A DNA stretch of 64,000 nt from Candidatus Aminicenantota bacterium (GTDB lineage: Bacteria > Acidobacteriota > Aminicenantia > Aminicenantales > Aminicenantaceae). Every line of letters begins with the position of its first letter. Position 1 is the first letter of the stretch. The notes under the pieces are model-generated. The model saw only the letters and a list, made by a program, of their open reading frames with translations. It searched no databases and was not told the origin of the DNA. Both the position numbers and the translations under genes were made by a program. The stretch spans positions 77,893 to 141,892 of the forward strand of contig WVZL01000032.1 in the NCBI GenBank assembly GCA_011772495.1, read 5' to 3'. Shown here in pieces: positions 1 through 64,000 of this stretch.

Positions 1-325
1 TTTATTCTTAAGGATGAGTTGGTTCAAGAGCCTGAATCCTTACCAAGAAATTGGGGGCTTGAGACGACATCAGATAAACGGCTTTGCAGGAGTCAAGATC
101 CCCAAGCTTTCCCTTGAGGCCCAGGGTGAGATCAGTTATAACATCCTAGAACGCAAGATGCTTTATTCTGGCCTGAATTTCGTGTACCATTACCAGTGTC
201 TTGATTTCAGAGGTGAGATCAGAGTCTTCCATTTTCGTGAAGAACCTGAATTACAGCTCCGATTTTCTTTGGGACTGGGAAACATAGGCAAGACCTTTGA
301 TTTTTTAGGTGGATTGGGATTTTGA
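1..325 (+). CDS. C-terminal fragment of an outer-membrane beta-barrel protein (LptD/OstA-like C-terminus); frame is open to window start
   Basis: Frame of ORF 14..325 has no stop back to position 2; amphipathic beta-strand pattern ending in FSLGLGNIGKTFDFLGGLGF. Confidence 0.45.
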   Translation, partial: LFLRMSWFKSLNPYQEIGGLRRHQINGFAGVKIPKLSLEAQGEISYNILERKMLYSGLNFVYHYQCLDFRGEIRVFHFREEPELQLRFSLGLGNIGKTFDFLGGLGF

Positions 326-326
326 G

Positions 327-1391
327 ATGAAGGGATTGATTCTAAGCGGAGGAAAAGGCACTCGGCTTCGCCCCTTAACTTTCACCCAGGCTAAACAGCT
401 TGTTCCGGTAGCGAATAAGCCGGTTTTGTTTTATGGAATAGAGGCCTTAGTGGAAGCAGGGATAAAGGACATTGGTATCGTCGTCGGAGACACCAGAGAT
501 GAAATCAAGGCCGCGGTGGGAGATGGCAAGAAGTGGGGCATTCGAATCCAATTCATAGAGCAAGAAGCTCCCCTGGGGTTAGCTCATGCCGTGAAGATTT
601 CCGAGAGCTACCTGGGTAAAGACTCCTTTGTCATGTATCTAGGAGATAATATCCTCAAGAGTGGAATCAAGTCTTTAGTCGAAGAATTTCAGGAGCGAAA
701 GCCCAACTCCTTGATCCTCCTCACTGAAGTACCTCAGCCACAGATGTTCGGAGTAGCCGAGCTCAAAGAGGGAAAAGTCGTGAGATTAGTAGAAAAGCCC
801 AAGAAGCCCATGAGCAACCTGGCTCTGGTCGGAGTCTACATGTTCGACTCTCATGTGTTTGAAGCTGTGAAAGCCATTAAGCCTTCCTGGAGGAATGAGC
901 TGGAAATCACAGATGCGATTCAGCACCTCATCGATCAGGGGTATGATGTCCATCCCCATCTTGTTACGGGATGGTGGAAGGATACAGGTAAGATCGAGGA
1001 CATCCTGGAGGCCAACCGATTGATCCTGGAATCGATAACAGGCCAGATTGAGGGAAGCGTTGATTCGACATCCCAGATAAAGGGGGAAGTTATCATCGAG
1101 AAAGATGTTCTGGTTAGAGATAGCATTATACGCGGTCCAGCCATCATCGGTGCCAAGACTGAGATCACCAATTCTTACATCGGCCCTTTCACTTCCATCC
1201 AGGACCGATGCAAGATCATCAAGGCAGAAATCGAGCACAGCATTGTTATGGAAGGGAGTGAAATTCGGGATATCGGGAGTCGAATCGATGAGAGCTTGAT
1301 CGGACGCGAAGCGAAAATATACAAGTCTCCTCCCAAGCCGTCGGCCTATCGATTGGTGGTCGGGGATAAAAGCGAAATTGGCGTTAAGTAA
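327..1391 (+). CDS. rmlA: Glucose-1-phosphate thymidylyltransferase, long form
   Basis: MKGLILSGGKGTRLRPLTFTQAKQLVPVANKPVLFYGIE nucleotidyltransferase signature; C-terminal left-handed beta-helix-like region; ATG at 327 preferred over 309. Confidence 0.9.
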   Translation: MKGLILSGGKGTRLRPLTFTQAKQLVPVANKPVLFYGIEALVEAGIKDIGIVVGDTRDEIKAAVGDGKKWGIRIQFIEQEAPLGLAHAVKISESYLGKDSFVMYLGDNILKSGIKSLVEEFQERKPNSLILLTEVPQPQMFGVAELKEGKVVRLVEKPKKPMSNLALVGVYMFDSHVFEAVKAIKPSWRNELEITDAIQHLIDQGYDVHPHLVTGWWKDTGKIEDILEANRLILESITGQIEGSVDSTSQIKGEVIIEKDVLVRDSIIRGPAIIGAKTEITNSYIGPFTSIQDRCKIIKAEIEHSIVMEGSEIRDIGSRIDESLIGREAKIYKSPPKPSAYRLVVGDKSEIGVK

Positions 1392-1404
1392 AGGAAGCAA
1401 AAAA

Positions 1405-1860
1405 ATGATTGATGGCGTGAAGACCAAAAAATTAAAAGTTCTTCCTGATGAGAGGGGAAGATTGATGGAAATTTTGCGTCGTGATGATGATCTGTTCTTG
1501 AATTTTGGGCAGGTCTACATGACGACCACCTATCCGAATGTGGTTAAAGCCTGGCACAAGCATGAAAAACAAACCGATAATGTTGCCTGCATCCAGGGGA
1601 TGATCAAGATGGCCTTGTATGATGCCCGGGAGAAATCTCCGACCTTCAAAGAAGTTGATGAGTTCTATCTCGGCTTCCATGATCCGCTGCTTATCCAGGT
1701 TCCAGCCGGAGTCTATCATGGCTGGATGTGTATCAGCGATGAAGAAGCGATCGTTATAAACGTCCCTACTGAACCCTATGATTACGAGAATCCCGACGAA
1801 CAGCGCTTGGATCCCCACGAGAACGATATCCCTTATGATTGGCGCCGCAAGGATGGCTAG
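1405..1860 (+). CDS. rmlC: dTDP-4-dehydrorhamnose 3,5-epimerase family protein
   Basis: Cupin-like RmlC pattern (AWHKHEKQTDNVACIQGMIKMALYDAR, PAGVYHGWM); between rmlA and rmlB. Confidence 0.82.
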   Translation: MIDGVKTKKLKVLPDERGRLMEILRRDDDLFLNFGQVYMTTTYPNVVKAWHKHEKQTDNVACIQGMIKMALYDAREKSPTFKEVDEFYLGFHDPLLIQVPAGVYHGWMCISDEEAIVINVPTEPYDYENPDEQRLDPHENDIPYDWRRKDG

Positions 1861-2884
1861 CGAACGCAGCTTCGAGGATAAAACCCTGCTGGTGACAGGA
1901 GGGGCAGGGTTTATCGGCAGCAATTTCATCCATTATTGGCTGAAGCGCTATTCCCGTTGCCGAGTTATCAACCTCGACAAGCTAACTTATGCTGGCAACC
2001 TGGACAACTTGAAGGAGGTGGACAAGGATCCTCGTTACGAATTCATTCAGGGAGACATTCGAGATAAAAAACTTGTTAAAAAGATATTCCGTAAAGTCCA
2101 AGGAGTGGTTCATTTTGCAGCCGAGACTCACGTGGATCGCTCAATTCTGGACGCTGGCGAATTTGTGTTAACCGATGTCTTCGGCACTTTTGTCCTCCTC
2201 GACGCTTTGAAGGATTCCAAAGTCGAGTTTTTCATTCACCTCTCCACAGATGAGGTATACGGAAGCCGTGATAAAGGTCATTTTTCCGAGGAAGACCCTT
2301 TATGCCCTTCTTCCCCCTATTCAGCCAGTAAGGCAGGCGCAGACAGGCTGGCTTATGCCTACCATAAAACCTACTCCTTGCCCATTATTATTCTCAGGCC
2401 GAGCAACAATTTTGGCCCTTACCAATACCCGGAAAAATTCATTCCCCTTTTCGTGACCAATGCCTTGGAGGGAAAACCTCTCCCCCTGTACGGAAGAGGA
2501 ACGAATGTTCGCGACTGGCTCTATGTCGAAGATCATTGCCGGGCCATCGACCTAGTGATTCGAGCAGGGAAACTGGGGGAAATCTACAATGTGGGTGCGA
2601 ACGCTGAAATCGAGAACAATGTCGTAGCCGAGAAAATTGTCGATTTTTTGGGAAAGCCCAAGAGTCTGATAAAGCGTGTGCCTGACAGGTTGGGTCATGA
2701 TAAAAGATATGCCCTTGATTGCCGGAAAGTCCGTGCCTTGGGGTGGAAGCCAGAATGGGATTTTGAAGAGGCTTTAGCTTCTACAGTTCAGTGGTATCAG
2801 GAAAATCAAATCTGGTGGAAGAAGATCAAAGAGAAGAGCCGGGATTTCCGCAGCTTCTACGAGGAATATTACCGCCGTCGCTAG
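1853..2884 (+). CDS. rmlB: dTDP-glucose 4,6-dehydratase
   Basis: TGGAGFIGSNFIHYWLKRY, DKLTYAGNLDNL, STDEVYG, SPYSASKAGAD; ATG 1853 overlaps the end of rmlC. Confidence 0.93.
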   Translation: MASERSFEDKTLLVTGGAGFIGSNFIHYWLKRYSRCRVINLDKLTYAGNLDNLKEVDKDPRYEFIQGDIRDKKLVKKIFRKVQGVVHFAAETHVDRSILDAGEFVLTDVFGTFVLLDALKDSKVEFFIHLSTDEVYGSRDKGHFSEEDPLCPSSPYSASKAGADRLAYAYHKTYSLPIIILRPSNNFGPYQYPEKFIPLFVTNALEGKPLPLYGRGTNVRDWLYVEDHCRAIDLVIRAGKLGEIYNVGANAEIENNVVAEKIVDFLGKPKSLIKRVPDRLGHDKRYALDCRKVRALGWKPEWDFEEALASTVQWYQENQIWWKKIKEKSRDFRSFYEEYYRRR

Positions 2885-2964
2885 GGGTCAGGATATAACT
2901 TTCAACGTTTTGCCATCTCCATCATATGTTTTCTCGAAAATGTTGAAGGTTAGGATCTGATTCC
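2884..2964. repeat. Interspersed imperfect palindromic repeat, copy 1
   Basis: GGGGTCAGGATATAACTTTCAACGTTTTG...GAAAATGTTGAAGGTTAGGATCTGATTCC; shares core and arms with copy at 11256. Confidence 0.7.
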
Positions 2965-3012
2965 TTTCTTATTCAAATAAAAGAACCGTCCTCAATCGCT
3001 TTATTTAAGAAT

Positions 3013-3056
3013 GATTCGTTCAGGACTCTAGGAATGAATCAAAAAATTTTGTTTTT
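3013..3056 (+). terminator. Possible intrinsic terminator-like hairpin
   Basis: TGATTCGTTC (3013-3022) / GAATGAATCA (3033-3042) stem followed by AAAAAATTTTGTTTTTT. Confidence 0.4.
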
Positions 3057-3130
3057 TGCCCTCATTGTGAGTACAATGATAAACTCAATACCTGATTTTT
3101 GGGTCATATTCTGTTATCCAAGGAGGACTC

Positions 3131-4087
3131 ATGCGAGTACTAGTCACAGGAATAACCGGATTCGCTGGAAGCCATTTGGCGGATTATATTCTTCAGAACC
3201 AACCAGGAGTTGAAGTCCATGGAATGGTTCGCTGGAGAAGCAGGCTGGAGAACATTCTCCATCTGAAGGAAAAGATAAAGCTTCATGAGGCTGATTTAAA
3301 GGATATTGTTTCCTTGAAAAAATGTCTGGAAGAAGTGGAGCCTGATCGCATTTTTCATCTAGCAGCCCAGAGTTTTGTGCCGACCTCCTGGAGATGCCCT
3401 GCTGAGACTTTCACTATCAACGCCGTAGGGCAGATTAATCTTTTTGAGGCCGTACTATCTCTTAAACTTTCTCCCAAGATTCATGTGGCTGGTTCCAGTG
3501 AGGAATATGGATTGACCCACCCTGAGGAGATGCCTATGAAGGAAACAAATCCCCTGAGGCCGCTGAGTCCTTATGCGGTCAGCAAAGTGGCCCAAGATTT
3601 TTTAGCTTTCCAGTATTTTAAAAGCTATGGTTTAAAGACAGTCAGGACCAGAGGTTTTAATCATACAGGCCCCCGCCGGGGTGAAGTCTTCATCTGTTCA
3701 TCCTTTGCCAAGCAGATCGCAGAGATTGAGAAGAAGAAACAAAAGTCAGTTATTTCTGTCGGCAACTTGGAGGCCAAAAGAGATTTTACCGATGTCCGAG
3801 ATACCGTTCGTGCTTACTGGCTTGGCTTGGAAAAGGGAGAAGAAGGGGAGGTCTATAATATAGGAAGCGGGAAATCTTACTCGATGCAAGAAGTCCTGGA
3901 CATGCTTCTTTCCATGGCCTCGATCAACATTAAAGTCGAGGTGGATCCGGCCAGGCTAAGACCTTCTGATGTTCCCATACTGATGTCCGACTGTACCAAA
4001 TTCACTCAGCTAACTGGCTGGGAGCCTAAGATTCCTTTCCAACAGTCGCTCCAGGACTTGCTGGATTACTGGAGAGAAAGGATTTGA
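3131..4087 (+). CDS. NAD-dependent epimerase/dehydratase (GDP-mannose 4,6-dehydratase / GDP-6-deoxy-mannose reductase-like)
   Basis: Rossmann TGITGFAGSHLADY; SPYAVSKVAQD; GNLEAKRDFTDVRD typical of the GMD/RMD family. Confidence 0.85.
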   Translation: MRVLVTGITGFAGSHLADYILQNQPGVEVHGMVRWRSRLENILHLKEKIKLHEADLKDIVSLKKCLEEVEPDRIFHLAAQSFVPTSWRCPAETFTINAVGQINLFEAVLSLKLSPKIHVAGSSEEYGLTHPEEMPMKETNPLRPLSPYAVSKVAQDFLAFQYFKSYGLKTVRTRGFNHTGPRRGEVFICSSFAKQIAEIEKKKQKSVISVGNLEAKRDFTDVRDTVRAYWLGLEKGEEGEVYNIGSGKSYSMQEVLDMLLSMASINIKVEVDPARLRPSDVPILMSDCTKFTQLTGWEPKIPFQQSLQDLLDYWRERI

Positions 4088-5031
4088 GAATCTTTATCAG
4101 TGGTGCCACAGGCTTTGTGGGCCACCATCTCGTAGATTTCTTGTCCTCCTCAGAACATACCATCTACGGCACTTCCTATCCCCACCATCCTCCTTCCTCG
4201 GAGAAAAATATTGACTTTCTGGATATAAGGAAAGAAAAAGAAGTCTTCAGAATTATAGAAAAGACTAAGCCCCACTGGATTTTTCATTTCGCGGCTGTAT
4301 CGAATGTGAGACATTCCTGGGAAATGAGGAAGGAAACCCTCGAGACAAACCTGATGGGGACTTTTTATTTTTTTGAGGCCGCAAGAAAATTTTGTCCTGA
4401 ATGCCGCTTTCTTTTCATAAGCTCTTCGGATATCTACGGAGGCATGCTTCCAGAAGAGGAGCTTCTCCAGGAAGAGAATTCCTTTCATGTTCTGAGTCCT
4501 TATTCTTTCTCTAAAGTCAGCGGTGAGCTGTTGAGCAGGTTTTACAACCAGGTTGAAGAATTAGATGTTCTCATTGCCCGACCTTTTCCCCATACCGGAC
4601 CCGGGCAAAGCCCAGATTTTGTCTGCTCTGATTGGGCTCGCCAGATTGCCAGGATCGAGGCGAACCTCTCCCAGCCCGTCATTAGGGTTGGAAACATTGA
4701 GGTCAAGAGGGATTTTAGTGATGTCAGGGATGTGGTCAAAGCCTATTTTCTCCTTTTAGAGAAAGGGAAAAGAGGAGAAACTTACAATGTTTGTTCAGAA
4801 AAGGGAGTTTCGCTAAAGCAAATAATAGAGCTTCTTCTCTCTAATTCCTCTCCAGAGATTGCTGTCGAAGCCGATCCTAAGAAATTTCGAAAAGCAGATA
4901 TTCCTATCCTGGTCGGAAGCAGCCAGAAGATAAGAAGGGATACGGGTTGGAAGCCAGAGATTCCCTTGGAGAAAACGCTGTTGGATCTGTTAGAATACTG
5001 GCGGAAGAGAATAAAGAAAGAGGCCAGCTAA
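4084..5031 (+). CDS. NAD-dependent epimerase/dehydratase, paralog of the upstream gene
   Basis: SGATGFVGHHLVDFL; SPYSFSKVSGE; GNIEVKRDFSDVRD; overlaps preceding ORF by 4 nt. Confidence 0.85.
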   Translation: MRIFISGATGFVGHHLVDFLSSSEHTIYGTSYPHHPPSSEKNIDFLDIRKEKEVFRIIEKTKPHWIFHFAAVSNVRHSWEMRKETLETNLMGTFYFFEAARKFCPECRFLFISSSDIYGGMLPEEELLQEENSFHVLSPYSFSKVSGELLSRFYNQVEELDVLIARPFPHTGPGQSPDFVCSDWARQIARIEANLSQPVIRVGNIEVKRDFSDVRDVVKAYFLLLEKGKRGETYNVCSEKGVSLKQIIELLLSNSSPEIAVEADPKKFRKADIPILVGSSQKIRRDTGWKPEIPLEKTLLDLLEYWRKRIKKEAS

Positions 5032-5084
5032 TTCTCAGCCTCATTATCGTGCTTGCTTGATCAATCCGGCCTTCTATTTATTTC

Positions 5085-6554
5085 TTATATGTTGAGTTCG
5101 AGTTGTCTTTCTTGAATAAGTTTTCTGTGTTTTTCGATAGCTTTGAGGATTTCAGGCGTGACATCTCCCGTAGGGTAAATTCCGTCAAAACAGGCGCCGC
5201 AGAAGGAAGTCAGTTTTTTGTTTCCCAGCCGAACTGCTTTTTTCAGAGAATCCAGAGACTGATAAATGACTTTGTCGGCTCCGATGTCTTTGGCGATCTG
5301 GTCCAGGTTTGCCTTTCGGGCCAGGAACTCGGTCTTGGTTTGCATGTCTATGCCATAGACGCAGGGATGTCTGAGGGGAGGTGAGTAGGAAGCAAAATAG
5401 ACTTTTTTGGCTCCGCATTCTCGGGCCAAGGCCACGATCTGACGAGACGTATGCCCTCTGACAATGCTGTCATCTACGAGCAGGACATTTTTATTCTTAA
5501 ATTCAGAAGCAATGGGATTCAGTTTCTGACGGACTGAGCTCCGTCTTTTGTCTTCAGCTGGCATGATAAAGGTTCGTCCAATGTAGCGATTCTTAACCAA
5601 AGCTTCCCTGTATTTCAGGTTCAATTTGCGGGCTATCTCGATAGATGCATCCCGAGCAGAATCGGGTACAGGAACCACGACATCGATCTTAAGGTTGTGC
5701 TTTTTGATCTCATCAGCCAGGAACCGTCCTAAGTTAACCCGGCACTTGTAGACGTTGACGTTGTCGATGAAGGAGTCTGGTCGCGCGAAGTAGACCCATT
5801 CGAAGAGGCATGGTGTGTGAGGGCAGTGGGCGATTTTCTTGGAGTGAACCTTGTGCTGGTTGTCGATGAATACCGCTTGTCCTGCCTCTATGTTCTTGAG
5901 CTGATTGAAATTCATGATGTTGAGGCAGACGCTTTCAGAGGCGACAGCATAGGAGGGAAGTATCCCATCGTCTCTCCGACCGAAAACAAGGGGCTTGATC
6001 CCGTAGGGATCCCGGAAAGCCACCAGTCCCTGTTCAGCGATGTAAGCCACCACCGAGTAGCTCCCTTTGACTTTTCTATACACTCCAGCCACAGCTTTAA
6101 ATATGTTTTCAGGCTTCAATTTTTTTATTTTCTGCTCAGCCAGTTCTTGAGCGAAAATATTCAGGATCGCTTCCACATCGTTGTCGGAGTTTAAGAGACG
6201 GTGGTATTGATCGAAGAGAAGTTTTTTCAGTTCGGCGTAGTTGATAACATTACCATTGTGGGCCATGATTATTCCGAAGGGAGAGTTCACCCGAAAAGGC
6301 TGGGCATCTTCTCCCCTGCCTCCCCCTATTGTGGGATAGCGGGTATGTCCGATGCCGACATTTCCTTTCAATCGCTGGACATTATCTTGCGTAAAAATGT
6401 CCTGAACCAGTCCGTTTCCCTTCTTGGTGTGGAACTTTCCGTCATAAGTGATGATTCCTGCTGCATCTTGACCTCGGTGCTGAATGGCCAGCAGCCCTTG
6501 ATAGAGATCTCGAACAACATTATCACTATCCAGAATTCCGATGACTCCGCACAT
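5085..6554 (-). CDS. purF: Amidophosphoribosyltransferase
   Basis: MCGVIGILDSDN (N-terminal nucleophile Cys), HRGQDAAGI, VLLVDDSIVRGHTSRQIV PRPP-binding motif. Confidence 0.96.
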   Translation of the reverse strand: MCGVIGILDSDNVVRDLYQGLLAIQHRGQDAAGIITYDGKFHTKKGNGLVQDIFTQDNVQRLKGNVGIGHTRYPTIGGGRGEDAQPFRVNSPFGIIMAHNGNVINYAELKKLLFDQYHRLLNSDNDVEAILNIFAQELAEQKIKKLKPENIFKAVAGVYRKVKGSYSVVAYIAEQGLVAFRDPYGIKPLVFGRRDDGILPSYAVASESVCLNIMNFNQLKNIEAGQAVFIDNQHKVHSKKIAHCPHTPCLFEWVYFARPDSFIDNVNVYKCRVNLGRFLADEIKKHNLKIDVVVPVPDSARDASIEIARKLNLKYREALVKNRYIGRTFIMPAEDKRRSSVRQKLNPIASEFKNKNVLLVDDSIVRGHTSRQIVALARECGAKKVYFASYSPPLRHPCVYGIDMQTKTEFLARKANLDQIAKDIGADKVIYQSLDSLKKAVRLGNKKLTSFCGACFDGIYPTGDVTPEILKAIEKHRKLIQERQLELNI

Positions 6555-6650
6555 TTTACTAGACTTACCTAATATTATAAAACCTTTTCCCTCTAAGGTG
6601 AAGCTTTGTAATTTCTACAGCTAACATATGACAAATGCGGTCCTTGATAA

Positions 6651-6664
6651 TAAGACCTGACCCC
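6651..6664 (-). repeat. Partial copy of the GGGGTCAGGTCTTA repeat arm
   Basis: Plus strand TAAGACCTGACCCC; 14-nt exact match to the left arm of the 11256 copy. Confidence 0.4.
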
Positions 6665-6697
6665 ATATAGTCTGTATGTTGGGGAAGGGAATGATTT

Positions 6698-7684
6698 CTA
6701 AGGGTTGTTTTGGTATTGCTTTCTCAATGAAGAAAGGAGTTCTGAAGGAGTCACGGTCGCTGTTCCAATCTTTCCTACTACGACTCCCGCAGCTGTATTC
6801 GAAAGAACAGCTGCTTCTTGGATCGAGGCTCCGGCAAGCAGAGCCAGAGCAGCGCAGGCAATAACCGTATCACCTGCCCCTGTGACATCATAGACCTCTT
6901 TGGCAATGGTAGGAATGTGTAGGGCTTTCTCTCCCTTTTGCAGGACACTCATCCCTTGCTCCCCTCTTTTAAGGATGATATAGGTGGCTGAAATTCGGGA
7001 CATGATTTCTTCTCCGGCCTTGGCGACTTGTGTGTCTGTCCGGCAAGCATGCTGGACGATCTTTTCGGCCTCAAAATGATTGGGAGTGATGAGAGTTACG
7101 GGAGAGAAAAGAAAGAAATTTTCGAATTTAGGGTCAACAAAGACAGGGCTCTTTTTCTCCTGAGCGAAAGAGAGGATATTTTTAACCAAGGACGGAGCTA
7201 GAGTCCCTTTATTATAATCAGAAAATAAGATTCCATCGTATTTTTCCTGTTGGATAAAATTGAAAATGCTTTTTTCCATCTGAGAAGAGAGGGGAGATTT
7301 CTTTTCCCAATCGACTCTTACCACCTGTTGATGATGGGCAATGATGCGTGTTTTTACAGTTGTCGGGCGAGCCTTATCGATAAAAATGCCGTCCTTAAAA
7401 GAAACATTCTCTCTGATCCAACGGCCCTCATTATCGTCGCCTATGACGCCGACTAGAATGGGAAAGGCGCCTAGCTTCTCCAGGTTCTGGCTGACATTTC
7501 CTGCGCCGCCCAAGCAGGAGGTATCCTTATTCACTTCCACCACCGGGACAGGGGCTTCGGGAGAGATTCGAGTCACATCACCCCATATGTATTTATCAAG
7601 CATGATGTCACCCAAAATCAATATTTTTTTTCTCTTGAATTCATCGATAGTGTTCGCCATTTTTTCATAATCGACAGTTATCAT
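6698..7684 (-). CDS. rfaE1: D-glycero-beta-D-manno-heptose-7-phosphate kinase (PfkB/RfaE1 domain)
   Basis: ILGDIMLDKYIWGDVTRISPEAPVPVVEV; GGAGNVSQNLEKLGA; DVTGAGDTVIACAALALLAG. Confidence 0.88.
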   Translation of the reverse strand: MITVDYEKMANTIDEFKRKKILILGDIMLDKYIWGDVTRISPEAPVPVVEVNKDTSCLGGAGNVSQNLEKLGAFPILVGVIGDDNEGRWIRENVSFKDGIFIDKARPTTVKTRIIAHHQQVVRVDWEKKSPLSSQMEKSIFNFIQQEKYDGILFSDYNKGTLAPSLVKNILSFAQEKKSPVFVDPKFENFFLFSPVTLITPNHFEAEKIVQHACRTDTQVAKAGEEIMSRISATYIILKRGEQGMSVLQKGEKALHIPTIAKEVYDVTGAGDTVIACAALALLAGASIQEAAVLSNTAAGVVVGKIGTATVTPSELLSSLRKQYQNNP

Positions 7685-8805
7685 TTTTTCTCCTCTCTTA
7701 AAAAGATTGGGTTAGAAATAATCCAGGGAGCCTTTTTATTCAGGGGCGTTTTCTCTTTAAGATAGACTTCTACCCTGTAAGTGCCAGGTTGTTCGGTTTG
7801 GAAAGTCATCCTTCTCTTGTGGGAGCGTAGAATGGTTTTTCCGTTGTGAACGAGATGAATTTCTTTGGCAAAAGGGAAAGGAGCCCTTACCAGGAGAGTG
7901 ACTGGAGAGTCAAGGAGTAGAGTTTTGCCCATCGGACTCGTTTCTTCTCTTTTTTTGGCCCAAAATCTGAATCCTCTGGCCTCGGCAGCAGCCTCGATGG
8001 CGCAGTAAAATTTTCCCTTCCGTAAGGCATCGAATACCTCTCTCCGGGCTGTTTGGAAATCAGGGGGAAGAGGTTTTTCCAGGAGAAGATGGAGGCGGAG
8101 GAGAGAAAGTAAAGGTTTATAAAGAAGGTGGGCATCCAAACTGAAATAGCCATACAGAGAATGATCGTTATTCAACTCATCCCATTTTATTAAATTCTGT
8201 TGGGGAGGATCGATCATTTTTATTAAGGCGTATTCCGGCATCAGCAATAAAGCAGGGAGATAAGGAAGGGAAGAGAGGAAATTTTTCTTGAGCATAGAAT
8301 CCCCGCTTATGATTTCCATTCCTTGGTAAGGCACGGATTTTCCCCATGACCATTGAGCCTTGGAAAAGGGATGAGCGATGATCGAAAATCCCTTAAGCCT
8401 TCGGATTTGCTTGGCAGCTTCCTCAGCATTCTGTGAGAAAGGGCGAGAAGGCTCATCGAAGGCGAGGCCTACCAGATGGCCCCTGCTCACAGAAAGCTCG
8501 GAGCCAGCCAGCACCAGCAGGCCCTCTTTCCATCCCTGGCTTTGGAGACACTCATAGTTGGGACTGCCGTGGTCGGTTAAGATAATGAAATCCAAAGCGG
8601 AGCCCGCCGCGATCTTTATAATCTTTTCCACATTCTTTCGTCCATCGGAATACTTGGAATGAAGGTGGTAAGCTCCGACAACCTCTGATAGAAAAGATTT
8701 TGGAGGAGGGCGGTATGTTTTAAAGCTCAGCAGGTGATATCCTAACCACAGGAGGTATATGAATAAGAGGATGGTGAGCAAGAGAAAGAATATTTTCTTT
8801 TTCAC
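7681..8805 (-). CDS. Membrane-anchored PHP-domain metallohydrolase-like protein
   Basis: N-terminal TM segment; YHLHSKYSDGRKNVEKI...DFIILTDHGSPN; GSELSVSRGHLVGLAF. Confidence 0.75.
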   Translation of the reverse strand: MKKKIFFLLLTILLFIYLLWLGYHLLSFKTYRPPPKSFLSEVVGAYHLHSKYSDGRKNVEKIIKIAAGSALDFIILTDHGSPNYECLQSQGWKEGLLVLAGSELSVSRGHLVGLAFDEPSRPFSQNAEEAAKQIRRLKGFSIIAHPFSKAQWSWGKSVPYQGMEIISGDSMLKKNFLSSLPYLPALLLMPEYALIKMIDPPQQNLIKWDELNNDHSLYGYFSLDAHLLYKPLLSLLRLHLLLEKPLPPDFQTARREVFDALRKGKFYCAIEAAAEARGFRFWAKKREETSPMGKTLLLDSPVTLLVRAPFPFAKEIHLVHNGKTILRSHKRRMTFQTEQPGTYRVEVYLKEKTPLNKKAPWIISNPIFLREEKK

Positions 8806-9992
8806 TGAGTGCTTTTTGATTCCTTTCGTTCGATTCGCTTGACAGAAAAAGGGAGGGTGATCAAATAGAGAAAAAGCATGGTGATCTCAGAGTCGGCAAA
8901 ATTATACTCGAATAGACCGGCGCTGAATAGAGCGGCCACCGCTGCCAGCGAAGCCCCAGTAAGAAGGCGAAGGGAGGGGCTTTTGTTCCGGATCAGCTTG
9001 GTGAGGGAGATGAAGGTCCAGACCATGAAGGAAAGCCAAAGGAGAAGAGTCGGTATTCCTCTTTCGGCAGCAATCTGAATGAGATTATTATGAAGATGAA
9101 CGTTTCTTCTGGCCTCTGCCGAGAGTTCATATTTAGGATCCTGGAAGACCATATCCACCGTGTCGGGTCCAGTGCCCAAAAGAGGAAATTCTTGGATGAT
9201 ATTTAATCCTGCCTTGATGTACTGAACTCTCTGCTGGTTCGAATAGCTCTTCAGGCTGAAAATGCTGAGGGCTCTTTTCTTCATGTATTGGGGGCTCAAG
9301 AAGAAGAAGAGTCCCATCAGGACCGGGATGATGACTAGAGTCAGGGGCTTATAGAGAAACAGGATTATAGCGGCCGCCACCACCAGCCCCACCCAGGCAC
9401 TCCGAGTTAAAGTCAGACTCAGAGCGACCAGGGAAAGCAATAACGCCCCTGCCCAAAGCCATCTTGTTTTGTGGCGGGAGAAGACAATTTTGCTCAAGGC
9501 TAAACAGCTAAAGAGAAGCAATAGGCCGGCTTGGGTCATGTAGTGACCCATGAATCCTGAGGCTCTCTCTCCAGGAGCAGCGAGGAACATGAAGTCAAAG
9601 ATAGAATACAGGGAGCTCAGCGAAGCCGAGGCCAAAAGTGCATAATTGGCCAGGCTGAGGTCTTCTTTTCTGGAAAAGCCTGCGTACACTGCGGGAACAA
9701 TCAGAAAAAGCAGGAGTTCCCGGCTGTCAGCAAGACTTATTCCTGGGTTTACCGAAAAGAAAGAAGAAAGCAGGGAAAAGAAGGCATAGCCGATGATCAG
9801 CCAGAAGAAAGAGGGGAAGATGAATTTTTGTTTTTCCAGAATAAGAAGCGTCAGGAAAGAGATGATGGCCAGGAAGATAAACACCTGGCTGGCACTGATG
9901 GAGATCATCGAGAATAGGAGATAGAAGAATAGAAAGAGTGATACCAGGGAACTCCAGACGCTCCTTTCCTTTTCAAAAAAGATGAATTTCAT
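8802..9992 (-). CDS. O-antigen ligase/polymerase family membrane protein (WaaL-like)
   Basis: Multi-TM; LTRSAWVGLV and HLHNNLIQIAAERGIPTLLLWL Wzy_C-type motifs. Confidence 0.82.
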   Translation of the reverse strand: MKFIFFEKERSVWSSLVSLFLFFYLLFSMISISASQVFIFLAIISFLTLLILEKQKFIFPSFFWLIIGYAFFSLLSSFFSVNPGISLADSRELLLFLIVPAVYAGFSRKEDLSLANYALLASASLSSLYSIFDFMFLAAPGERASGFMGHYMTQAGLLLLFSCLALSKIVFSRHKTRWLWAGALLLSLVALSLTLTRSAWVGLVVAAAIILFLYKPLTLVIIPVLMGLFFFLSPQYMKKRALSIFSLKSYSNQQRVQYIKAGLNIIQEFPLLGTGPDTVDMVFQDPKYELSAEARRNVHLHNNLIQIAAERGIPTLLLWLSFMVWTFISLTKLIRNKSPSLRLLTGASLAAVAALFSAGLFEYNFADSEITMLFLYLITLPFSVKRIERKESKSTQ

Positions 9993-9994
9993 TT

Positions 9995-11041
9995 TTAAAG
10001 AAACCGAAGACAGGCCTTGTAAACTTCCTCGGGTTTAATGTTCCGGAGGCAGCGAAAATCTTTGTACAGGCAGCGCTTTTGTTTGCAGGGCCGGCAGTCA
10101 TAATCCTTTTCAATCAGATAAGCCTCGGCTTTCCAGGGGGAGAAATGAGCCGACAGAGTCGGTCCAAAATAAGCGACGATGGGAGTCGAAGTTGAGGCCG
10201 CGATATGCATCGGACCGCTGTCTGGACCGACAAAAAGCGCCGCCTGAGAGATGAATTCTCTTAATTCCCTCAAGTTGAGCTTCCCCACTAAGGAGAGGAG
10301 AGGCAGGTTTACTGTCTTCAAGACCTCTTCCTCTGCATCTTTATCCTCTTTTTCTCCTAACAAGACTATTGTTATCCCTTCCTGCTGGAAGAGAAGTTTT
10401 ATCAGCTGGGTCAGGTTTTCCGTGCCCCAGTCCCGATACTCGTTCCCGGCGCTGATATGGATGCCTATGATCTTGGACCCCTTGAGCTTGTTGTCTTGAA
10501 TAAAGGCGCTTATTTTTTTTTCTTCTTCTTTTCGAGCTTGAGGCAAGTCTAAAGGAGGGAGAGAATCAACTTTGACTCCCAGGGCCCTGACGAGGTTGAT
10601 ATGGTTCTCGACACTGTGGTAGTAGCCGCTTTCTTTGCTGCGAGGTATCGTAAGGTCGTAGATGAAACTCCGGTATTTTATCCTATAGCCTATTTTTAGT
10701 TTGGCTCTGGAGAAGAGAGTGACCAGAGATGCTCGGGGTCCACAATGGAAGTCTAGAATGAGATCATATTTATCTTTGCGGACGCCTTTAATGAAACCGA
10801 TAAATTTCCCGATTGTTTTTTCTCGGGGCAAGATAAGGATTTTATCCAGGTTTGGATTTCCTTCAACCAGCAGTCGGTAGGGTTTCTCCACCGCATAAGC
10901 AATATGTGCCTTGGGGAATTTTCTTCTTAGGACAGAAATTGCAGGCGTTGTCATGATGATATCGCCGATCCGTCTCAGCCTGATCAAAAGGATTTTTTCT
11001 ACTGAGGAAGACTCAATCTTTGGTAGCTCTTTCTGGCTCAA
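9995..11041 (-). CDS. Glycosyltransferase family 9 (LPS heptosyltransferase)
   Basis: ILLIRLRRIGDIIMTTPAISVLRRKFP; FVGPDSGPMHIAASTSTPIVAYFGPT. Confidence 0.9.
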   Translation of the reverse strand: MSQKELPKIESSSVEKILLIRLRRIGDIIMTTPAISVLRRKFPKAHIAYAVEKPYRLLVEGNPNLDKILILPREKTIGKFIGFIKGVRKDKYDLILDFHCGPRASLVTLFSRAKLKIGYRIKYRSFIYDLTIPRSKESGYYHSVENHINLVRALGVKVDSLPPLDLPQARKEEEKKISAFIQDNKLKGSKIIGIHISAGNEYRDWGTENLTQLIKLLFQQEGITIVLLGEKEDKDAEEEVLKTVNLPLLSLVGKLNLRELREFISQAALFVGPDSGPMHIAASTSTPIVAYFGPTLSAHFSPWKAEAYLIEKDYDCRPCKQKRCLYKDFRCLRNIKPEEVYKACLRFL

Positions 11042-11201
11042 TGGTTGCCTCTTCGATGAGCATTATCGGAATATCGTCTTTTATGGGGTAGACACGATGG
11101 CACTTGATGCACTTCAGGCCCTTTCCGTCAGCCGTTAGCTTCACGTCTTCCTTACATTTTGGGCAGGCTAAAATTTCAAGCAGTTGTGGATCTACAGCCA
11201 T
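11013..11201 (-). CDS. Trm112-like small zinc-ribbon protein
   Basis: LLEILACPKCKEDVKLTADGKGLKCIKCHRVYPIKDDIPIML. Confidence 0.85.
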   Translation of the reverse strand: MAVDPQLLEILACPKCKEDVKLTADGKGLKCIKCHRVYPIKDDIPIMLIEEATIEPERATKD

Positions 11202-11255
11202 TTTTTAACGCCTCCTGGGCTAACATCTTATACTATAAGTCTTTTTTAGGTCAAT

Positions 11256-11334
11256 GGGGTCAGGTCTTAACTTTCAACGTTTTGTTATCTAGATTATATA
11301 TTTTCCTGAAAATGTTGAATGGGAAAACCTGACC
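11256..11334. repeat. Interspersed palindromic repeat, copy 2
   Basis: GGGGTCAGGTCTTAACTTTCAACGTTTTG...GAAAATGTTGAATGGGAAAACCTGACC; inverted GGTCAGGT/ACCTGACC arms plus TTCAACGTTTT/AAAATGTTGAA. Confidence 0.75.
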
Positions 11335-11411
11335 GCCCTCCTTTTTGGCTTGCCCAGCCAGTTTTTGCAGTTTGACAGAGCCCGACAAGGGGTGATATTT
11401 TTAAGCCAAAA

Positions 11412-12500
11412 ATGAGATTATGTTTTCTTGGCGCCTACGACCCCCTGTATCCACGTCATAATGTCATCAAAAGGGGCCTGGTCCTGAATAAGACAGAAGT
11501 CAACGAGTGCCGGCTTTCTCCGAAATACAAATTCTGGCTGAGGTATCCTCTCTTCCTGTTCCGTTATCCATGGTTGTGTAAAAAAAATGATTTCATTCTT
11601 GTTCCTGAATTCTGCCAGAAAGATGTGCCCCTAGCCAGATTCCTGTCCCTGTTTTCTTCGGCCAAGTTGGTCTTTGACCCCCTCGCCTCCCGATACGAAA
11701 CGAAGATAACGGACTGGAAAAGAAAACCAGAAGATTCCTGGCAGGCACGATGGAATTTCAAGATAGACCGATGGGCTTTTAAGCTGTCAGACCTGGTGCT
11801 GGCTGATACCCAGGCCCATAAAGAGTATTACTGTCGGACATATGGCCTTGCTGCTGACAAAGTGGCAGTTTTGCCGGTGGGGTTTGACGATTCTATTTTT
11901 GTGCCCCTCCAGGCCAAGAACAGGAAGAAGCACTTCACTGTCCTCTTTTATGGTTCTTTCCTCCCCCTCCATGGGGTAGAAGCCATGATTCAGGCAGCCA
12001 AGTCTGTATCTGCTCAGGAGCCATCCATCCAGTTCAAGTTTGTCGGTTCAGGACAGACTCTGCCTCGTGCCCAGGCCTTAGCCTCAGAGTTAGAGTGCGA
12101 CAACGTTCATTTTGAAGACTGGATGCCCCAGGAAAAGCTGCCAGAAAAGATTGCTTCTGCAGACCTGTGCTTGGGAATTTTCGGAAAGACTGAGAAATCC
12201 AAGCGAATAGTACCTCATAAGATATTCCAGGCCCTAGCCATGAAAGCTCCGGTCATCACGGCTCGGACTCCGGCTGTGGAAGAATTTTTTTCTCATCGGG
12301 AAAATATTTTTCTCTGCCAGGAGCCCTTTCCCGATTCCCTGACCAAGGCTATCCTGGAGCTCAAAGAAGACGAGGCCTTGAGGAAGAAGATCGCCGAAAA
12401 CGGCCATGATCGGGTGCAGAGGAAATTTGCTCCGGCCGCCCTCGGGCTTTCTCTGAAGAGAATCCTAGATCAATTCCTGTCTAAGGATTTAAGGAGCTAA
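11412..12500 (+). CDS. Glycosyltransferase family 4 (GT-B)
   Basis: VLFYGSFLPLHGVEAMIQAAK...FVGSGQTLPRAQ...KIFQALAMKAPVITARTPAVEEFF. Confidence 0.85.
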   Translation: MRLCFLGAYDPLYPRHNVIKRGLVLNKTEVNECRLSPKYKFWLRYPLFLFRYPWLCKKNDFILVPEFCQKDVPLARFLSLFSSAKLVFDPLASRYETKITDWKRKPEDSWQARWNFKIDRWAFKLSDLVLADTQAHKEYYCRTYGLAADKVAVLPVGFDDSIFVPLQAKNRKKHFTVLFYGSFLPLHGVEAMIQAAKSVSAQEPSIQFKFVGSGQTLPRAQALASELECDNVHFEDWMPQEKLPEKIASADLCLGIFGKTEKSKRIVPHKIFQALAMKAPVITARTPAVEEFFSHRENIFLCQEPFPDSLTKAILELKEDEALRKKIAENGHDRVQRKFAPAALGLSLKRILDQFLSKDLRS

Positions 12501-12505
12501 TCCAG

Positions 12506-13321
12506 GTGGAAGAGAAGTCTGGTTTTCCTCTTTACTTTGGAACCTGCCAGGGGAGGATTCACTCTCAGTATCGAGATCCTTCGTTTATCGATGCTATCTC
12601 TGATTGCGGCCAGCTTCTTAACCAGCCCGAGTGCCAGATCCTGCTCGAGGGACGGAATCGCATAGGGGTTGTCAGGATCAAGCGCCAAGATGAGGAGGTT
12701 GAAGTTGTCCTGAAGGAATTCAAATCCCGGGGAGTCAACAAGCTGAAAAGCCTCTTTCTCCCTTCAAAAGCGCTCAGGGCCTGGAAGGGAGCAGTGAACC
12801 TGATCGAAAGGGGGATAGACACACCCTTTCCTATCGCGTTTCTGGAGAAGAGAAAAAGAGGTTTTTTAGAGCAGAGTTTTTACTTGGCCGAGAAAATCGA
12901 GGAAGCCGAGGAGATCCGCTCCTTGTTTTTAAAGTCCTCTCCAGAAAAACTGAAGCCGCTTCTAACGGGCCTGGCCGATCATTTGTCTGTCTATCATCAG
13001 AAAGGAGTGCTCCACCGCGATCTTTCTGACGGGAATATTCTGGTGAAGGAAGACGAGAAGGGGAAAACAAGGTTTTACTTTCTCGATACGAACCGGATCA
13101 GGTTTCCGAGAAAAATCAGTCTCTTGAAGAGAGTGAAGAATCTTATTCGCCTGGGAGTTCCCTTACCCTTTCAATCCTTTTTCTTAAAGCAATATTTGGG
13201 AGAAGATCGCCGCTGCCTATGGTTCTGGTACAGGGCAAACAAGGTGATTTATACTTGTTATGTGGCCTTCAAAAGAAAACTCAGGTTAAGGCAACTGGCT
13301 CAAAAACTGAAGATTCAATAG
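12506..13321 (+). CDS. LPS kinase-like protein (WaaP/Kdo-kinase/RIO-like fold)
   Basis: HQKGVLHRDLSDGNILVKED...YFLDTNRIRF catalytic HRD/DxN-type motifs; GTG start. Confidence 0.72.
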   Translation: MEEKSGFPLYFGTCQGRIHSQYRDPSFIDAISDCGQLLNQPECQILLEGRNRIGVVRIKRQDEEVEVVLKEFKSRGVNKLKSLFLPSKALRAWKGAVNLIERGIDTPFPIAFLEKRKRGFLEQSFYLAEKIEEAEEIRSLFLKSSPEKLKPLLTGLADHLSVYHQKGVLHRDLSDGNILVKEDEKGKTRFYFLDTNRIRFPRKISLLKRVKNLIRLGVPLPFQSFFLKQYLGEDRRCLWFWYRANKVIYTCYVAFKRKLRLRQLAQKLKIQ

Positions 13322-13325
13322 GATC

Positions 13326-14594
13326 ATGGAAAAATTTCGCTGGAACGTTTATGCTGACCAGCCTCATAATATTGCCTCCAGGAAAGAACGCCTGAGGCAT
13401 CATTTCAAGTATGGAGCCAGCTACCTGAGTTTGATAGCTTCGAATTTGCGTTGGGCTCATCCGGTGTTAAGCCTTTACCGGAAATACAGGGATGGAATGT
13501 ATAAAGAGCCCTTCAGGATAGAAAGTCCTTTTGGCGTTTCTGTTTCTCCGGCCGGAGAAAAGAATGAGGACGTCATCGTAAACCTTAAGGAAATTGGAAT
13601 AAGCAAAACCTTGGTCAGGGTCCCTTCCTGGGAAAGGAAGAAGCTGGGGCTCTATGAGAAATTCATTGAATTCCTTATCCAGAACAAGTTCGAAGTGACC
13701 ATAGCCCTGCTCCAAAACAGGGAAGACGTGTTGAGCCCCATCCGCTGGCGGAGCTTCGTGAAGGATGTGTTTTCTCGGTTTGAGGGAAAGAGCTCTTTTT
13801 TCGAGATCGGACACGCCTGGAACCGGACAAAGTGGGGAGTCTGGGATTACAAAGAGTATCTCAAATTGGTGACCGCTGCCCTTTCCTTTGCCCAGGATCA
13901 TAATGTGAAATTGGTGGGACCGGCTGTGATTGATTTTGAGTTCCATCTCTATCCATCTTTGTTGAAGGCCGTTCCTTTCGACAAGGTAAGCTCCCTTTTG
14001 TATGTCGATAGACAGGGAGCCCCTGAGAACGCCCAGTTCGGCTGGACCACAGCCAAGAAAGTGGCCCTGTTAAAAGCCATCATCGACAGCTGCAGTCAAA
14101 AGGGGCGGGATTGTTGGATAACCGAGGTCAACTGGCCTTTGAAAGGAACCGGAAAATACTCGCCTGCCTCGGGCAAACCGAACGTGACGGAAGACCAGCA
14201 AGCTGATTACCTGGTCCGGTATTTTGTGATCTGTCTTTCCAGCGGGCTGGTAGAGAGAATCTACTGGTGGCAGCTGGTTGCCCCGGGCTATGGATTGATG
14301 GACAGCCGTCCCAAAGAATGGGGGCCCAGACCTAGCTTCAAGGCCTTAAAAACCTTGGTTGAATACCTGGAAGGGAGCACTTTTAAAGAAAAGATCGACG
14401 ATTCTGGCCTGGAAATATATCTTTTTTCCAGGGGAAAAGAGGATCTTGCCCTCTGCTGGACCAAAGGACTGCCCCGTGATTTTACGTTTTCACGGAACGT
14501 GAGCCGAGTTCTGGACCGCGAGGGAAAAGAAGTTCCTTTTATTTTTGATAGAGTCAAGATTACCGAAAGCCCGAAGTACGTGTTTTTCGAATGA
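13326..14594 (+). CDS. Putative TIM-barrel glycosidase-like protein in LPS cluster
   Basis: FEIGHAWNRTKWGVW..., DCWITEVNWPLKGTG..., IYWWQLVAPGYGLMD resembles GH-A clan enzymes. Confidence 0.5.
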   Translation: MEKFRWNVYADQPHNIASRKERLRHHFKYGASYLSLIASNLRWAHPVLSLYRKYRDGMYKEPFRIESPFGVSVSPAGEKNEDVIVNLKEIGISKTLVRVPSWERKKLGLYEKFIEFLIQNKFEVTIALLQNREDVLSPIRWRSFVKDVFSRFEGKSSFFEIGHAWNRTKWGVWDYKEYLKLVTAALSFAQDHNVKLVGPAVIDFEFHLYPSLLKAVPFDKVSSLLYVDRQGAPENAQFGWTTAKKVALLKAIIDSCSQKGRDCWITEVNWPLKGTGKYSPASGKPNVTEDQQADYLVRYFVICLSSGLVERIYWWQLVAPGYGLMDSRPKEWGPRPSFKALKTLVEYLEGSTFKEKIDDSGLEIYLFSRGKEDLALCWTKGLPRDFTFSRNVSRVLDREGKEVPFIFDRVKITESPKYVFFE

Positions 14595-14627
14595 AAGGCA
14601 CTAGGGAAACAGAAAAAGGATGAACCT

Positions 14628-15263
14628 TTGAGCAATCCCTTTAAAAAGCAGGAAGTTGAACAGTATGAACGGAAGAGATATCGGGGTTTAGACCAGAAAC
14701 TCGTCCATTCAAGAGAGGAGAAAATCCTCCGAAAAATTCTAGAGGAAATCAGGAAGGAAGACGCTCGCGTTTTGGATGTTCCCTGCGGTTATGGCCGCTT
14801 TTCTCCCTTATTATTGGAGCCAGGCGTGAGCTTGGTGAGCAGCGATTTGTCCTTTCACATGGTCAAAAGAGCTGTGGAGAGGAATGAAGAGTCAGCCCGA
14901 CTTTCTGGAGTCGTGGCTGATGGAATATCAGGACTTCCTTTTAAAGGGGAGGTTTTCGATCTCATCCTTTCCATGCGCTTTTTTCATCACCTTCATCAAG
15001 AAGAGGAGCGGAAGGCTGTCCTGGGAGAATTTTCCCGAGTCGCGAAAGGAGGGGTTATTCTCTCTTTTTACCAGCAAAATCCTCTTCATGTCCTCCAGAG
15101 GAAGCTGAGAAGAAGGATAAAGAAGAGTAAGACTAAGATTAAAATGCTATCTCGTGAGGAGTTTCAAAAAGAGGTGGAAGGAGAAGGTTTTAAAGTCGTT
15201 CGCGTTTATCCCCTTTTCAAGGGGATTCACTCCCAGCTTATAGCTCTGCTGCAGAAGGCCTAG
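14628..15263 (+). CDS. Class I SAM-dependent methyltransferase
   Basis: VLDVPCGYGRFSPLLLEPG...SSDLSFHMVKRA...VFDLILSMRFFHHL. Confidence 0.85.
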   Translation: MSNPFKKQEVEQYERKRYRGLDQKLVHSREEKILRKILEEIRKEDARVLDVPCGYGRFSPLLLEPGVSLVSSDLSFHMVKRAVERNEESARLSGVVADGISGLPFKGEVFDLILSMRFFHHLHQEEERKAVLGEFSRVAKGGVILSFYQQNPLHVLQRKLRRRIKKSKTKIKMLSREEFQKEVEGEGFKVVRVYPLFKGIHSQLIALLQKA

Positions 15264-16492
15264 AATTTTATCCTGAATCCCAACCTCAAGGCTATCCCAG
15301 AGAAATCCACCTCAGCCTCTCGGGCATCAGAAACTCTCGCCTCAGCTGGTTTTCTATCCCGGATGAAGAGCTGAGGATAAACTTTTTGCGAGGTGCCGGT
15401 GACCTGGAATGAATAAAGCGTTCCGGCCTCGGTATAAATAAGCCCTTCAGTGTCGCGAGAGGTGTCATCTCCCTCAAACCCGTTGATCTTGGCGTAGCGG
15501 CCGGTTGCTTCGGCAAAGAAAGATATGCGAGATGCGAGATTCCACTCCATCCCCAGAGCTCCCATGATTCCTATACCTCGGGAGTCGGCGTTCCCTTCCC
15601 ACTCTTTCCAGTACTCCCCTTCCTGGAAACGATAATAGTAGGAGATTTTGGCGAAATAGTACTCTACTCCTCCTTTTAGAAAGAGGAAGGAAACAGGATA
15701 ATAAGAAAAGAAAGCTCTCAGCGGAAGGGCCTGGATTTCTGGGCGAGTCGTGAAGGAGTTCCCAGGTGTGATTTCCGATTGCTCGACGGAACTTTCTTTT
15801 CTTCCCCGAAAGTAGTCTGCTCCGATTCCGAGGAATATACGAGAAGTCAGAGGAAAACTCAGTTCTGCTCCGAAGATGTATGCCAGGTGGAGTGGCTTGG
15901 ATTCCCCTCCTTCGATCTGGAGTTCGTCCTGGTAGAATTCGCCGAAGCCCTCGGCCCCTTCATTCAAGTCTCCGCCAGATATGTAATTTCCTCCTCCAAG
16001 AATGCTGAGCATAAATCTTTTTTCTGAGGGCTCTAGTACCATCGGAGTCACAGTCGGAGGCGGAGCGATCTGGATTTTTTCTTTTTTGGGCTCTTCGCCT
16101 TTTTCTTCAGGTATTTTTTTCTCTGCTTCTGGCTTTTCTTCTTCCTCTAATTTTTCTTCTGCCACAATCTTCTCTTCTTCTATGAGTTCTGGTTCCTCTG
16201 CTTCTGATTCGATTCTCAATACCAGGCTTTCGTGCACATAGCCCAGGAGGAGTTGATCCTCTTCTGCCTTTAATCGCACCAAGTACCATTCTCCAATTTT
16301 TTTTGTTGATTCTAGGATTGTTCCCCTCGGGACCTGACGGATAATCACGCTGCCGATGTCAGGTTTTTCCCGGATGTTGGCCTGCTCAGTCGCCACCTCA
16401 AGCCTAAAAGGGAATTTTGGAGCGTCAAGCGGCAATAAAAGAGAGGAGGAGAGCGCGAGCCACAGAGCGAAGATGAAGATTTTCCTCTTCAT
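15260..16492 (-). CDS. Exported protein: SH3-like domain, Glu/Lys/Pro linker, outer-membrane beta-barrel-like C-terminus
   Basis: Signal peptide; ATEQANIREKPDIGSVIIRQVPRGTILE SH3b pattern; E/K-rich linker; C-terminal GIALRLGFRIKF. Confidence 0.7.
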   Translation of the reverse strand: MKRKIFIFALWLALSSSLLLPLDAPKFPFRLEVATEQANIREKPDIGSVIIRQVPRGTILESTKKIGEWYLVRLKAEEDQLLLGYVHESLVLRIESEAEEPELIEEEKIVAEEKLEEEEKPEAEKKIPEEKGEEPKKEKIQIAPPPTVTPMVLEPSEKRFMLSILGGGNYISGGDLNEGAEGFGEFYQDELQIEGGESKPLHLAYIFGAELSFPLTSRIFLGIGADYFRGRKESSVEQSEITPGNSFTTRPEIQALPLRAFFSYYPVSFLFLKGGVEYYFAKISYYYRFQEGEYWKEWEGNADSRGIGIMGALGMEWNLASRISFFAEATGRYAKINGFEGDDTSRDTEGLIYTEAGTLYSFQVTGTSQKVYPQLFIRDRKPAEARVSDAREAEVDFSGIALRLGFRIKF

Positions 16493-16552
16493 AATTTAGG
16501 CTCTAGATGTTTATTAAATTATAAAAAAGCAGAGGCTTGATTGTCAATAAAA

Positions 16553-16706
16553 GGCTCAGGCTAAGTGTTTCGAAAACACTCTGGCTTTCCCCAGCGAGGA
16601 AAGCCAGCTCGATTCATCCTTCACTCTTCTCTCCTTCGGAGAGAAACCATGCCCGCTCAATCTTCATACGGTTTTCTCATCACTTAGCCTTCGCCTGGCT
16701 AAAAAA
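16553..16706. ncRNA. Candidate structured RNA or leader with mutually exclusive helices (strand unknown)
   Basis: P1 AGGCTAAGTG 16558-16567 / CACTTAGCCT 16681-16690; P2 AGTGTTT/AAACACT; P3 CTGGCTTTCC 16581-16590 / GGAAAGCCAG 16598-16607; P4 TTCTCTCC 16627-16634 / GGAGAGAA 16638-16645; P6 TTAGCC/GGCTAA. Confidence 0.45.
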
Positions 16707-16858
16707 ATTTGCTGGAGGAAGAGCTGTGTGTTTCTGGAGCGCCTGAATCAATCGATGATTATGTCTTCTTTACACAAGAAAAGACACCTAAGACGGATTA
16801 GGAAGAGTTGCCAATTCTTCAGAAAAAGTGTAAATATTTAGAAGAAGAGGAGAAAGTC

Positions 16859-17638
16859 ATGAGAAAAGAAATAAAGGTAAGATACAGCATTCTAGGACTT
16901 GTTTTGGTTTTTAGTCTTTGCACAGGGAATTTTGCCTCTGGCGAGGCGGGGGCGAAGATAAAATTCAAAGAAGTCTCGATTGATTTTGGAAAGATCAAGC
17001 AGGGAGAGGTTCTGACTCATGTCTTTGTCTTCCAAAACGTGGGTGAAGAAACTCTGAAGATCAAGAGAGTCCAGAGCTCGTGCGGATGTACTGCCGCTCT
17101 TATAACCAAAAAGGAAGTTGCTCCTGGAGAGAAAGGGGAGGTGAAAGTCACCTTTAACAGTCGAGGCTTCCGTGGAAAAGTGAACAAATACATTTATGTT
17201 GAAACGAATGATCCAGATCAATCTTCAAAGAGGCTCTCTGTATCCGCAAACGTCGAGGTTCCTCCTCAACCAAGAATATCTCTCGACCGGTACAGTGGAG
17301 ATGCTGGCCTTTTCCTAGAAGGTGAAGAGATGAAGACCAAGACTGTCATTTCCAATAAGGGGCAGTTAGAGTTAATAGTCCATTGTTCTCACAAAGATGC
17401 TTCCTTCTTTTCCAAGGGGAAGGAGATTTCTTTTCCCTTGAAAATTCCGGCCGGCGAGAGCAGAGAAGTCGAAATCAGGATTCCCCCCCGGAAAAGAAAA
17501 GGAGTGATACGCGAGTATATCATGATCAAGTCAAATGATCCCAACAGAGAAAGCCTGTCTTTTTTTCACAGTGGATACATCATTACTAGGGACCAATTGA
17601 AAAAACTCTTCGCCAAGTATAAAGATGTTTTAGATTAG
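16859..17638 (+). CDS. DUF1573 domain protein (Ig-like, periplasmic)
   Basis: FKEVSIDFGKIKQGEVLTHVFVFQNVGEETLKIKRVQSSCGCTAAL. Confidence 0.85.
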   Translation: MRKEIKVRYSILGLVLVFSLCTGNFASGEAGAKIKFKEVSIDFGKIKQGEVLTHVFVFQNVGEETLKIKRVQSSCGCTAALITKKEVAPGEKGEVKVTFNSRGFRGKVNKYIYVETNDPDQSSKRLSVSANVEVPPQPRISLDRYSGDAGLFLEGEEMKTKTVISNKGQLELIVHCSHKDASFFSKGKEISFPLKIPAGESREVEIRIPPRKRKGVIREYIMIKSNDPNRESLSFFHSGYIITRDQLKKLFAKYKDVLD

Positions 17639-17672
17639 TGTCAGTATCTAAGGATAGGACGGGGAGACAAAG

Positions 17673-17996
17673 ATGATTCTTCTCGGCAACTTGTTGGCGG
17701 CGCTGGCCAGAATACTCCATATCGTTCTGTGGGTTTACATGTGGATTATCATCATCCGGGCCATTCTTTCGTGGATCAATGTTCCTTCCCTGTATCCCCT
17801 GGTGGTCATTTTGCATCGCCTGACAGAACCTGCTCTGCGGCCTTTACGAAGAATCGTTCCCCCTTTTCGGTTTGGAGGCATCGACATCACGCCGATGATC
17901 GCCATCTTGATAATCATATTCATCGATTCTTTTCTAGTAAGATCTATAGCGATCTATGCTCAGCGGCTGTTGAGAGAAGGCAGGTTTTATTTTTAA
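17673..17996 (+). CDS. YggT family membrane protein
   Basis: WIIIIRAILSWINVPSLYPLVVILHRLTEPALRPLRRIVPPFRFGGIDITPMIAILII. Confidence 0.88.
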   Translation: MILLGNLLAALARILHIVLWVYMWIIIIRAILSWINVPSLYPLVVILHRLTEPALRPLRRIVPPFRFGGIDITPMIAILIIIFIDSFLVRSIAIYAQRLLREGRFYF

Positions 17997-18042
17997 CCGC
18001 CATTACGCTTGGCGCTTCATTCCGGATGAAGACACAGAAGGC

Positions 18043-18369
18043 TTGAAGGACAAAGGGAGATATTCAATCGGAACCAGAATTCAGGTTACGGTCAGAGTTT
18101 TTCCTCGGGCTCGGAAGCAAGAGATCGAGGAACTCCCTTCCGGAGAGCTGAAGCTCAGAGTGAAATCACCTCCTGTCAAGGGAAGAGCGAACAGGGAGGT
18201 CATCGAGGTCTTGTCTTCCTATTTTCGAATCTCTTCTTCTCGGATCAGCATTATTCGAGGAGAGAAGTCCCGTCTAAAACTGGTATCCCTTGAGGTCGAT
18301 AATAAGGACCTTTCCAGGCCAATTTATCAAAGGTATATCCAGGAAGGGGTTAAAAATGGAACTTTATAA
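18043..18369 (+). CDS. DUF167/YggU family protein
   Basis: VTVRVFPRARKQEIEELPSGELKLRVKSPPVKGRANREVIEVLS...IIRGEKSRLKLV. Confidence 0.88.
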   Translation: MKDKGRYSIGTRIQVTVRVFPRARKQEIEELPSGELKLRVKSPPVKGRANREVIEVLSSYFRISSSRISIIRGEKSRLKLVSLEVDNKDLSRPIYQRYIQEGVKNGTL

Positions 18370-19666
18370 TCTGGTCAGCTTTCTCGGGATTTTTTTTCTG
18401 GCAGCCTTTGCCTGGCTGTGCTCGGCTAATCGAAGGGTCGTCAATTGGAGGGTGGTCCTTTGGGGAGTGGCCTTGCAGTTCTTTTTTGCCTTTTTCATTT
18501 TTGTGGTCCCCATAGGTGCCAAGTTTTTTCTTCTGGTGAATAAAGTGGTAGTGGCAGTTCTGGAAAGTGCAACCGCAGGCACCAAATTTCTTTTTGGTCG
18601 GCTGGCTCTTCCCCCGGGAACAGTCAACGAAGCAGGAGAGACTTCATTGGGCTATTTTTTGGCTTTCCAGGCCCTCCCGACTGTCATTTTCTTTGCAGCC
18701 ATAGTAGGAGCTCTTTATTATCTGAAAATCATGCCTTTGGTCATCAGAGGTTTTTCTTACGTCTTCACCAGGCTGATGCGGATCAGCGGAGCCGAATCCC
18801 TGTGTGCCTCGAGCAACATTTTTGTGGGCATCGAATCTGCCCTTGTTATCCAGCCCCACCTGAAAAAAATGACCCGTTCGGAACTGGTGACGATCCTGTC
18901 AGCCGCGATGGGAACGATAGCCTCGACCGTCCTGGCCCTCTACGTTTTCTTTCTTCAAAATGAGCTGCCGACCATAGCTGGGCACCTTGTCTCTGCTTCT
19001 GTTCTATCAGCCCCGGCAGCTGTGGTCATGGCCAAGCTGATCATGCCCGAAACCGAAAAGCCCGAAACTCTAGGGGTGGATGTCAAACCCCATTATGAAC
19101 GGGCAGATAATCTCATCATGTCCATCATCAATGGGGCTAACAGTGGCCTGCGATTCCTGGGAGGGATCGTGGCTCTGCTCCTGGCCTTTTTGGGAGTGGT
19201 CGCTCTGATCAATCTTGTACTCGGGCAGCTCGCCGTCCCTCTGAACAACTGGTTTGGCTGGAATGTTGATTTATCTTTAGAGAATCTCTTGGGATACATC
19301 TTTTATCCTTTCACCATCATTTTGGGTGTCCCTCCTGATGATGCCTTTAAGATTGCACAGATTATCGGAGAGAGAACCATCGTCACCGAAGTCACATCTT
19401 ATCAACATCTCTCTCAACTCATGGCCAAAGGAGAGCTTCTCCATCCCCGTTCGGCTCTGATCGCCTCCTATGCCCTTTGTGGCTTCGCTCACATTGCTTC
19501 CTTGGCCATTTTTGTGGGAGGAATAGGGGTTTTGGTCCCCAGCAGGCTGAAGGATCTATCCCGGTTGGGGTTCAGAGCCTTGCTGGCCGCAACTCTGGCC
19601 TCTCTCATGACTGGAGCCATTGCCGGGACTTTCTTCACTCAGAGTTCGATCTTGCTAGGCAAATAA
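18356..19666 (+). CDS. nupC: NupC family concentrative nucleoside transporter
   Basis: Multi-TM; SGAESLCASSNIFVGIESALVIQPHLKKMTRSEL; GFAHIASLAIFVGGIGVLVPSR. Confidence 0.92.
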   Translation: MELYNLVSFLGIFFLAAFAWLCSANRRVVNWRVVLWGVALQFFFAFFIFVVPIGAKFFLLVNKVVVAVLESATAGTKFLFGRLALPPGTVNEAGETSLGYFLAFQALPTVIFFAAIVGALYYLKIMPLVIRGFSYVFTRLMRISGAESLCASSNIFVGIESALVIQPHLKKMTRSELVTILSAAMGTIASTVLALYVFFLQNELPTIAGHLVSASVLSAPAAVVMAKLIMPETEKPETLGVDVKPHYERADNLIMSIINGANSGLRFLGGIVALLLAFLGVVALINLVLGQLAVPLNNWFGWNVDLSLENLLGYIFYPFTIILGVPPDDAFKIAQIIGERTIVTEVTSYQHLSQLMAKGELLHPRSALIASYALCGFAHIASLAIFVGGIGVLVPSRLKDLSRLGFRALLAATLASLMTGAIAGTFFTQSSILLGK

Positions 19667-19698
19667 ATACTGAAAAAATAGAAGAGAAACACTGCCTA

Positions 19699-19770
19699 AC
19701 TAGACAAACTAGATAAACTAGACAAACTGAATAAACTAGCCAGACTAGATAAACTAGACAAACTAAATAT
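19699..19770. repeat. Minisatellite, 8 units of 9 bp (ACTAGAYAA)
   Basis: ACTAG-type starts at 19699, 19708, 19717, 19726, 19735, 19744, 19753, 19762; exact 9-bp period. Confidence 0.9.
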
Positions 19771-19858
19771 GCTGGGCAAGTAAATTTCTTGTCTTTTTAT
19801 TTTTTCCTGCTAAAATACTTTTGAATTCAGGAATTAAAGTCTATACGAGGAGATAGAT

Positions 19859-20731
19859 ATGCCAGCCTTCCTAAAAAAAATACTTTGGGCCACAGATTTT
19901 TCTGATGAAGCCCAGGAAGCTTGTCTGTACGCTGTGAATTTTGCCAAAGAATTAAAGGCCAACCTTATCGCCCTGCATGTCGTGCCTGATTTTTCTCCTG
20001 CTCTCTACAACACTTCTTATACTATTAAGGGAGAGCTCGCCAAGAGGGTTAATTTTCAGAAGAAAGAAGCCAGAAAGAAACTCGAAGGCATCATGAAAGC
20101 AAAAGAAAAATCATTCAAAGTCCTGATCAAAGAGGGCTCTCCTTCAAAGAAGATCATAGAAACTGCCGAGGAAGAGAAGGTCGATTTGATCGTCATCGGC
20201 AAAAGAGGGTTATCTGCCGTGGAGAAGCTCTTCATCGGCAGCGTGGCTAACCAGGTCTTGAGGCATTCTCCAGTCCCGGTTTTGATCACCAAGAAGTGTA
20301 TTCAAAAGCCGGGAGTGAAGAAAATTCTGGTGCCCACAGATTTCACTCCCCAGGAAGATACAGAGAGAGAATATGCCTGGAAATTGGCTAAGGCGTTTGA
20401 TGCTGACCTTACTCTGCTTCATGTTCTTGAGCTGCATGATTATGAGTTTTCTCCCCGGGTTCTGGATGAGATGTTTGATGCCCTATTGCAGAAACTCCGC
20501 CAGAGAAAGAAGAAGGAGAAACAAGATATAAAGGTTGATGAAGAAGTCTACAGGGCCCTTAATGCGGCCCTCGGAATCGTCGATTTTGCTGAGACTCATC
20601 ACTTCGACTTGATTGTGATATCTACTTATGTCAGAAGCAAACTGGAGCGATTTTTTCTCGGCAGTACCACCGAAAAAGTCATTTCCTACACTCACATACC
20701 TGTATTTGCCATTCCTCCCGTAAAAAAATAA
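19859..20731 (+). CDS. Universal stress protein, two UspA domains
   Basis: ILWATDFSDEAQEA...GKRGLSAVEKLFIGSVANQVLRHSPVPVLI and second repeat ILVPTDFTPQ...FFLGSTTEKVISYTHIPVFAIP. Confidence 0.92.
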   Translation: MPAFLKKILWATDFSDEAQEACLYAVNFAKELKANLIALHVVPDFSPALYNTSYTIKGELAKRVNFQKKEARKKLEGIMKAKEKSFKVLIKEGSPSKKIIETAEEEKVDLIVIGKRGLSAVEKLFIGSVANQVLRHSPVPVLITKKCIQKPGVKKILVPTDFTPQEDTEREYAWKLAKAFDADLTLLHVLELHDYEFSPRVLDEMFDALLQKLRQRKKKEKQDIKVDEEVYRALNAALGIVDFAETHHFDLIVISTYVRSKLERFFLGSTTEKVISYTHIPVFAIPPVKK

Positions 20732-20761
20732 ATAGCCTTGATTATTCATGATTTGAGGTTG

Positions 20762-20832
20762 CTGCAGATACAAGGCGTAGCGCACGAAGCTGTGGTCATC
20801 CACCGCGAATGCGCTGTAACGCAGTAGATGCA
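20762..20832. repeat. REP-like palindromic element with nested hairpin
   Basis: CTGCAGATACAAGGCGTAGCGCA ... TGCGCTGTAACGCAGTAGATGCAG arms around a GTGG-TCAT-CCAC hairpin. Confidence 0.65.
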
Positions 20833-20993
20833 GTGAGATTGGCTCGGCAAAGGGTAAAAGATGCCGATATAGAATTAAAAGAAAATATTATTTACAGATT
20901 GTCTCCTTTGACATTAATAGTAATCATACTAATACGTTGATATCATTGAAAATATATGTTAGTATCGGCAGTTTTTATGAATAATTCAGGAAA

Positions 20994-22097
20994 GTGAAGG
21001 TGGAGGATAGCCGAAAATATTGGGTTGCTTTCAACCTCGTTTTCGCCGAGAATTTAAAGTCAGCGAAAAAAATATATGAGCGTTTTCCTTCTCTGGAGGA
21101 AGTTTTTAAGACAGGGAAAGAAACGCTCCGTTCTTTAGGCGCCAGCGAAGAGCAGGCTCAGAGAGCTGTTGCTCCCGGGATCCTCGATCAAGCTTCGAGA
21201 GAGATCGAGCGGCTGGAGAGAAAAGATTATACTCTACTGACTCTAAAGGGTAAGGAATATCCAGAGTATCTGAGAGAAATATTCGATCCTCCCTACGTTA
21301 TTTATTGTGCAGGGAATGTGGATGTATTGAAGGAACCGGCTGTTTCCATCGTGGGGGCGCGAAAGCCGACCCCTTACGGCAGAGCTGTGGCAGAGAAGCT
21401 GGCCGAAGATTTAGCCTCGCGCGGCTTGGTTATCGTAAGCGGCATGGCCCGGGGCATTGATTCTATAGCTCATTGGGGAGCCTTGAAAGGAGGAAAGACC
21501 TTAGCTGTGTTAGGTTCAGGGCTTGAAAACATCTATCCTAGAGAGAATAGATCTCTGTTCGAAAAAATCAAAGACGAGGGGGCTGTGATCTCCGAGTTTC
21601 CTCTTAAAGCTCCGCCCCTGGGCTTTCACTTTCCTATCCGGAACAGGATCATCAGTGGTCTTTCGCAGGCGGTAGTAGTAGTGGAAGCAGCTCGAAGAAG
21701 TGGTTCGTTGATTTCAGCTCGTTTAGCCTTGGAGCAGAACAGGGAAGTGATGGCTGTTCCTGGTGCTGTGACCTCTGATTTTAGCCAGGGGACGAACTGG
21801 TTGATAAAGACCGGCGCCAAATTAGTTGAGAACTGGGTAGATGTGGCTGAGGAGCTTCGCTCTCCCTTGAAAGAAAAGCTGTTATCACAGAAAGAGGAAA
21901 AGAAGAGTATGCCGGCTCTCAAACCAGAGGAAAAAAGAGTCTTTGAGTTTCTTAAGATAGATTCCCTCACTCATATTGATGAGCTGGTTGGGAAGACAGA
22001 TCTTTCAGTTTCAGAACTACTGGCCATACTGCTCAATTTGGAGCTGAAAGAGCTAATCATGCAAAATCCGGGAAAATATTTTCAGAGGAGAAAGTGA
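20994..22097 (+). CDS. dprA: DNA processing protein DprA
   Basis: VSIVGARKPTPYGRAVAEKLAEDLASRGLVIVSGMARGIDSIAHWGAL...RSGSLISARLALEQNREVMAVPG; GTG start. Confidence 0.95.
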   Translation: MKVEDSRKYWVAFNLVFAENLKSAKKIYERFPSLEEVFKTGKETLRSLGASEEQAQRAVAPGILDQASREIERLERKDYTLLTLKGKEYPEYLREIFDPPYVIYCAGNVDVLKEPAVSIVGARKPTPYGRAVAEKLAEDLASRGLVIVSGMARGIDSIAHWGALKGGKTLAVLGSGLENIYPRENRSLFEKIKDEGAVISEFPLKAPPLGFHFPIRNRIISGLSQAVVVVEAARRSGSLISARLALEQNREVMAVPGAVTSDFSQGTNWLIKTGAKLVENWVDVAEELRSPLKEKLLSQKEEKKSMPALKPEEKRVFEFLKIDSLTHIDELVGKTDLSVSELLAILLNLELKELIMQNPGKYFQRRK

Positions 22098-24353
22098 ATG
22101 CAGAAGTCTCTAGTCATTGTTGAGTCTCCTGCCAAGGCTAAGACGGTTAATCGCTACTTAGGCTCTGGCTATCTGGTTAAAGCCTCCATGGGTCATATCA
22201 GAGACCTACCCAAAAAGAAGCTGGGAGTTGAAATCGAGAATGATTTTAAGCCTGAGTATAAGATCATTCCGGAGAAGAAAAAAATTGTGACTGAGCTCCA
22301 AAAATGGGCCAAGAAGTGCGACTCCGTCGTCTTGGCTGCTGACCCAGACAGAGAAGGAGAAGCTATCTGCTGGCATTTGAGTCACCTATTGAAGAACGCG
22401 AATAAGAATATCTATCGTGTCCTCCTTCACGAGATAACCAAAAAAGCAGTCACAGAGGCTTTTAAGAATTTAGGAGAACTCGATCAGAATAAGATAAGAA
22501 CCCAGCAGACACGTAGAATTCTCGATAGATTGGTCGGTTACCTGATCAGCCCCTTGCTTTGGAAGAAAATAGGAAGAGGATTGAGTGCGGGGAGAGTCCA
22601 GTCTGTGGCTCTGCGGTTGATAAGCGAACGGGAAAAGGAAATAAAGGATTTTGTTTCAGAGGAATATTGGACAATTGCAGCTCATCTCCAGGCCGCCAAC
22701 CCTCCTCCGTTTAAAGCTGCCTTGACGAAGATTGAAGGTCAGAAAGCCAAGATTGAAGACGGCAAAAAAGCTGAGGAGATAGTCGGAGAACTCCAGAAAG
22801 CCCCCTTCATTCTCAAAGGGGTAAAAGTCGAGGAAAAGAAGAAAAATCCCTATCCTCCCTATATAACCAGTACTCTTCAGCAGGACGCCTTTCGCTTCCT
22901 GCGTTTTCCTGTTAAAAGGACCATGAGCATTGCCCAAAGGTTGTATGAGGGGCTTGATATCGGAGACCGAGGATCGGTGGGGCTGATCACTTACATGAGG
23001 ACAGACTCAGTACGCGTGTCTAACTTGGCCATTTCTTTAGCGAGAAAATATATCGAGAAGAATTATCCCCCTGAATATCTCCCTGACAAGGCACGCGTTT
23101 TCAAGAACAAGCGAAAAGCCCAAGATGCTCATGAAGCCATCCGGCCTACGTCCTTTGACCTTTCTCCTGAAGAGGTAAAGCCTTATTTGAAAAAAGAGGA
23201 ATACAGCCTCTACAATCTGATCTGGAAAAGGTTTTTAGCCACTCAGATGAGTTCAGCTGTAGTGGAAGAATCCGAGTTTGAAATCGAGGCTTCCAAATAT
23301 CTGTTTAAAGCAAAGGGAGAGGTCATGAAATTTGACGGCTTCTTGACCCTTTTCCCTAAGCCCAAGAAAGAAGAAGACATCTTGCCCAAGGTTACAGAGG
23401 GAGAGGAGCTGACATTGCTGGAGCTGGAGCCCAAGCAAAATTTTACCCAGCCTCCTCCTCGTTTCACCGAAGGAAGCCTAGTTAAAGAGTTGGAGGCTAA
23501 AGGCATCGGTCGGCCGAGTACTTATGCTCCCATCATCGCCACCTTGCAGGATCGAGTTTATGTGGTCAAAGAAAAGGGGAGATTTATTCCCACTGATCTC
23601 GGGCTTTTCGTCACGGATTATTTGGTCAAGACTTTTCCTGATTTGATGGAACTCAAATTTACGGCTCGGATGGAAGAGGAGCTGGACCGTATCAGTGAAG
23701 GTGAGCAGGATTGGGTAGATGCGCTAAGAAAGTATTATGAGCGTCTTGACCGGGACTTAAAACAGGGTATGGAGGCTGAAGGCTTTAAGAAGAAAGGGAT
23801 TCCTCTGGATGAAACTTGTCCCCGCTGCGAACGGCAACTGGTCATCAAGGATGGGCGCTATGGAAGATTTGTGGCCTGCTCCGGCTATCCGGACTGCGAA
23901 TATAAAGGAAGCCTCCAAAAGAAGGAAGCCGAGCCCTTGGAAGAGAAATGTCCTCGGTGCGGAAATCAATTGGTTGTCAGATATGGAAAATACGGCAGTT
24001 TTATTGCCTGTTCCAATTATCCCCAGTGCACTTATACTAAAAAAGAAAGTCGCGATACGGGAATTCCGTGCCCTAGGAGTTGCGGAGGCAAAATCCTGAG
24101 AAAAAAAACAAGAAAAGGGAAGATATTTTTTGGCTGCGGCAATTATCCCCAGTGTGATTTTGCCACCTGGGATGAGCCGGTCAAACAGCCCTGTCCGGAA
24201 TGCAGCCGTGAATTTGTTCTCCGCAAGAGTCCAATAAAAGGGGATTCTTATCTTTACTGCAGTAATGAGGAATGCAGCTATAAAGAAATGACCGAGAAGA
24301 AGAAGATCTGGGAGAAAGAACCCACCCCTGGCGGGGAAGAAGATTCGCTATAA
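22098..24353 (+). CDS. topA: DNA topoisomerase I with four C-terminal zinc ribbons
   Basis: SLVIVESPAKAKTVNRYLG; YMRTDSVR; GRPSTYAPII; four CPxC...C..C zinc-ribbon repeats. Confidence 0.97.
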   Translation: MQKSLVIVESPAKAKTVNRYLGSGYLVKASMGHIRDLPKKKLGVEIENDFKPEYKIIPEKKKIVTELQKWAKKCDSVVLAADPDREGEAICWHLSHLLKNANKNIYRVLLHEITKKAVTEAFKNLGELDQNKIRTQQTRRILDRLVGYLISPLLWKKIGRGLSAGRVQSVALRLISEREKEIKDFVSEEYWTIAAHLQAANPPPFKAALTKIEGQKAKIEDGKKAEEIVGELQKAPFILKGVKVEEKKKNPYPPYITSTLQQDAFRFLRFPVKRTMSIAQRLYEGLDIGDRGSVGLITYMRTDSVRVSNLAISLARKYIEKNYPPEYLPDKARVFKNKRKAQDAHEAIRPTSFDLSPEEVKPYLKKEEYSLYNLIWKRFLATQMSSAVVEESEFEIEASKYLFKAKGEVMKFDGFLTLFPKPKKEEDILPKVTEGEELTLLELEPKQNFTQPPPRFTEGSLVKELEAKGIGRPSTYAPIIATLQDRVYVVKEKGRFIPTDLGLFVTDYLVKTFPDLMELKFTARMEEELDRISEGEQDWVDALRKYYERLDRDLKQGMEAEGFKKKGIPLDETCPRCERQLVIKDGRYGRFVACSGYPDCEYKGSLQKKEAEPLEEKCPRCGNQLVVRYGKYGSFIACSNYPQCTYTKKESRDTGIPCPRSCGGKILRKKTRKGKIFFGCGNYPQCDFATWDEPVKQPCPECSREFVLRKSPIKGDSYLYCSNEECSYKEMTEKKKIWEKEPTPGGEEDSL

Positions 24354-24394
24354 GGCCTGAAGAAGTTTTCGGCATTCGGATTCTGGCTGAGTAA

Positions 24395-25279
24395 ATGAAA
24401 AAAGAGCTAACTCAATTCTTAAGCTATCTTAGGTATGAGAGGAATGCCTCTCTCTTGACGATCAAGAGTTATAAAACCGATTTGAACCAGCTGGCCGGAT
24501 TCATGGAGGAGAGGGGAGCAGGTTTGCAGGAGATCGACAATGTGCTTCTGAGAGGATTTTTAGCCAGGCTTCATGAGAGAAAAGACCGCAGGTCTACTGC
24601 AGCCCGGAAGCTGGCGGCGATACGCTCCTTTCTTCAGTTCTGTGTGGACAAAAAATGGTTGGAGGACAATCCGGCCAAGATGGTATCCACCCCCAAACAG
24701 GACAGACCTATGCCTTCCTTCCTTTCCGAGGAGGAGATGGCGAATTTCTTGGATTTGCCTTGCTCGAATAAGGTCTTAGATTTAAGGGATAAAGCTATCC
24801 TTGAACTCCTCTATGCTACCGGAATAAGGGTTAGTGAGCTGGTGGGAATAAGCCTTGCAGATGTAAGTTTTGAAGAAGGGCTTATTCGCGTCAGAGGGAA
24901 AGGGAAGAAGGAGAGGCTTTTGCCCTTCGGGAGGAAGGCTGGAGAAAGCCTGAGGCATTATCTTGGCGTGCGTCCCTCGATCAACAAAGGCAGAGTCGAT
25001 GAAAAGGCTCTTTTTTTAAACTACCGCGGCGAGAGATTAAGCCCTCGCTCAGTAGAACGGATCATCGATAAACATATCCGGCTCTCAGCTTTAAGGAGAA
25101 AAATCAGTCCTCATTCACTGCGTCACTCCTTTGCTTCTCATCTCTTGAGCCGCGGAGCTGACTTAAGGGTTATTCAGGAACTCTTGGGTCATGAGAGTTT
25201 GGCCACCACTCAGAAGTATACTCATCTAGATCTGGCCCAGTTGCTGAAAGTCTACCGGAAAAGTCATCCCCGTTCCTGA
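24395..25279 (+). CDS. xerC: XerC/XerD-type tyrosine recombinase
   Basis: ATGIRVSELVGISLADV (Arg), HSLRHSFASHLLSRGADLRVIQELLGHESLATTQKYTHL. Confidence 0.92.
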   Translation: MKKELTQFLSYLRYERNASLLTIKSYKTDLNQLAGFMEERGAGLQEIDNVLLRGFLARLHERKDRRSTAARKLAAIRSFLQFCVDKKWLEDNPAKMVSTPKQDRPMPSFLSEEEMANFLDLPCSNKVLDLRDKAILELLYATGIRVSELVGISLADVSFEEGLIRVRGKGKKERLLPFGRKAGESLRHYLGVRPSINKGRVDEKALFLNYRGERLSPRSVERIIDKHIRLSALRRKISPHSLRHSFASHLLSRGADLRVIQELLGHESLATTQKYTHLDLAQLLKVYRKSHPRS

Positions 25280-25471
25280 AAGCCCGGGTTTCGGATTTTC
25301 TGTCTTGGTCTTAGTAGTGTAACCATTCGTTGACTCGAAAGGCCCTTCCTTAGTTAACAATTATTGTCTTTTCTAAATTCGAGGTTTTTAAAAGAGTTGA
25401 TAATGAAGAAAATAGATCACAAGTTGGGTTGGCCTTGTTATTGCATAAAGAAGGAGCCAGAGGAGGTTAGC

Positions 25472-25783
25472 ATGAGAACGTTAATCAGAAAAGGCTTAGT
25501 GTTAAGCATTCTTTTGGCTCTTTTTCTTTCCTATCTCCCCTGCCTTCAAGCTGAGTCTAAGTCCAAGCAAGAGAAGATCAACCTCAACACTGCTTCTTTG
25601 AAAGAGCTCCAGAAGCTTCCCCAGATAGGAGCTAAAGTTGCTCAGCGAATCATCGACTACCGGAAAGCTCACGGAAAATTCAAGAAAATTGAAGAGCTCA
25701 TGAAGGTGAAAGGGATTGGCGAAAAAACTTTCAAGCAGATCAAAGATTTGATTACAGTTGGACCTTCGGCAAAAGCAAGGTGA
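25472..25783 (+). CDS. ComEA-like helix-hairpin-helix protein
   Basis: INLNTASLKELQKLPQIGAKVAQRIIDYRKAHGKFKKIEELMKVKGIGEKTFKQIKDLITV; signal-peptide-like N-terminus from ATG 25472. Confidence 0.88.
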   Translation: MRTLIRKGLVLSILLALFLSYLPCLQAESKSKQEKINLNTASLKELQKLPQIGAKVAQRIIDYRKAHGKFKKIEELMKVKGIGEKTFKQIKDLITVGPSAKAR

Positions 25784-25812
25784 AAGAAGGAGGCCCTGTC
25801 TCCTTCTTTTTA
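25783..25812 (+). terminator. Intrinsic terminator
   Basis: AAAGAAGGAG / CTCCTTCTTT perfect 10-bp stem, 7-nt loop, then T-rich. Confidence 0.8.
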
Positions 25813-25912
25813 AGCCTTGAGGGGTGATTCTATGGTCAATCCGTTACTAGAAATCATAAGAACTGGATGCAATACGCCAGAATAATTATTGAATGAGAAA
25901 TTGGGTTCAGAC

Positions 25913-26530
25913 CTAAGTTTTTTTCTCAGACTCTAAGTAAAGAAGAAGAAATTCTTTGAGTTTCTTCAAGGCGCGACCGCGGTGGCTAACCCTGTTTTTT
26001 TCTGCGGGCAAAAGTTCAGCAAAGGTCTTTTTCAAGGGTGGGTAGAAGAAAATTGGATCATAGCCGAATCCATAATTTCCTTTTTTCTCGAGGGTGATAA
26101 TACCTTTTACGCTTTCCTTGATTTCTTTGATAGTCTTTCCTTCAGTGGTCAATGCCAGGCAGGAGACGAACTGGGCTTTTCTCTTATCTGGAGGAACACC
26201 TTTCATCAGTTTCAGAACTTTTCGGATGTTTTTTTCATCGGTGGCTCGAGGACCAGAAAAGCGTGAGGAGAAGACTCCCGGAGCTCCTCCCAGGTATTCA
26301 ATCTCAAGACCGGAGTCTTCGGTCAGAGTTAGGAGCGAGTGTTGTTGGCTGTAGTAGAGACTTTTCCCCCGGGCATTTTCCTGAAAGGTTTTTCCCTTCT
26401 CTATAAAGATAGGCTTGGGGCTGAGTTGCTGAAGGCTTACGATTTCTAGCGGCAGGTCGGCGAGATAATCTTTTATCTCTTTTATTTTTCCCTGGTTGGT
26501 GGTGGCGAGGAGGAACTTTTTTTTAATCAA
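25913..26530 (-). CDS. rdgB: RdgB/HAM1 XTP/dITP pyrophosphatase
   Basis: LLATTNQGKIKEIKDYL; LTEDSGLEIEYLGGAPGVFSSRF; GNYGFGYDPIFF; VSHRGRALKKL. Confidence 0.95.
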   Translation of the reverse strand: MIKKKFLLATTNQGKIKEIKDYLADLPLEIVSLQQLSPKPIFIEKGKTFQENARGKSLYYSQQHSLLTLTEDSGLEIEYLGGAPGVFSSRFSGPRATDEKNIRKVLKLMKGVPPDKRKAQFVSCLALTTEGKTIKEIKESVKGIITLEKKGNYGFGYDPIFFYPPLKKTFAELLPAEKNRVSHRGRALKKLKEFLLLYLESEKKT

Positions 26531-27167
26531 TTCTCAGCTCGATGATTTTCTCATCCAAAAGGCGGTGGTTGAATTCTTGTTCCCTTTCTTTTGATGAAGA
26601 AAAGGAAAAGCTGATAGCAGAAAGCTTGTCTTCTTTCGTTAGCTGGAGTTCTTCTAGAGTTATGCCCATACTTGAAGCCAGCTTCTTGATGTGAATGGCC
26701 AATTCCCGAGGTTTTTTAGTCTTGAGTTCATAGTGGTAGAGCTGTTTTTTTATGAATTTTTCTTCAATCTTCCCGAAGAGAATCAGGGTTATGATCACTA
26801 AAAGGGCGAATATAACAGCTGGCAGATAGAAGCCTGCTCCCACCACCAGGCCTAGACCGGCCACGGCCCACAGGGTAGCTGCGGTGGTCAAGCCAAAGAC
26901 AATTCCTCGAGCCTGGATGATCGTCCCAGCTCCGATGAAACCGATTCCTGTTATCACCCCAGCAGCTATCCTCGTCAGGTCTCTTCCCATAGTTTCCTTT
27001 CCTTGGAACACGAGTCCAGAGAGGATCATCATCATGGCTGAACCGACACAGATGAGAATGTTTGTCCTGAATCCAGCCGGCTTTTCCCTGGTTTCTCTTT
27101 CTAGACCTATCAATCCTCCCAAGCCAATTGCCAGGATAAGTCTTAGGGCAATTTCGATTAAACTCAT
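26523..27167 (-). CDS. MgtC/SapB family membrane protein
   Basis: GLGGLIGLERETREKPAGFRTNILICVGSAMMM...RIAAGVITGIGFIGAGTII. Confidence 0.93.
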   Translation of the reverse strand: MSLIEIALRLILAIGLGGLIGLERETREKPAGFRTNILICVGSAMMMILSGLVFQGKETMGRDLTRIAAGVITGIGFIGAGTIIQARGIVFGLTTAATLWAVAGLGLVVGAGFYLPAVIFALLVIITLILFGKIEEKFIKKQLYHYELKTKKPRELAIHIKKLASSMGITLEELQLTKEDKLSAISFSFSSSKEREQEFNHRLLDEKIIELRID

Positions 27168-27200
27168 GTTATATCCCTCACCAGAAGAAATTCATATTTC

Positions 27201-28106
27201 TTACTGTCCTGGTTTATCTATGAAAAAGGAGAGGACAAAGAGGAGACTCAAGAAAATCGTATAAAGAGCAAACTTTAGGTTCTTGAGAAGCTGTTCAGGC
27301 TCTTCCATGACCTCCCTTTCTTTGATCGTCTTTCTTAGGAAGAGAAAGAAGTAAAAGAGGAGGAAGGGCGAGAAAAGGAAAAGGGATTGGAATCTAAAGG
27401 CAAAGGCGAAGTAAAAATAAGTCAGAAAAAAAACGAGAGCGCTGACAGTCATTCCCAAGAGCAATGATTTTTTAGAATACTTTCTGAGGGAGGCTCGATA
27501 ATCACCCGCCTTTTCTTTCAAGAAGCGAAACTCTGATAGTCGTTTGGCCACCAATAAAAAATTCCCAAAAGCCCACCAGCAAATCAGGAGACTGAGGGGA
27601 GGGAGAACAGTAGATGGAGAGAGAGCAAACCAGCCGATCAAGAATCGGATAGGATTATTGGCCGATTCTGATATGGCATCCAAGAAGGGGATGTCTTTTG
27701 TCCTCACTGGCTTGAGATTATAGATAAAGCCAGCCACCAAGAGGCCCAGAAGAGAGAAGAAGAAGCTGGCAGAAAATAAAAGAAAGGCAGGAATAAGGGC
27801 TGATAGGGTCAAAGCAAATCCCAACAGGGAGAAAGGAATGAGCCTGATCTCACCCTTTACCAAGGGACGATTTCGTTTCGTTGGATGGTGAATATCATAA
27901 GGTGCGTCAGCAATCTCGTTGATGACATAGTTGGCCATGGATATGAACAAGGTAAGCAGAAAAGCTGATAAGAGGCGAAGAATTGGAAAAAAATCAATAA
28001 ATGAAGAGAAATCTCTATGCAGGAAAAAGTAGGCTGCACTCCCTATGAATATGACGAGACTCCTGGGCCATCTCTCTAAGCGGGTTGCTCTCAGGTAGGG
28101 ATTCAA
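27201..28106 (-). CDS. UbiA-family prenyltransferase
   Basis: ATRLERWPRSLVIFIG; NEIADAPYDIHHPTKRNRPLVKGEI. Confidence 0.88.
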   Translation of the reverse strand: MNPYLRATRLERWPRSLVIFIGSAAYFFLHRDFSSFIDFFPILRLLSAFLLTLFISMANYVINEIADAPYDIHHPTKRNRPLVKGEIRLIPFSLLGFALTLSALIPAFLLFSASFFFSLLGLLVAGFIYNLKPVRTKDIPFLDAISESANNPIRFLIGWFALSPSTVLPPLSLLICWWAFGNFLLVAKRLSEFRFLKEKAGDYRASLRKYSKKSLLLGMTVSALVFFLTYFYFAFAFRFQSLFLFSPFLLFYFFLFLRKTIKEREVMEEPEQLLKNLKFALYTIFLSLLFVLSFFIDKPGQ

Positions 28107-29023
28107 GGCTTTTCTTCCTTCCTGGCGTAGATTTCAAAGGAATCGCCGAGGGCTAATTTTAACTGAATTTTTTTCCAAAAAGAAGCCAAAAGAGGATTCT
28201 TCAGCAGGAATCGAAGCCAGCGCTTCCGGGACATTAAATAATAAGCGCTGAATGTCCAGGCATACTTTCTTTCCTTTATAACCTGAAAACTGGATCGCTG
28301 CAGGAGAGCATGAAGGCTTCTTTTGTTAAAAAAAGCCAGGTGTCCAGCTCTGAAATGCCACCATCTTTGGCCGGCGATTTTAGCTGCCAAACTAGCGACA
28401 TCAGGAGTCACCAGGACCAGAATTCCATCAGAAGACAGCATTTCGTGCGCTTTGATCAGGGCCTGGAAAGGGCGGGGCGTATGTTCGATGAAATCGATCA
28501 TCGTCACAGCTGCGTAGAGATTTTTTTTGAGTTCAATCTCTTCAAAGGAACCCTGACGGAGCTGAATATTGTATTTCTGTTCGGCGAGCTTGACTGCCCA
28601 GGAGCTGGTTTCGATCCCATCAACTTCCCATCCTCTCTGGCGAGCGAGGTTCAGTAAGATGCCAGTGGCAGCTCCGACATCGAAGAGAGTTCCTCGGGAA
28701 GGCTGTATTCTTTCCAGGCGGTTTAATATCTTGATAAAGCTTTTTGAGCGCCCCCGTGCCTCTTCTTCGTAAAGCGGGTCTTCGACTTCTGAATAAAGAG
28801 TGGAGATGAACTCAGGCGAAGGGCTGGGATTGGCAAAGATATGGCTGCAGTCCTGGCAGCGGCTTAAATCCCAGATCTTTCCATAATCGCTGTCTGTTAT
28901 TTTGATCTCGTCTTGGCTCAAACGCAAGAAATCAAAGGTGGACTTCTTGAAGGAAGCAAGGGAAGGGCTGGTGCAGACAGGGCATTTATTGAAGTGCTCA
29001 AAATCTTTTTGCTCTCGTTTCAT
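28103..29023 (-). CDS. Class I SAM-dependent methyltransferase with N-terminal zinc-binding region
   Basis: CPVCTSP...CQDCSHIFANPSPSPEF; LFDVGAATGILLNLARQRGWEVDGIE; start ATG 29023 preferred. Confidence 0.85.
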   Translation of the reverse strand: MKREQKDFEHFNKCPVCTSPSLASFKKSTFDFLRLSQDEIKITDSDYGKIWDLSRCQDCSHIFANPSPSPEFISTLYSEVEDPLYEEEARGRSKSFIKILNRLERIQPSRGTLFDVGAATGILLNLARQRGWEVDGIETSSWAVKLAEQKYNIQLRQGSFEEIELKKNLYAAVTMIDFIEHTPRPFQALIKAHEMLSSDGILVLVTPDVASLAAKIAGQRWWHFRAGHLAFFNKRSLHALLQRSSFQVIKERKYAWTFSAYYLMSRKRWLRFLLKNPLLASFWKKIQLKLALGDSFEIYARKEEKP

Positions 29024-29024
29024 G

Positions 29025-31217
29025 CTAGCGGTTAAGGAAATGCTTGAACCAGAAGTCAACATAATGTCGATTGGAGTGCTCTCTTTTTTTATCTCTGAAG
29101 CCATGCCTTTGGTTAGGATAGAGCATGAACTCGAATTTCTTACCGAGGTCGATGAATTTATCGATCAGCTGAACAGTATTCTGCATGTGAACATTGTCGT
29201 CCATGGTTCCATGAGCCAGGAATAAAACGCCCTTGAGTTTCTCAGCATGGTTCATCACTGAGCCGAATTCATACCCTGGCTTGTTTTCGCAGGGCCTGTC
29301 CATGTAGCGTTCTGTGTAGACCGTATCATAGAGCCTCCAGTCGGTAACAGAGGCGCGGGCGTAGCCATGGGTGAAATAATCGGCGCCGTAAGTGAGGGCC
29401 ATACAGGTGGTGTACCCACCGTAACTCCCTCCGGAAATTCCGATCCTTTCCTTATCGACAAAAGGCTTTTGATGGAGCCATCTCACGGCTTCCATAAGGT
29501 CGTGCATTTCCCATTTTCCCAGGTTGCGGTGCATGAGAGAGACTCCCTTTTTTCCATAATGACCTGAGCTCCGGTGGTCAACGCTGAAGATGATGATGCC
29601 TTCTTGGGCCAGATAAAGCTGCGAGAGGTAGGGGTAAGAATTCCGGACTGTGCTGGCTCCAGGGCCACCGTAGATGTTGAAAAGCACCGGATATTTTTTG
29701 CTCTCGTCAAAATCTGGAGGAAGAATCCAGTAGGCGGGCAGCATCCAGCCGTCCTCGGTGGGAATAGTAAAGAGTTCTTTTTTTCCGAGGACATATTCGT
29801 TCCAGAGAGGCGTTTGACTCTGGTCAATATTCCTGAGGAAAGTTCCATCGGATTGGTAAAGGTCCTGCTGGGAAGGAGTGTCAACGTTCGAATAATGGTC
29901 TAGATAATAGTCTCCTCCAGGAGAAACAAGGATTCGGTGGGTTCCAGGTTTTTCAGTTAATCGGTTGAAACCAGTGCCGTCGAGTTTCACCTGGAAGAGA
30001 TGGGTTTCGGTTGTCTGGTCCCTCCTGGCTGTGAAATAGACTTTTTTATTTTTTTCATCGACCAGAGATATGCCTGTGACCGACCATTCTCCCTGAGTCA
30101 GCCTTTTCTTCGACTTCCCCTCAAGGTCATAATAATAGAGATGGCTCCAGCCGTCGACATCGCTCCGGAGCAGGAAACCGCTTCCGTCCTTGAAGAAATG
30201 CAAATCTTCGAAGAATTCGACCCAAGAGGCCTGTTTCTCGGCGAAGATTTCTTTCTTTTTGCCTGTCTCGAGGTCGATAATATAGATCTTGATGTGGTTC
30301 TGGTCGCGGTTCATCCACTGGAAGGTGAGTTGGGAGCTGTCGGCAAGCCAGAAAGGCCAGGCTACATAGTGGTCAGCGTCTTCATCGACGTCTGCCCAGG
30401 TTATTTTTCCTTCAGGAATCGTGACCAGGCCAAGTCTGACCTTGGGGTTTGGATCACCAGATTTTGGATATCTTTCAATCTCCAGCTCTCCATGCGCTCC
30501 CTTGGCTCTAAAAAGAGGGAAGGTGGGCACCGGGCTATCGTCAAATCGCAGAAAAGCAATTCTTCGACTATCCGGAGACCACCAGAAGGCTCTGAAGCGC
30601 GTCCTTCTCCCCAGAATCTCTTCGTAGTACACCCAGGAGGACCAGCCATTATAGATTGTATCAGAACCATCGGAAGTGAGCTGATGTTCCAGTCTGCTTT
30701 TCAAATCTAGGACATAGAGGTTGTGGTTCCGGGTATAAGCGAGGTATTTTTCATCGGGAGAAAAAGAGGGGTTTTTCTCTTCACCAGCAGCAGCTGTGAG
30801 TCTTTGGAGTTGATTCTGCTTAACCGAGTATTGATAGAGGTCTTTCTGGTGGGAATAAATCAAGCTGCTGTAATCCTTGGTGTGGGCGGCGTGCCGGGAA
30901 GGGAGAAGCCTTCCAGGCAGGTTTTTCTTGATTTGGTCATAGTCAAGGAAGAGGCTCATTTTCCCTGTCTTGGCGTTGATTTTGTATAACTTAGAGCTTT
31001 TCTTTTCCTCCTCCCTCAATAAAAGAAAGTGTTCATCGTCGAGCCAGGAACGGATAGAAGGCAAGCTCTTTAGGACCCGAGGCTCGGCTTCCTTATAGGC
31101 TTGCTCATAAGTCATTTTTTTCGGTCTTTCTTGTATCCCGGCTGTGCCGATTAGGCTGAGTAAGAAAAGAATAAGTATGATTCCGAAGGATATAAACCGA
31201 TTTTTTTTATTTTTCAC
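29025..31217 (-). CDS. Secreted dipeptidyl-peptidase IV-type S9 peptidase
   Basis: Signal peptide; DPPIV_N beta-propeller (WVYYEEILGRRTRFRAFWWSPDSRRIAFLRFD); GISGGSYGGYTTCMAL; DDNVH; RHGF. Confidence 0.93.
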   Translation of the reverse strand: MKNKKNRFISFGIILILFLLSLIGTAGIQERPKKMTYEQAYKEAEPRVLKSLPSIRSWLDDEHFLLLREEEKKSSKLYKINAKTGKMSLFLDYDQIKKNLPGRLLPSRHAAHTKDYSSLIYSHQKDLYQYSVKQNQLQRLTAAAGEEKNPSFSPDEKYLAYTRNHNLYVLDLKSRLEHQLTSDGSDTIYNGWSSWVYYEEILGRRTRFRAFWWSPDSRRIAFLRFDDSPVPTFPLFRAKGAHGELEIERYPKSGDPNPKVRLGLVTIPEGKITWADVDEDADHYVAWPFWLADSSQLTFQWMNRDQNHIKIYIIDLETGKKKEIFAEKQASWVEFFEDLHFFKDGSGFLLRSDVDGWSHLYYYDLEGKSKKRLTQGEWSVTGISLVDEKNKKVYFTARRDQTTETHLFQVKLDGTGFNRLTEKPGTHRILVSPGGDYYLDHYSNVDTPSQQDLYQSDGTFLRNIDQSQTPLWNEYVLGKKELFTIPTEDGWMLPAYWILPPDFDESKKYPVLFNIYGGPGASTVRNSYPYLSQLYLAQEGIIIFSVDHRSSGHYGKKGVSLMHRNLGKWEMHDLMEAVRWLHQKPFVDKERIGISGGSYGGYTTCMALTYGADYFTHGYARASVTDWRLYDTVYTERYMDRPCENKPGYEFGSVMNHAEKLKGVLFLAHGTMDDNVHMQNTVQLIDKFIDLGKKFEFMLYPNQRHGFRDKKREHSNRHYVDFWFKHFLNR

Positions 31218-31272
31218 TGCTCTTTCCTCCGAAATAAAATATATGAGTTTTTAACACTGGCCCGCGTGAAAG

Positions 31273-31620
31273 TCAACTGACTTCCATCTCTATTTTTTCA
31301 AGCAGCAGTTCTGTACCCCCCAGAGTCTCCAGTTCCCTGGAGCCGCAATTTTCGCAGATGAAAACAAAGTCGTCTTTAACCATTTCTGTGTGGCACTTCT
31401 GGCATTGGATCTTAAGAGGAACTTTTTCAATCTCTAACCTGGCTTTATCGGCTAGAGTCTCTTTTTTATAGATGTTAAAAGCAGTTTCCAAGAATTCTGG
31501 AACGACTCCTGAAAGGGCACCCACCTGAAGCTTGACACCCACAATTCTCTTAGCTTTTTGCTCTTCGGCTTTTTCTTCTAAGATCTCAAAAAGGCTGGCG
31601 ACTATGGAGAGTTCATGCAT
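31273..31620 (-). CDS. hypA: Hydrogenase nickel insertion protein HypA
   Basis: MHELSIVASLFEILEEKAEEQ; zinc CxxC...CxxC. Confidence 0.92.
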   Translation of the reverse strand: MHELSIVASLFEILEEKAEEQKAKRIVGVKLQVGALSGVVPEFLETAFNIYKKETLADKARLEIEKVPLKIQCQKCHTEMVKDDFVFICENCGSRELETLGGTELLLEKIEMEVS

Positions 31621-32284
31621 TCTTTTGACGGAGTTTACGGAGGGAGGATTGGAAATACTCGATCAATTCTCTGACTCCTGAACCCTTAAGGGCTGAAGTG
31701 ATGAAAATTTTCAGCTTCGGGTTTATCTCCAGGGCTTCCCTTTTGGCATTTTCCACCTTAAAAGGAAGAGCAGGGATGAGATCGGCCTTGTTGATGATCA
31801 GACAGTCAGAAGTGGTGAAGGCTTGGGGGTATTTTTTGGGCTTATCGTCTCCTTCAGGAGTGGAGAGAATGACGCATCTGATATTTTCACCCAGATCATA
31901 GCTGGCTGGACAGACGAGGTTTCCCACGTTCTCGATAAACAGGAAATCTAAATCTGCTGGAATTTCCGAGAAGACCTTGGCCACCATCTTGGCCTCGAGA
32001 TGGCATGCTCCCCCGGTGATGATCTGCCAGGCGGGTATCCCCTTGGCCCTTATTCTCTCACTGTCTCTTTCTGTTTCGATGTCTCCTTCTATCACAGCCA
32101 TGCTGTAATCAGGGCTTAATCCCTCGGCGATTCTCTCTAGAAGAGTCGTCTTCCCTGCCCCAGGCGAGCTCAGAAGGTTGATGGTCAAAATACCTTTGTC
32201 TTCGAGCTTCTTTCGAATCTCGGCGGCAATTTTCTTGTTGGATCCGAGAAGCTCTTCTAAGACTAAAACTTCCTTTTTTTCCAT
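31613..32284 (-). CDS. hypB: Hydrogenase nickel incorporation GTPase HypB
   Basis: LLSSPGAGKTTLLERI; VIEGDIETERDSERIRAKGIPAWQIITGGACHLEAKMV; IENVGNLVCPASYDLGE. Confidence 0.95.
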   Translation of the reverse strand: MEKKEVLVLEELLGSNKKIAAEIRKKLEDKGILTINLLSSPGAGKTTLLERIAEGLSPDYSMAVIEGDIETERDSERIRAKGIPAWQIITGGACHLEAKMVAKVFSEIPADLDFLFIENVGNLVCPASYDLGENIRCVILSTPEGDDKPKKYPQAFTTSDCLIINKADLIPALPFKVENAKREALEINPKLKIFITSALKGSGVRELIEYFQSSLRKLRQKNA

Positions 32285-32563
32285 CTTTTATTTTCTTTAT
32301 ATTTCTTTAAATTTTACTCCTGTAACCGGAATAGGTTTTTGTATCTCCTGAGTGAATCCTTCCTCCAACTTATACAGGCTTTCTGCTGCCTCAGCTATAA
32401 TCCTGATTTCGGATGAAGCCATATTTACGAGCAATTCATTCCCTAATCAGAGTGTAAGTGTTTGCTATAATACAAGATTCAGCGTTCGATGTTTTTCCTT
32501 TTAGAAAATGAAATTATCGAGGTTGCCTGCGACAATCTGAATCTGTATGTATCACCTAAACTC

Positions 32564-33634
32564 TTAGAATGTAAAATAAAAAGTGAGATTGAATACGATG
32601 TCATTTTTCTTTTCTGGATCAGCATAAGAATAGAACCAGATGTTGGGCTGGATTTTAAAACTGTTGTTGACTGGAATATAATCCAAACCAGCAATAATCA
32701 AATTTAAGTCGTCTTCCTCAACTTCTGTATTTGGTTCATAATGGTCATAGCGTGCAAATACATTTAATTGATCAGGCATAACGGCATATCTTCCAAACAC
32801 GGAAAACCCTGATCTGTTGAATTGTTTGTCATCAATTTTGTTGACCTCATTGTCGTAGACGAACCACTCTCCTCCGATAACTAAGCCCTCCACTATTTCC
32901 ATAAACGCGTCAGCTTTATAAGTCACAGCCTTTTCTTCTTTACTCTGTTTCTCGTAGTCGATATAGACGAGAAAAGAAAGCCCTTGAGTAGGAATTATGC
33001 TGAGCCGCCCCGTAAATTTCTTATATTTGTCGTTTTCTGGATGAGCGTAACCAGAGCCGTTGCTTACCATAAACGCATATCTTACTTCTTTGGTGATAAC
33101 TCCTGAAAGACTTATTCCGAGATCAGCAGCAGATGCATCAATACTTTGGCCTGTGGCATCTTCATAATTATCCAGCAAGGTCTTGGCCACGCTTCGATAA
33201 CCCCATTTGTTTTCAGTAGTAGGATTCCAGGTCAGAGTTTCAATCATGCCTATCTTCATTTTAGATCTCGGAATGAGTTCGCTCCATTCCAGATAAAGAT
33301 GCTTGAGAAAAGGTCTGAATTTTTCATCAGCTCTGCGGTCAGCATCATAACGAAACCTGAACTTTATATTTTTTGAAATTTTATTTTCGTAATTGAAATA
33401 GGCCCTTCTGAACCGGAAACGGTTATTCTGGTCCACTCGCGAAGCCGTGAGATAACCGTCCTTTGTAAGATCGTGTGTGTAGTCAAAATAGATTGTCGTA
33501 TGCCAGTTCCGCTCAGCAGAAAGGTTCATTACCGCTACCAGAATAATAAAACCAAAGCCCAAACCCGACTTTATGAAGGTGCTTGTTTTGTTTCCTTTGG
33601 CTGCAGTCCTTTTCAGAGGTATTAAGTTCAACAT
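32564..33634 (-). CDS. Outer-membrane porin-like beta-barrel protein
   Basis: Signal peptide; alternating aromatic beta strands; C-terminal DIVFNLTFYFTF. Confidence 0.7.
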   Translation of the reverse strand: MLNLIPLKRTAAKGNKTSTFIKSGLGFGFIILVAVMNLSAERNWHTTIYFDYTHDLTKDGYLTASRVDQNNRFRFRRAYFNYENKISKNIKFRFRYDADRRADEKFRPFLKHLYLEWSELIPRSKMKIGMIETLTWNPTTENKWGYRSVAKTLLDNYEDATGQSIDASAADLGISLSGVITKEVRYAFMVSNGSGYAHPENDKYKKFTGRLSIIPTQGLSFLVYIDYEKQSKEEKAVTYKADAFMEIVEGLVIGGEWFVYDNEVNKIDDKQFNRSGFSVFGRYAVMPDQLNVFARYDHYEPNTEVEEDDLNLIIAGLDYIPVNNSFKIQPNIWFYSYADPEKKNDIVFNLTFYFTF

Positions 33635-33963
33635 CTTATTTTTTTTAACGTTTTCATTGAGCGAAAATTTAGAGCATATTTTATGCTAAATTCGGCAAAA
33701 CCTGCAAGAAGAGATTGTCATATCTCATGATATCTTATTAAGTTTTTCACCTGTTTCACGCTCAGGGGCCAATTTCCAAACAACATTGATGCTTATTCCA
33801 TCATCTCTGTACAATTCATCCCTAAACCTGATCCCAGAGGGCTCAGAGGCAATAGTCAAGGGCTATAGCCAATAAAAATCAATACTAGAAATTCTTTTTC
33901 CCTATTGACAAGCAAAGTTATTTTCGGTATATTTATTGGTAATTATAATCAATTCAATAGTTT

Positions 33964-33999
33964 ACCTATAATTACACTAAAACCTATAATAATACTAAA
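33964..33999. promoter_or_regulatory. Tandem 18-bp repeat upstream of redox operon (possible operator)
   Basis: ACCTATAATTACACTAAA / ACCTATAATAATACTAAA, 16/18 identical, directly adjacent. Confidence 0.45.
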
Positions 34000-34122
34000 T
34001 TATGGTTAATGCCCTCATCCAAAGAAACAAAGAAAACAAGCGAATTCCCCCCATATATTGTTTTTCATTGCAATAATTTTCTTGGGGGATTCTCTCTAAA
34101 ATAAAAAGAAAGGACTTCTCAA

Positions 34123-35364
34123 TTGCATACTGAAGGCATGACGAAAATGGAAAGCGATCCGACTTTGTTGGCCGAGGTTCGAAAGTACGGCCAGTTCGAT
34201 CCTAACGCCTGTTTTCAATGTGGAAGCTGCACGGTGATATGCAATTTGGCCAATGAATCGGTTTCATTTCCCCGCAGAATTATGCGCTATATCATGTTTG
34301 GGCTGAGAAAGCTAACGCTAAGCAGCCTGGAGCCATGGTTATGCTACTACTGCGGTGATTGTTCTACGCGTTGTCCCAGAGAAACAGAGCCCGGAGAAGC
34401 CATGATGACGCTCCGGCGCTATCTCACTGCCAAATATGACTGGACAGGCATCTCAGCCTTACTGTACAAGTCAAAACTATTGCAAATCGGAGCCATACTT
34501 GCCTCAGCTGTCTTCATGATCGCCTTGATCGTGCTTTTTCACGGGCCCTTCATTACTGACCGGGTTGAACTCAATACTTTTGCGCCCGCCCATTTAGTCC
34601 ACCAATTCGACTTGACTGTAGCTGCCTTAGTCATGATTATTTTATTCTCTAATGTGTTTCGCATGTACTGGTTCACTATGCACCAGAGCGACAAAGTTAA
34701 TCCGCTGGCGGTCATTCGAGGGGTAATAAAGAATGGTCTGGGGTTCACCATGCATGATGGCCGAAAGGTGAAAATACCGCTCCGGTTGTACATCACCCAG
34801 GCCTGGCAATTGATACTGCATGCTGCCACCCAGAAGAAGTTTCTATCCTGTAACAACAAGAGCCGTTGGATAAAGCATTGGTTGATCGTGGTTGGATACG
34901 TGATCATGTTTTCTTTGGTGGTCGTCTTCCTGGAGTGGTTTCAAACAGATAATATCTATCCCATTTACCATCCTCAGAGATGGGTGGGTTATTTCGCCAC
35001 CATTGTTCTCGTCTATTTCACCGCGGAAATCCTCATGGGTCGTATCAGGAAGCGTGAAGAAATCCACCGGTTTTCTGACCTGACCGACTGGATGTTTCCA
35101 GGATTATTATTATTGATGACGCTCAGCGGGATTGCAGTTCACATTTTTAGATATCTGGGGTTTCCTCTAGCCACCTATTATATATATTCATTTCACCTGA
35201 TAGTTGCGTTTTCTTGGCTGGTTATCATAGTGCCTTTCGGGAAGTGGACACACTTGTTGTATCGTTCTCTGGCGGTTTACTTTCAGGCTGTCAAAGAAAA
35301 AGCCATAGAAAGGGCAACAGAGGAGCAAATCCCGGAGGAGGGCGTTCTAGACCATGCCGCCTAA
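34123..35364 (+). CDS. QmoC/HdrC-like protein: two 4Fe-4S motifs fused to NarI-like membrane cytochrome b domain
   Basis: CFQCGSCTVICNLANESVSFPRRIMRYIMFGL; CYYCGDCSTRCPRETEPGEAMMTLRRYL; multiple TM helices with His residues; TTG start or internal ATG. Confidence 0.85.
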   Translation: MHTEGMTKMESDPTLLAEVRKYGQFDPNACFQCGSCTVICNLANESVSFPRRIMRYIMFGLRKLTLSSLEPWLCYYCGDCSTRCPRETEPGEAMMTLRRYLTAKYDWTGISALLYKSKLLQIGAILASAVFMIALIVLFHGPFITDRVELNTFAPAHLVHQFDLTVAALVMIILFSNVFRMYWFTMHQSDKVNPLAVIRGVIKNGLGFTMHDGRKVKIPLRLYITQAWQLILHAATQKKFLSCNNKSRWIKHWLIVVGYVIMFSLVVVFLEWFQTDNIYPIYHPQRWVGYFATIVLVYFTAEILMGRIRKREEIHRFSDLTDWMFPGLLLLMTLSGIAVHIFRYLGFPLATYYIYSFHLIVAFSWLVIIVPFGKWTHLLYRSLAVYFQAVKEKAIERATEEQIPEEGVLDHAA

Positions 35365-36241
35365 GAAAACAGAAGACAAAAAAATCGGTGCGACCTTAGT
35401 GGTTGGGGGTGGAATCGGAGGGATGCAGGCCGCGCTTGACCTGGCAGCATCCGGCATAAAGGTCTATTTACTGGATAGTAAGCCATCTATTGGTGGCGTA
35501 ATGGCTCAACTCGATAAGACTTTTCCTACCAACGATTGTGCCATGTGTACCATGGCTCCCAGGTTAGTTGAGGTCGGAAGGCATAAAGATATCGAAGTGA
35601 TTACGTTGGCTGATGTTGAAAGCATAAAAGGAACTGCTGGCAATTTCACGCTAAAGATTCATAAGAGACCGAGGTTTGTGGATGAAGAAAAGTGCACAGG
35701 ATGCGGTCTTTGTGTGGCGAATTGTCCTGTTCATAATATCATTTATGTAACGCCTGAAAAAGACAAGATTGATATTTCTGATGAACATGCAAAAATCATG
35801 AACAGCATAATCAAAGAATATGAAGACGTGGAAGGACCCTTAGTCCCGATACTGCAAAGAACTAATGAGACTTTTAATTATTTGCCCGAACCCGTTTTGA
35901 GATACACGGCTGATAAGCTGAACATGCCTTTGAGTGTCGTGTGTCGAATAGCGACTTTCTATAAGACTTTTAGCCTAGAGCCGAGAGGCAAACATATCAT
36001 ATCTGTATGCTTGGGAACAGCCTGCCATGTGAAAGGTGCCGGCAGAGTGACTTCAGCTCTTGAAGGTGAACTCGGGATAAAAAGAGGAGAAACAACGAAA
36101 GATATGCTTTTCACTATTGAGACGGTCCGCTGTATCGGATGTTGTGGATTAGCACCAGTGTTGAAGGTTGGAGAAAATGTACACGGTTTGATGAGTAAAA
36201 CAATGGTACCTGAATTGCTGCATACTTATGAAAAAGCTTAG
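35354..36241 (+). CDS. Fusion: HdrA N-terminal FAD/ferredoxin segment + NuoE-type thioredoxin-like [2Fe-2S] domain
   Basis: VVGGGIGGMQAALDLAASGIKVYLLDSKPSIGGVMAQLDKTFPTNDCAMCTMAPRLVEVGRH; CTGCGLCVANCPVHN; then NuoE CLGTAC...CIGCC. Confidence 0.88.
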   Translation: MPPKKTEDKKIGATLVVGGGIGGMQAALDLAASGIKVYLLDSKPSIGGVMAQLDKTFPTNDCAMCTMAPRLVEVGRHKDIEVITLADVESIKGTAGNFTLKIHKRPRFVDEEKCTGCGLCVANCPVHNIIYVTPEKDKIDISDEHAKIMNSIIKEYEDVEGPLVPILQRTNETFNYLPEPVLRYTADKLNMPLSVVCRIATFYKTFSLEPRGKHIISVCLGTACHVKGAGRVTSALEGELGIKRGETTKDMLFTIETVRCIGCCGLAPVLKVGENVHGLMSKTMVPELLHTYEKA

Positions 36242-36270
36242 CCATATGACTCCATTATGAGAGAGAGATT

Positions 36271-36654
36271 ATGCCAAAATTAAAAATTGAGGATCTAGAC
36301 AAGATCAGTCAGAAAGTGAGAAAGACGACTCTTTTACGGGAAGGGGCTGGCAGAGCTAAAATCACAGTCCACATGGGAACCTGTGGGATAGCCGCAGGGG
36401 CAAGAGGAATAATGAATGCTTTGCTGGATGAGTTCGACAAGAAAAATATTGAAGATGTCATTTTAACGAGTTCAGGATGTGCTGGATTATGCAGTAGGGA
36501 ACCTATGGCTACCATAGAATTGAAAGACGAAGCTCCCGTGAAATACGTCGATCTAACTCCAGAAAAGATACGGGAAATATTAGCAGAGCATGTTATTGGA
36601 GGAAAAGTCATCAGCAAATATGCACTGGCCAAAGGTAGCGAGAGAGTCTCTTGA
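36271..36654 (+). CDS. Thioredoxin-like [2Fe-2S] ferredoxin (HndB-like)
   Basis: ITVHMGTCGIAAGARGIMNALLDEF...TSSGCAGLCSREPMATIEL. Confidence 0.85.
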   Translation: MPKLKIEDLDKISQKVRKTTLLREGAGRAKITVHMGTCGIAAGARGIMNALLDEFDKKNIEDVILTSSGCAGLCSREPMATIELKDEAPVKYVDLTPEKIREILAEHVIGGKVISKYALAKGSERVS

Positions 36655-36705
36655 TTCGATGCAACTGTTTTTAAAGCAATTTTTTGAGTAGAGGTCAAAT
36701 CGATT

Positions 36706-39700
36706 ATGGAAGAAAAGATTGCGAATAAATACAGGTTGCATTTGATGCTATGCGCGGGGACAGCCTGTGTTTCCAATAAGTCTTTTAAAATAAAAGAAAT
36801 ATTAGAAGAAGAATTAAAAAAACAGGGGTTAGATAAAGAAGCTCTGGTTGTGATGACAGGATGTAACGGATTTTGTGCTGTAGGTCCAGTCATGACAGTT
36901 ATGCCGGACGGCATTTTCTACCATACTTTAACTGAAGATATGATTCCCCATCTGGTTGAAGAACACTTCTTAAAAGGTAGGCCAGTGAAGAAACTCATGT
37001 TTACTCCGCCTCGTGAAGAAGTTGTTATTCCCAAGATGATGGACATCGGTTTTTTCTCTCGTCAGACCTTGATCGCCCTTAGAAATCGAGGCTTGATAGA
37101 CCCTGAAGTTATTGATGAATACATAGCCAGAGATGGATACAAGGCGCTAGCCAAGGCATTATCAGAGATGACTCCCAAGGAAATCATAACTGAGATTAAA
37201 AATTCTGGTCTCCGAGGTAGAGGAGGCGCCGGATTTCCAACAGGTTTAAAATGGGAGCTATGCAGCAAATCCAAGGGAAACCCTAAATACATAATATGTA
37301 ATGCAGATGAAGGAGATCCAGGGGCCTATATGGACAGAAGCATTGTTGAAGCTGACCCTCATTCCGTATTAGAAGGAATGATGATAGGAGCCAGAGCCAT
37401 AGGCGCGAATGAAGGATATGTCTATATACGAGCCGAATATCCGCTGGCTATGAAGAGGTTGGAGATTGCCATTGATCAGGCCAAAGAATACGGGCTTATC
37501 GGCGAGAATATATTCGATACTGATTTTAGTTTTGATATTCACGTTAAGCAGGGAGCCGGTGCTTTTGTTTGCGGTGAAGAGACTGCACTCATAGCTTCTA
37601 TAGAAGGTCGTCCCCCCGAGCCGAGACAGAGACCGCCGTTTCCGGCTCAGTCAGGACTGTGGGGAAAGCCAACCAACATAAATAATGTCGAAACCTGGGC
37701 CACTGTTCCTGAGATCATCAATAAAGGAGCAAAGTGGTTTGCGAGCATCGGCACTGAATTGAGCAAGGGAACAAAAGTGTTTTCCCTGGTTGGCAAAATA
37801 AATAATACAGGTTTGGTTGAAGTCCCGATGGGAATCACCCTAAAAGAAATCATTTATGATATCGGAGGTGGAATTCCCGGGGGAAAAAGATTTAAGGCCA
37901 TCCAGACTGGAGGACCATCAGGAGGTTGTATTCCAGCACGTTTGATCGATTTACCAGTGGATTTTGAGAAATTGACTGAAGCCGGTTCCATAATGGGATC
38001 TGGTGGCTTGATCGTCATGGACGAAGACACCTGTGTGGTGGATGTATCAAAGTATTTTATTGAGTTTACCAATGATGAATCCTGCGGAAAATGTGCTTCC
38101 TGTCGCGATGGATCAGCTGTATTGCTGGAACTACTTAAAAAAATATGCAGAGGAGATGGCAAAGAAGCAGACCTTCAGGCCCTGGAAGAACTTAGCAATG
38201 CGATAAAAGATGGTTCAATGTGTGGGTTAGGCCAGACGCTGCCGAATCCGGTTTTAAGCACCTTGAAATATTTCATAGATGAGTACCTTGAGCATGTGAA
38301 ATATAAGAGATGCTCTGCTTTGGTGTGCAAGGGCATCATTTCCTCTGCCTGTCAGCATATCTGTCCTCTATCGCAGGACGCACCCTGTTATATAGGGCTT
38401 ATTGCTCAGGGAAAATTTGAAGAAGCCATCAAGGTCGTCAGGAAAGAGAATCCTCTTCCTCTTATTTGTGGACGCGTATGCCATGCTCCCTGTGAAGACA
38501 AGTGTGTGGCCGGAGAATGGGGTGATCCGGTAGGTATTCGATCACTGAAACGTTTTCTGGCCGATTATGAGATGAAGCACGGCATAGTCACAGAAGAAAA
38601 GCCTAAAGAGCAGAGAGAGGAACAGATTGCTGTGATCGGCTCTGGTCCAGGAGGACTGACCTGTGCCTACTACCTTGCTCTGGAGGGATACAAAGTCACT
38701 GTATTTGAGAGCCAGCCAAAAGCCGGCGGTATGCTGGCTGTGGGCATTCCGGAATTCCGATTACCCAAGGATGTATTAGATTATGAAATAGACAGGATTA
38801 GAAAGTTAGGCGTTGAGATTAAAACCAAAACCACGATAGGAAAAGATATTCCGCTTGAAAAACTCAAGGAAGAATATAAAGCCATCTTCATTGCCATCGG
38901 CGCTCATAAAGGTTTAAAAATGAAAATTCCTGGCGAAGATTCTGAAGGCGTGATAGATGCGGTGGAATTCCTGCGGGATGTCAACTTAGGCCGCGACGTG
39001 AAAATTGGAGATAAGGTGATAGTGGTGGGGGGTGGAAATTCAGCTATAGATGCTGCTCGAGTAGCGAAGCGTTTAGGTAAGGATACAAAAATCTTCTACC
39101 GAAGGACGAAAGCAGAGATGCCCGCCATAAAGAGCGAAATCGAAGAAGCTATCTTTGAAGGTATTGATATTCAGTTTCTCGCGGTTCCGACTAAAGTCCT
39201 GTCGAGTAATGGCAGAATCGAGGCCGTAGAGTGCATAAATATGGAGCTGGGAGACGTAGATGCGAGTGGTAGAAGACGACCTGTTCCGATTACAGGTTCA
39301 GAATTCAATGTTGAAGTGGATACTCTGATTCTGGCCATAAGCCAGGAACCGGATGTGTCTCCTCTAACGAATGGTTTTGGATTGAATATTTCTAAGTGGA
39401 GTACTATTGAAGTCGACCCGGAAACTCTGCTTACCAATGTAGAGGGGATATTTGCTGGCGGTGATGCGGTGACCGGTCCGAATACAGTAACCGAAGCTAT
39501 GGCCCACGGCAAAACTGCGGCCCAGATGATAGATAAATACATCCGGGGGGAGAAACTAGGCAGAAAATATGAAGTCACTCGCCCGGCATTACATGTAGAG
39601 CCGGTTGAGCTTTCAGAAGAAGAAGTTAAGAGTCTTAAAAGACCAGAAATGCCCTCAACACCAGTTGCCCAGAGAATCGAGAATTTCGAAGAGGTTGAGC

Positions 39701-40527
39701 TGGGATTTACCGAAGCTGACGCGATTACTGAAGCCAAGCGTTGCCTAAGGTGCGATTTAGAGAAAGAAGAAGAAGAGGAGGAAGTAATAGAAGAAAAAGT
39801 AGCCATAGAGGAGAAAGTAGAAGAAAAACCAGAAGAAAAAGAAGAAGTACCAGTGGCCGTGGAAGCAGAGCCTGAGAAAAAAGAAGTAGAAGAGGAAAAG
39901 CCAGAAGAGAAGGTAGAGGAGCCAGCAGTAGCGGAAAAAGTAGAAGAAAAGAAAGCGGAAGTGGCCATAGAGGAAAAAGTAGAAGAAAAACCAGAAGAGC
40001 CTGCAGTAGAGGCAGCAGCACCCGAGCCGAAAGAAGCACCAGAAGAGAAGGAAATCAAGCCAGCCATTGAAATACCGGAGATGAAAGAAGTTAAACCAGC
40101 TGAAGTAAAAAAAGAAGAAGAAAAGGTCGAGCCGGCAGCACCTGAGCCAAAAGAAGAGCCAGAGGAGAAGAAAATCAAAGCAGCCATAGAAATACCAGAG
40201 ATGAAAGAATTCAAACCAGCAGTAGAGATACCGGCGATGAAAAAAGAAGAGGAAGAGAAACCAGCAGAAGTAAAGGCTGAAGAAAAAAAGGAAGAAGAAG
40301 AGAAACCAGAGGAGAAAAGAATTAAAGCCGTAGTAGAAATTCCAGATATGAAAAAAGAAGAGGAAGTGAAACCAACTGAAGAGAAAGTTGAGGAAAAAGA
40401 AGAAGCCGCCAAACCAGAAGAAGAAATAGAAGAGAAAAAGGAGGAAGGAAAAGTTGAGGCCGCAGCACCAGAGAAGAAAAAAATTAAAGCTGTTATAGAT
40501 ATACCAGAGATGAAGAAGAAAGAATAA
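36706..40527 (+). CDS. Fusion: thioredoxin-like [2Fe-2S] + NuoF/HndC (FMN/NADH) + GltD-like NAD(P)H oxidoreductase + 255-aa acidic low-complexity tail
   Basis: CAGTAC...CNGFC; GRGGAGFPTGLKW, NADEGDPGAYMDR; ESCGKCASCRDG; IAVIGSGPGGLTCAYYLALEGY, VIVVGGGNSAIDAARVAKRLG; KPEE-rich tail from about 39758. Confidence 0.88.
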   Translation: MEEKIANKYRLHLMLCAGTACVSNKSFKIKEILEEELKKQGLDKEALVVMTGCNGFCAVGPVMTVMPDGIFYHTLTEDMIPHLVEEHFLKGRPVKKLMFTPPREEVVIPKMMDIGFFSRQTLIALRNRGLIDPEVIDEYIARDGYKALAKALSEMTPKEIITEIKNSGLRGRGGAGFPTGLKWELCSKSKGNPKYIICNADEGDPGAYMDRSIVEADPHSVLEGMMIGARAIGANEGYVYIRAEYPLAMKRLEIAIDQAKEYGLIGENIFDTDFSFDIHVKQGAGAFVCGEETALIASIEGRPPEPRQRPPFPAQSGLWGKPTNINNVETWATVPEIINKGAKWFASIGTELSKGTKVFSLVGKINNTGLVEVPMGITLKEIIYDIGGGIPGGKRFKAIQTGGPSGGCIPARLIDLPVDFEKLTEAGSIMGSGGLIVMDEDTCVVDVSKYFIEFTNDESCGKCASCRDGSAVLLELLKKICRGDGKEADLQALEELSNAIKDGSMCGLGQTLPNPVLSTLKYFIDEYLEHVKYKRCSALVCKGIISSACQHICPLSQDAPCYIGLIAQGKFEEAIKVVRKENPLPLICGRVCHAPCEDKCVAGEWGDPVGIRSLKRFLADYEMKHGIVTEEKPKEQREEQIAVIGSGPGGLTCAYYLALEGYKVTVFESQPKAGGMLAVGIPEFRLPKDVLDYEIDRIRKLGVEIKTKTTIGKDIPLEKLKEEYKAIFIAIGAHKGLKMKIPGEDSEGVIDAVEFLRDVNLGRDVKIGDKVIVVGGGNSAIDAARVAKRLGKDTKIFYRRTKAEMPAIKSEIEEAIFEGIDIQFLAVPTKVLSSNGRIEAVECINMELGDVDASGRRRPVPITGSEFNVEVDTLILAISQEPDVSPLTNGFGLNISKWSTIEVDPETLLTNVEGIFAGGDAVTGPNTVTEAMAHGKTAAQMIDKYIRGEKLGRKYEVTRPALHVEPVELSEEEVKSLKRPEMPSTPVAQRIENFEEVELGFTEADAITEAKRCLRCDLEKEEEEEEVIEEKVAIEEKVEEKPEEKEEVPVAVEAEPEKKEVEEEKPEEKVEEPAVAEKVEEKKAEVAIEEKVEEKPEEPAVEAAAPEPKEAPEEKEIKPAIEIPEMKEVKPAEVKKEEEKVEPAAPEPKEEPEEKKIKAAIEIPEMKEFKPAVEIPAMKKEEEEKPAEVKAEEKKEEEEKPEEKRIKAVVEIPDMKKEEEVKPTEEKVEEKEEAAKPEEEIEEKKEEGKVEAAAPEKKKIKAVIDIPEMKKKE
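39758..40524 (+). repeat. Low-complexity Glu/Lys/Pro coding region with recurring (I)KAxIEIPEMK motifs
   Basis: IK...IPxMK motifs starting at 40054, 40174, about 40219 (truncated), 40321, 40483. Confidence 0.85.
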
Positions 40528-40545
40528 TAACGGGAGAGGAAATCA

Positions 40546-40644
40546 TTGTTACCTAAAATTGAGAATATGGCACCTGGAAATAAGAAGATTCTGGGAAGAA
40601 TAGACCTAGAGAATTTTATAAAATGCGTGAAAGCGGAGGCTTAG
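40546..40644 (+). CDS. Candidate overlooked 32-aa small ORF
   Basis: TTG start 6 nt after GGAGAGG; MLPKIENMAPGNKKILGRIDLENFIKCVKAEA*; fills gap between two operon genes. Confidence 0.35.
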   Translation: MLPKIENMAPGNKKILGRIDLENFIKCVKAEA

Positions 40645-40645
40645 C

Positions 40646-43600
40646 GTGATAGAGCTGACTATAAACGGAAAAACGGACAAATTCCCTGAAGGGAAGACTC
40701 TGTTAGAATGCATCGAGAGGACTGGGATAAAGCTCCCGACTCTTTGTTATCATAAAGGATTAACTCCGTATGGAGCCTGCAGGTTATGTTTGGTGGAAAT
40801 TGCTCAAAACAACAGAACGACAATTCAGTCTTCATGCACTTATCCGGCTACCGATAAATTAGTAGTCAACACGGATACTGAAAAGGTCATAAAAACACGG
40901 AAAGTGATCATCGAAGTATTATTAGCAAGATGTCCAGATTCAAAGGCGATCCAGAAAATAGCAGAAGAACATGGCATAAAAGAAACACGATTTAAAAAGA
41001 GAAATGAGGATTGTTTTCTCTGTGGGCTATGCGTCAGGATGTGTCAGGAAAGGATGGGCGTCAGTGCTGTTAATTTTGTCAATCGTGGTTCCGAACGGAA
41101 AGTCAGCCCGCCTTTTGATAAGACTTCTGATGTGTGCCAGACCTGCGGGGCGTGTGCGTTCATTTGTCCTACCGAGAGGATTAAGCTTGAAGAAGTCAGC
41201 AAGAACAAAGCCGTCCCCATCCTGCATGAATACAACGAAGGATTGATCGAAAGGCCAGTTGCTTTTATCCCTTATCCGCAGGCTGTTCCCAATAAAGCAA
41301 CTATAGATGAAAGATATTGTGTCCATATGCTCAAGGATGCTTGCGGAGTCTGTAAAGAGTTTTGTGAGGCAGAAGCGATTGATTATGAACAAAAAGAAAA
41401 GAAGATTGAATTGAATGTTGGCGCAGTCATTCTCTCCCCGGGATTTGAAATATTTGATGCCAAAATCAAGGAAGAATTAGGATACGGGTACTATCCCAAT
41501 GTTGTCACCTCTCTTGAATTCGAGAGAATATTATCTGCCTCAGGGCCGTTCGCCGGTAAAGTATTGAGACCCTCAGATAAAACTGAACCCAAGAGGATAG
41601 GATTCATCCAATGTGTCGGCTCGCGTGATTGTGAGCGGGATTATTGTTCCTCTGTATGCTGTATGTATGCCACCAAAGAAGCTATCATCGCTAAAGAGCA
41701 TGTGGGGGAAGATCTAGAATGTGACATATTCTTCATGGACATGCGAGCCTTCAGCAAGGGATTTGATGAGTATTATCAAAGAGCTAAAGAGCTTGGAGTT
41801 GATTACATAAGATGTCGCCCTCCTACTGTCAAGGAAATACCTGAAACAAGAAATATTCAGATTGAATATCTGGCCGATGATGATATGAAAGCTTCCCGTG
41901 AATATGACCTAGTCGTTTTATCTGTTGGTCTCCAGCCCCCCAAATCCATAAATGAAATTTCCGAAAAATTTGGCATCGAGTTGAATGAATTTAATTTCTG
42001 CAAGACCTCTCCCTTTAAACCAGTTGAGTCAAACCGCAAGGGGATTTATGTATCTGGACCGTTCACCGAACCTAAAGATATTCCGGAAACTATCATGCAA
42101 GCCTCAGGCGCATCCTCAAAGGTTTTATCACTCTTAAAAGATGTTAAAGGCAGCTTGATTGTGCCTAAAGAATATCCGCCAGAAATGGATGTCGAGGGGC
42201 AGGAACCGAGAATCGGAGTGTTCGTCTGTCATTGCGGAACAAATATTGCCGGAGTTGTCAATGTTCCCGATGTGGTTGAATATGCAAAAACACTTCCCAA
42301 TGTTGTCTATGCGGAAAATAACCTGTATACCTGTTCGAACGATACTCAAGAAATCATAAAAGAGAAAATAAAAGAACATGAGTTGAACCGTGTGGTTGTT
42401 GCCTCTTGTACCCCCCGGACTCACGAGCCTCTATTCAGAAACACGGTCCAGGAGGCAGGCCTTAATCCGTATCTTTTTGAAATGGCCAATATCAGAGACC
42501 AGTGCTCGTGGGTGCACATGGCAGAACCGGAAAAAGCATCGGAGAAATCCAAAGACCTGGTTCGAATGGCTGTGGCTAAGGCACGATTATTGGAGCCTCT
42601 ACAGAAGAGATCTGTTCCCATAATCAAATCTGCCCTGGTTATCGGCGGTGGATTTTCCGGCATGACAGCTGCTCTTGAACTGGCAGCTCAGGGATTTGAT
42701 GTCCATTTGGTCGAGAAAGAAAAGGATTTGGGTGGAAACCTAAGACGTGTTCATTACTTACTGAATGGTGGAAATCCGCAGGAGGAGTTGAAAAAAATTA
42801 TCGAGCAGATAGAAAAGAATGAGAAGATCCATTTATACACCGAAGCCAAGATAGAAAACATTGAAGGTTCGATCGGAAATTTCAAAACAACGATCTCCAG
42901 GAAAGGAAAGTCTACCGAGTTTGAGCATGGGGTGGTGATTGTTGCTACTGGTGCCCAAGAGTATAAACCAAAAGAATATTTGTATGGTCAGGATGATAAA
43001 GTCATAACTCAAATTGAGCTTGAAAAACGCCTGAGCAAGAGCAGCGAGTGGGCCTCAGTTAGAAATCGCATTCCCAAGAACATTGTCATGATTCAATGTG
43101 TGGGTTCTCGGGATGAGGAACGGCCCTATTGCTCGAGGATTTGTTGTGCCGAAGCCGTTAAGAACGCCCTAAGAATAAAAGAAATTTCTCCTAAAACAAA
43201 TCTATATGTTTTATTCCGAGACATCAGAACTTATGGATTTAGAGAAAGTTATTATACCAAGGCAAGACAACAGAATGTTGTATTCATGAGGTATGACGAA
43301 GACCGGAAGCCTGAAGTTTCAAAAAATGGTAACGGGCTGCAAGTAGAAGTCTTTGACCAGACCTTGAAGATGCCGATAGAAATTTCTGCGGACTTAGTCG
43401 TGCTGTCAGCGGGAATAGTCGCTGATGAGGGGAACGAAACCATTGCCAAATTTCTAAAAGTCCCGCTGAACAAGGAAGGATTTTTTCTTGAAGCCCACAT
43501 GAAATTACGTCCAGTTGACTTTGCCACAGATGGAGTTTATTTGTGCGGATTGGCCCATTCGGCCAAAGCAGCAGATGAAAGTATAATTCAAGCCCAAGCT

Positions 43601-43906
43601 GCAGCCTCCAGAGCAACAACCGTGCTTTCGCAAGACAGTATAGAATTGGAAGCGAACATATCTCATGTTATAGATGAGAGTTGTGATGGCTGTGCCTACT
43701 GTGTTGACCCCTGTCCTTATCAGGCGATCACCTTGATCGAGTACATGAAAGAAGGGGTCGTAAAAAAGACGGTCGATGTCGATGAAACCGCGTGTAAGGG
43801 ATGCGGGTGTTGTATGGCCACCTGTCCCAAGAAAGGAATATTCGTAAAAGGCTTTAAGCTGGAACAGATCGGAGCGCAAGTCAACGCCGCCTTAGAGGTG
43901 CAGTGA
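40646..43906 (+). CDS. Fusion: NuoG/HndD-like N-terminus ([2Fe-2S] + two 4Fe-4S) + HdrA C-terminal segment + second full HdrA
   Basis: CYHKGLTPYGACRLC; CFLCGLCVRMC, CQTCGACAFICP; YNEGLIERPVAFIPYPQAVPNKATID onwards typical of HdrA; VFVCHCGTNIAGVVNV...GGGFSGMTAALELAAQGFDVHLVEKE; two C-terminal ferredoxin motifs; GTG start. Confidence 0.88.
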   Translation: MIELTINGKTDKFPEGKTLLECIERTGIKLPTLCYHKGLTPYGACRLCLVEIAQNNRTTIQSSCTYPATDKLVVNTDTEKVIKTRKVIIEVLLARCPDSKAIQKIAEEHGIKETRFKKRNEDCFLCGLCVRMCQERMGVSAVNFVNRGSERKVSPPFDKTSDVCQTCGACAFICPTERIKLEEVSKNKAVPILHEYNEGLIERPVAFIPYPQAVPNKATIDERYCVHMLKDACGVCKEFCEAEAIDYEQKEKKIELNVGAVILSPGFEIFDAKIKEELGYGYYPNVVTSLEFERILSASGPFAGKVLRPSDKTEPKRIGFIQCVGSRDCERDYCSSVCCMYATKEAIIAKEHVGEDLECDIFFMDMRAFSKGFDEYYQRAKELGVDYIRCRPPTVKEIPETRNIQIEYLADDDMKASREYDLVVLSVGLQPPKSINEISEKFGIELNEFNFCKTSPFKPVESNRKGIYVSGPFTEPKDIPETIMQASGASSKVLSLLKDVKGSLIVPKEYPPEMDVEGQEPRIGVFVCHCGTNIAGVVNVPDVVEYAKTLPNVVYAENNLYTCSNDTQEIIKEKIKEHELNRVVVASCTPRTHEPLFRNTVQEAGLNPYLFEMANIRDQCSWVHMAEPEKASEKSKDLVRMAVAKARLLEPLQKRSVPIIKSALVIGGGFSGMTAALELAAQGFDVHLVEKEKDLGGNLRRVHYLLNGGNPQEELKKIIEQIEKNEKIHLYTEAKIENIEGSIGNFKTTISRKGKSTEFEHGVVIVATGAQEYKPKEYLYGQDDKVITQIELEKRLSKSSEWASVRNRIPKNIVMIQCVGSRDEERPYCSRICCAEAVKNALRIKEISPKTNLYVLFRDIRTYGFRESYYTKARQQNVVFMRYDEDRKPEVSKNGNGLQVEVFDQTLKMPIEISADLVVLSAGIVADEGNETIAKFLKVPLNKEGFFLEAHMKLRPVDFATDGVYLCGLAHSAKAADESIIQAQAAASRATTVLSQDSIELEANISHVIDESCDGCAYCVDPCPYQAITLIEYMKEGVVKKTVDVDETACKGCGCCMATCPKKGIFVKGFKLEQIGAQVNAALEVQ

Positions 43907-44319
43907 TGAGTGATGAATATGAACCCTTGATCATAAGTTTTTGCTGCAATTGGTGCTCCTATGCTGGAGCGGATCTGGCAGGCGTGTCCAGATTACAATA
44001 TCCTCCCAATATCAGGATCATCCGAGTGATGTGTTCGAGCATGGTTCATCCTAATCTAGTCATCGAGGCTCTAACAAAGGGAGCGGATGGTGTTTTGATC
44101 TGCGGTTGTCATCCTGGCGACTGTCACTACGAAGATGGAAACCTGAAAACAGAGAAGAGAGCCGAGGCTATAGTCATCATGCTCGAGGATTTTGGCCTGG
44201 AAGAGGAAAGATTTCGGTTGGAATGGGTATCGGCATCCGAAGGGCCAAGATTTGCTCAGGTGGCTAGGGAATTCACCGAGCAGGTCAAGAAGTTGGGGCC
44301 GAGTACGTATAAAACATGA
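43903..44319 (+). CDS. mvhD: MvhD-like hydrogenase iron-sulfur subunit
   Basis: FCCNWCSYAGADLAGVSRLQYPPNIRIIRVMCSSMVHPNLVIEALTKGADGVLICGCHPGDCHYEDGN. Confidence 0.92.
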   Translation: MMSDEYEPLIISFCCNWCSYAGADLAGVSRLQYPPNIRIIRVMCSSMVHPNLVIEALTKGADGVLICGCHPGDCHYEDGNLKTEKRAEAIVIMLEDFGLEEERFRLEWVSASEGPRFAQVAREFTEQVKKLGPSTYKT

Positions 44320-44383
44320 GCGATGTTAACGCCTGAAAACAGTAAACTGGTTGTATGTCATTCATTTGGAGGTCTAATGTAAG

Positions 44384-44590
44384 ATGCCCGATTCTTCCAG
44401 AATAATAAACGGAAAGAAATTCATGTGGGATGGGGTCTTTTATGATTCTAAGAAAGAGGCTCAGGATACGATGAAAAAATACCAAGATGATGGTTTTGAC
44501 GTTGAAATGATAGAAGAAGAGAAACAGTATCTTCTGTATACCAGGAGAGTGATAAGTGAAATTGAAGTAGAAGGAGAACCTCCGATTTAA
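44384..44590 (+). CDS. Small 68-aa hypothetical protein downstream of mvhD
   Basis: MPDSSRIINGKKFMWDGVFYDSKKEAQDTMKKYQDDGFDVEMIEEEKQYLLYTRR; co-directional. Confidence 0.65.
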   Translation: MPDSSRIINGKKFMWDGVFYDSKKEAQDTMKKYQDDGFDVEMIEEEKQYLLYTRRVISEIEVEGEPPI

Positions 44591-44833
44591 GCGTCGATCG
44601 ATTTCAGTTATCGATTCTATCTCACCTAAGCTGTCTTTCCCGCCAAATGATCCGAAAGATAAGTAAGACAACAGCTCAGTCTGAAGGTCCTTTTCCGCAC
44701 CCATAAGATGAAATACTCCAGAGAGGGGAAATCTGAACACAAATAAGTTCATTAAGGAAGATGGTTAAGAAGAAGCACGAATCTTTACTAAAAAGTTAGT
44801 TTTTATATAATAGTATCCAAGGGAGAAATTATC

Positions 44834-46339
44834 TTGAGTATGGAAGATGGACCCACCAAAGAATTCCTAGTTAATATCTTGGAAAGCATGGACGGGGGAG
44901 TATTGACTATAGACAAAAAGGCCAGGATCACTTCATTTAATCATTCTGCCGAGGAGATTACAGGTTTCAAGAGAGAGGAAGTGCTGAATAAGGAATGTTA
45001 TCATGTCCTCAAGAATGGTCTCTGTGAAGAAAGATGTCCTTTAAAAGAGACCTTAGAAACTGGAAAACCAGTTTATAACTACGAGATTATGATTACCAAT
45101 AAACAAGGGAAAAAAATTCCTGTAAACATAACGACTTCACCATTGCGATCCAGTAATAATGAGATAATAGGGGCCGTAGAAAACTTCAGGGATTTAACCA
45201 AACATGAGGGATTATGGGGAAAGCTGAGGCAGGAAAGAAACAGAGCCCAGCAATATCTCAATATAGCGGGAGTTATCATTGTAGCTATTAATGAGAAAGG
45301 AGAAGTCACCCTTATTAACAGAAAGGGTTGTGATGTTTTGGGTTACCAAGAGAAAGAGATTATCGGGAATAGCTGGTTTGATTTATGTATCCCGGAAAGG
45401 CTAAAGAAAGAATTAAAGGGTGTTTTCAAAAAGCTGATGGAAGGGAAAAACGAGTTGGTTGAATACTATGAAAACCCAATTTTGACAAGAACGGGTGAGG
45501 AAAGGATTATCGAATGGCACAATACTATACTTACGGATGAAAAAGGTTATATCGTTGGTTCTCTGAGTTCAGGAAAAGACATCACCAAGCGCAAGCAAGC
45601 GGAGGCAGAATTGATCAGGGCTGAAAAGCTAGCTTCTTTAGGTCAGTTGGCTGCCAGTGTTGCCCATGAAGTGAATAATCCTTTAGCCGGTATTCTGGTC
45701 TATTTGAAACTTCTCCACAAGAAGTACAAAGAAAAGACATTACAGACAGCAGAGACAGAAAATCAGCTTTTAAAGATGGAAAAAGAACTAGAGAGGACTA
45801 CCCGGATAATCAGGAATCTTCTCGATTTCTCACGCCAATCAGAACCAAACATGAGACCGGTCAATCTGAATAAAGTCGTTGAAGCAGCTTTGTTATTAGT
45901 AGGACATCAAATTAGCCTTGAAAATATAAAGCTTGAGAAGAAATTAGATACGCAGATTCCACTTGTTCTGGCGGATTTTGACCAAATCCAGCAGGTTTTG
46001 ATAAATATCATCCTGAATGCGAACCAGGCTATGCCTGACGGCGGCAGCTTAACAATCACCACCTCGATTGCAGAAGGCATTCACATCGGTGAATCATCCA
46101 AGAAAACAGTTAGGATTGATATCAAGGATACAGGAGTCGGAATTCCCCAGGAAAATCTGAGTAAACTATTCACTCCCTTCTTCACGACCAAAGAAAAAGG
46201 AAAAGGTGTGGGACTCGGGCTCCCAGTTGTTCATGGGATTATTGAGCGGCATAATGGCAAGATAGAGGTAGACAGTGAGCTGAACGTAGGGACAACATTT
46301 TCTATATATCTAGAGCTTATGGATGAGAAAAAAGACTAA
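44834..46339 (+). CDS. PAS-domain histidine kinase (NtrB-like)
   Basis: Two PAS regions; LGQLAASVAHEVNNPLAGILVYLKLL H-box; DTGVGIPQENLSKLFTPFFTTKEKGKGVGLGLPVVHGII. Confidence 0.92.
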   Translation: MSMEDGPTKEFLVNILESMDGGVLTIDKKARITSFNHSAEEITGFKREEVLNKECYHVLKNGLCEERCPLKETLETGKPVYNYEIMITNKQGKKIPVNITTSPLRSSNNEIIGAVENFRDLTKHEGLWGKLRQERNRAQQYLNIAGVIIVAINEKGEVTLINRKGCDVLGYQEKEIIGNSWFDLCIPERLKKELKGVFKKLMEGKNELVEYYENPILTRTGEERIIEWHNTILTDEKGYIVGSLSSGKDITKRKQAEAELIRAEKLASLGQLAASVAHEVNNPLAGILVYLKLLHKKYKEKTLQTAETENQLLKMEKELERTTRIIRNLLDFSRQSEPNMRPVNLNKVVEAALLLVGHQISLENIKLEKKLDTQIPLVLADFDQIQQVLINIILNANQAMPDGGSLTITTSIAEGIHIGESSKKTVRIDIKDTGVGIPQENLSKLFTPFFTTKEKGKGVGLGLPVVHGIIERHNGKIEVDSELNVGTTFSIYLELMDEKKD

Positions 46340-47675
46340 AATACTGGTCGTGGATGATGAAAGCATAGTTAGGGAGTCACTCCACGACTGGTTAGGCAGT
46401 GTCGGTTATGATGTGGTCACTGCCGAATCTGGAGAGGATGCGCTCCTGATAATCAAGCAGAAGAAGATCAAAATTATGCTGGCCGACCTCATCATGCCGG
46501 GAATTGATGGAATCGAACTCATGAAGAAGGCAAGAAAAATAGTCCCGACGATCTCGACGGTTATTATAACGGCTCACGGTACAATTCAAACAGCCATAAC
46601 TGCCATAAGAGAAGGCGCTTACGATTACGTCGAAAAGCCCTTCTGCCCAGAAAAAGTTGAACTTCTCATAAAAAATTTAATCGAACACCAGGATCTGATA
46701 GAGGAAAATATCTCACTGCGGCGGAAGGTCGAAGAAAAATACCTTTTCGAGGGTATCATCGCCAAAAGCCCGAAGATGGTAAAGATATTTGAACTCATTA
46801 AAACAGTGGCCCCGACAAGTGCTACAGTGTTGATTATAGGGGATACTGGAACGGGCAAAGAAGTTGTTGCCCGAGCTATTCATCATCAAGGTCAGCGTCG
46901 AAACCAACCCTTCATAGCCACAAGTTGCGCAGCCCTTCCGGAAACTCTGCTGGAAAGCGAACTTTTCGGCCATGAAAAAGGTTCTTTTACTGGTGCAGTG
47001 GAAAGAAAGAAAGGCAAATTCGAAGCGGCTGACAAAGGCACACTCTTCCTTGATGAAATAGGCGAAATAAATGCCAACACCCAGATTCATCTTCTTAGAG
47101 CATTAGAAGAGAAAAAGATCACCAGAGTTGGGAGTAACGAAGAAATCGATGTAGATGTGCGTGTCATTACGGCTACTAACAGGAATTTAAGATCGATGGT
47201 TAGGCAAGAGCAATTCAGAGAAGACCTGTATTACCGGCTTAATGTCGTGACTATTGAGCTCCCTCCGCTTAGGGACAGAAGAGAGGATATTCTCCCCTTG
47301 GCTGAGCATTTCTTAAAAAAGTATGGGAAAGAAAATAATAAAAGCATAAAAAATTTTTCTCCTGAAGTCGTGGAATTCATGCTGAATTACTCGTGGCCTG
47401 GTAATGTTAGAGAATTAGAAAACATGATTGAACGCGGGATCATTCTATCAAAGCAAAATGCTATCACCCTGGCTGAGCTTCCGCAGGATATCGTCTATCC
47501 AGCTCCTCATGAGGGAAAAACCATCGAGGCGGTGATGAGAAAACATATTCTTAACGTTCTCAAGGAGACAAAAGGCAATATCACGAAGGCAGCGAAGATA
47601 CTCGGTATTCGGCGGATGACTCTTTATAATAAGCTGAAAAAATACGACTATACTGTCAATAAATTAGACAGCTAG
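46323..47675 (+). CDS. Sigma-54 dependent response regulator (NtrC family)
   Basis: Receiver domain; [16 protein letters not shown] Walker [15 protein letters not shown]-terminal Fis-type [25 protein letters not shown]. Confidence 0.95.
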
Positions 47676-47798
47676 TGTCCAATTAATTTACAGTATCTTT
47701 CTTTATCATAATCTTTCAGCAATTCACTTTTTTTCATAATATATTTATTATCATATACTTAGAATAATCTTCAAAATCACCTTTAAACTATTCCAAAC

Positions 47799-47815
47799 TT
47801 GGCACGCTCTTTGCA
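47799..47815 (+). promoter_or_regulatory. Sigma-54 (-24/-12) promoter
   Basis: TTGGCAC-GCTCT-TTGCA; canonical GG/GC spacing; 95 bp upstream of response regulator start. Confidence 0.85.
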
Positions 47816-47909
47816 ACATAAATGACCTCTATGATTCCGAGAGGATAGTACCTGGCTTTCAAACTGTCCTGGCAGAAATAAGTAAAAAAACGAAGATTGG
47901 AGGTTAACC

Positions 47910-48704
47910 ATGAGAAAAGAAACAATGTTGGTTGTAGAAGATGAGGATATTATGCGGGAGGCATTGTTCGATTACTTTTCAGGTGAGGGGCATAAGGTTG
48001 ATACGGCCAGTGACGGTGATAAGGCCTTAGAAAAATTTAAGTTAGAAGATTACAACGTCATGATAATCGATCTTAAATTACCAGGCCGCGATGGACTTTC
48101 GATACTCAAAGAAGTCAGAGGGAAGAACCCGAATGCGAAAGTCATTATTATCACGGCTTATCCCTCGATTGAAACTGCCAAGGAGGCCATGCGCGGAGGT
48201 GCTGCTGACTACTTGCCAAAGCCTTTTGAGCTGGACCATCTTGAAAACATAATCAGGAAATCTTTCGAAGTTGAAATAATTCCTACTCCCCCCGTTGAAG
48301 AACCCATAGTTGAAGAGGAAATTATCACTCCCTGCATCTGGATGCAAGCGGGCGTAATCAAGAAACGCCAGTGTCCCCACGGTTATCATTGTCATAGAGT
48401 GTGTGAATTTCATACCGCGATGATGAAGAAAGAGAAATTCAGAGATGACCCCAGGATTAAACCATACCTTGACAAGCTTAACTCTTTATTGGGAAGGAAA
48501 CAGTGCAGGTATGTGATGAGTGGAGAGATTTCACTCAGATCTTGCGATAGGCTTTTCCGCTGTGAGAGTTGCGATTTCGACCAAACAATGCAGGATGAAG
48601 TGGACCGCCAAAATGCCATTAAGGCTGAGCGCAGAAAAAGGATGCAGGTCAAAGGATATGATCGGGTGACAACGACGCATAAGTCGAGCCGAAGTGACCA
48701 CTGA
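47910..48704 (+). CDS. Response regulator with duplicated four-cysteine output module
   Basis: Receiver domain (VVEDEDIMREAL, IIDLKLPGRDG, ITAYPS, LPKPF), then CIWMQAGVIKKRQCPHGYHCHRVCEFHTAM and CRYVMSGEISLRSCDRLFRCESCDFDQTM. Confidence 0.88.
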   Translation: MRKETMLVVEDEDIMREALFDYFSGEGHKVDTASDGDKALEKFKLEDYNVMIIDLKLPGRDGLSILKEVRGKNPNAKVIIITAYPSIETAKEAMRGGAADYLPKPFELDHLENIIRKSFEVEIIPTPPVEEPIVEEEIITPCIWMQAGVIKKRQCPHGYHCHRVCEFHTAMMKKEKFRDDPRIKPYLDKLNSLLGRKQCRYVMSGEISLRSCDRLFRCESCDFDQTMQDEVDRQNAIKAERRKRMQVKGYDRVTTTHKSSRSDH

Positions 48705-48890
48705 ATACGATTTATCCGAAAGATTAATCCAAAATCTTAACCACTTTCTAAACCTTTCTTGGTCATTCTCATTCCCGCAGTAGGATTTATGGAGGCTTCC
48801 TTGAGTTGGATCCTGAATTCATCCCAGAGTCCGGGTGCCGGATAAAGAGCTATAGATATCCGCTCAGTCGGTTGACGTTCACACCGTTCT

Positions 48891-49889
48891 TCACACAGTG
48901 ATGACTACTTTTCCTCGGGCGTGTCCTTCTTCAACATAACGATGAGCCTCAGCAGCCTGTTCCATCGGATAACTTTTATCAATGATCGATTTTATCTTTC
49001 CCGCCTCAATAAGCTCTTTGAAGAAAACGAGATCGTCAGTTCCTCCACCTATTGCCAGGGCACATATGACCTTCTTGCTGCCAAAGAATTTGGTCCTCAA
49101 CATTTGCATAACCTTTCTCATCTTAAAGCTGGCTAACAAATAGCGTCCTTTTGGCTTCAGGCAGTTTTTGACTTGTGAAAAGGAACTCTTGCCCAATATG
49201 TCAAAAACAAGGTCATAGGTCTCACCCTGTGTTGTAAAATCCTCTTGGGTGTAATCAATAACCTTATCGGCTCCCAGGGATTTCACAAATTCTAATCTCG
49301 GGGCACCGCATACCCCGGTAACTTCCGCCCCATAGTGAGATTTGGCAAGCTGCACAGCAGCTGAGCCTATCCCTCCGGAAGCTCCATTAATAAGGACTTT
49401 TTGCCCTTTCTGAATTTTTCCTTTTCTAAGCAAGCTCCCAGCCATTATTGCTCCATAAGGATGGATGACTGCTTCTTCATAGGTCGTATTGGCTGGTTTT
49501 ATTGTCACCATCCCTTTTTCAGGCACACAGAGATACTGGGCATAAGCACCCATGCTCTGACCAAGGTATCCAAAAACCTGGTCCCCTTCCTTAAACCGTT
49601 TGACATCTTTGCCTACGGCTTCAATTTCCCCGGCAAACACACTCCCCAATATTTTAATTCTTGGTTTACTCATCCCAAATGATATTTTTGTGGGGAAGAC
49701 AAGGAGGAGAGGCATGTGGAACTCGCGAAGAGGAATATTTTTAAAATTTCGGGCGACAACATCCCCGTAATTTACTGTTGTCGCATGGTTCTTTATCAAC
49801 ATTTCTCTGTCCTTGGGAACAGGTTTTTCTACCTCCTTTAATTCAAGGACTTCAGGAGGTCCATATCTTTCATATACAATCGCTTTCAT
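48891..49889 (-). CDS. MDR-family NAD(P)-dependent alcohol dehydrogenase/quinone reductase-like
   Basis: [54 protein letters not shown]. Confidence 0.9.
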   Translation of the reverse strand: MKAIVYERYGPPEVLELKEVEKPVPKDREMLIKNHATTVNYGDVVARNFKNIPLREFHMPLLLVFPTKISFGMSKPRIKILGSVFAGEIEAVGKDVKRFKEGDQVFGYLGQSMGAYAQYLCVPEKGMVTIKPANTTYEEAVIHPYGAIMAGSLLRKGKIQKGQKVLINGASGGIGSAAVQLAKSHYGAEVTGVCGAPRLEFVKSLGADKVIDYTQEDFTTQGETYDLVFDILGKSSFSQVKNCLKPKGRYLLASFKMRKVMQMLRTKFFGSKKVICALAIGGGTDDLVFFKELIEAGKIKSIIDKSYPMEQAAEAHRYVEEGHARGKVVITV

Positions 49890-50365
49890 CAGATCTCTCT
49901 AGGAGTATGGTCTTCCTGTGTAGGCCACTTCCATGCATACCAGACAATTAGGGCAATAAGCACAGCTTCTACAATCATATAAAGTGCATAATAAGCCCAA
50001 AGGGCCCCTGGTACAAGCAATGTAATGAGCAAAACAACAGCATGGAATATACCTAAGATGATGTTTGCCCAGCGATTCGCTTTAGCCTTCAATGTCAGGG
50101 ACAGGAAAACCATAAAAATCGGAATCGCCATTAATACTGCAGCTCCCAACAAGAATACTTGAGTAATTCGAAAACCTCCTACTTCTCCCGCTACTATTTC
50201 CTCTATAATCCCCGGCTGAAAAAGTGTGAAAACATCATTATACAAATAGAAAAACATTAAAGTTACCCATAATGCTGAAAGCTTTATCTTCACATTTATC
50301 TTCGGATCTTCCAGGATAGTCGCGGTCTTTTTTGGATTCTTCGAATTCATTGCATTCATTACCAT
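49889..50365 (-). CDS. Four-TM membrane protein (DUF6326-like)
   Basis: KLSALWVTLMFFYLYNDVFTLFQPG...; hydrophobic segments; between two MDR genes. Confidence 0.65.
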   Translation of the reverse strand: MVMNAMNSKNPKKTATILEDPKINVKIKLSALWVTLMFFYLYNDVFTLFQPGIIEEIVAGEVGGFRITQVFLLGAAVLMAIPIFMVFLSLTLKAKANRWANIILGIFHAVVLLITLLVPGALWAYYALYMIVEAVLIALIVWYAWKWPTQEDHTPREI

Positions 50366-50379
50366 AATTCTCCCTCCTT

Positions 50380-51330
50380 TTATTTATTGCTTTTTACAAC
50401 GGTGATGACGACATGTCCCTTTTTATGTCCCTTTTCGACATACCTGTGAGCCTCTACGATCTGTTCCAACGGATAGCGTCTATCTATGACCGCTTTTAAC
50501 TTCCCCGCCTCAATAAGGTCTTTGAGGAAGATGAGATCTTCAGGCTTTATGTCCTTTCCGGTGCCGGAATGCTTATTAACGTTAAGATAGATTCCTGTCT
50601 TTTTTAGTGACTTTTTGCCTCGCGAAGACGAAATCTTGCCTACAGCATCAAAGATAACATCATAAGTCTCACCACTTTGGGTAAAATCCTCTTGAGTGTA
50701 ATCAATGACCTTATCGGCTCCTAGAGATCTCACCATTTCTAAATTAGATGTACTGCAAACCCCGGTAACCTCTGCCCCGAATGATTTGGCAAGTTGTACT
50801 GCATAGGTACCTACACTTCCTGAAGCTCCATAGATCAGAACTTTTTGTCCACTCTGGATGTTTGCCTTTCTTAGAACATATAATGCTGTAATTCCCCCGG
50901 AAGCAGCACCAGCGGCGGCCTCCTCAAAGGTCATATTGGAAGGCTTTATTGCCACCATTCCTACACTTGCATTCCCTCCTTCTCCAGGCAAACATGTGTA
51001 CTCGGCATAAGCACCAAAAACAAACCCGGTAGATGCAAAAACCTGGTCACCGTTTTTGAACAGCTTCACATCTTTGCCTACTTTTTCAATTTCTCCGGCT
51101 AGCTCCATCCCCAGTATTTGCCTTTTTGGTCTTCTAATACCTAAAAATATTCGGAAGGGGACAATATGCCAGAAAGGGACTTTGAAACTTCGAATTCTCA
51201 CATCCCCTATGTGACATGTTGTTGCATATATTCTTATCAGTACTTCATTGTCCTTGGGAGTAGGTTTTTCTACCTCTTTGAGCTGAAGAACATCCGGTGG
51301 TCCGTATTTTGTGCATACAATCGCTTTCAT
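50380..51330 (-). CDS. MDR-family NAD(P)-dependent dehydrogenase, paralog of 48891..49889
   Basis: [57 protein letters not shown]. Confidence 0.9.
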
Positions 51331-51382
51331 GAGTCTCCTCCTAATTTACTTTGATCTAGTGATTTTAAATGGAGTTCACCTC

Positions 51383-51442
51383 AATCTAACCTATAAGTTT
51401 GTAAAATCTAACCTATTATAAGTATTTTTCCCAGAATGTAAA
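51383..51442 (-). promoter_or_regulatory. Predicted sigma-70-type promoter with two direct-repeat operator half-sites
   Basis: Minus strand TTTACA (51442-51437), 16-nt spacer, TATAAT (51420-51415); plus-strand AATCTAACCTAT at 51383-51394 and 51405-51416, 22 bp apart. Confidence 0.55.
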
Positions 51443-51716
51443 CGGAATAAGAAAATCTCTCCTTTGTGCGTTTCGCTCAAACTTCTATTCGATTGACTGC
51501 CTCATTTCGAGTGTGGTAAATTCATTTGAGAATTGAGTCAGTAAAATTTTTAAAAAAATTGTTAGAGATTTATGCTAGGTACGTAAAGAAACTTATTATA
51601 AATTAAGCAAACACGTCTCCAACTCGACAAGATAGAGAGATGATCATTAATAATGAGTTCAATCAAAGAAAATATTGGAGGGTGAAATAAAATTTAATAA
51701 TTAAAAGGAGAAGCCA

Positions 51717-53309
51717 ATGCCTCTTCAGAGTAATTATGGTGTAGAACACCACGGCTTGACCAATACAGGTAATATCTTTTGGAATTTCAATACTCCTCGG
51801 TTATACGAAGAAATAATCAAGAGAAGAGAAGGTTTCGTCGTCCATCTTGGCCCCGTTATCGTCAGAACCGGTCACCATACAGCAAGAGCTGCCAATGAGA
51901 AATTTATTGTGAAAGAGCCCAGCAGCGAAAAAAAAATCTGGTGGGGAAAGGTGAACCGTCCATTTAAGGAAGAACAGTTCGAATCTCTATATTTACGTCT
52001 GATGGCATATCTACAAGGAAGAGATCTTTTCATTCAGGATTGTTTTACAGGTGCTGATTCTGAATACAGGATGCCAATCCGCGTTATAACAGAAACCGCC
52101 TGGCATAATTTGTTTGCTAGGAATATATTCATACAGGCACGATGGGAGGAACTCGAATCGCACATTCCTGAGTTTACTGTATTGCATGTTCCTCATTTCC
52201 ATGCAATTCCAAACATTGATGGTACCAGTTCAGAGGCATTTATCATCATTCATTTTGGAAAAAAGTTAGTTATCATCGGTGGGACTGCCTATGCTGGAGA
52301 AATAAAAAAATCGATATTTACGATATTAAACTATTTGCTCCCCCAAGAACGCGTTATGACTATGCATAGTTCGGCTAACTTAGGAGAAAAAGGTGATGTA
52401 GCCATATTCTTTGGCCTTTCAGGCACAGGAAAAACAACTCTTTCCACTGATCCTGATCGACGATTGATCGGAGACGATGAACATGGATGGAGTGATCAAG
52501 GTATATTCAACTTCGAAGGAGGATGTTATGCCAAAGCGATCAATCTCTCGAAGGAATCGGAACCAGAGATATACGAATGTACGAGAAAATTCGGTACAAT
52601 CCTTGAGAACGTTTCTTTTAACATAGACACAAGACGCATAGATTTGGCAGATGATAGCTTAACTGAAAATACTCGAGCAGCATACCCAATCACGCATATT
52701 CCGACCGCCGAACGCTCGAAAATGGGAGGACACCCGAAAAACATCATCATGCTGACCGCTGATGCATTTGGGATATTACCCCCAATTTCTCGATTAATCC
52801 CTGAGCAGACTCTGTACCATTTCGTTTCGGGATACACTTCTAAAATAGGAGGTACCGAAATAGGCCTGGGTAAAGAGCCACAGGCAACATTTAGTGCCTG
52901 TTTCGGAGCTCCATTCATGGCTCTTCATCCATTGGCATATGCTCAGTTGCTCAAAGAAAAAATCTTAAAACATAACGTGAAATGCTGGCTCGTGAATACA
53001 GGATGGGTTGGCGGGCCTTATGGAATCGGAAGCCGCATTCAACTCAAATACACGCGCCAAATGGTAAAAGCATCTCTGGACGGCACATTAGAGAAATCTT
53101 CGTTTGTTGAAGAAAAAATCTTCGGGTTGAAAATTCCTGTAGAATGCCAGGGTGTGCCAAGAGAGATCTTGAACCCTGTTAAAGCCTGGAAAAATCAGAA
53201 GGAGTACCTGGAAAAGGCAAAGGAGCTGGCAAAAAAGTTCAAAGAAAATTTTCAGCAATTTGCAAAGGATTGTGAACCTGAAATACTTGAAGCTGGCCCC
53301 AAGATTTAG
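51717..53309 (+). CDS. pckA: Phosphoenolpyruvate carboxykinase (ATP)
   Basis: NYGVEHHGLTNTGNIFWN; FFGLSGTGKTTLSTDPDRRLIGDDEHGW; NTGWVGGPYGIGSRI. Confidence 0.96.
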   Translation: MPLQSNYGVEHHGLTNTGNIFWNFNTPRLYEEIIKRREGFVVHLGPVIVRTGHHTARAANEKFIVKEPSSEKKIWWGKVNRPFKEEQFESLYLRLMAYLQGRDLFIQDCFTGADSEYRMPIRVITETAWHNLFARNIFIQARWEELESHIPEFTVLHVPHFHAIPNIDGTSSEAFIIIHFGKKLVIIGGTAYAGEIKKSIFTILNYLLPQERVMTMHSSANLGEKGDVAIFFGLSGTGKTTLSTDPDRRLIGDDEHGWSDQGIFNFEGGCYAKAINLSKESEPEIYECTRKFGTILENVSFNIDTRRIDLADDSLTENTRAAYPITHIPTAERSKMGGHPKNIIMLTADAFGILPPISRLIPEQTLYHFVSGYTSKIGGTEIGLGKEPQATFSACFGAPFMALHPLAYAQLLKEKILKHNVKCWLVNTGWVGGPYGIGSRIQLKYTRQMVKASLDGTLEKSSFVEEKIFGLKIPVECQGVPREILNPVKAWKNQKEYLEKAKELAKKFKENFQQFAKDCEPEILEAGPKI

Positions 53310-53401
53310 AAACAATTAAAAAAAATTATTAATCATCTCTATAGTTTATTAATATTCACTCAAGCTCACTGGATGGCTATCCAGGGAAAGAGGAAAAATT
53401 C

Positions 53402-54712
53402 CTATAACATAATTTTGGGCTGTCCTGTGCACGAGAGAACATTGCTCCATAGCCTCCCCTCCGGGTCGATCTGCTTGCGTTTTGATACGGCTAAGGGAAT
53501 CGGCAGGTGTGTAAACTGGCCTTTCCAGTAGCCGATAAGCATGTTTGTTCGTCCAGTCAGCCCAGCATGAACAGCATTATGCCCCAGAAGCAGGCAAAAC
53601 GCCGAATCATGAGGGTTGGCCGGTACGCTTCGGATGGTGTAGCTCGGATCTATATACTTCAGATTCACCTCCATTCCTATCTTTTCAAAAAAGCTCCTGA
53701 TCCTGTCTCTGAGAAAGATTCCTATATCCTTGAGGATGATGTTGCCTGATTTATCCCGCTTCTGAGGTCTGTTGATAAGATCTTGACCAACTCCCTCTGC
53801 TACCACTATCACCGCATGACCTCTTGCCGTCAAGCGCGTTCGCAAAGCCTCAAGAAAGGCTTTGAGTTTAAACGGAATCTCAGGGACTAAGCAGAAGTTG
53901 ACGTCATTGTTGGCTAGGGAGGCATAAGCAGCGATAAAGCCCGAGTGACGGCCCATCAGTTTGACCAAGCCGACGCCATTCCTTACTCCATGGGCTTCGG
54001 CATGAGCAGAATAGATCGCAGTTCTTGACTCAGAGACAGCCGTCTCGAAGCCAAAGGAATGCTCAATATAGGAAATATCGTTATCAATAGTCTTGGGGAT
54101 GCCAATGACACTGATTTTAATATTTCGTTTCTTTATTTCCTCGCAGATTTTCTGGGCCCCAAGGAGTGTTCCATCTCCTCCGATGGTAAACAGAATGCGG
54201 ATGTTCATACGCTCCAGTGTGTCTACTATGTCAGAGCTTTCTTGTGGTCCTCGTGAAGATCCCAGGATTGTTCCCCCAAGTTTATGGATATTATCGACGA
54301 CATCCGGATTCAATTCAAGAGGAGGATGGGAGTATTTATGACTTAATCCCTCATAACCATACCGGAAACCATAAACATTTTTCACACCATAGTGGTAGAA
54401 GAGGGCCATGACAATCGCCCGAATCACATCGTTCAATCCAGGGCAGAGGCCTCCGCAGTTGACAATCCCACATTTGAGTTTTAAAGGATCAAAATAGATT
54501 TTTTCCCTGGGTCCAGCCATCTCGAATCGGGGCGGTTTCTTGCCGGCTTTCAAATACGATTCAATCTCTTTGAGGTTGAAATGATAGAGGACATGATCCT
54601 CATCAGTCACAAACGGAATTCCAGATAGAGATGAAGGTATATGGCACTCACCTAAATTCTCTATCCTGAGATCGAGAGAGGTGTTGTTCATGTTGGTCTC
54701 CGATGCGCACAT
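53402..54712 (-). CDS. pfkA: 6-phosphofructokinase, plant/group III-like ATP type
   Basis: GIVNCGGLCPGLNDVIRAIV; TIGGDGTLLGAQKI; GIPKTIDNDISYIEHSFGFETAV. Confidence 0.9.
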   Translation of the reverse strand: MCASETNMNNTSLDLRIENLGECHIPSSLSGIPFVTDEDHVLYHFNLKEIESYLKAGKKPPRFEMAGPREKIYFDPLKLKCGIVNCGGLCPGLNDVIRAIVMALFYHYGVKNVYGFRYGYEGLSHKYSHPPLELNPDVVDNIHKLGGTILGSSRGPQESSDIVDTLERMNIRILFTIGGDGTLLGAQKICEEIKKRNIKISVIGIPKTIDNDISYIEHSFGFETAVSESRTAIYSAHAEAHGVRNGVGLVKLMGRHSGFIAAYASLANNDVNFCLVPEIPFKLKAFLEALRTRLTARGHAVIVVAEGVGQDLINRPQKRDKSGNIILKDIGIFLRDRIRSFFEKIGMEVNLKYIDPSYTIRSVPANPHDSAFCLLLGHNAVHAGLTGRTNMLIGYWKGQFTHLPIPLAVSKRKQIDPEGRLWSNVLSCTGQPKIML

Positions 54713-54765
54713 TTAATGCTAGTTAGGTAGACTGATAGTCCGAACATTATTTCTCCAGAGCGTTT

Positions 54766-55836
54766 CTATGCTATGGTAACTCCTTCATCTAAATAAACAT
54801 CTTGGATAGCATGGAGGAGACGGATACCTTCTTTTATGGGTTTTTGGAAGACTTTTCTTCCGCTGATGAGTCCCATGCCACCGGCGCGTTTGTTGATCAC
54901 GGCAGTTCTGACTGCATCGGCAAGATCATCCTTTCCTACTGGGCCACCCGAATTGATGAGGCCGATCCGGCCCATGTATAGGTTGGCAACCTGGTAGCGG
55001 GTGAGGTCAATCGGGTGGTCACTAGCGAGATCAGAATACATCCTCTTATCATACTTGCCATAGAATCCATCTTTATTCAGAGCTAGGTATCCCCCATCTG
55101 TTGTAGGCAGTTTCTGCTTGACAAGATCTGCTTGGATAGTAGCTCCTAGATGATTCGCTTGTCCCGTCAAATCGGCGCTCGTATGGTGATCCTTCCCATC
55201 CACAACAAAGGCGGGATTCCGCAGGTAGCACCAGAGGATGGTCACCAGGCCTAGAGAGTGAGCACGTTGGAAGGCCTGGCTGATCTCGTGTATTTGCCTT
55301 CTGCTTTCTGCAGAACCGAAATAAATTGTTGCTCCCACTGCTACGGCTCCCATATCAAAAGCCTGCTTGACTGAAGCAAAAAGAATTTGGTCATGGGTGT
55401 TGGGGTAGGATAGGAGCTCGTTGTGGTTGATTTTGAGAATAAAAGGTATTTTATGGGCATACTTGCGCGCCACGTTTCCCAGGACTCCGAGTGTTGAAGC
55501 GACGCCGTTGCATCCTCCCTCAATAGCAAGTCTCACTATATTTTCAGGATCGAAATAGTCTGGATTGGGAGCGAATGAGGCGCCTGCCGAGTGTTCTATG
55601 CCTTGATCTACAGGAAGAATGGAAAGATATCCCGTTCCACCAAGACGACCATTCCCGAGGAGAGCCTGAAAGTTTCGTAGCATAGGTGTCGGACGGTCAG
55701 ATAGAGAGAAGATTCGATCCGCCCAATCAGGGCCTGGAAGATAAAGTCGCTCTTTGGGGATTTTGGGAGTGTTAAAGGACAGAAGGGTATCAGCTTCATC
55801 GCTCAGAAGTTTGATAGTTTTGTCTAGTGTTGACAT
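54766..55836 (-). CDS. fbaB: Class I fructose-bisphosphate aldolase (DhnA/FbaB type)
   Basis: [60 protein letters not shown]. Confidence 0.92.
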
Positions 55837-56191
55837 TTCATTCTCCTCTTTTAATGCTTATAAAAATCGAATTTAGCCTTTTTGCGAGCCTCCCGAAAAA
55901 GAGAAAGTATTTATTCAAAGGCAATCAATCTTAGCAGAATTTTTTGAAAATTGAATTCCTGCGGGATATTCAGCTTGATAATCTTCTCTTCACTAATATA
56001 GAAGAATATGAGAAAGTATGGCCTTTGATATTTTCTTGTATCACAGGGAAGAATCGGAGTCAACCTTCGAAGACGCCTGGCTTGGAGAGAATTGACAGCT
56101 GCTTTCTCAGATGCTAATCTCAGCGTACTGTGTCACTGAGAGAGTTATCCAGATCAACCAGGATTTGTTTTAATATGTTTAGGGTGGGGAG

Positions 56192-57229
56192 ATGAAGGCT
56201 GCAATCTTGGAAGAGATCGAGCATTTGGTGGTGAAGGAACTGCCTGACCCTCAGCTGGAAGAAGGATCGGTAATAATTAAAGTCAAGGTGTGTTCTATTT
56301 GTGGCAGCGATCTGAGGATTTACCACCATGGTCATCCCAGAGTCAAGCTCCCTCATATATTGGGGCATGAGATAGCCGGTGAAATAGAATCAGTCAGCGA
56401 AGGAAAAGGGAGTCATAAGGTGAATGACCGAATAGCCCTCACCCCTAGGATAACTTGCGGTAAATGCTATTATTGCAGAGAGGGCCACCCCATTTATTGC
56501 CTGAACAGCCAATCCTTTGGATATCAGTTACCTGGAGGTTACGCGGAGTATGTTCTGGTTCCCCGGCGAGGTGCCGAACTTGGATTGGTGAACAGGATCC
56601 CTGATACGATCAGCTATGAAGAAGCGACTCTTTCTGAAACTCTTGCCTGTTGTCTGAGGGCGCAAAAAGAATCTCGAGTTTCCAGCGGAAATACAGTCGT
56701 TATCATTGGGGGAGGACCTGTGGGCATCATTCACTGCCGTTTAGCCAAAGCCAATCAGGCGAGGATGGTTATAATCGTAGAGCGAGATTCTAAGCGTCTG
56801 TCTCAAGTTAGCCTTTCTGCAATAGACAAAATAGTAGAATCTACCACAAGCGAGGTTGAAGAGGAAGTTTTGGATCTGACCAAGGGCGTGGGAGCCGATG
56901 TCGTCATAGTCGCCTGTTCTTCTGCTTCAGCACAGGAACAAGCGCTTTCGCTGGCTGCTAAGGGAGGGCGAATTAACTTCTTTGGGGGATTACCAGCTCA
57001 TCAATCAAGAATTGCGATCGATAGTAATTTGATTCATTACCGCGAAATTTCCATTCAGGGCTCCCATGGTTCGACGCCAGATGACAACAAAGAAGCCTTG
57101 GATATGTTGGCGCAAAGATTGCTCGACGTTGGCGACCTTATAACACATACGTTTCCTCTTGAGGCCATCGAAAAAGCCTTTCAGTTTGCCGATACGAGAG
57201 AAGGAATGCACACTAGCATAGTGCTTTGA
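56192..57229 (+). CDS. Zinc-dependent MDR alcohol/polyol dehydrogenase
   Basis: CSICGSDLRIYHHGHPRVKLPHILGHEIAGEI; CGKCYYCREGHPIYC; VVIIGGGPVGIIHCRLAKA. Confidence 0.92.
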   Translation: MKAAILEEIEHLVVKELPDPQLEEGSVIIKVKVCSICGSDLRIYHHGHPRVKLPHILGHEIAGEIESVSEGKGSHKVNDRIALTPRITCGKCYYCREGHPIYCLNSQSFGYQLPGGYAEYVLVPRRGAELGLVNRIPDTISYEEATLSETLACCLRAQKESRVSSGNTVVIIGGGPVGIIHCRLAKANQARMVIIVERDSKRLSQVSLSAIDKIVESTTSEVEEEVLDLTKGVGADVVIVACSSASAQEQALSLAAKGGRINFFGGLPAHQSRIAIDSNLIHYREISIQGSHGSTPDDNKEALDMLAQRLLDVGDLITHTFPLEAIEKAFQFADTREGMHTSIVL

Positions 57230-57561
57230 TAGCATTAACTATCCAAATACCGTTGAAAAGACATTCTTTGCTTGAATCTTCCCCATTTTTCGCGATTTCC
57301 GTTCGCTGGGAAGCTAGCAGGAATGTACCTCATCCAAAAGGGCAAGGTCAATTGTTATAGATTGAGACAAAGCCACCAAGAAATCAGATGAGTCAGTAAG
57401 AGGAGAAACTCGTCCGCTGAGATCGACCCAACGCACCCATGAATATTCTCAGAAATACTCTCCACGCTCCTCAGATGTCATCGACAATTCTTGTTGGAGA
57501 GCTGGAGGTAGAGGGGGGTTCACAGCCCCAACACGTCTGGAAGCAGGAAACCGTGGATTCC

Positions 57562-58092
57562 CTAGTTTTCTATCTTTTTTAAATCCTCCTTAATCATTCT
57601 TATCCCTTCAGGAGAGTTTATAGGGGTCTCCTTGAGTCGTTCTTTTATTTTTTTGGTATCTAGAATGCATGTGTGACTATCCTTCTTATGGACATAGACT
57701 AAATCTATTCCAGGATTTCCTATGATCAGAGTGATGATCGTTTGGCTCATATCGCCCAAAGGCTTTCGGTCGATATGGCTGTGCTGGAATTCGGCTTTGA
57801 TCTTGGTGCCTTCTCCTTTTTTAGATTGTATGGAAAGGTGACCATTGGCTGCTTTGGCAGCTTCTGATAAGAGGGGCAATCCTAAGCCAAATCGACGGAC
57901 CGTTTTAGTCGTATAAAAAGGATCAAGGGCCTTCTCCACAGTTTTCTTGTCCATGCCAGCACCATTGTCGATGATTTCGACAGACAACAAATCCTGCTTT
58001 TTATTTTCTGATATTATTATTTTAACTATATCCGCGCTGGCTGCCACAGAATTTTCTACGATATCTAAGATATGTAATGAAAGATCTTCCAT
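57562..58092 (-). CDS. HATPase-domain protein
   Basis: LHILDIVENSVAASADIVKIII...IIDNGAGMDKKTVEKALDPFYTTKTVRRFGLGLPLL. Confidence 0.85.
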   Translation of the reverse strand: MEDLSLHILDIVENSVAASADIVKIIISENKKQDLLSVEIIDNGAGMDKKTVEKALDPFYTTKTVRRFGLGLPLLSEAAKAANGHLSIQSKKGEGTKIKAEFQHSHIDRKPLGDMSQTIITLIIGNPGIDLVYVHKKDSHTCILDTKKIKERLKETPINSPEGIRMIKEDLKKIEN

Positions 58093-58107
58093 CGAAGCCT
58101 CAACAAG

Positions 58108-58839
58108 TTAGCGAATCATTTTTCTTCCCTCTTTATTTTTCAAGGCCTTTTTTATTTCGGCCACCGTGCCTTCTTCGAGCAGGAAAGATGTAAAGCATTT
58201 TCCTATGTCCTCAGGGTAGTGGGCATCAGATGAACAGGTAATCGGATAATTATATTTAAATCTCCTTTTTGCCTCTTCGAAGGTGATGGCAGGAGAAATT
58301 TCCAAAGCATCCAAATCCAAATTATCTGGGATAAATCCCAATTGGCCGATGATGCTGAAGGATTCTCTGTCTATATGAGAGGCGATGGCCATTCCGTCGA
58401 AGGAGTGAATGAATTGAATGATTTCTTCGAGAGGAAGGGTCGTGGCTCCGATCAAGAGTTTATTATTAAGACCCAGCACTTCCTCATTTTCATTAACAAT
58501 GACCTGCATCCCGAAGGCTTTTTCATCGTTTTCTCCAGGCAGATTTTGGTAGACACGCTCCTGGAGTTTAAGAGCCTTTTCTGCATCGTCAAAAAGGGCC
58601 AAGACATGGACTTCCTCTTGAGAAGTCACTTCCAGGCCAGGTAATACACTTATATTCATTCTCTTGGCAGCATTCATAACGGCCAGAGAATTTTCTGATG
58701 AATTATGATCACAAATCCCCAGGATGTCTATTTCTTTTTTCTTGGCTGCAGTGAGTATTCCCTTCGGAGACATGTCCAGCTCCGTACAGGGAGAAAGGCA
58801 GGTATGGATATGCAGGTCTGCTTTAAAAGGTTTGAACAT
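58108..58839 (-). CDS. PHP-domain phosphoesterase-like protein
   Basis: FKADLHIHTCLSPCTELDMSPKGI; DILGICDHNSSEN; ITCSSDAHYPEDIG. Confidence 0.88.
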   Translation of the reverse strand: MFKPFKADLHIHTCLSPCTELDMSPKGILTAAKKKEIDILGICDHNSSENSLAVMNAAKRMNISVLPGLEVTSQEEVHVLALFDDAEKALKLQERVYQNLPGENDEKAFGMQVIVNENEEVLGLNNKLLIGATTLPLEEIIQFIHSFDGMAIASHIDRESFSIIGQLGFIPDNLDLDALEISPAITFEEAKRRFKYNYPITCSSDAHYPEDIGKCFTSFLLEEGTVAEIKKALKNKEGRKMIR

Positions 58840-58851
58840 GAATAATTCAGG

Positions 58852-59193
58852 TTAGTCTTTTGAACCGATTAATCCATATAATTTACCTGAAACATCAAAG
58901 GCCTTTTCCTCGCTACCGAGGAGGAGCACATTTTCTTCCTTTGCTTTTTGAAGTGTGTCTCCGTCAGGTTCGCGTTTATTAACTATGATTATCCCAGACA
59001 GGTCTTTCAATTTAGCCACAGCGATAATATTCTGATGGGTCTGGAGGGTGATCCAGAGGTTGCCATTCTTGCTGTTGGCAATCACATCGCTGAGTAGGTC
59101 GCTCGTGTATCCGCCCGTAACCTCTGCTTCTAAATTCTCTTGGCCCGTTAAGACTTTTAACTGTAATTTTTCGATGATTTTCCTTAATTTCAT
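58852..59193 (-). CDS. DRTGG-domain protein (copy 2)
   Basis: MKLRKIIEKLQLKVLTGQENLEAEVTGGYTSDLLSDVIANSKNGNLWITLQTH. Confidence 0.82.
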   Translation of the reverse strand: MKLRKIIEKLQLKVLTGQENLEAEVTGGYTSDLLSDVIANSKNGNLWITLQTHQNIIAVAKLKDLSGIIIVNKREPDGDTLQKAKEENVLLLGSEEKAFDVSGKLYGLIGSKD

Positions 59194-60566
59194 TTAATTG
59201 CCTTTCTTTTTTTGCTTGTTTTTTTGGCGCCAGACCTTGTTCGACTAGGGAAGGTAGGTTTATCAAGCAATTCTGATATCTCCTGTGACAGCTCTGCAAA
59301 CTTTTGGGGAAGATTGAAAATACAGTCAGTGAGCCTTGCTTCTCCCTTAACGATATCTTCCGCAAAGGTCAAGCAGGTGGGAGCGCCGCAGGCCCCGCAG
59401 TCAATTTTGGGCAATGATTCATAGATATCCTCTTTTTCCTTTCTTTTCTTTATGGCTTTGGCTAAATCTTTGTCGAGAGGCTTGAGGGGGCGGGGCTCCA
59501 ATTTTCCTTCAATGAAAAAGTATTTCTGTCTGTAGAGCTTTCGGACCTCCCTGATGTCTGGACAAGCTTTTATTTTTTCGAACTCTAAAGTTTCGATCAA
59601 TTTAAGGATTTTATTGTACGAAATATAAAGGTTTTCTACAGTCAGGGAGCCTCCGACACAACCCTGGTGGCAAGAATAGGCTTCGATAAAGTCAATATTT
59701 CTTAGTTTTCCCCTTTCAATATCATCGAAGACTTTTAAGATTTCACCTAATCCTGAAACAGCCAAAGAGTTTTTCAGCCTCAGAGTTCGGCAGATGCCTC
59801 CAACCATAGCCCATCCAATCCCAAGAATACAGATGCTTTCCAGGGCTTTCCGGTAGCTGCCTTTTTCTGGGCTTTCTAAAGCAGAAAGAAGAGATGCGTA
59901 AATGTCTGAAATAGAGATGGCACCGTCTATGTAAGATTTCCCTTTTTCTGCGGGCTGCCTTATAGAAATCATTTTCACAGGGCAGGGAGTGAGATAAAAA
60001 GTGCCGATTTCTTTTTCTTTAAGTCCGAGTTGTTTTGATTTATTCTTCTTGATTTCTCGAGCAGCCAATTCTCGCGGAGTTTCTATGGGGATAACTTGCT
60101 CGATGAGGGATGGATATTTGACCTGGATAAGACGCACCACAGTCGGACAGACATTGGAGATAAGAGGCTTGGGTCCCTTGTATTCCCGAAGATATTCCTG
60201 GATGGCGAAGCTGACTTCCCCACAGGTAATTGCCAGGTCAAAAGCATCATTGAAGCCCAATTTTTTTATCCCGGAGAGGATTTTCTCCGGCAAGATTTCT
60301 CTTCCGAATTGAGCATACAGAGCAGGAGAGGGTATAGAAACTGTATGACGGAATTTAGTGAGTTCTCCAAAGGGATCTGTCAAAGGGATGATGGCATTGT
60401 GGGGACAAGCGGTGATGCATTCTCCACAATCGATGCATTTTTCCTCGATGATTGTTGCCTTTCCATTCCTGACTCTGATGGCTTGAGTGGGACACACCCG
60501 CATACATTTCATCCGGCCGTCACACTTTTCTGTATCGATCTGGATGGAATGAAAATATTGTTTCAT
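59190..60566 (-). CDS. Sensory [FeFe]-hydrogenase-like protein (2x4Fe-4S, H-cluster-like domain, C-terminal Fe-S domain)
   Basis: CDGRMKCMRVCPTQ, CIDCGECITACPHN; VCPTV, TPCPVKM, YSCHQGCVGGSL; CGACGAPTCLTFAEDIVKGEARLTDC. Confidence 0.85.
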   Translation of the reverse strand: MKQYFHSIQIDTEKCDGRMKCMRVCPTQAIRVRNGKATIIEEKCIDCGECITACPHNAIIPLTDPFGELTKFRHTVSIPSPALYAQFGREILPEKILSGIKKLGFNDAFDLAITCGEVSFAIQEYLREYKGPKPLISNVCPTVVRLIQVKYPSLIEQVIPIETPRELAAREIKKNKSKQLGLKEKEIGTFYLTPCPVKMISIRQPAEKGKSYIDGAISISDIYASLLSALESPEKGSYRKALESICILGIGWAMVGGICRTLRLKNSLAVSGLGEILKVFDDIERGKLRNIDFIEAYSCHQGCVGGSLTVENLYISYNKILKLIETLEFEKIKACPDIREVRKLYRQKYFFIEGKLEPRPLKPLDKDLAKAIKKRKEKEDIYESLPKIDCGACGAPTCLTFAEDIVKGEARLTDCIFNLPQKFAELSQEISELLDKPTFPSRTRSGAKKTSKKRKAIK

Positions 60567-61015
60567 TTTCTTCCTTTTTTATCCAAACAGATCGTTATCC
60601 TTAATGAGGTTCCTTGGCCAGGTGTCGAAGAAATCTCAAATTTATCAGCATTCTTTTTGATATTGGGAAGCCCCATGCCAGCACCGAATCCCATCTCTCT
60701 CATTTCTTCAGTAGCAGTCGAAAAACCTTCCTGCATGGCTGTATCTATATCCTCAATCCCAGGACCTTCGTCGTCGAGCTTAAGATGAAGTTTCATAGGG
60801 GTAATATTCAGAGTGAGCACACCTCTTTGAGCGTACATGACAACATTCATTTCTGCCTCATAGGAGGCTATGGCTGCGCGAACGACGATCGAGGAATCGA
60901 TTCCGATTTCTTGGAGAATTTCCTTAATACTGGTGGATGTCTTTCCTGCCTTGCTGAAATCGCCTCCCACGATTTCAAAGCGTTGAGATAATTCATTCTC
61001 GTTGTTCATCGTCAT
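60563..61015 (-). CDS. RsbW-like ATP-binding (HATPase) protein
   Basis: VRAAIASYEAEMNVVMYAQRGVL; DDEGPGIEDIDTAMQEGFSTATEEMREMGFGAGMGLPNIKKNADKFEISS. Confidence 0.88.
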   Translation of the reverse strand: MTMNNENELSQRFEIVGGDFSKAGKTSTSIKEILQEIGIDSSIVVRAAIASYEAEMNVVMYAQRGVLTLNITPMKLHLKLDDEGPGIEDIDTAMQEGFSTATEEMREMGFGAGMGLPNIKKNADKFEISSTPGQGTSLRITICLDKKGRK

Positions 61016-61374
61016 TTTTTAGGCGCGAGGCCGCTTACTCCTGGGAGGCCATGGCTGAAGAGAAGGCCGCAGGCTGTGTACATCATGAATTTTGTTGAAA
61101 GCAAGGGAAGTCCTTTCTCCTTTGCTAGCTCAATTCCCATTTTGTCTGGTTTTTTGCCCCGAACATACACTATGGCTTTGGCATCGATGATGTTGGCGGT
61201 CCTGACGGATTGAGCATTGGATAAACCTGTCAGAAGGAGGATTCCTGGTTTGCCAAAGGCTAAGACATCACTCATGAGGTCAGATCCTCCTGCAAATTTG
61301 ATCTCTAGGTCAAGGCAATCATCCCCGTAGACAACCTCAGCTTGAAGGAGTTCCTTGATTTCTTTCAAAGTCAT
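61012..61374 (-). CDS. DRTGG-domain protein (copy 1)
   Basis: MTLKEIKELLQAEVVYGDDCLDLEIKFAGGSDLMSDVLAFGKPGILLLTGL. Confidence 0.82.
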   Translation of the reverse strand: MTLKEIKELLQAEVVYGDDCLDLEIKFAGGSDLMSDVLAFGKPGILLLTGLSNAQSVRTANIIDAKAIVYVRGKKPDKMGIELAKEKGLPLLSTKFMMYTACGLLFSHGLPGVSGLAPKK

Positions 61375-61549
61375 TCTAGTGTCTCTTGATGATTCTTCTA
61401 AATATGTTCTTGATATCAGTTATTTTGAAATTCGCCGAAGTTGTATTTACCCCTTGCTCTGGATTTCCGTCAGTCTTCCTTTTGGGAATTCCTATGGTAA
61501 CTTTTCAGGTATCCGGAAGTCAATATTAGAAAACAACGGGCAATAGGGG

Positions 61550-62089
61550 TCAGAAACATTCTTCGGCAATCTTTTTGGCTAATAAAGGAACGGCTTTTTT
61601 GACTGGCTCAGATAATCCCGGTTGAACTGTTTCTGGTATTGTTTTAGTCTGGCAGGCCATGACTCTTACCTTAACCGAACATAAATCCTGCAATTCCTTC
61701 AAAAGATTGGAGGAAGGAACTTGATGGACTGAGAAATCGTCGATTTTTTCTATGGGGATTTCTTCAAGAGAGATCTCAAAAGTCTCTCCTGGCTTTCTCC
61801 CTTTATCCACAGCATCGATGATAACAATGACCTCTGGTCGGACTTCGCTTAAAGAAATAGTAAACAGGATTTTTCTTATGCCCGTACCTACATCCAATAA
61901 GCATATATCGTCTGGAATCCTGTAGTGATTTATTAGGTATTCTACAACTTCGGGCCCGAACCCGTCATCACCGAAAAGCTTATTCCCACACCCGGCTATA
62001 AGGGTCTTTTTTCGACAGTAGCTGGGGAGTTTTTCCATTTCTTGAATATCGAAAAGTGGCACTAGGCCTTGTTTTTTGCCTTTACTCAT
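61550..62089 (-). CDS. Hydrogenase maturation protease (HyaD/HycI family)
   Basis: TLIAGCGNKLFGDDGFGPEVVEYL; LLDVGTGIRKILF; VIIDAVDKGRKPG. Confidence 0.92.
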   Translation of the reverse strand: MSKGKKQGLVPLFDIQEMEKLPSYCRKKTLIAGCGNKLFGDDGFGPEVVEYLINHYRIPDDICLLDVGTGIRKILFTISLSEVRPEVIVIIDAVDKGRKPGETFEISLEEIPIEKIDDFSVHQVPSSNLLKELQDLCSVKVRVMACQTKTIPETVQPGLSEPVKKAVPLLAKKIAEECF

Positions 62090-62179
62090 ACGAAAAAAAG
62101 ACCTGATCGCTAACAGGTTGTCTTCAGTTGCGAGTGAATTCTTAGAAAAATTAGAGAATATTTAGTTTATTCTCGCGTC

Positions 62180-63622
62180 TCAGTTGGAAAATGTCGCTAA
62201 GGTATTGCCTTCAGGATCAATAATATCAATTTTTACACCGATTTTGCCATCCAGCCTATGGGTAGCGCAGGAAAGACAGGGGTCATGAGCTCTGATCATC
62301 ATCTCGACCGTGTTCAGAATTCCTTGGTCATACTTTCCATCTTTAATCAAGTCTTTGGCTGCGCTTTTGACGGACATATTAATCGGGGCATTATTGTGGG
62401 TAGTGCCTACAATCAGGTTAACATTGGTTATGATCCCATTCTCATCTGTTTCATAGTCATGGATCAGTGTTCCTCTGGGAGCTTCAACACAACCTACTCC
62501 TCTGGCCGCTCTTGGTTCAACTTTTTTTCTTATATCAGTGCTGGTGATCTCAGGATCATCGAGAAGTCGAATGGTGTTTTCTGCATTATAAAGGAGTTCG
62601 ATTAACCTTGCCCAGTGATAGAGCAGAGTTTGTTGGGCAGGGCGACCGAATTTTTCTCTGAATTCTTCGAATTCAGCTTGAGCCAAAGGGGTGTCGATTT
62701 TATCGCAGACATTGATTCTAGCCAGGGTGTTGGTCCGATAAATCCCATTTGGATTATCCAGATCCATTGAAAACTCGCCCGCTTTCTTCATGTATGGGAA
62801 CTTCAAATAGCTCCAGGGCTCGACATGCTCACTGATATAATCGGTGTAATCTTCGTACTTGAAATCTTCATAAGAACCGTCGGCAGTCATCATCCTCAGT
62901 TTTCCGTCATAAAGATCGAGTGAACCATCTTCTTTCACAGTCCCTAAAAATCCTGTGTTAATAACACCCAGGGATTTCACAACATCTAAGTATTTAGGAA
63001 AAATGTTATTTTTAGCAAAGGACATCGAGAATTTCGCCAGTTCGAGCAATTCATCTGCCATCTTCCTCAGCTCTTTTCTTTCTTCCTCAAGTAATGGACG
63101 GCTGAATCCGCCTGGAACAGCTGCAGCAGGATGGATAGCTTTTCCAGCAACCTTCTCCAACATCAGGGCTGCCATGTGCCTGGATTTGACCACATTTTTA
63201 GCAATATCTGGAGCTGCACCCAGAATGCCGATAACATTCCTGATTCCGTAATCAGCATCTGGGCCGAGCACGAAATCTGCCCCAGCCAGAAAATAGAAGT
63301 GGAGAATGTGTTCTTCCATGTAGGCAATGCTGTTACATAATTCTCTCAGTTTTTTCCCAGCCGGAGGCGGGTCCACTCCAAGAACAGCATCTGTTGCCTT
63401 GGCGGAAGCATTATGATGAGACCAGGGACAAACTCCACATATCCGGGTTGTAATCCTCGGCATCTCTTCGACTGGTTTTCCTATACAGAATTTCTCAAAG
63501 CCCCTTAACTCAATGACATTGACCTGAGTGTCACTCACATTTCCAGCATCATCGAGTTGGATTTTTATCTTTGCATGCCCTTCGATCCTTGAAACAGGTT
63601 GAATCGTCAGTGTTTTTCCCAT
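62180..63622 (-). CDS. mvhA: [NiFe] hydrogenase large subunit, MvhA/group 3-like
   Basis: RICGVCPWSHHNASAKATD (L1) and HDPCLSCATHRLDG (L2) Ni-ligand motifs. Confidence 0.94.
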   Translation of the reverse strand: MGKTLTIQPVSRIEGHAKIKIQLDDAGNVSDTQVNVIELRGFEKFCIGKPVEEMPRITTRICGVCPWSHHNASAKATDAVLGVDPPPAGKKLRELCNSIAYMEEHILHFYFLAGADFVLGPDADYGIRNVIGILGAAPDIAKNVVKSRHMAALMLEKVAGKAIHPAAAVPGGFSRPLLEEERKELRKMADELLELAKFSMSFAKNNIFPKYLDVVKSLGVINTGFLGTVKEDGSLDLYDGKLRMMTADGSYEDFKYEDYTDYISEHVEPWSYLKFPYMKKAGEFSMDLDNPNGIYRTNTLARINVCDKIDTPLAQAEFEEFREKFGRPAQQTLLYHWARLIELLYNAENTIRLLDDPEITSTDIRKKVEPRAARGVGCVEAPRGTLIHDYETDENGIITNVNLIVGTTHNNAPINMSVKSAAKDLIKDGKYDQGILNTVEMMIRAHDPCLSCATHRLDGKIGVKIDIIDPEGNTLATFSN

Positions 63623-63625
63623 GAT

Positions 63626-64000
63626 TTAACTCCTTTTTGGAAGAGGTCTCAAGCGACCGGCCCCAGCAAATCTGTTAAAGGTTGCAGCGCGATCCGGTAT
63701 CTGTTTGACATCAAGACCAATAGAGGACAGAGCCCCCATCATATCTACCATCGGATTGGCATCATCTCTGAGAGGTCCGAAACATCCTCGGCAGGGCATG
63801 TAGGCTTTTATGCATCGAGGTGTTTTTTCTGCTCCCCCGCAGCCTGATCTTGTGGCTGGGCCATTGCACAGGAAACCCTGTTCCATGTAACAGCGAACAG
63901 TATCCAGAGGCTTTCCGGTTTCAAATTCAAGGGGCTCAAGAGGCCTTTTCAAACTGGCCACAGCTTTCTCTTTTCTGATGGTCGGGCAATCATCACACAC
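63626..64000 (-). CDS. mvhG: [NiFe] hydrogenase small subunit C-terminal part (MvhG-like), truncated by window end
   Basis: EQGFLCNGPATRSGCGGAEKTPRCIKAYMPCRGCFGPLRDDANPMVDMMGALSS; frame open to 64000. Confidence 0.85.
   Translation of the reverse strand: MCDDCPTIRKEKAVASLKRPLEPLEFETGKPLDTVRCYMEQGFLCNGPATRSGCGGAEKTPRCIKAYMPCRGCFGPLRDDANPMVDMMGALSSIGLDVKQIPDRAATFNRFAGAGRLRPLPKRS

Follow-up and report, generated by a model that had tools for sequence, protein, structure and literature searches.

A probable MITE-like mobile element with a conserved five-helix fold in Aminicenantes and other uncultured bacteria

Introduction

Bacterial MITEs, among them Correia/NEMIS, ERIC/IRU, RUP and the Rickettsia palindromic elements, include elements with stable transcripts and are mostly described in reviews as simple long stem-loops found in single lineages (PMC2229807, PMC10969869). 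A second set of high-copy intergenic palindromes comprises the REP/BIME sequences found with RAYT, of which the REPs measure 20-40 bp (PMC3733652).

The window considered here is a stretch of 64,000 nucleotides from a Candidatus Aminicenantota bacterium (contig WVZL01000032.1, positions 77,893 to 141,892). In our reading, to which we assign a probability of roughly four in five, its positions 16552-16696 (minus strand) are one copy of a non-autonomous MITE-like mobile element that has a conserved five-helix fold, is moved in trans and acts through this fold in single-stranded form. The element shares with MITEs a small size (about 100-300 bp), the lack of genes, a dispersed intergenic distribution and inverted ends, as well as the occurrence of filled and empty sites with target duplication, and stably folding transcripts would be expected of both. 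What sets it apart from the reviewed MITEs, as these are mostly described (PMC2229807, PMC10969869), is a core of several helices in which the loop motifs are near-invariant and compensatory change extends over several phyla; this core has been found inside terminal repeats of at least three kinds.

The element copy in the window

The whole copy is read on the minus strand from 16696 to 16552, a symmetrical unit of about 145 nt delimited by 26-nt inverted arms (AGGCTCAGGCTAAGTGTTTCGAAAAC at 16552-16577 and GTTTTCTCATCACTTAGCCTTCGCCT at 16671-16696) that are separated by 93 nt, and its outer ends, AGGC...GCCT, are those seen in copies elsewhere. Covariance model R2 matches positions 16554-16694 with an E value of 7e-36, the model itself having been built from the window copy and related ones. 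Within the arms, the 5' strand of P1 (16681-16690, CACTTAGCCT) pairs with its 3' strand (16558-16567, AGGCTAAGTG), an inverted repeat with strong covariation across copies, and in P2 of the model the strand GAAAAC (16671-16676) pairs with GTTTTC (16572-16577), a helix covered by the covariation alignment in which 91.5% of cells are paired among 77 copies. Further inward on the same strand are found the near-invariant core motif GAGCGGGCATGG (16647-16658), which lies in the interval between P3 and P4 and is kept in nearly all copies from several phyla; the P4 hairpin (16627-16645), with perfect 8-bp arms (16627-16634/16638-16645), a 3-nt loop and covariation; a second conserved motif (16621-16626), which reads GAGTGA in the window copy and GAGCGA in most others; and the P5 hairpin (16581-16607), a perfect 10-bp inverted repeat (16581-16590/16598-16607) that shows covariation and carries the conserved loop CCTCGCTGGGG (16589-16599). 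In the overall arrangement, P1 and model P2 form a closing stem, P3 encloses the GAGCGGGCAYGG core together with the P4 hairpin, and P5 carries the CUCGCUGGGG loop.

An earlier note on this DNA, made from its letters alone, had proposed a structured RNA candidate of no recognised family at this locus. Every stem that it named was located where it had been placed, and a 181-nt stretch containing them outperforms all 200 dinucleotide shuffles in folding on both strands (z -4.1 and -3.9). Searches of Rfam at curated and relaxed thresholds, using the window and 16 related loci, likewise yielded chance matches only, and no description of the element was found in literature searches. As regards structure, the massive covariation found among relatives supports the proposal far more strongly than the note could have known.

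Conservation of the fold

Covariation was assessed with a model of 40 pairs, distributed among P1 (14), P2 (6), P3 (4), P4 (7) and P5 (9). In 23 aligned copies, whose alignment was not fitted to the structure, 80% of cells are paired and 30 of the 40 pairs are altered on both sides; the covariation score of 0.321 compares with 0.133 in shuffled alignments, is reached by none of 500 shuffles, and falls to 0.152 or less when partners are slid. Across 77 copies from several phyla, 86.6% of cells are paired, both-side changes are present in 39 of the 40 pairs and the score is 0.699; this larger alignment, having been fitted to the model, is biased in its favor, yet the shuffled (0.170) and slid (at most 0.114) controls remain far below. 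P3 is the weakest helix (80% paired in the 77 copies), and on inspection it seems badly paired in certain Aminicenantes subfamilies, with the window copy among the cases. Three motifs are near-invariant, namely GAGCGGGCAYGG, GAGCGA and the P5-loop motif CUCGCUGGGG. The stems are genuine, and the fold is maintained through compensatory change.

Two further observations concern the interior of the fold. Base pairing of the core with the P5 loop, which had been suspected, was set aside, the wider set of copies holding no informative variation. In a pair of orthologous copies from two congeners (L244 and L277), the flanks of which are 97% identical, the P4 stems read CCTCTCC/GGAGAGG and CCTCGAG/CTCGAGG, each perfectly paired, a difference that reflects either compensatory change or gene conversion.

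The earlier note had left the strand ambiguous, and this ambiguity is now largely, if not conclusively, resolved. In an alignment of 78 copies, cells with G-U outnumber those with A-C by 104 to 51 when read on the window minus strand, and this surplus suggests that the minus strand is probably the one that folds. The 23-copy alignment gives the opposite balance (25 to 45), which is ascribed to misplacement of P1 in an alignment made without structure, just 61% of P1 cells being paired there. A single DNA strand, if folded, would yield the same bias, with G-T in place of G-U, as would an RNA.

Distribution and mobility

At least three copies of the element are present in the genome of origin (3.28 Mb), in which a DNA search found four places (the window, one copy of 82% identity and two partial copies) and covariance models found three. 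Among 60 relatives, the element was detected in 36 by DNA match and in 39 by model R2. Two of these relatives hold at least 53 copies each, and true counts may be higher given that all 53 scored candidates were positive; looser scoring of selected genomes gave 63, 36, 28, 20, 6 and 3 copies. Among the GTDB matches listed, the core pattern occurs in contigs titled Aminicenantes, Omnitrophota, WOR-3 and several Patescibacteria lineages, and a small number of bins bear the titles Actinobacteria and Clostridiales; the titles of bins may be wrong. No copy was found in a scan of viral contigs for the core pattern or in a DNA search of plasmids and phages. In one Parcubacteria contig (L107), inverted copies at 183-327 and 3694-3853 flank a dprA-topA pair; the dprA-topA pair of the window (20994-24353) has no element copies.

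Several lines of evidence indicate that these copies have moved. Firstly, of eight genomes examined, seven have copies that match one another at 83-93% identity and one, a Patescibacteria genome, has copies that match at 70%, as compared to 63% between genomes; the flanks of copies in one genome are unrelated. Secondly, ten element loci of genome G003 were set against their counterparts in the congeners G021 and G031, in which matching flanks are 92-98% identical, one weak match excepted. An intact core is missing from all ten orthologous regions of G021; remnants persist in the form of half an element (L277), a short fragment (L283) and one end (L275), and at L278 the core is missing between two ATCA repeats with one arm left. 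At one locus (L236 of G003, L021 of G021) the element is present in both genomes. Thirdly, locus L235 carries a clean 291-bp insert with the ends CCCAGGAGCTCCCC/GGGGAGTCCCTGGT relative to an empty site in G031 (L272), and AAACT, which is single in the empty site, stands on both sides of the insert, a 5-bp target duplication. This is the one insertion with a clean duplication, the other sites being empty or degraded without a readable one. In the window copy, no long terminal repeats are present outside the closing-stem arms, and the evidence from empty sites comes from other loci.

The element has several of the features by which a MITE is recognized: it is short, has no coding capacity and exists in many dispersed copies, terminal inverted repeats bound it in several Aminicenantes groups, and in one clean case an occupied site with its target duplication can be compared with the empty site. 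Taken together, these data establish that copies are dispersed and have been recently gained or lost, with no gene consistently linked to them.

Genomic context

The earlier note had further proposed mutually exclusive helices, of the kind typical of riboswitches or attenuators, in which P1 competes with two local hairpins (P2 and P6 of its own numbering). A switch of this kind would control one of the divergent neighbors, a gene for an SH3-domain protein on the minus strand and one for a DUF1573 protein on the plus strand. Both local hairpins do exist in the window copy (-6.4 and -7.2 kcal/mol, respectively), and the majority of copies are situated 5' of one gene or more. The alternative hairpins are not, however, conserved: across 112 copies, those homologous to this P6 and P2 come to -4.0 and -3.8 kcal/mol, near the shuffled values of -3.5 and -3.3, whereas P1 duplexes reach -16.1 as compared to -7.4 kcal/mol for shuffled sequences. 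In the window copy, similarly, the full fold has a predicted energy of -65.6 kcal/mol versus -49.3 with local pairs alone, such that the P1 fold is better by approximately 16 kcal/mol. When the minus strand is read, the A7/T7 run next to P6 of the note falls on the 5' side of this hairpin, and the plus strand has a run of A residues there; the hairpin is therefore no terminator on either strand.

The surroundings of the copies do not favor a switch either. A consensus promoter of the SH3-domain gene, TTGACA-18-TATAAT, matches at 12 of 12 positions at 16518-16547 (minus strand), where 0.6 promoter-like sites would be expected in shuffled sequence at a threshold of 9 of 12. Reading from 16547 to 16518, it begins just past the element, which, if this promoter is used, places the element outside the leader of that gene. 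A search of genome contigs for relatives of the SH3 protein gave none. Among 109 copies with a gene called on each side, both neighbors run opposite to the RNA strand in 41, the upstream one is opposite and the downstream one on the same strand in 32, both are on the same strand in 29 and the genes converge in seven; these gene calls are crude, being longest open reading frames. The spread indicates no fixed gene orientation, although copies are rare between convergent genes, and neither a shared gene class nor a fixed sense position in a leader was found. With Rfam also lacking a match, the riboswitch or attenuator reading is largely refuted, and we now give it almost no credence; the element is not a switch of its two flanking genes.

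A TTGAC...TATAAT-like promoter often lies 3' of the element in the RNA sense, as in the window (16518-16547) and at L097, L164, L022 and L042. Counted by copy, promoter-like matches number 13 outward downstream, four outward upstream, one inward upstream and none reverse downstream. Promoters beside the element could reflect a target preference or a promoter part borne by the element.

Modular ends and nested copies

The same core is found in different genomes inside three longer types of inverted repeat, AAGCATCTCCATTTCCGTGAT, GGTTTTGGGAAATAGC and GGAGTTCCCCCATTTTT, the first two of which sometimes occur together on one element. Repeats that combine such ends with a different interior are present in the genome of the window. 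The outer stem is prolonged in Omnitrophota as TTAGCGGGT/ACCCGCTAA, with matching changes that are specific to individual copies. At three loci (L152, L145 and L109), a complete copy is inverted within an older copy that has lost its interior.

Additional observations were made on these arrangements. In the doublets (L152:2943-3183, L145:2953-3192, L109:1939-2181 and probably one at L164), the older interior was lost at nearly the same points, and a spacer of 18-21 nt separates the loop of the older copy from the inner one. A second family of imperfect palindromes is present on contig C25 of the window genome (L228, L229 and L230), with the ends GGTTTTGGGAAATAGC and AAGCATCTCC... and variable interiors, some with the RNA core and some with GGGGTCAG-type palindromes. 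Short palindromes of the AAAAAGGGGACA and GGGGTCAGG types lie within element loops or replace them (L027, L099, L136, L003 and L004) and behave as if they prefer hairpin tips. Two candidates were discarded: a widely spaced pair of end repeats, considered as the boundaries of a full transposon (L225), turned out to consist of short repeats flanking ordinary genes, and an apparent site shared by two families (L016/L032) has one flank alone in common.

The search for a driver

An all-against-all comparison of open reading frames around copies revealed no widely recurring protein family, and those clusters that were inspected resemble housekeeping proteins. No autonomous relative was identified, and no transposase was found between those end-repeat pairs that were examined. 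The earlier note had named identification as a degraded mobile element or a group II intron remnant as grounds against its proposal. A mobile element it is, with a window copy that is not degraded; a group II intron or retron finds no support, RVT_1 being absent from five carrier genomes in which controls were positive and Rfam offering no match.

Large structured RNAs that are dispersed and occur in many gene-less copies, as this element does, are known from the HEARO/OMEGA RNAs of IscB elements. It is conceivable that a comparable RNA-guided or ribozyme-type system, in which the RNA core works with an unlinked nuclease or transposase and drives its own spread, operates here: the RNA-like core is large and conserved with near-invariant loops, copy number is high, most copies are gene-less, elements that differ in their ends have this core in common, and copies are repeatedly nested in copies. 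We nevertheless regard this as unlikely, as there is no HEARO match in Rfam, no linked protein family, and, unlike in the HEARO/OMEGA systems (Rfam HEARO; PMC9755519), no IscB-type gene nearby and no RRXRR match in five carrier genomes, where the control search was equally silent and the result is uninformative.

IS200-type transposition does not fit a 5-bp target duplication with inverted ends. This misfit bears on a further alternative, namely that the element is a REP/BIME-like palindrome moved on single-stranded DNA by Y1 (RAYT/IS200-type) transposases. Y1 transposases are indeed present in 46 of the 60 relatives, other palindromic repeats are common next to and within copies, and a folded DNA strand would likewise give a G-T wobble on one strand. 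Y1 is, however, about as frequent in genomes that carry the element (30 of 39) as in those that lack it (16 of 21), four genomes holding 12-18 copies (G005, G029, G050 and G053) lack a Y1 match, and none of six Y1 loci checked has a copy nearby. The fold also differs, at about 145 nt with several helices and no association with Y1 genes, from the high-copy intergenic REP/BIME palindromes that it otherwise resembles (PMC3733652, PMC12306157). We therefore deem this alternative very improbable, and drivers of the reverse transcriptase and Y1 types are unsupported. The most economical guess is that an inverted-end DDE-type transposase acts in trans.

Perspective

Under the preferred reading of a non-autonomous MITE-like element, an enzyme encoded elsewhere would move the copies in trans, and the fold would be kept for action in single-stranded form, either as a transcript or as a strand exposed in replication or transposition. 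Its role may be that of a recognition signal, of host protection, for instance by making insertions near promoters tolerable, or of a trans-acting RNA. A bolder proposition, and one that we consider rather unlikely, is that Aminicenantes, Omnitrophota and Patescibacteria harbor a hitherto undescribed class of mobile element that needs a complex RNA (ribozyme- or guide-like) together with a protein for its spread or upkeep, and that this RNA core was captured by several elements whose ends differ.

Small gene-less repeats of bacteria are usually simple hairpins of one lineage, whereas the fold described here has multiple helices, reaches up to dozens of copies per genome, extends over several phyla of uncultured bacteria and has no counterpart in Rfam. 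These features raise the question of which protein recognizes the core, and of whether the fold drives mobility or protects the host. The element would add a family of structured RNA, or of structured single-stranded DNA, and would provide an abundant mobile marker for the genomes of its hosts.
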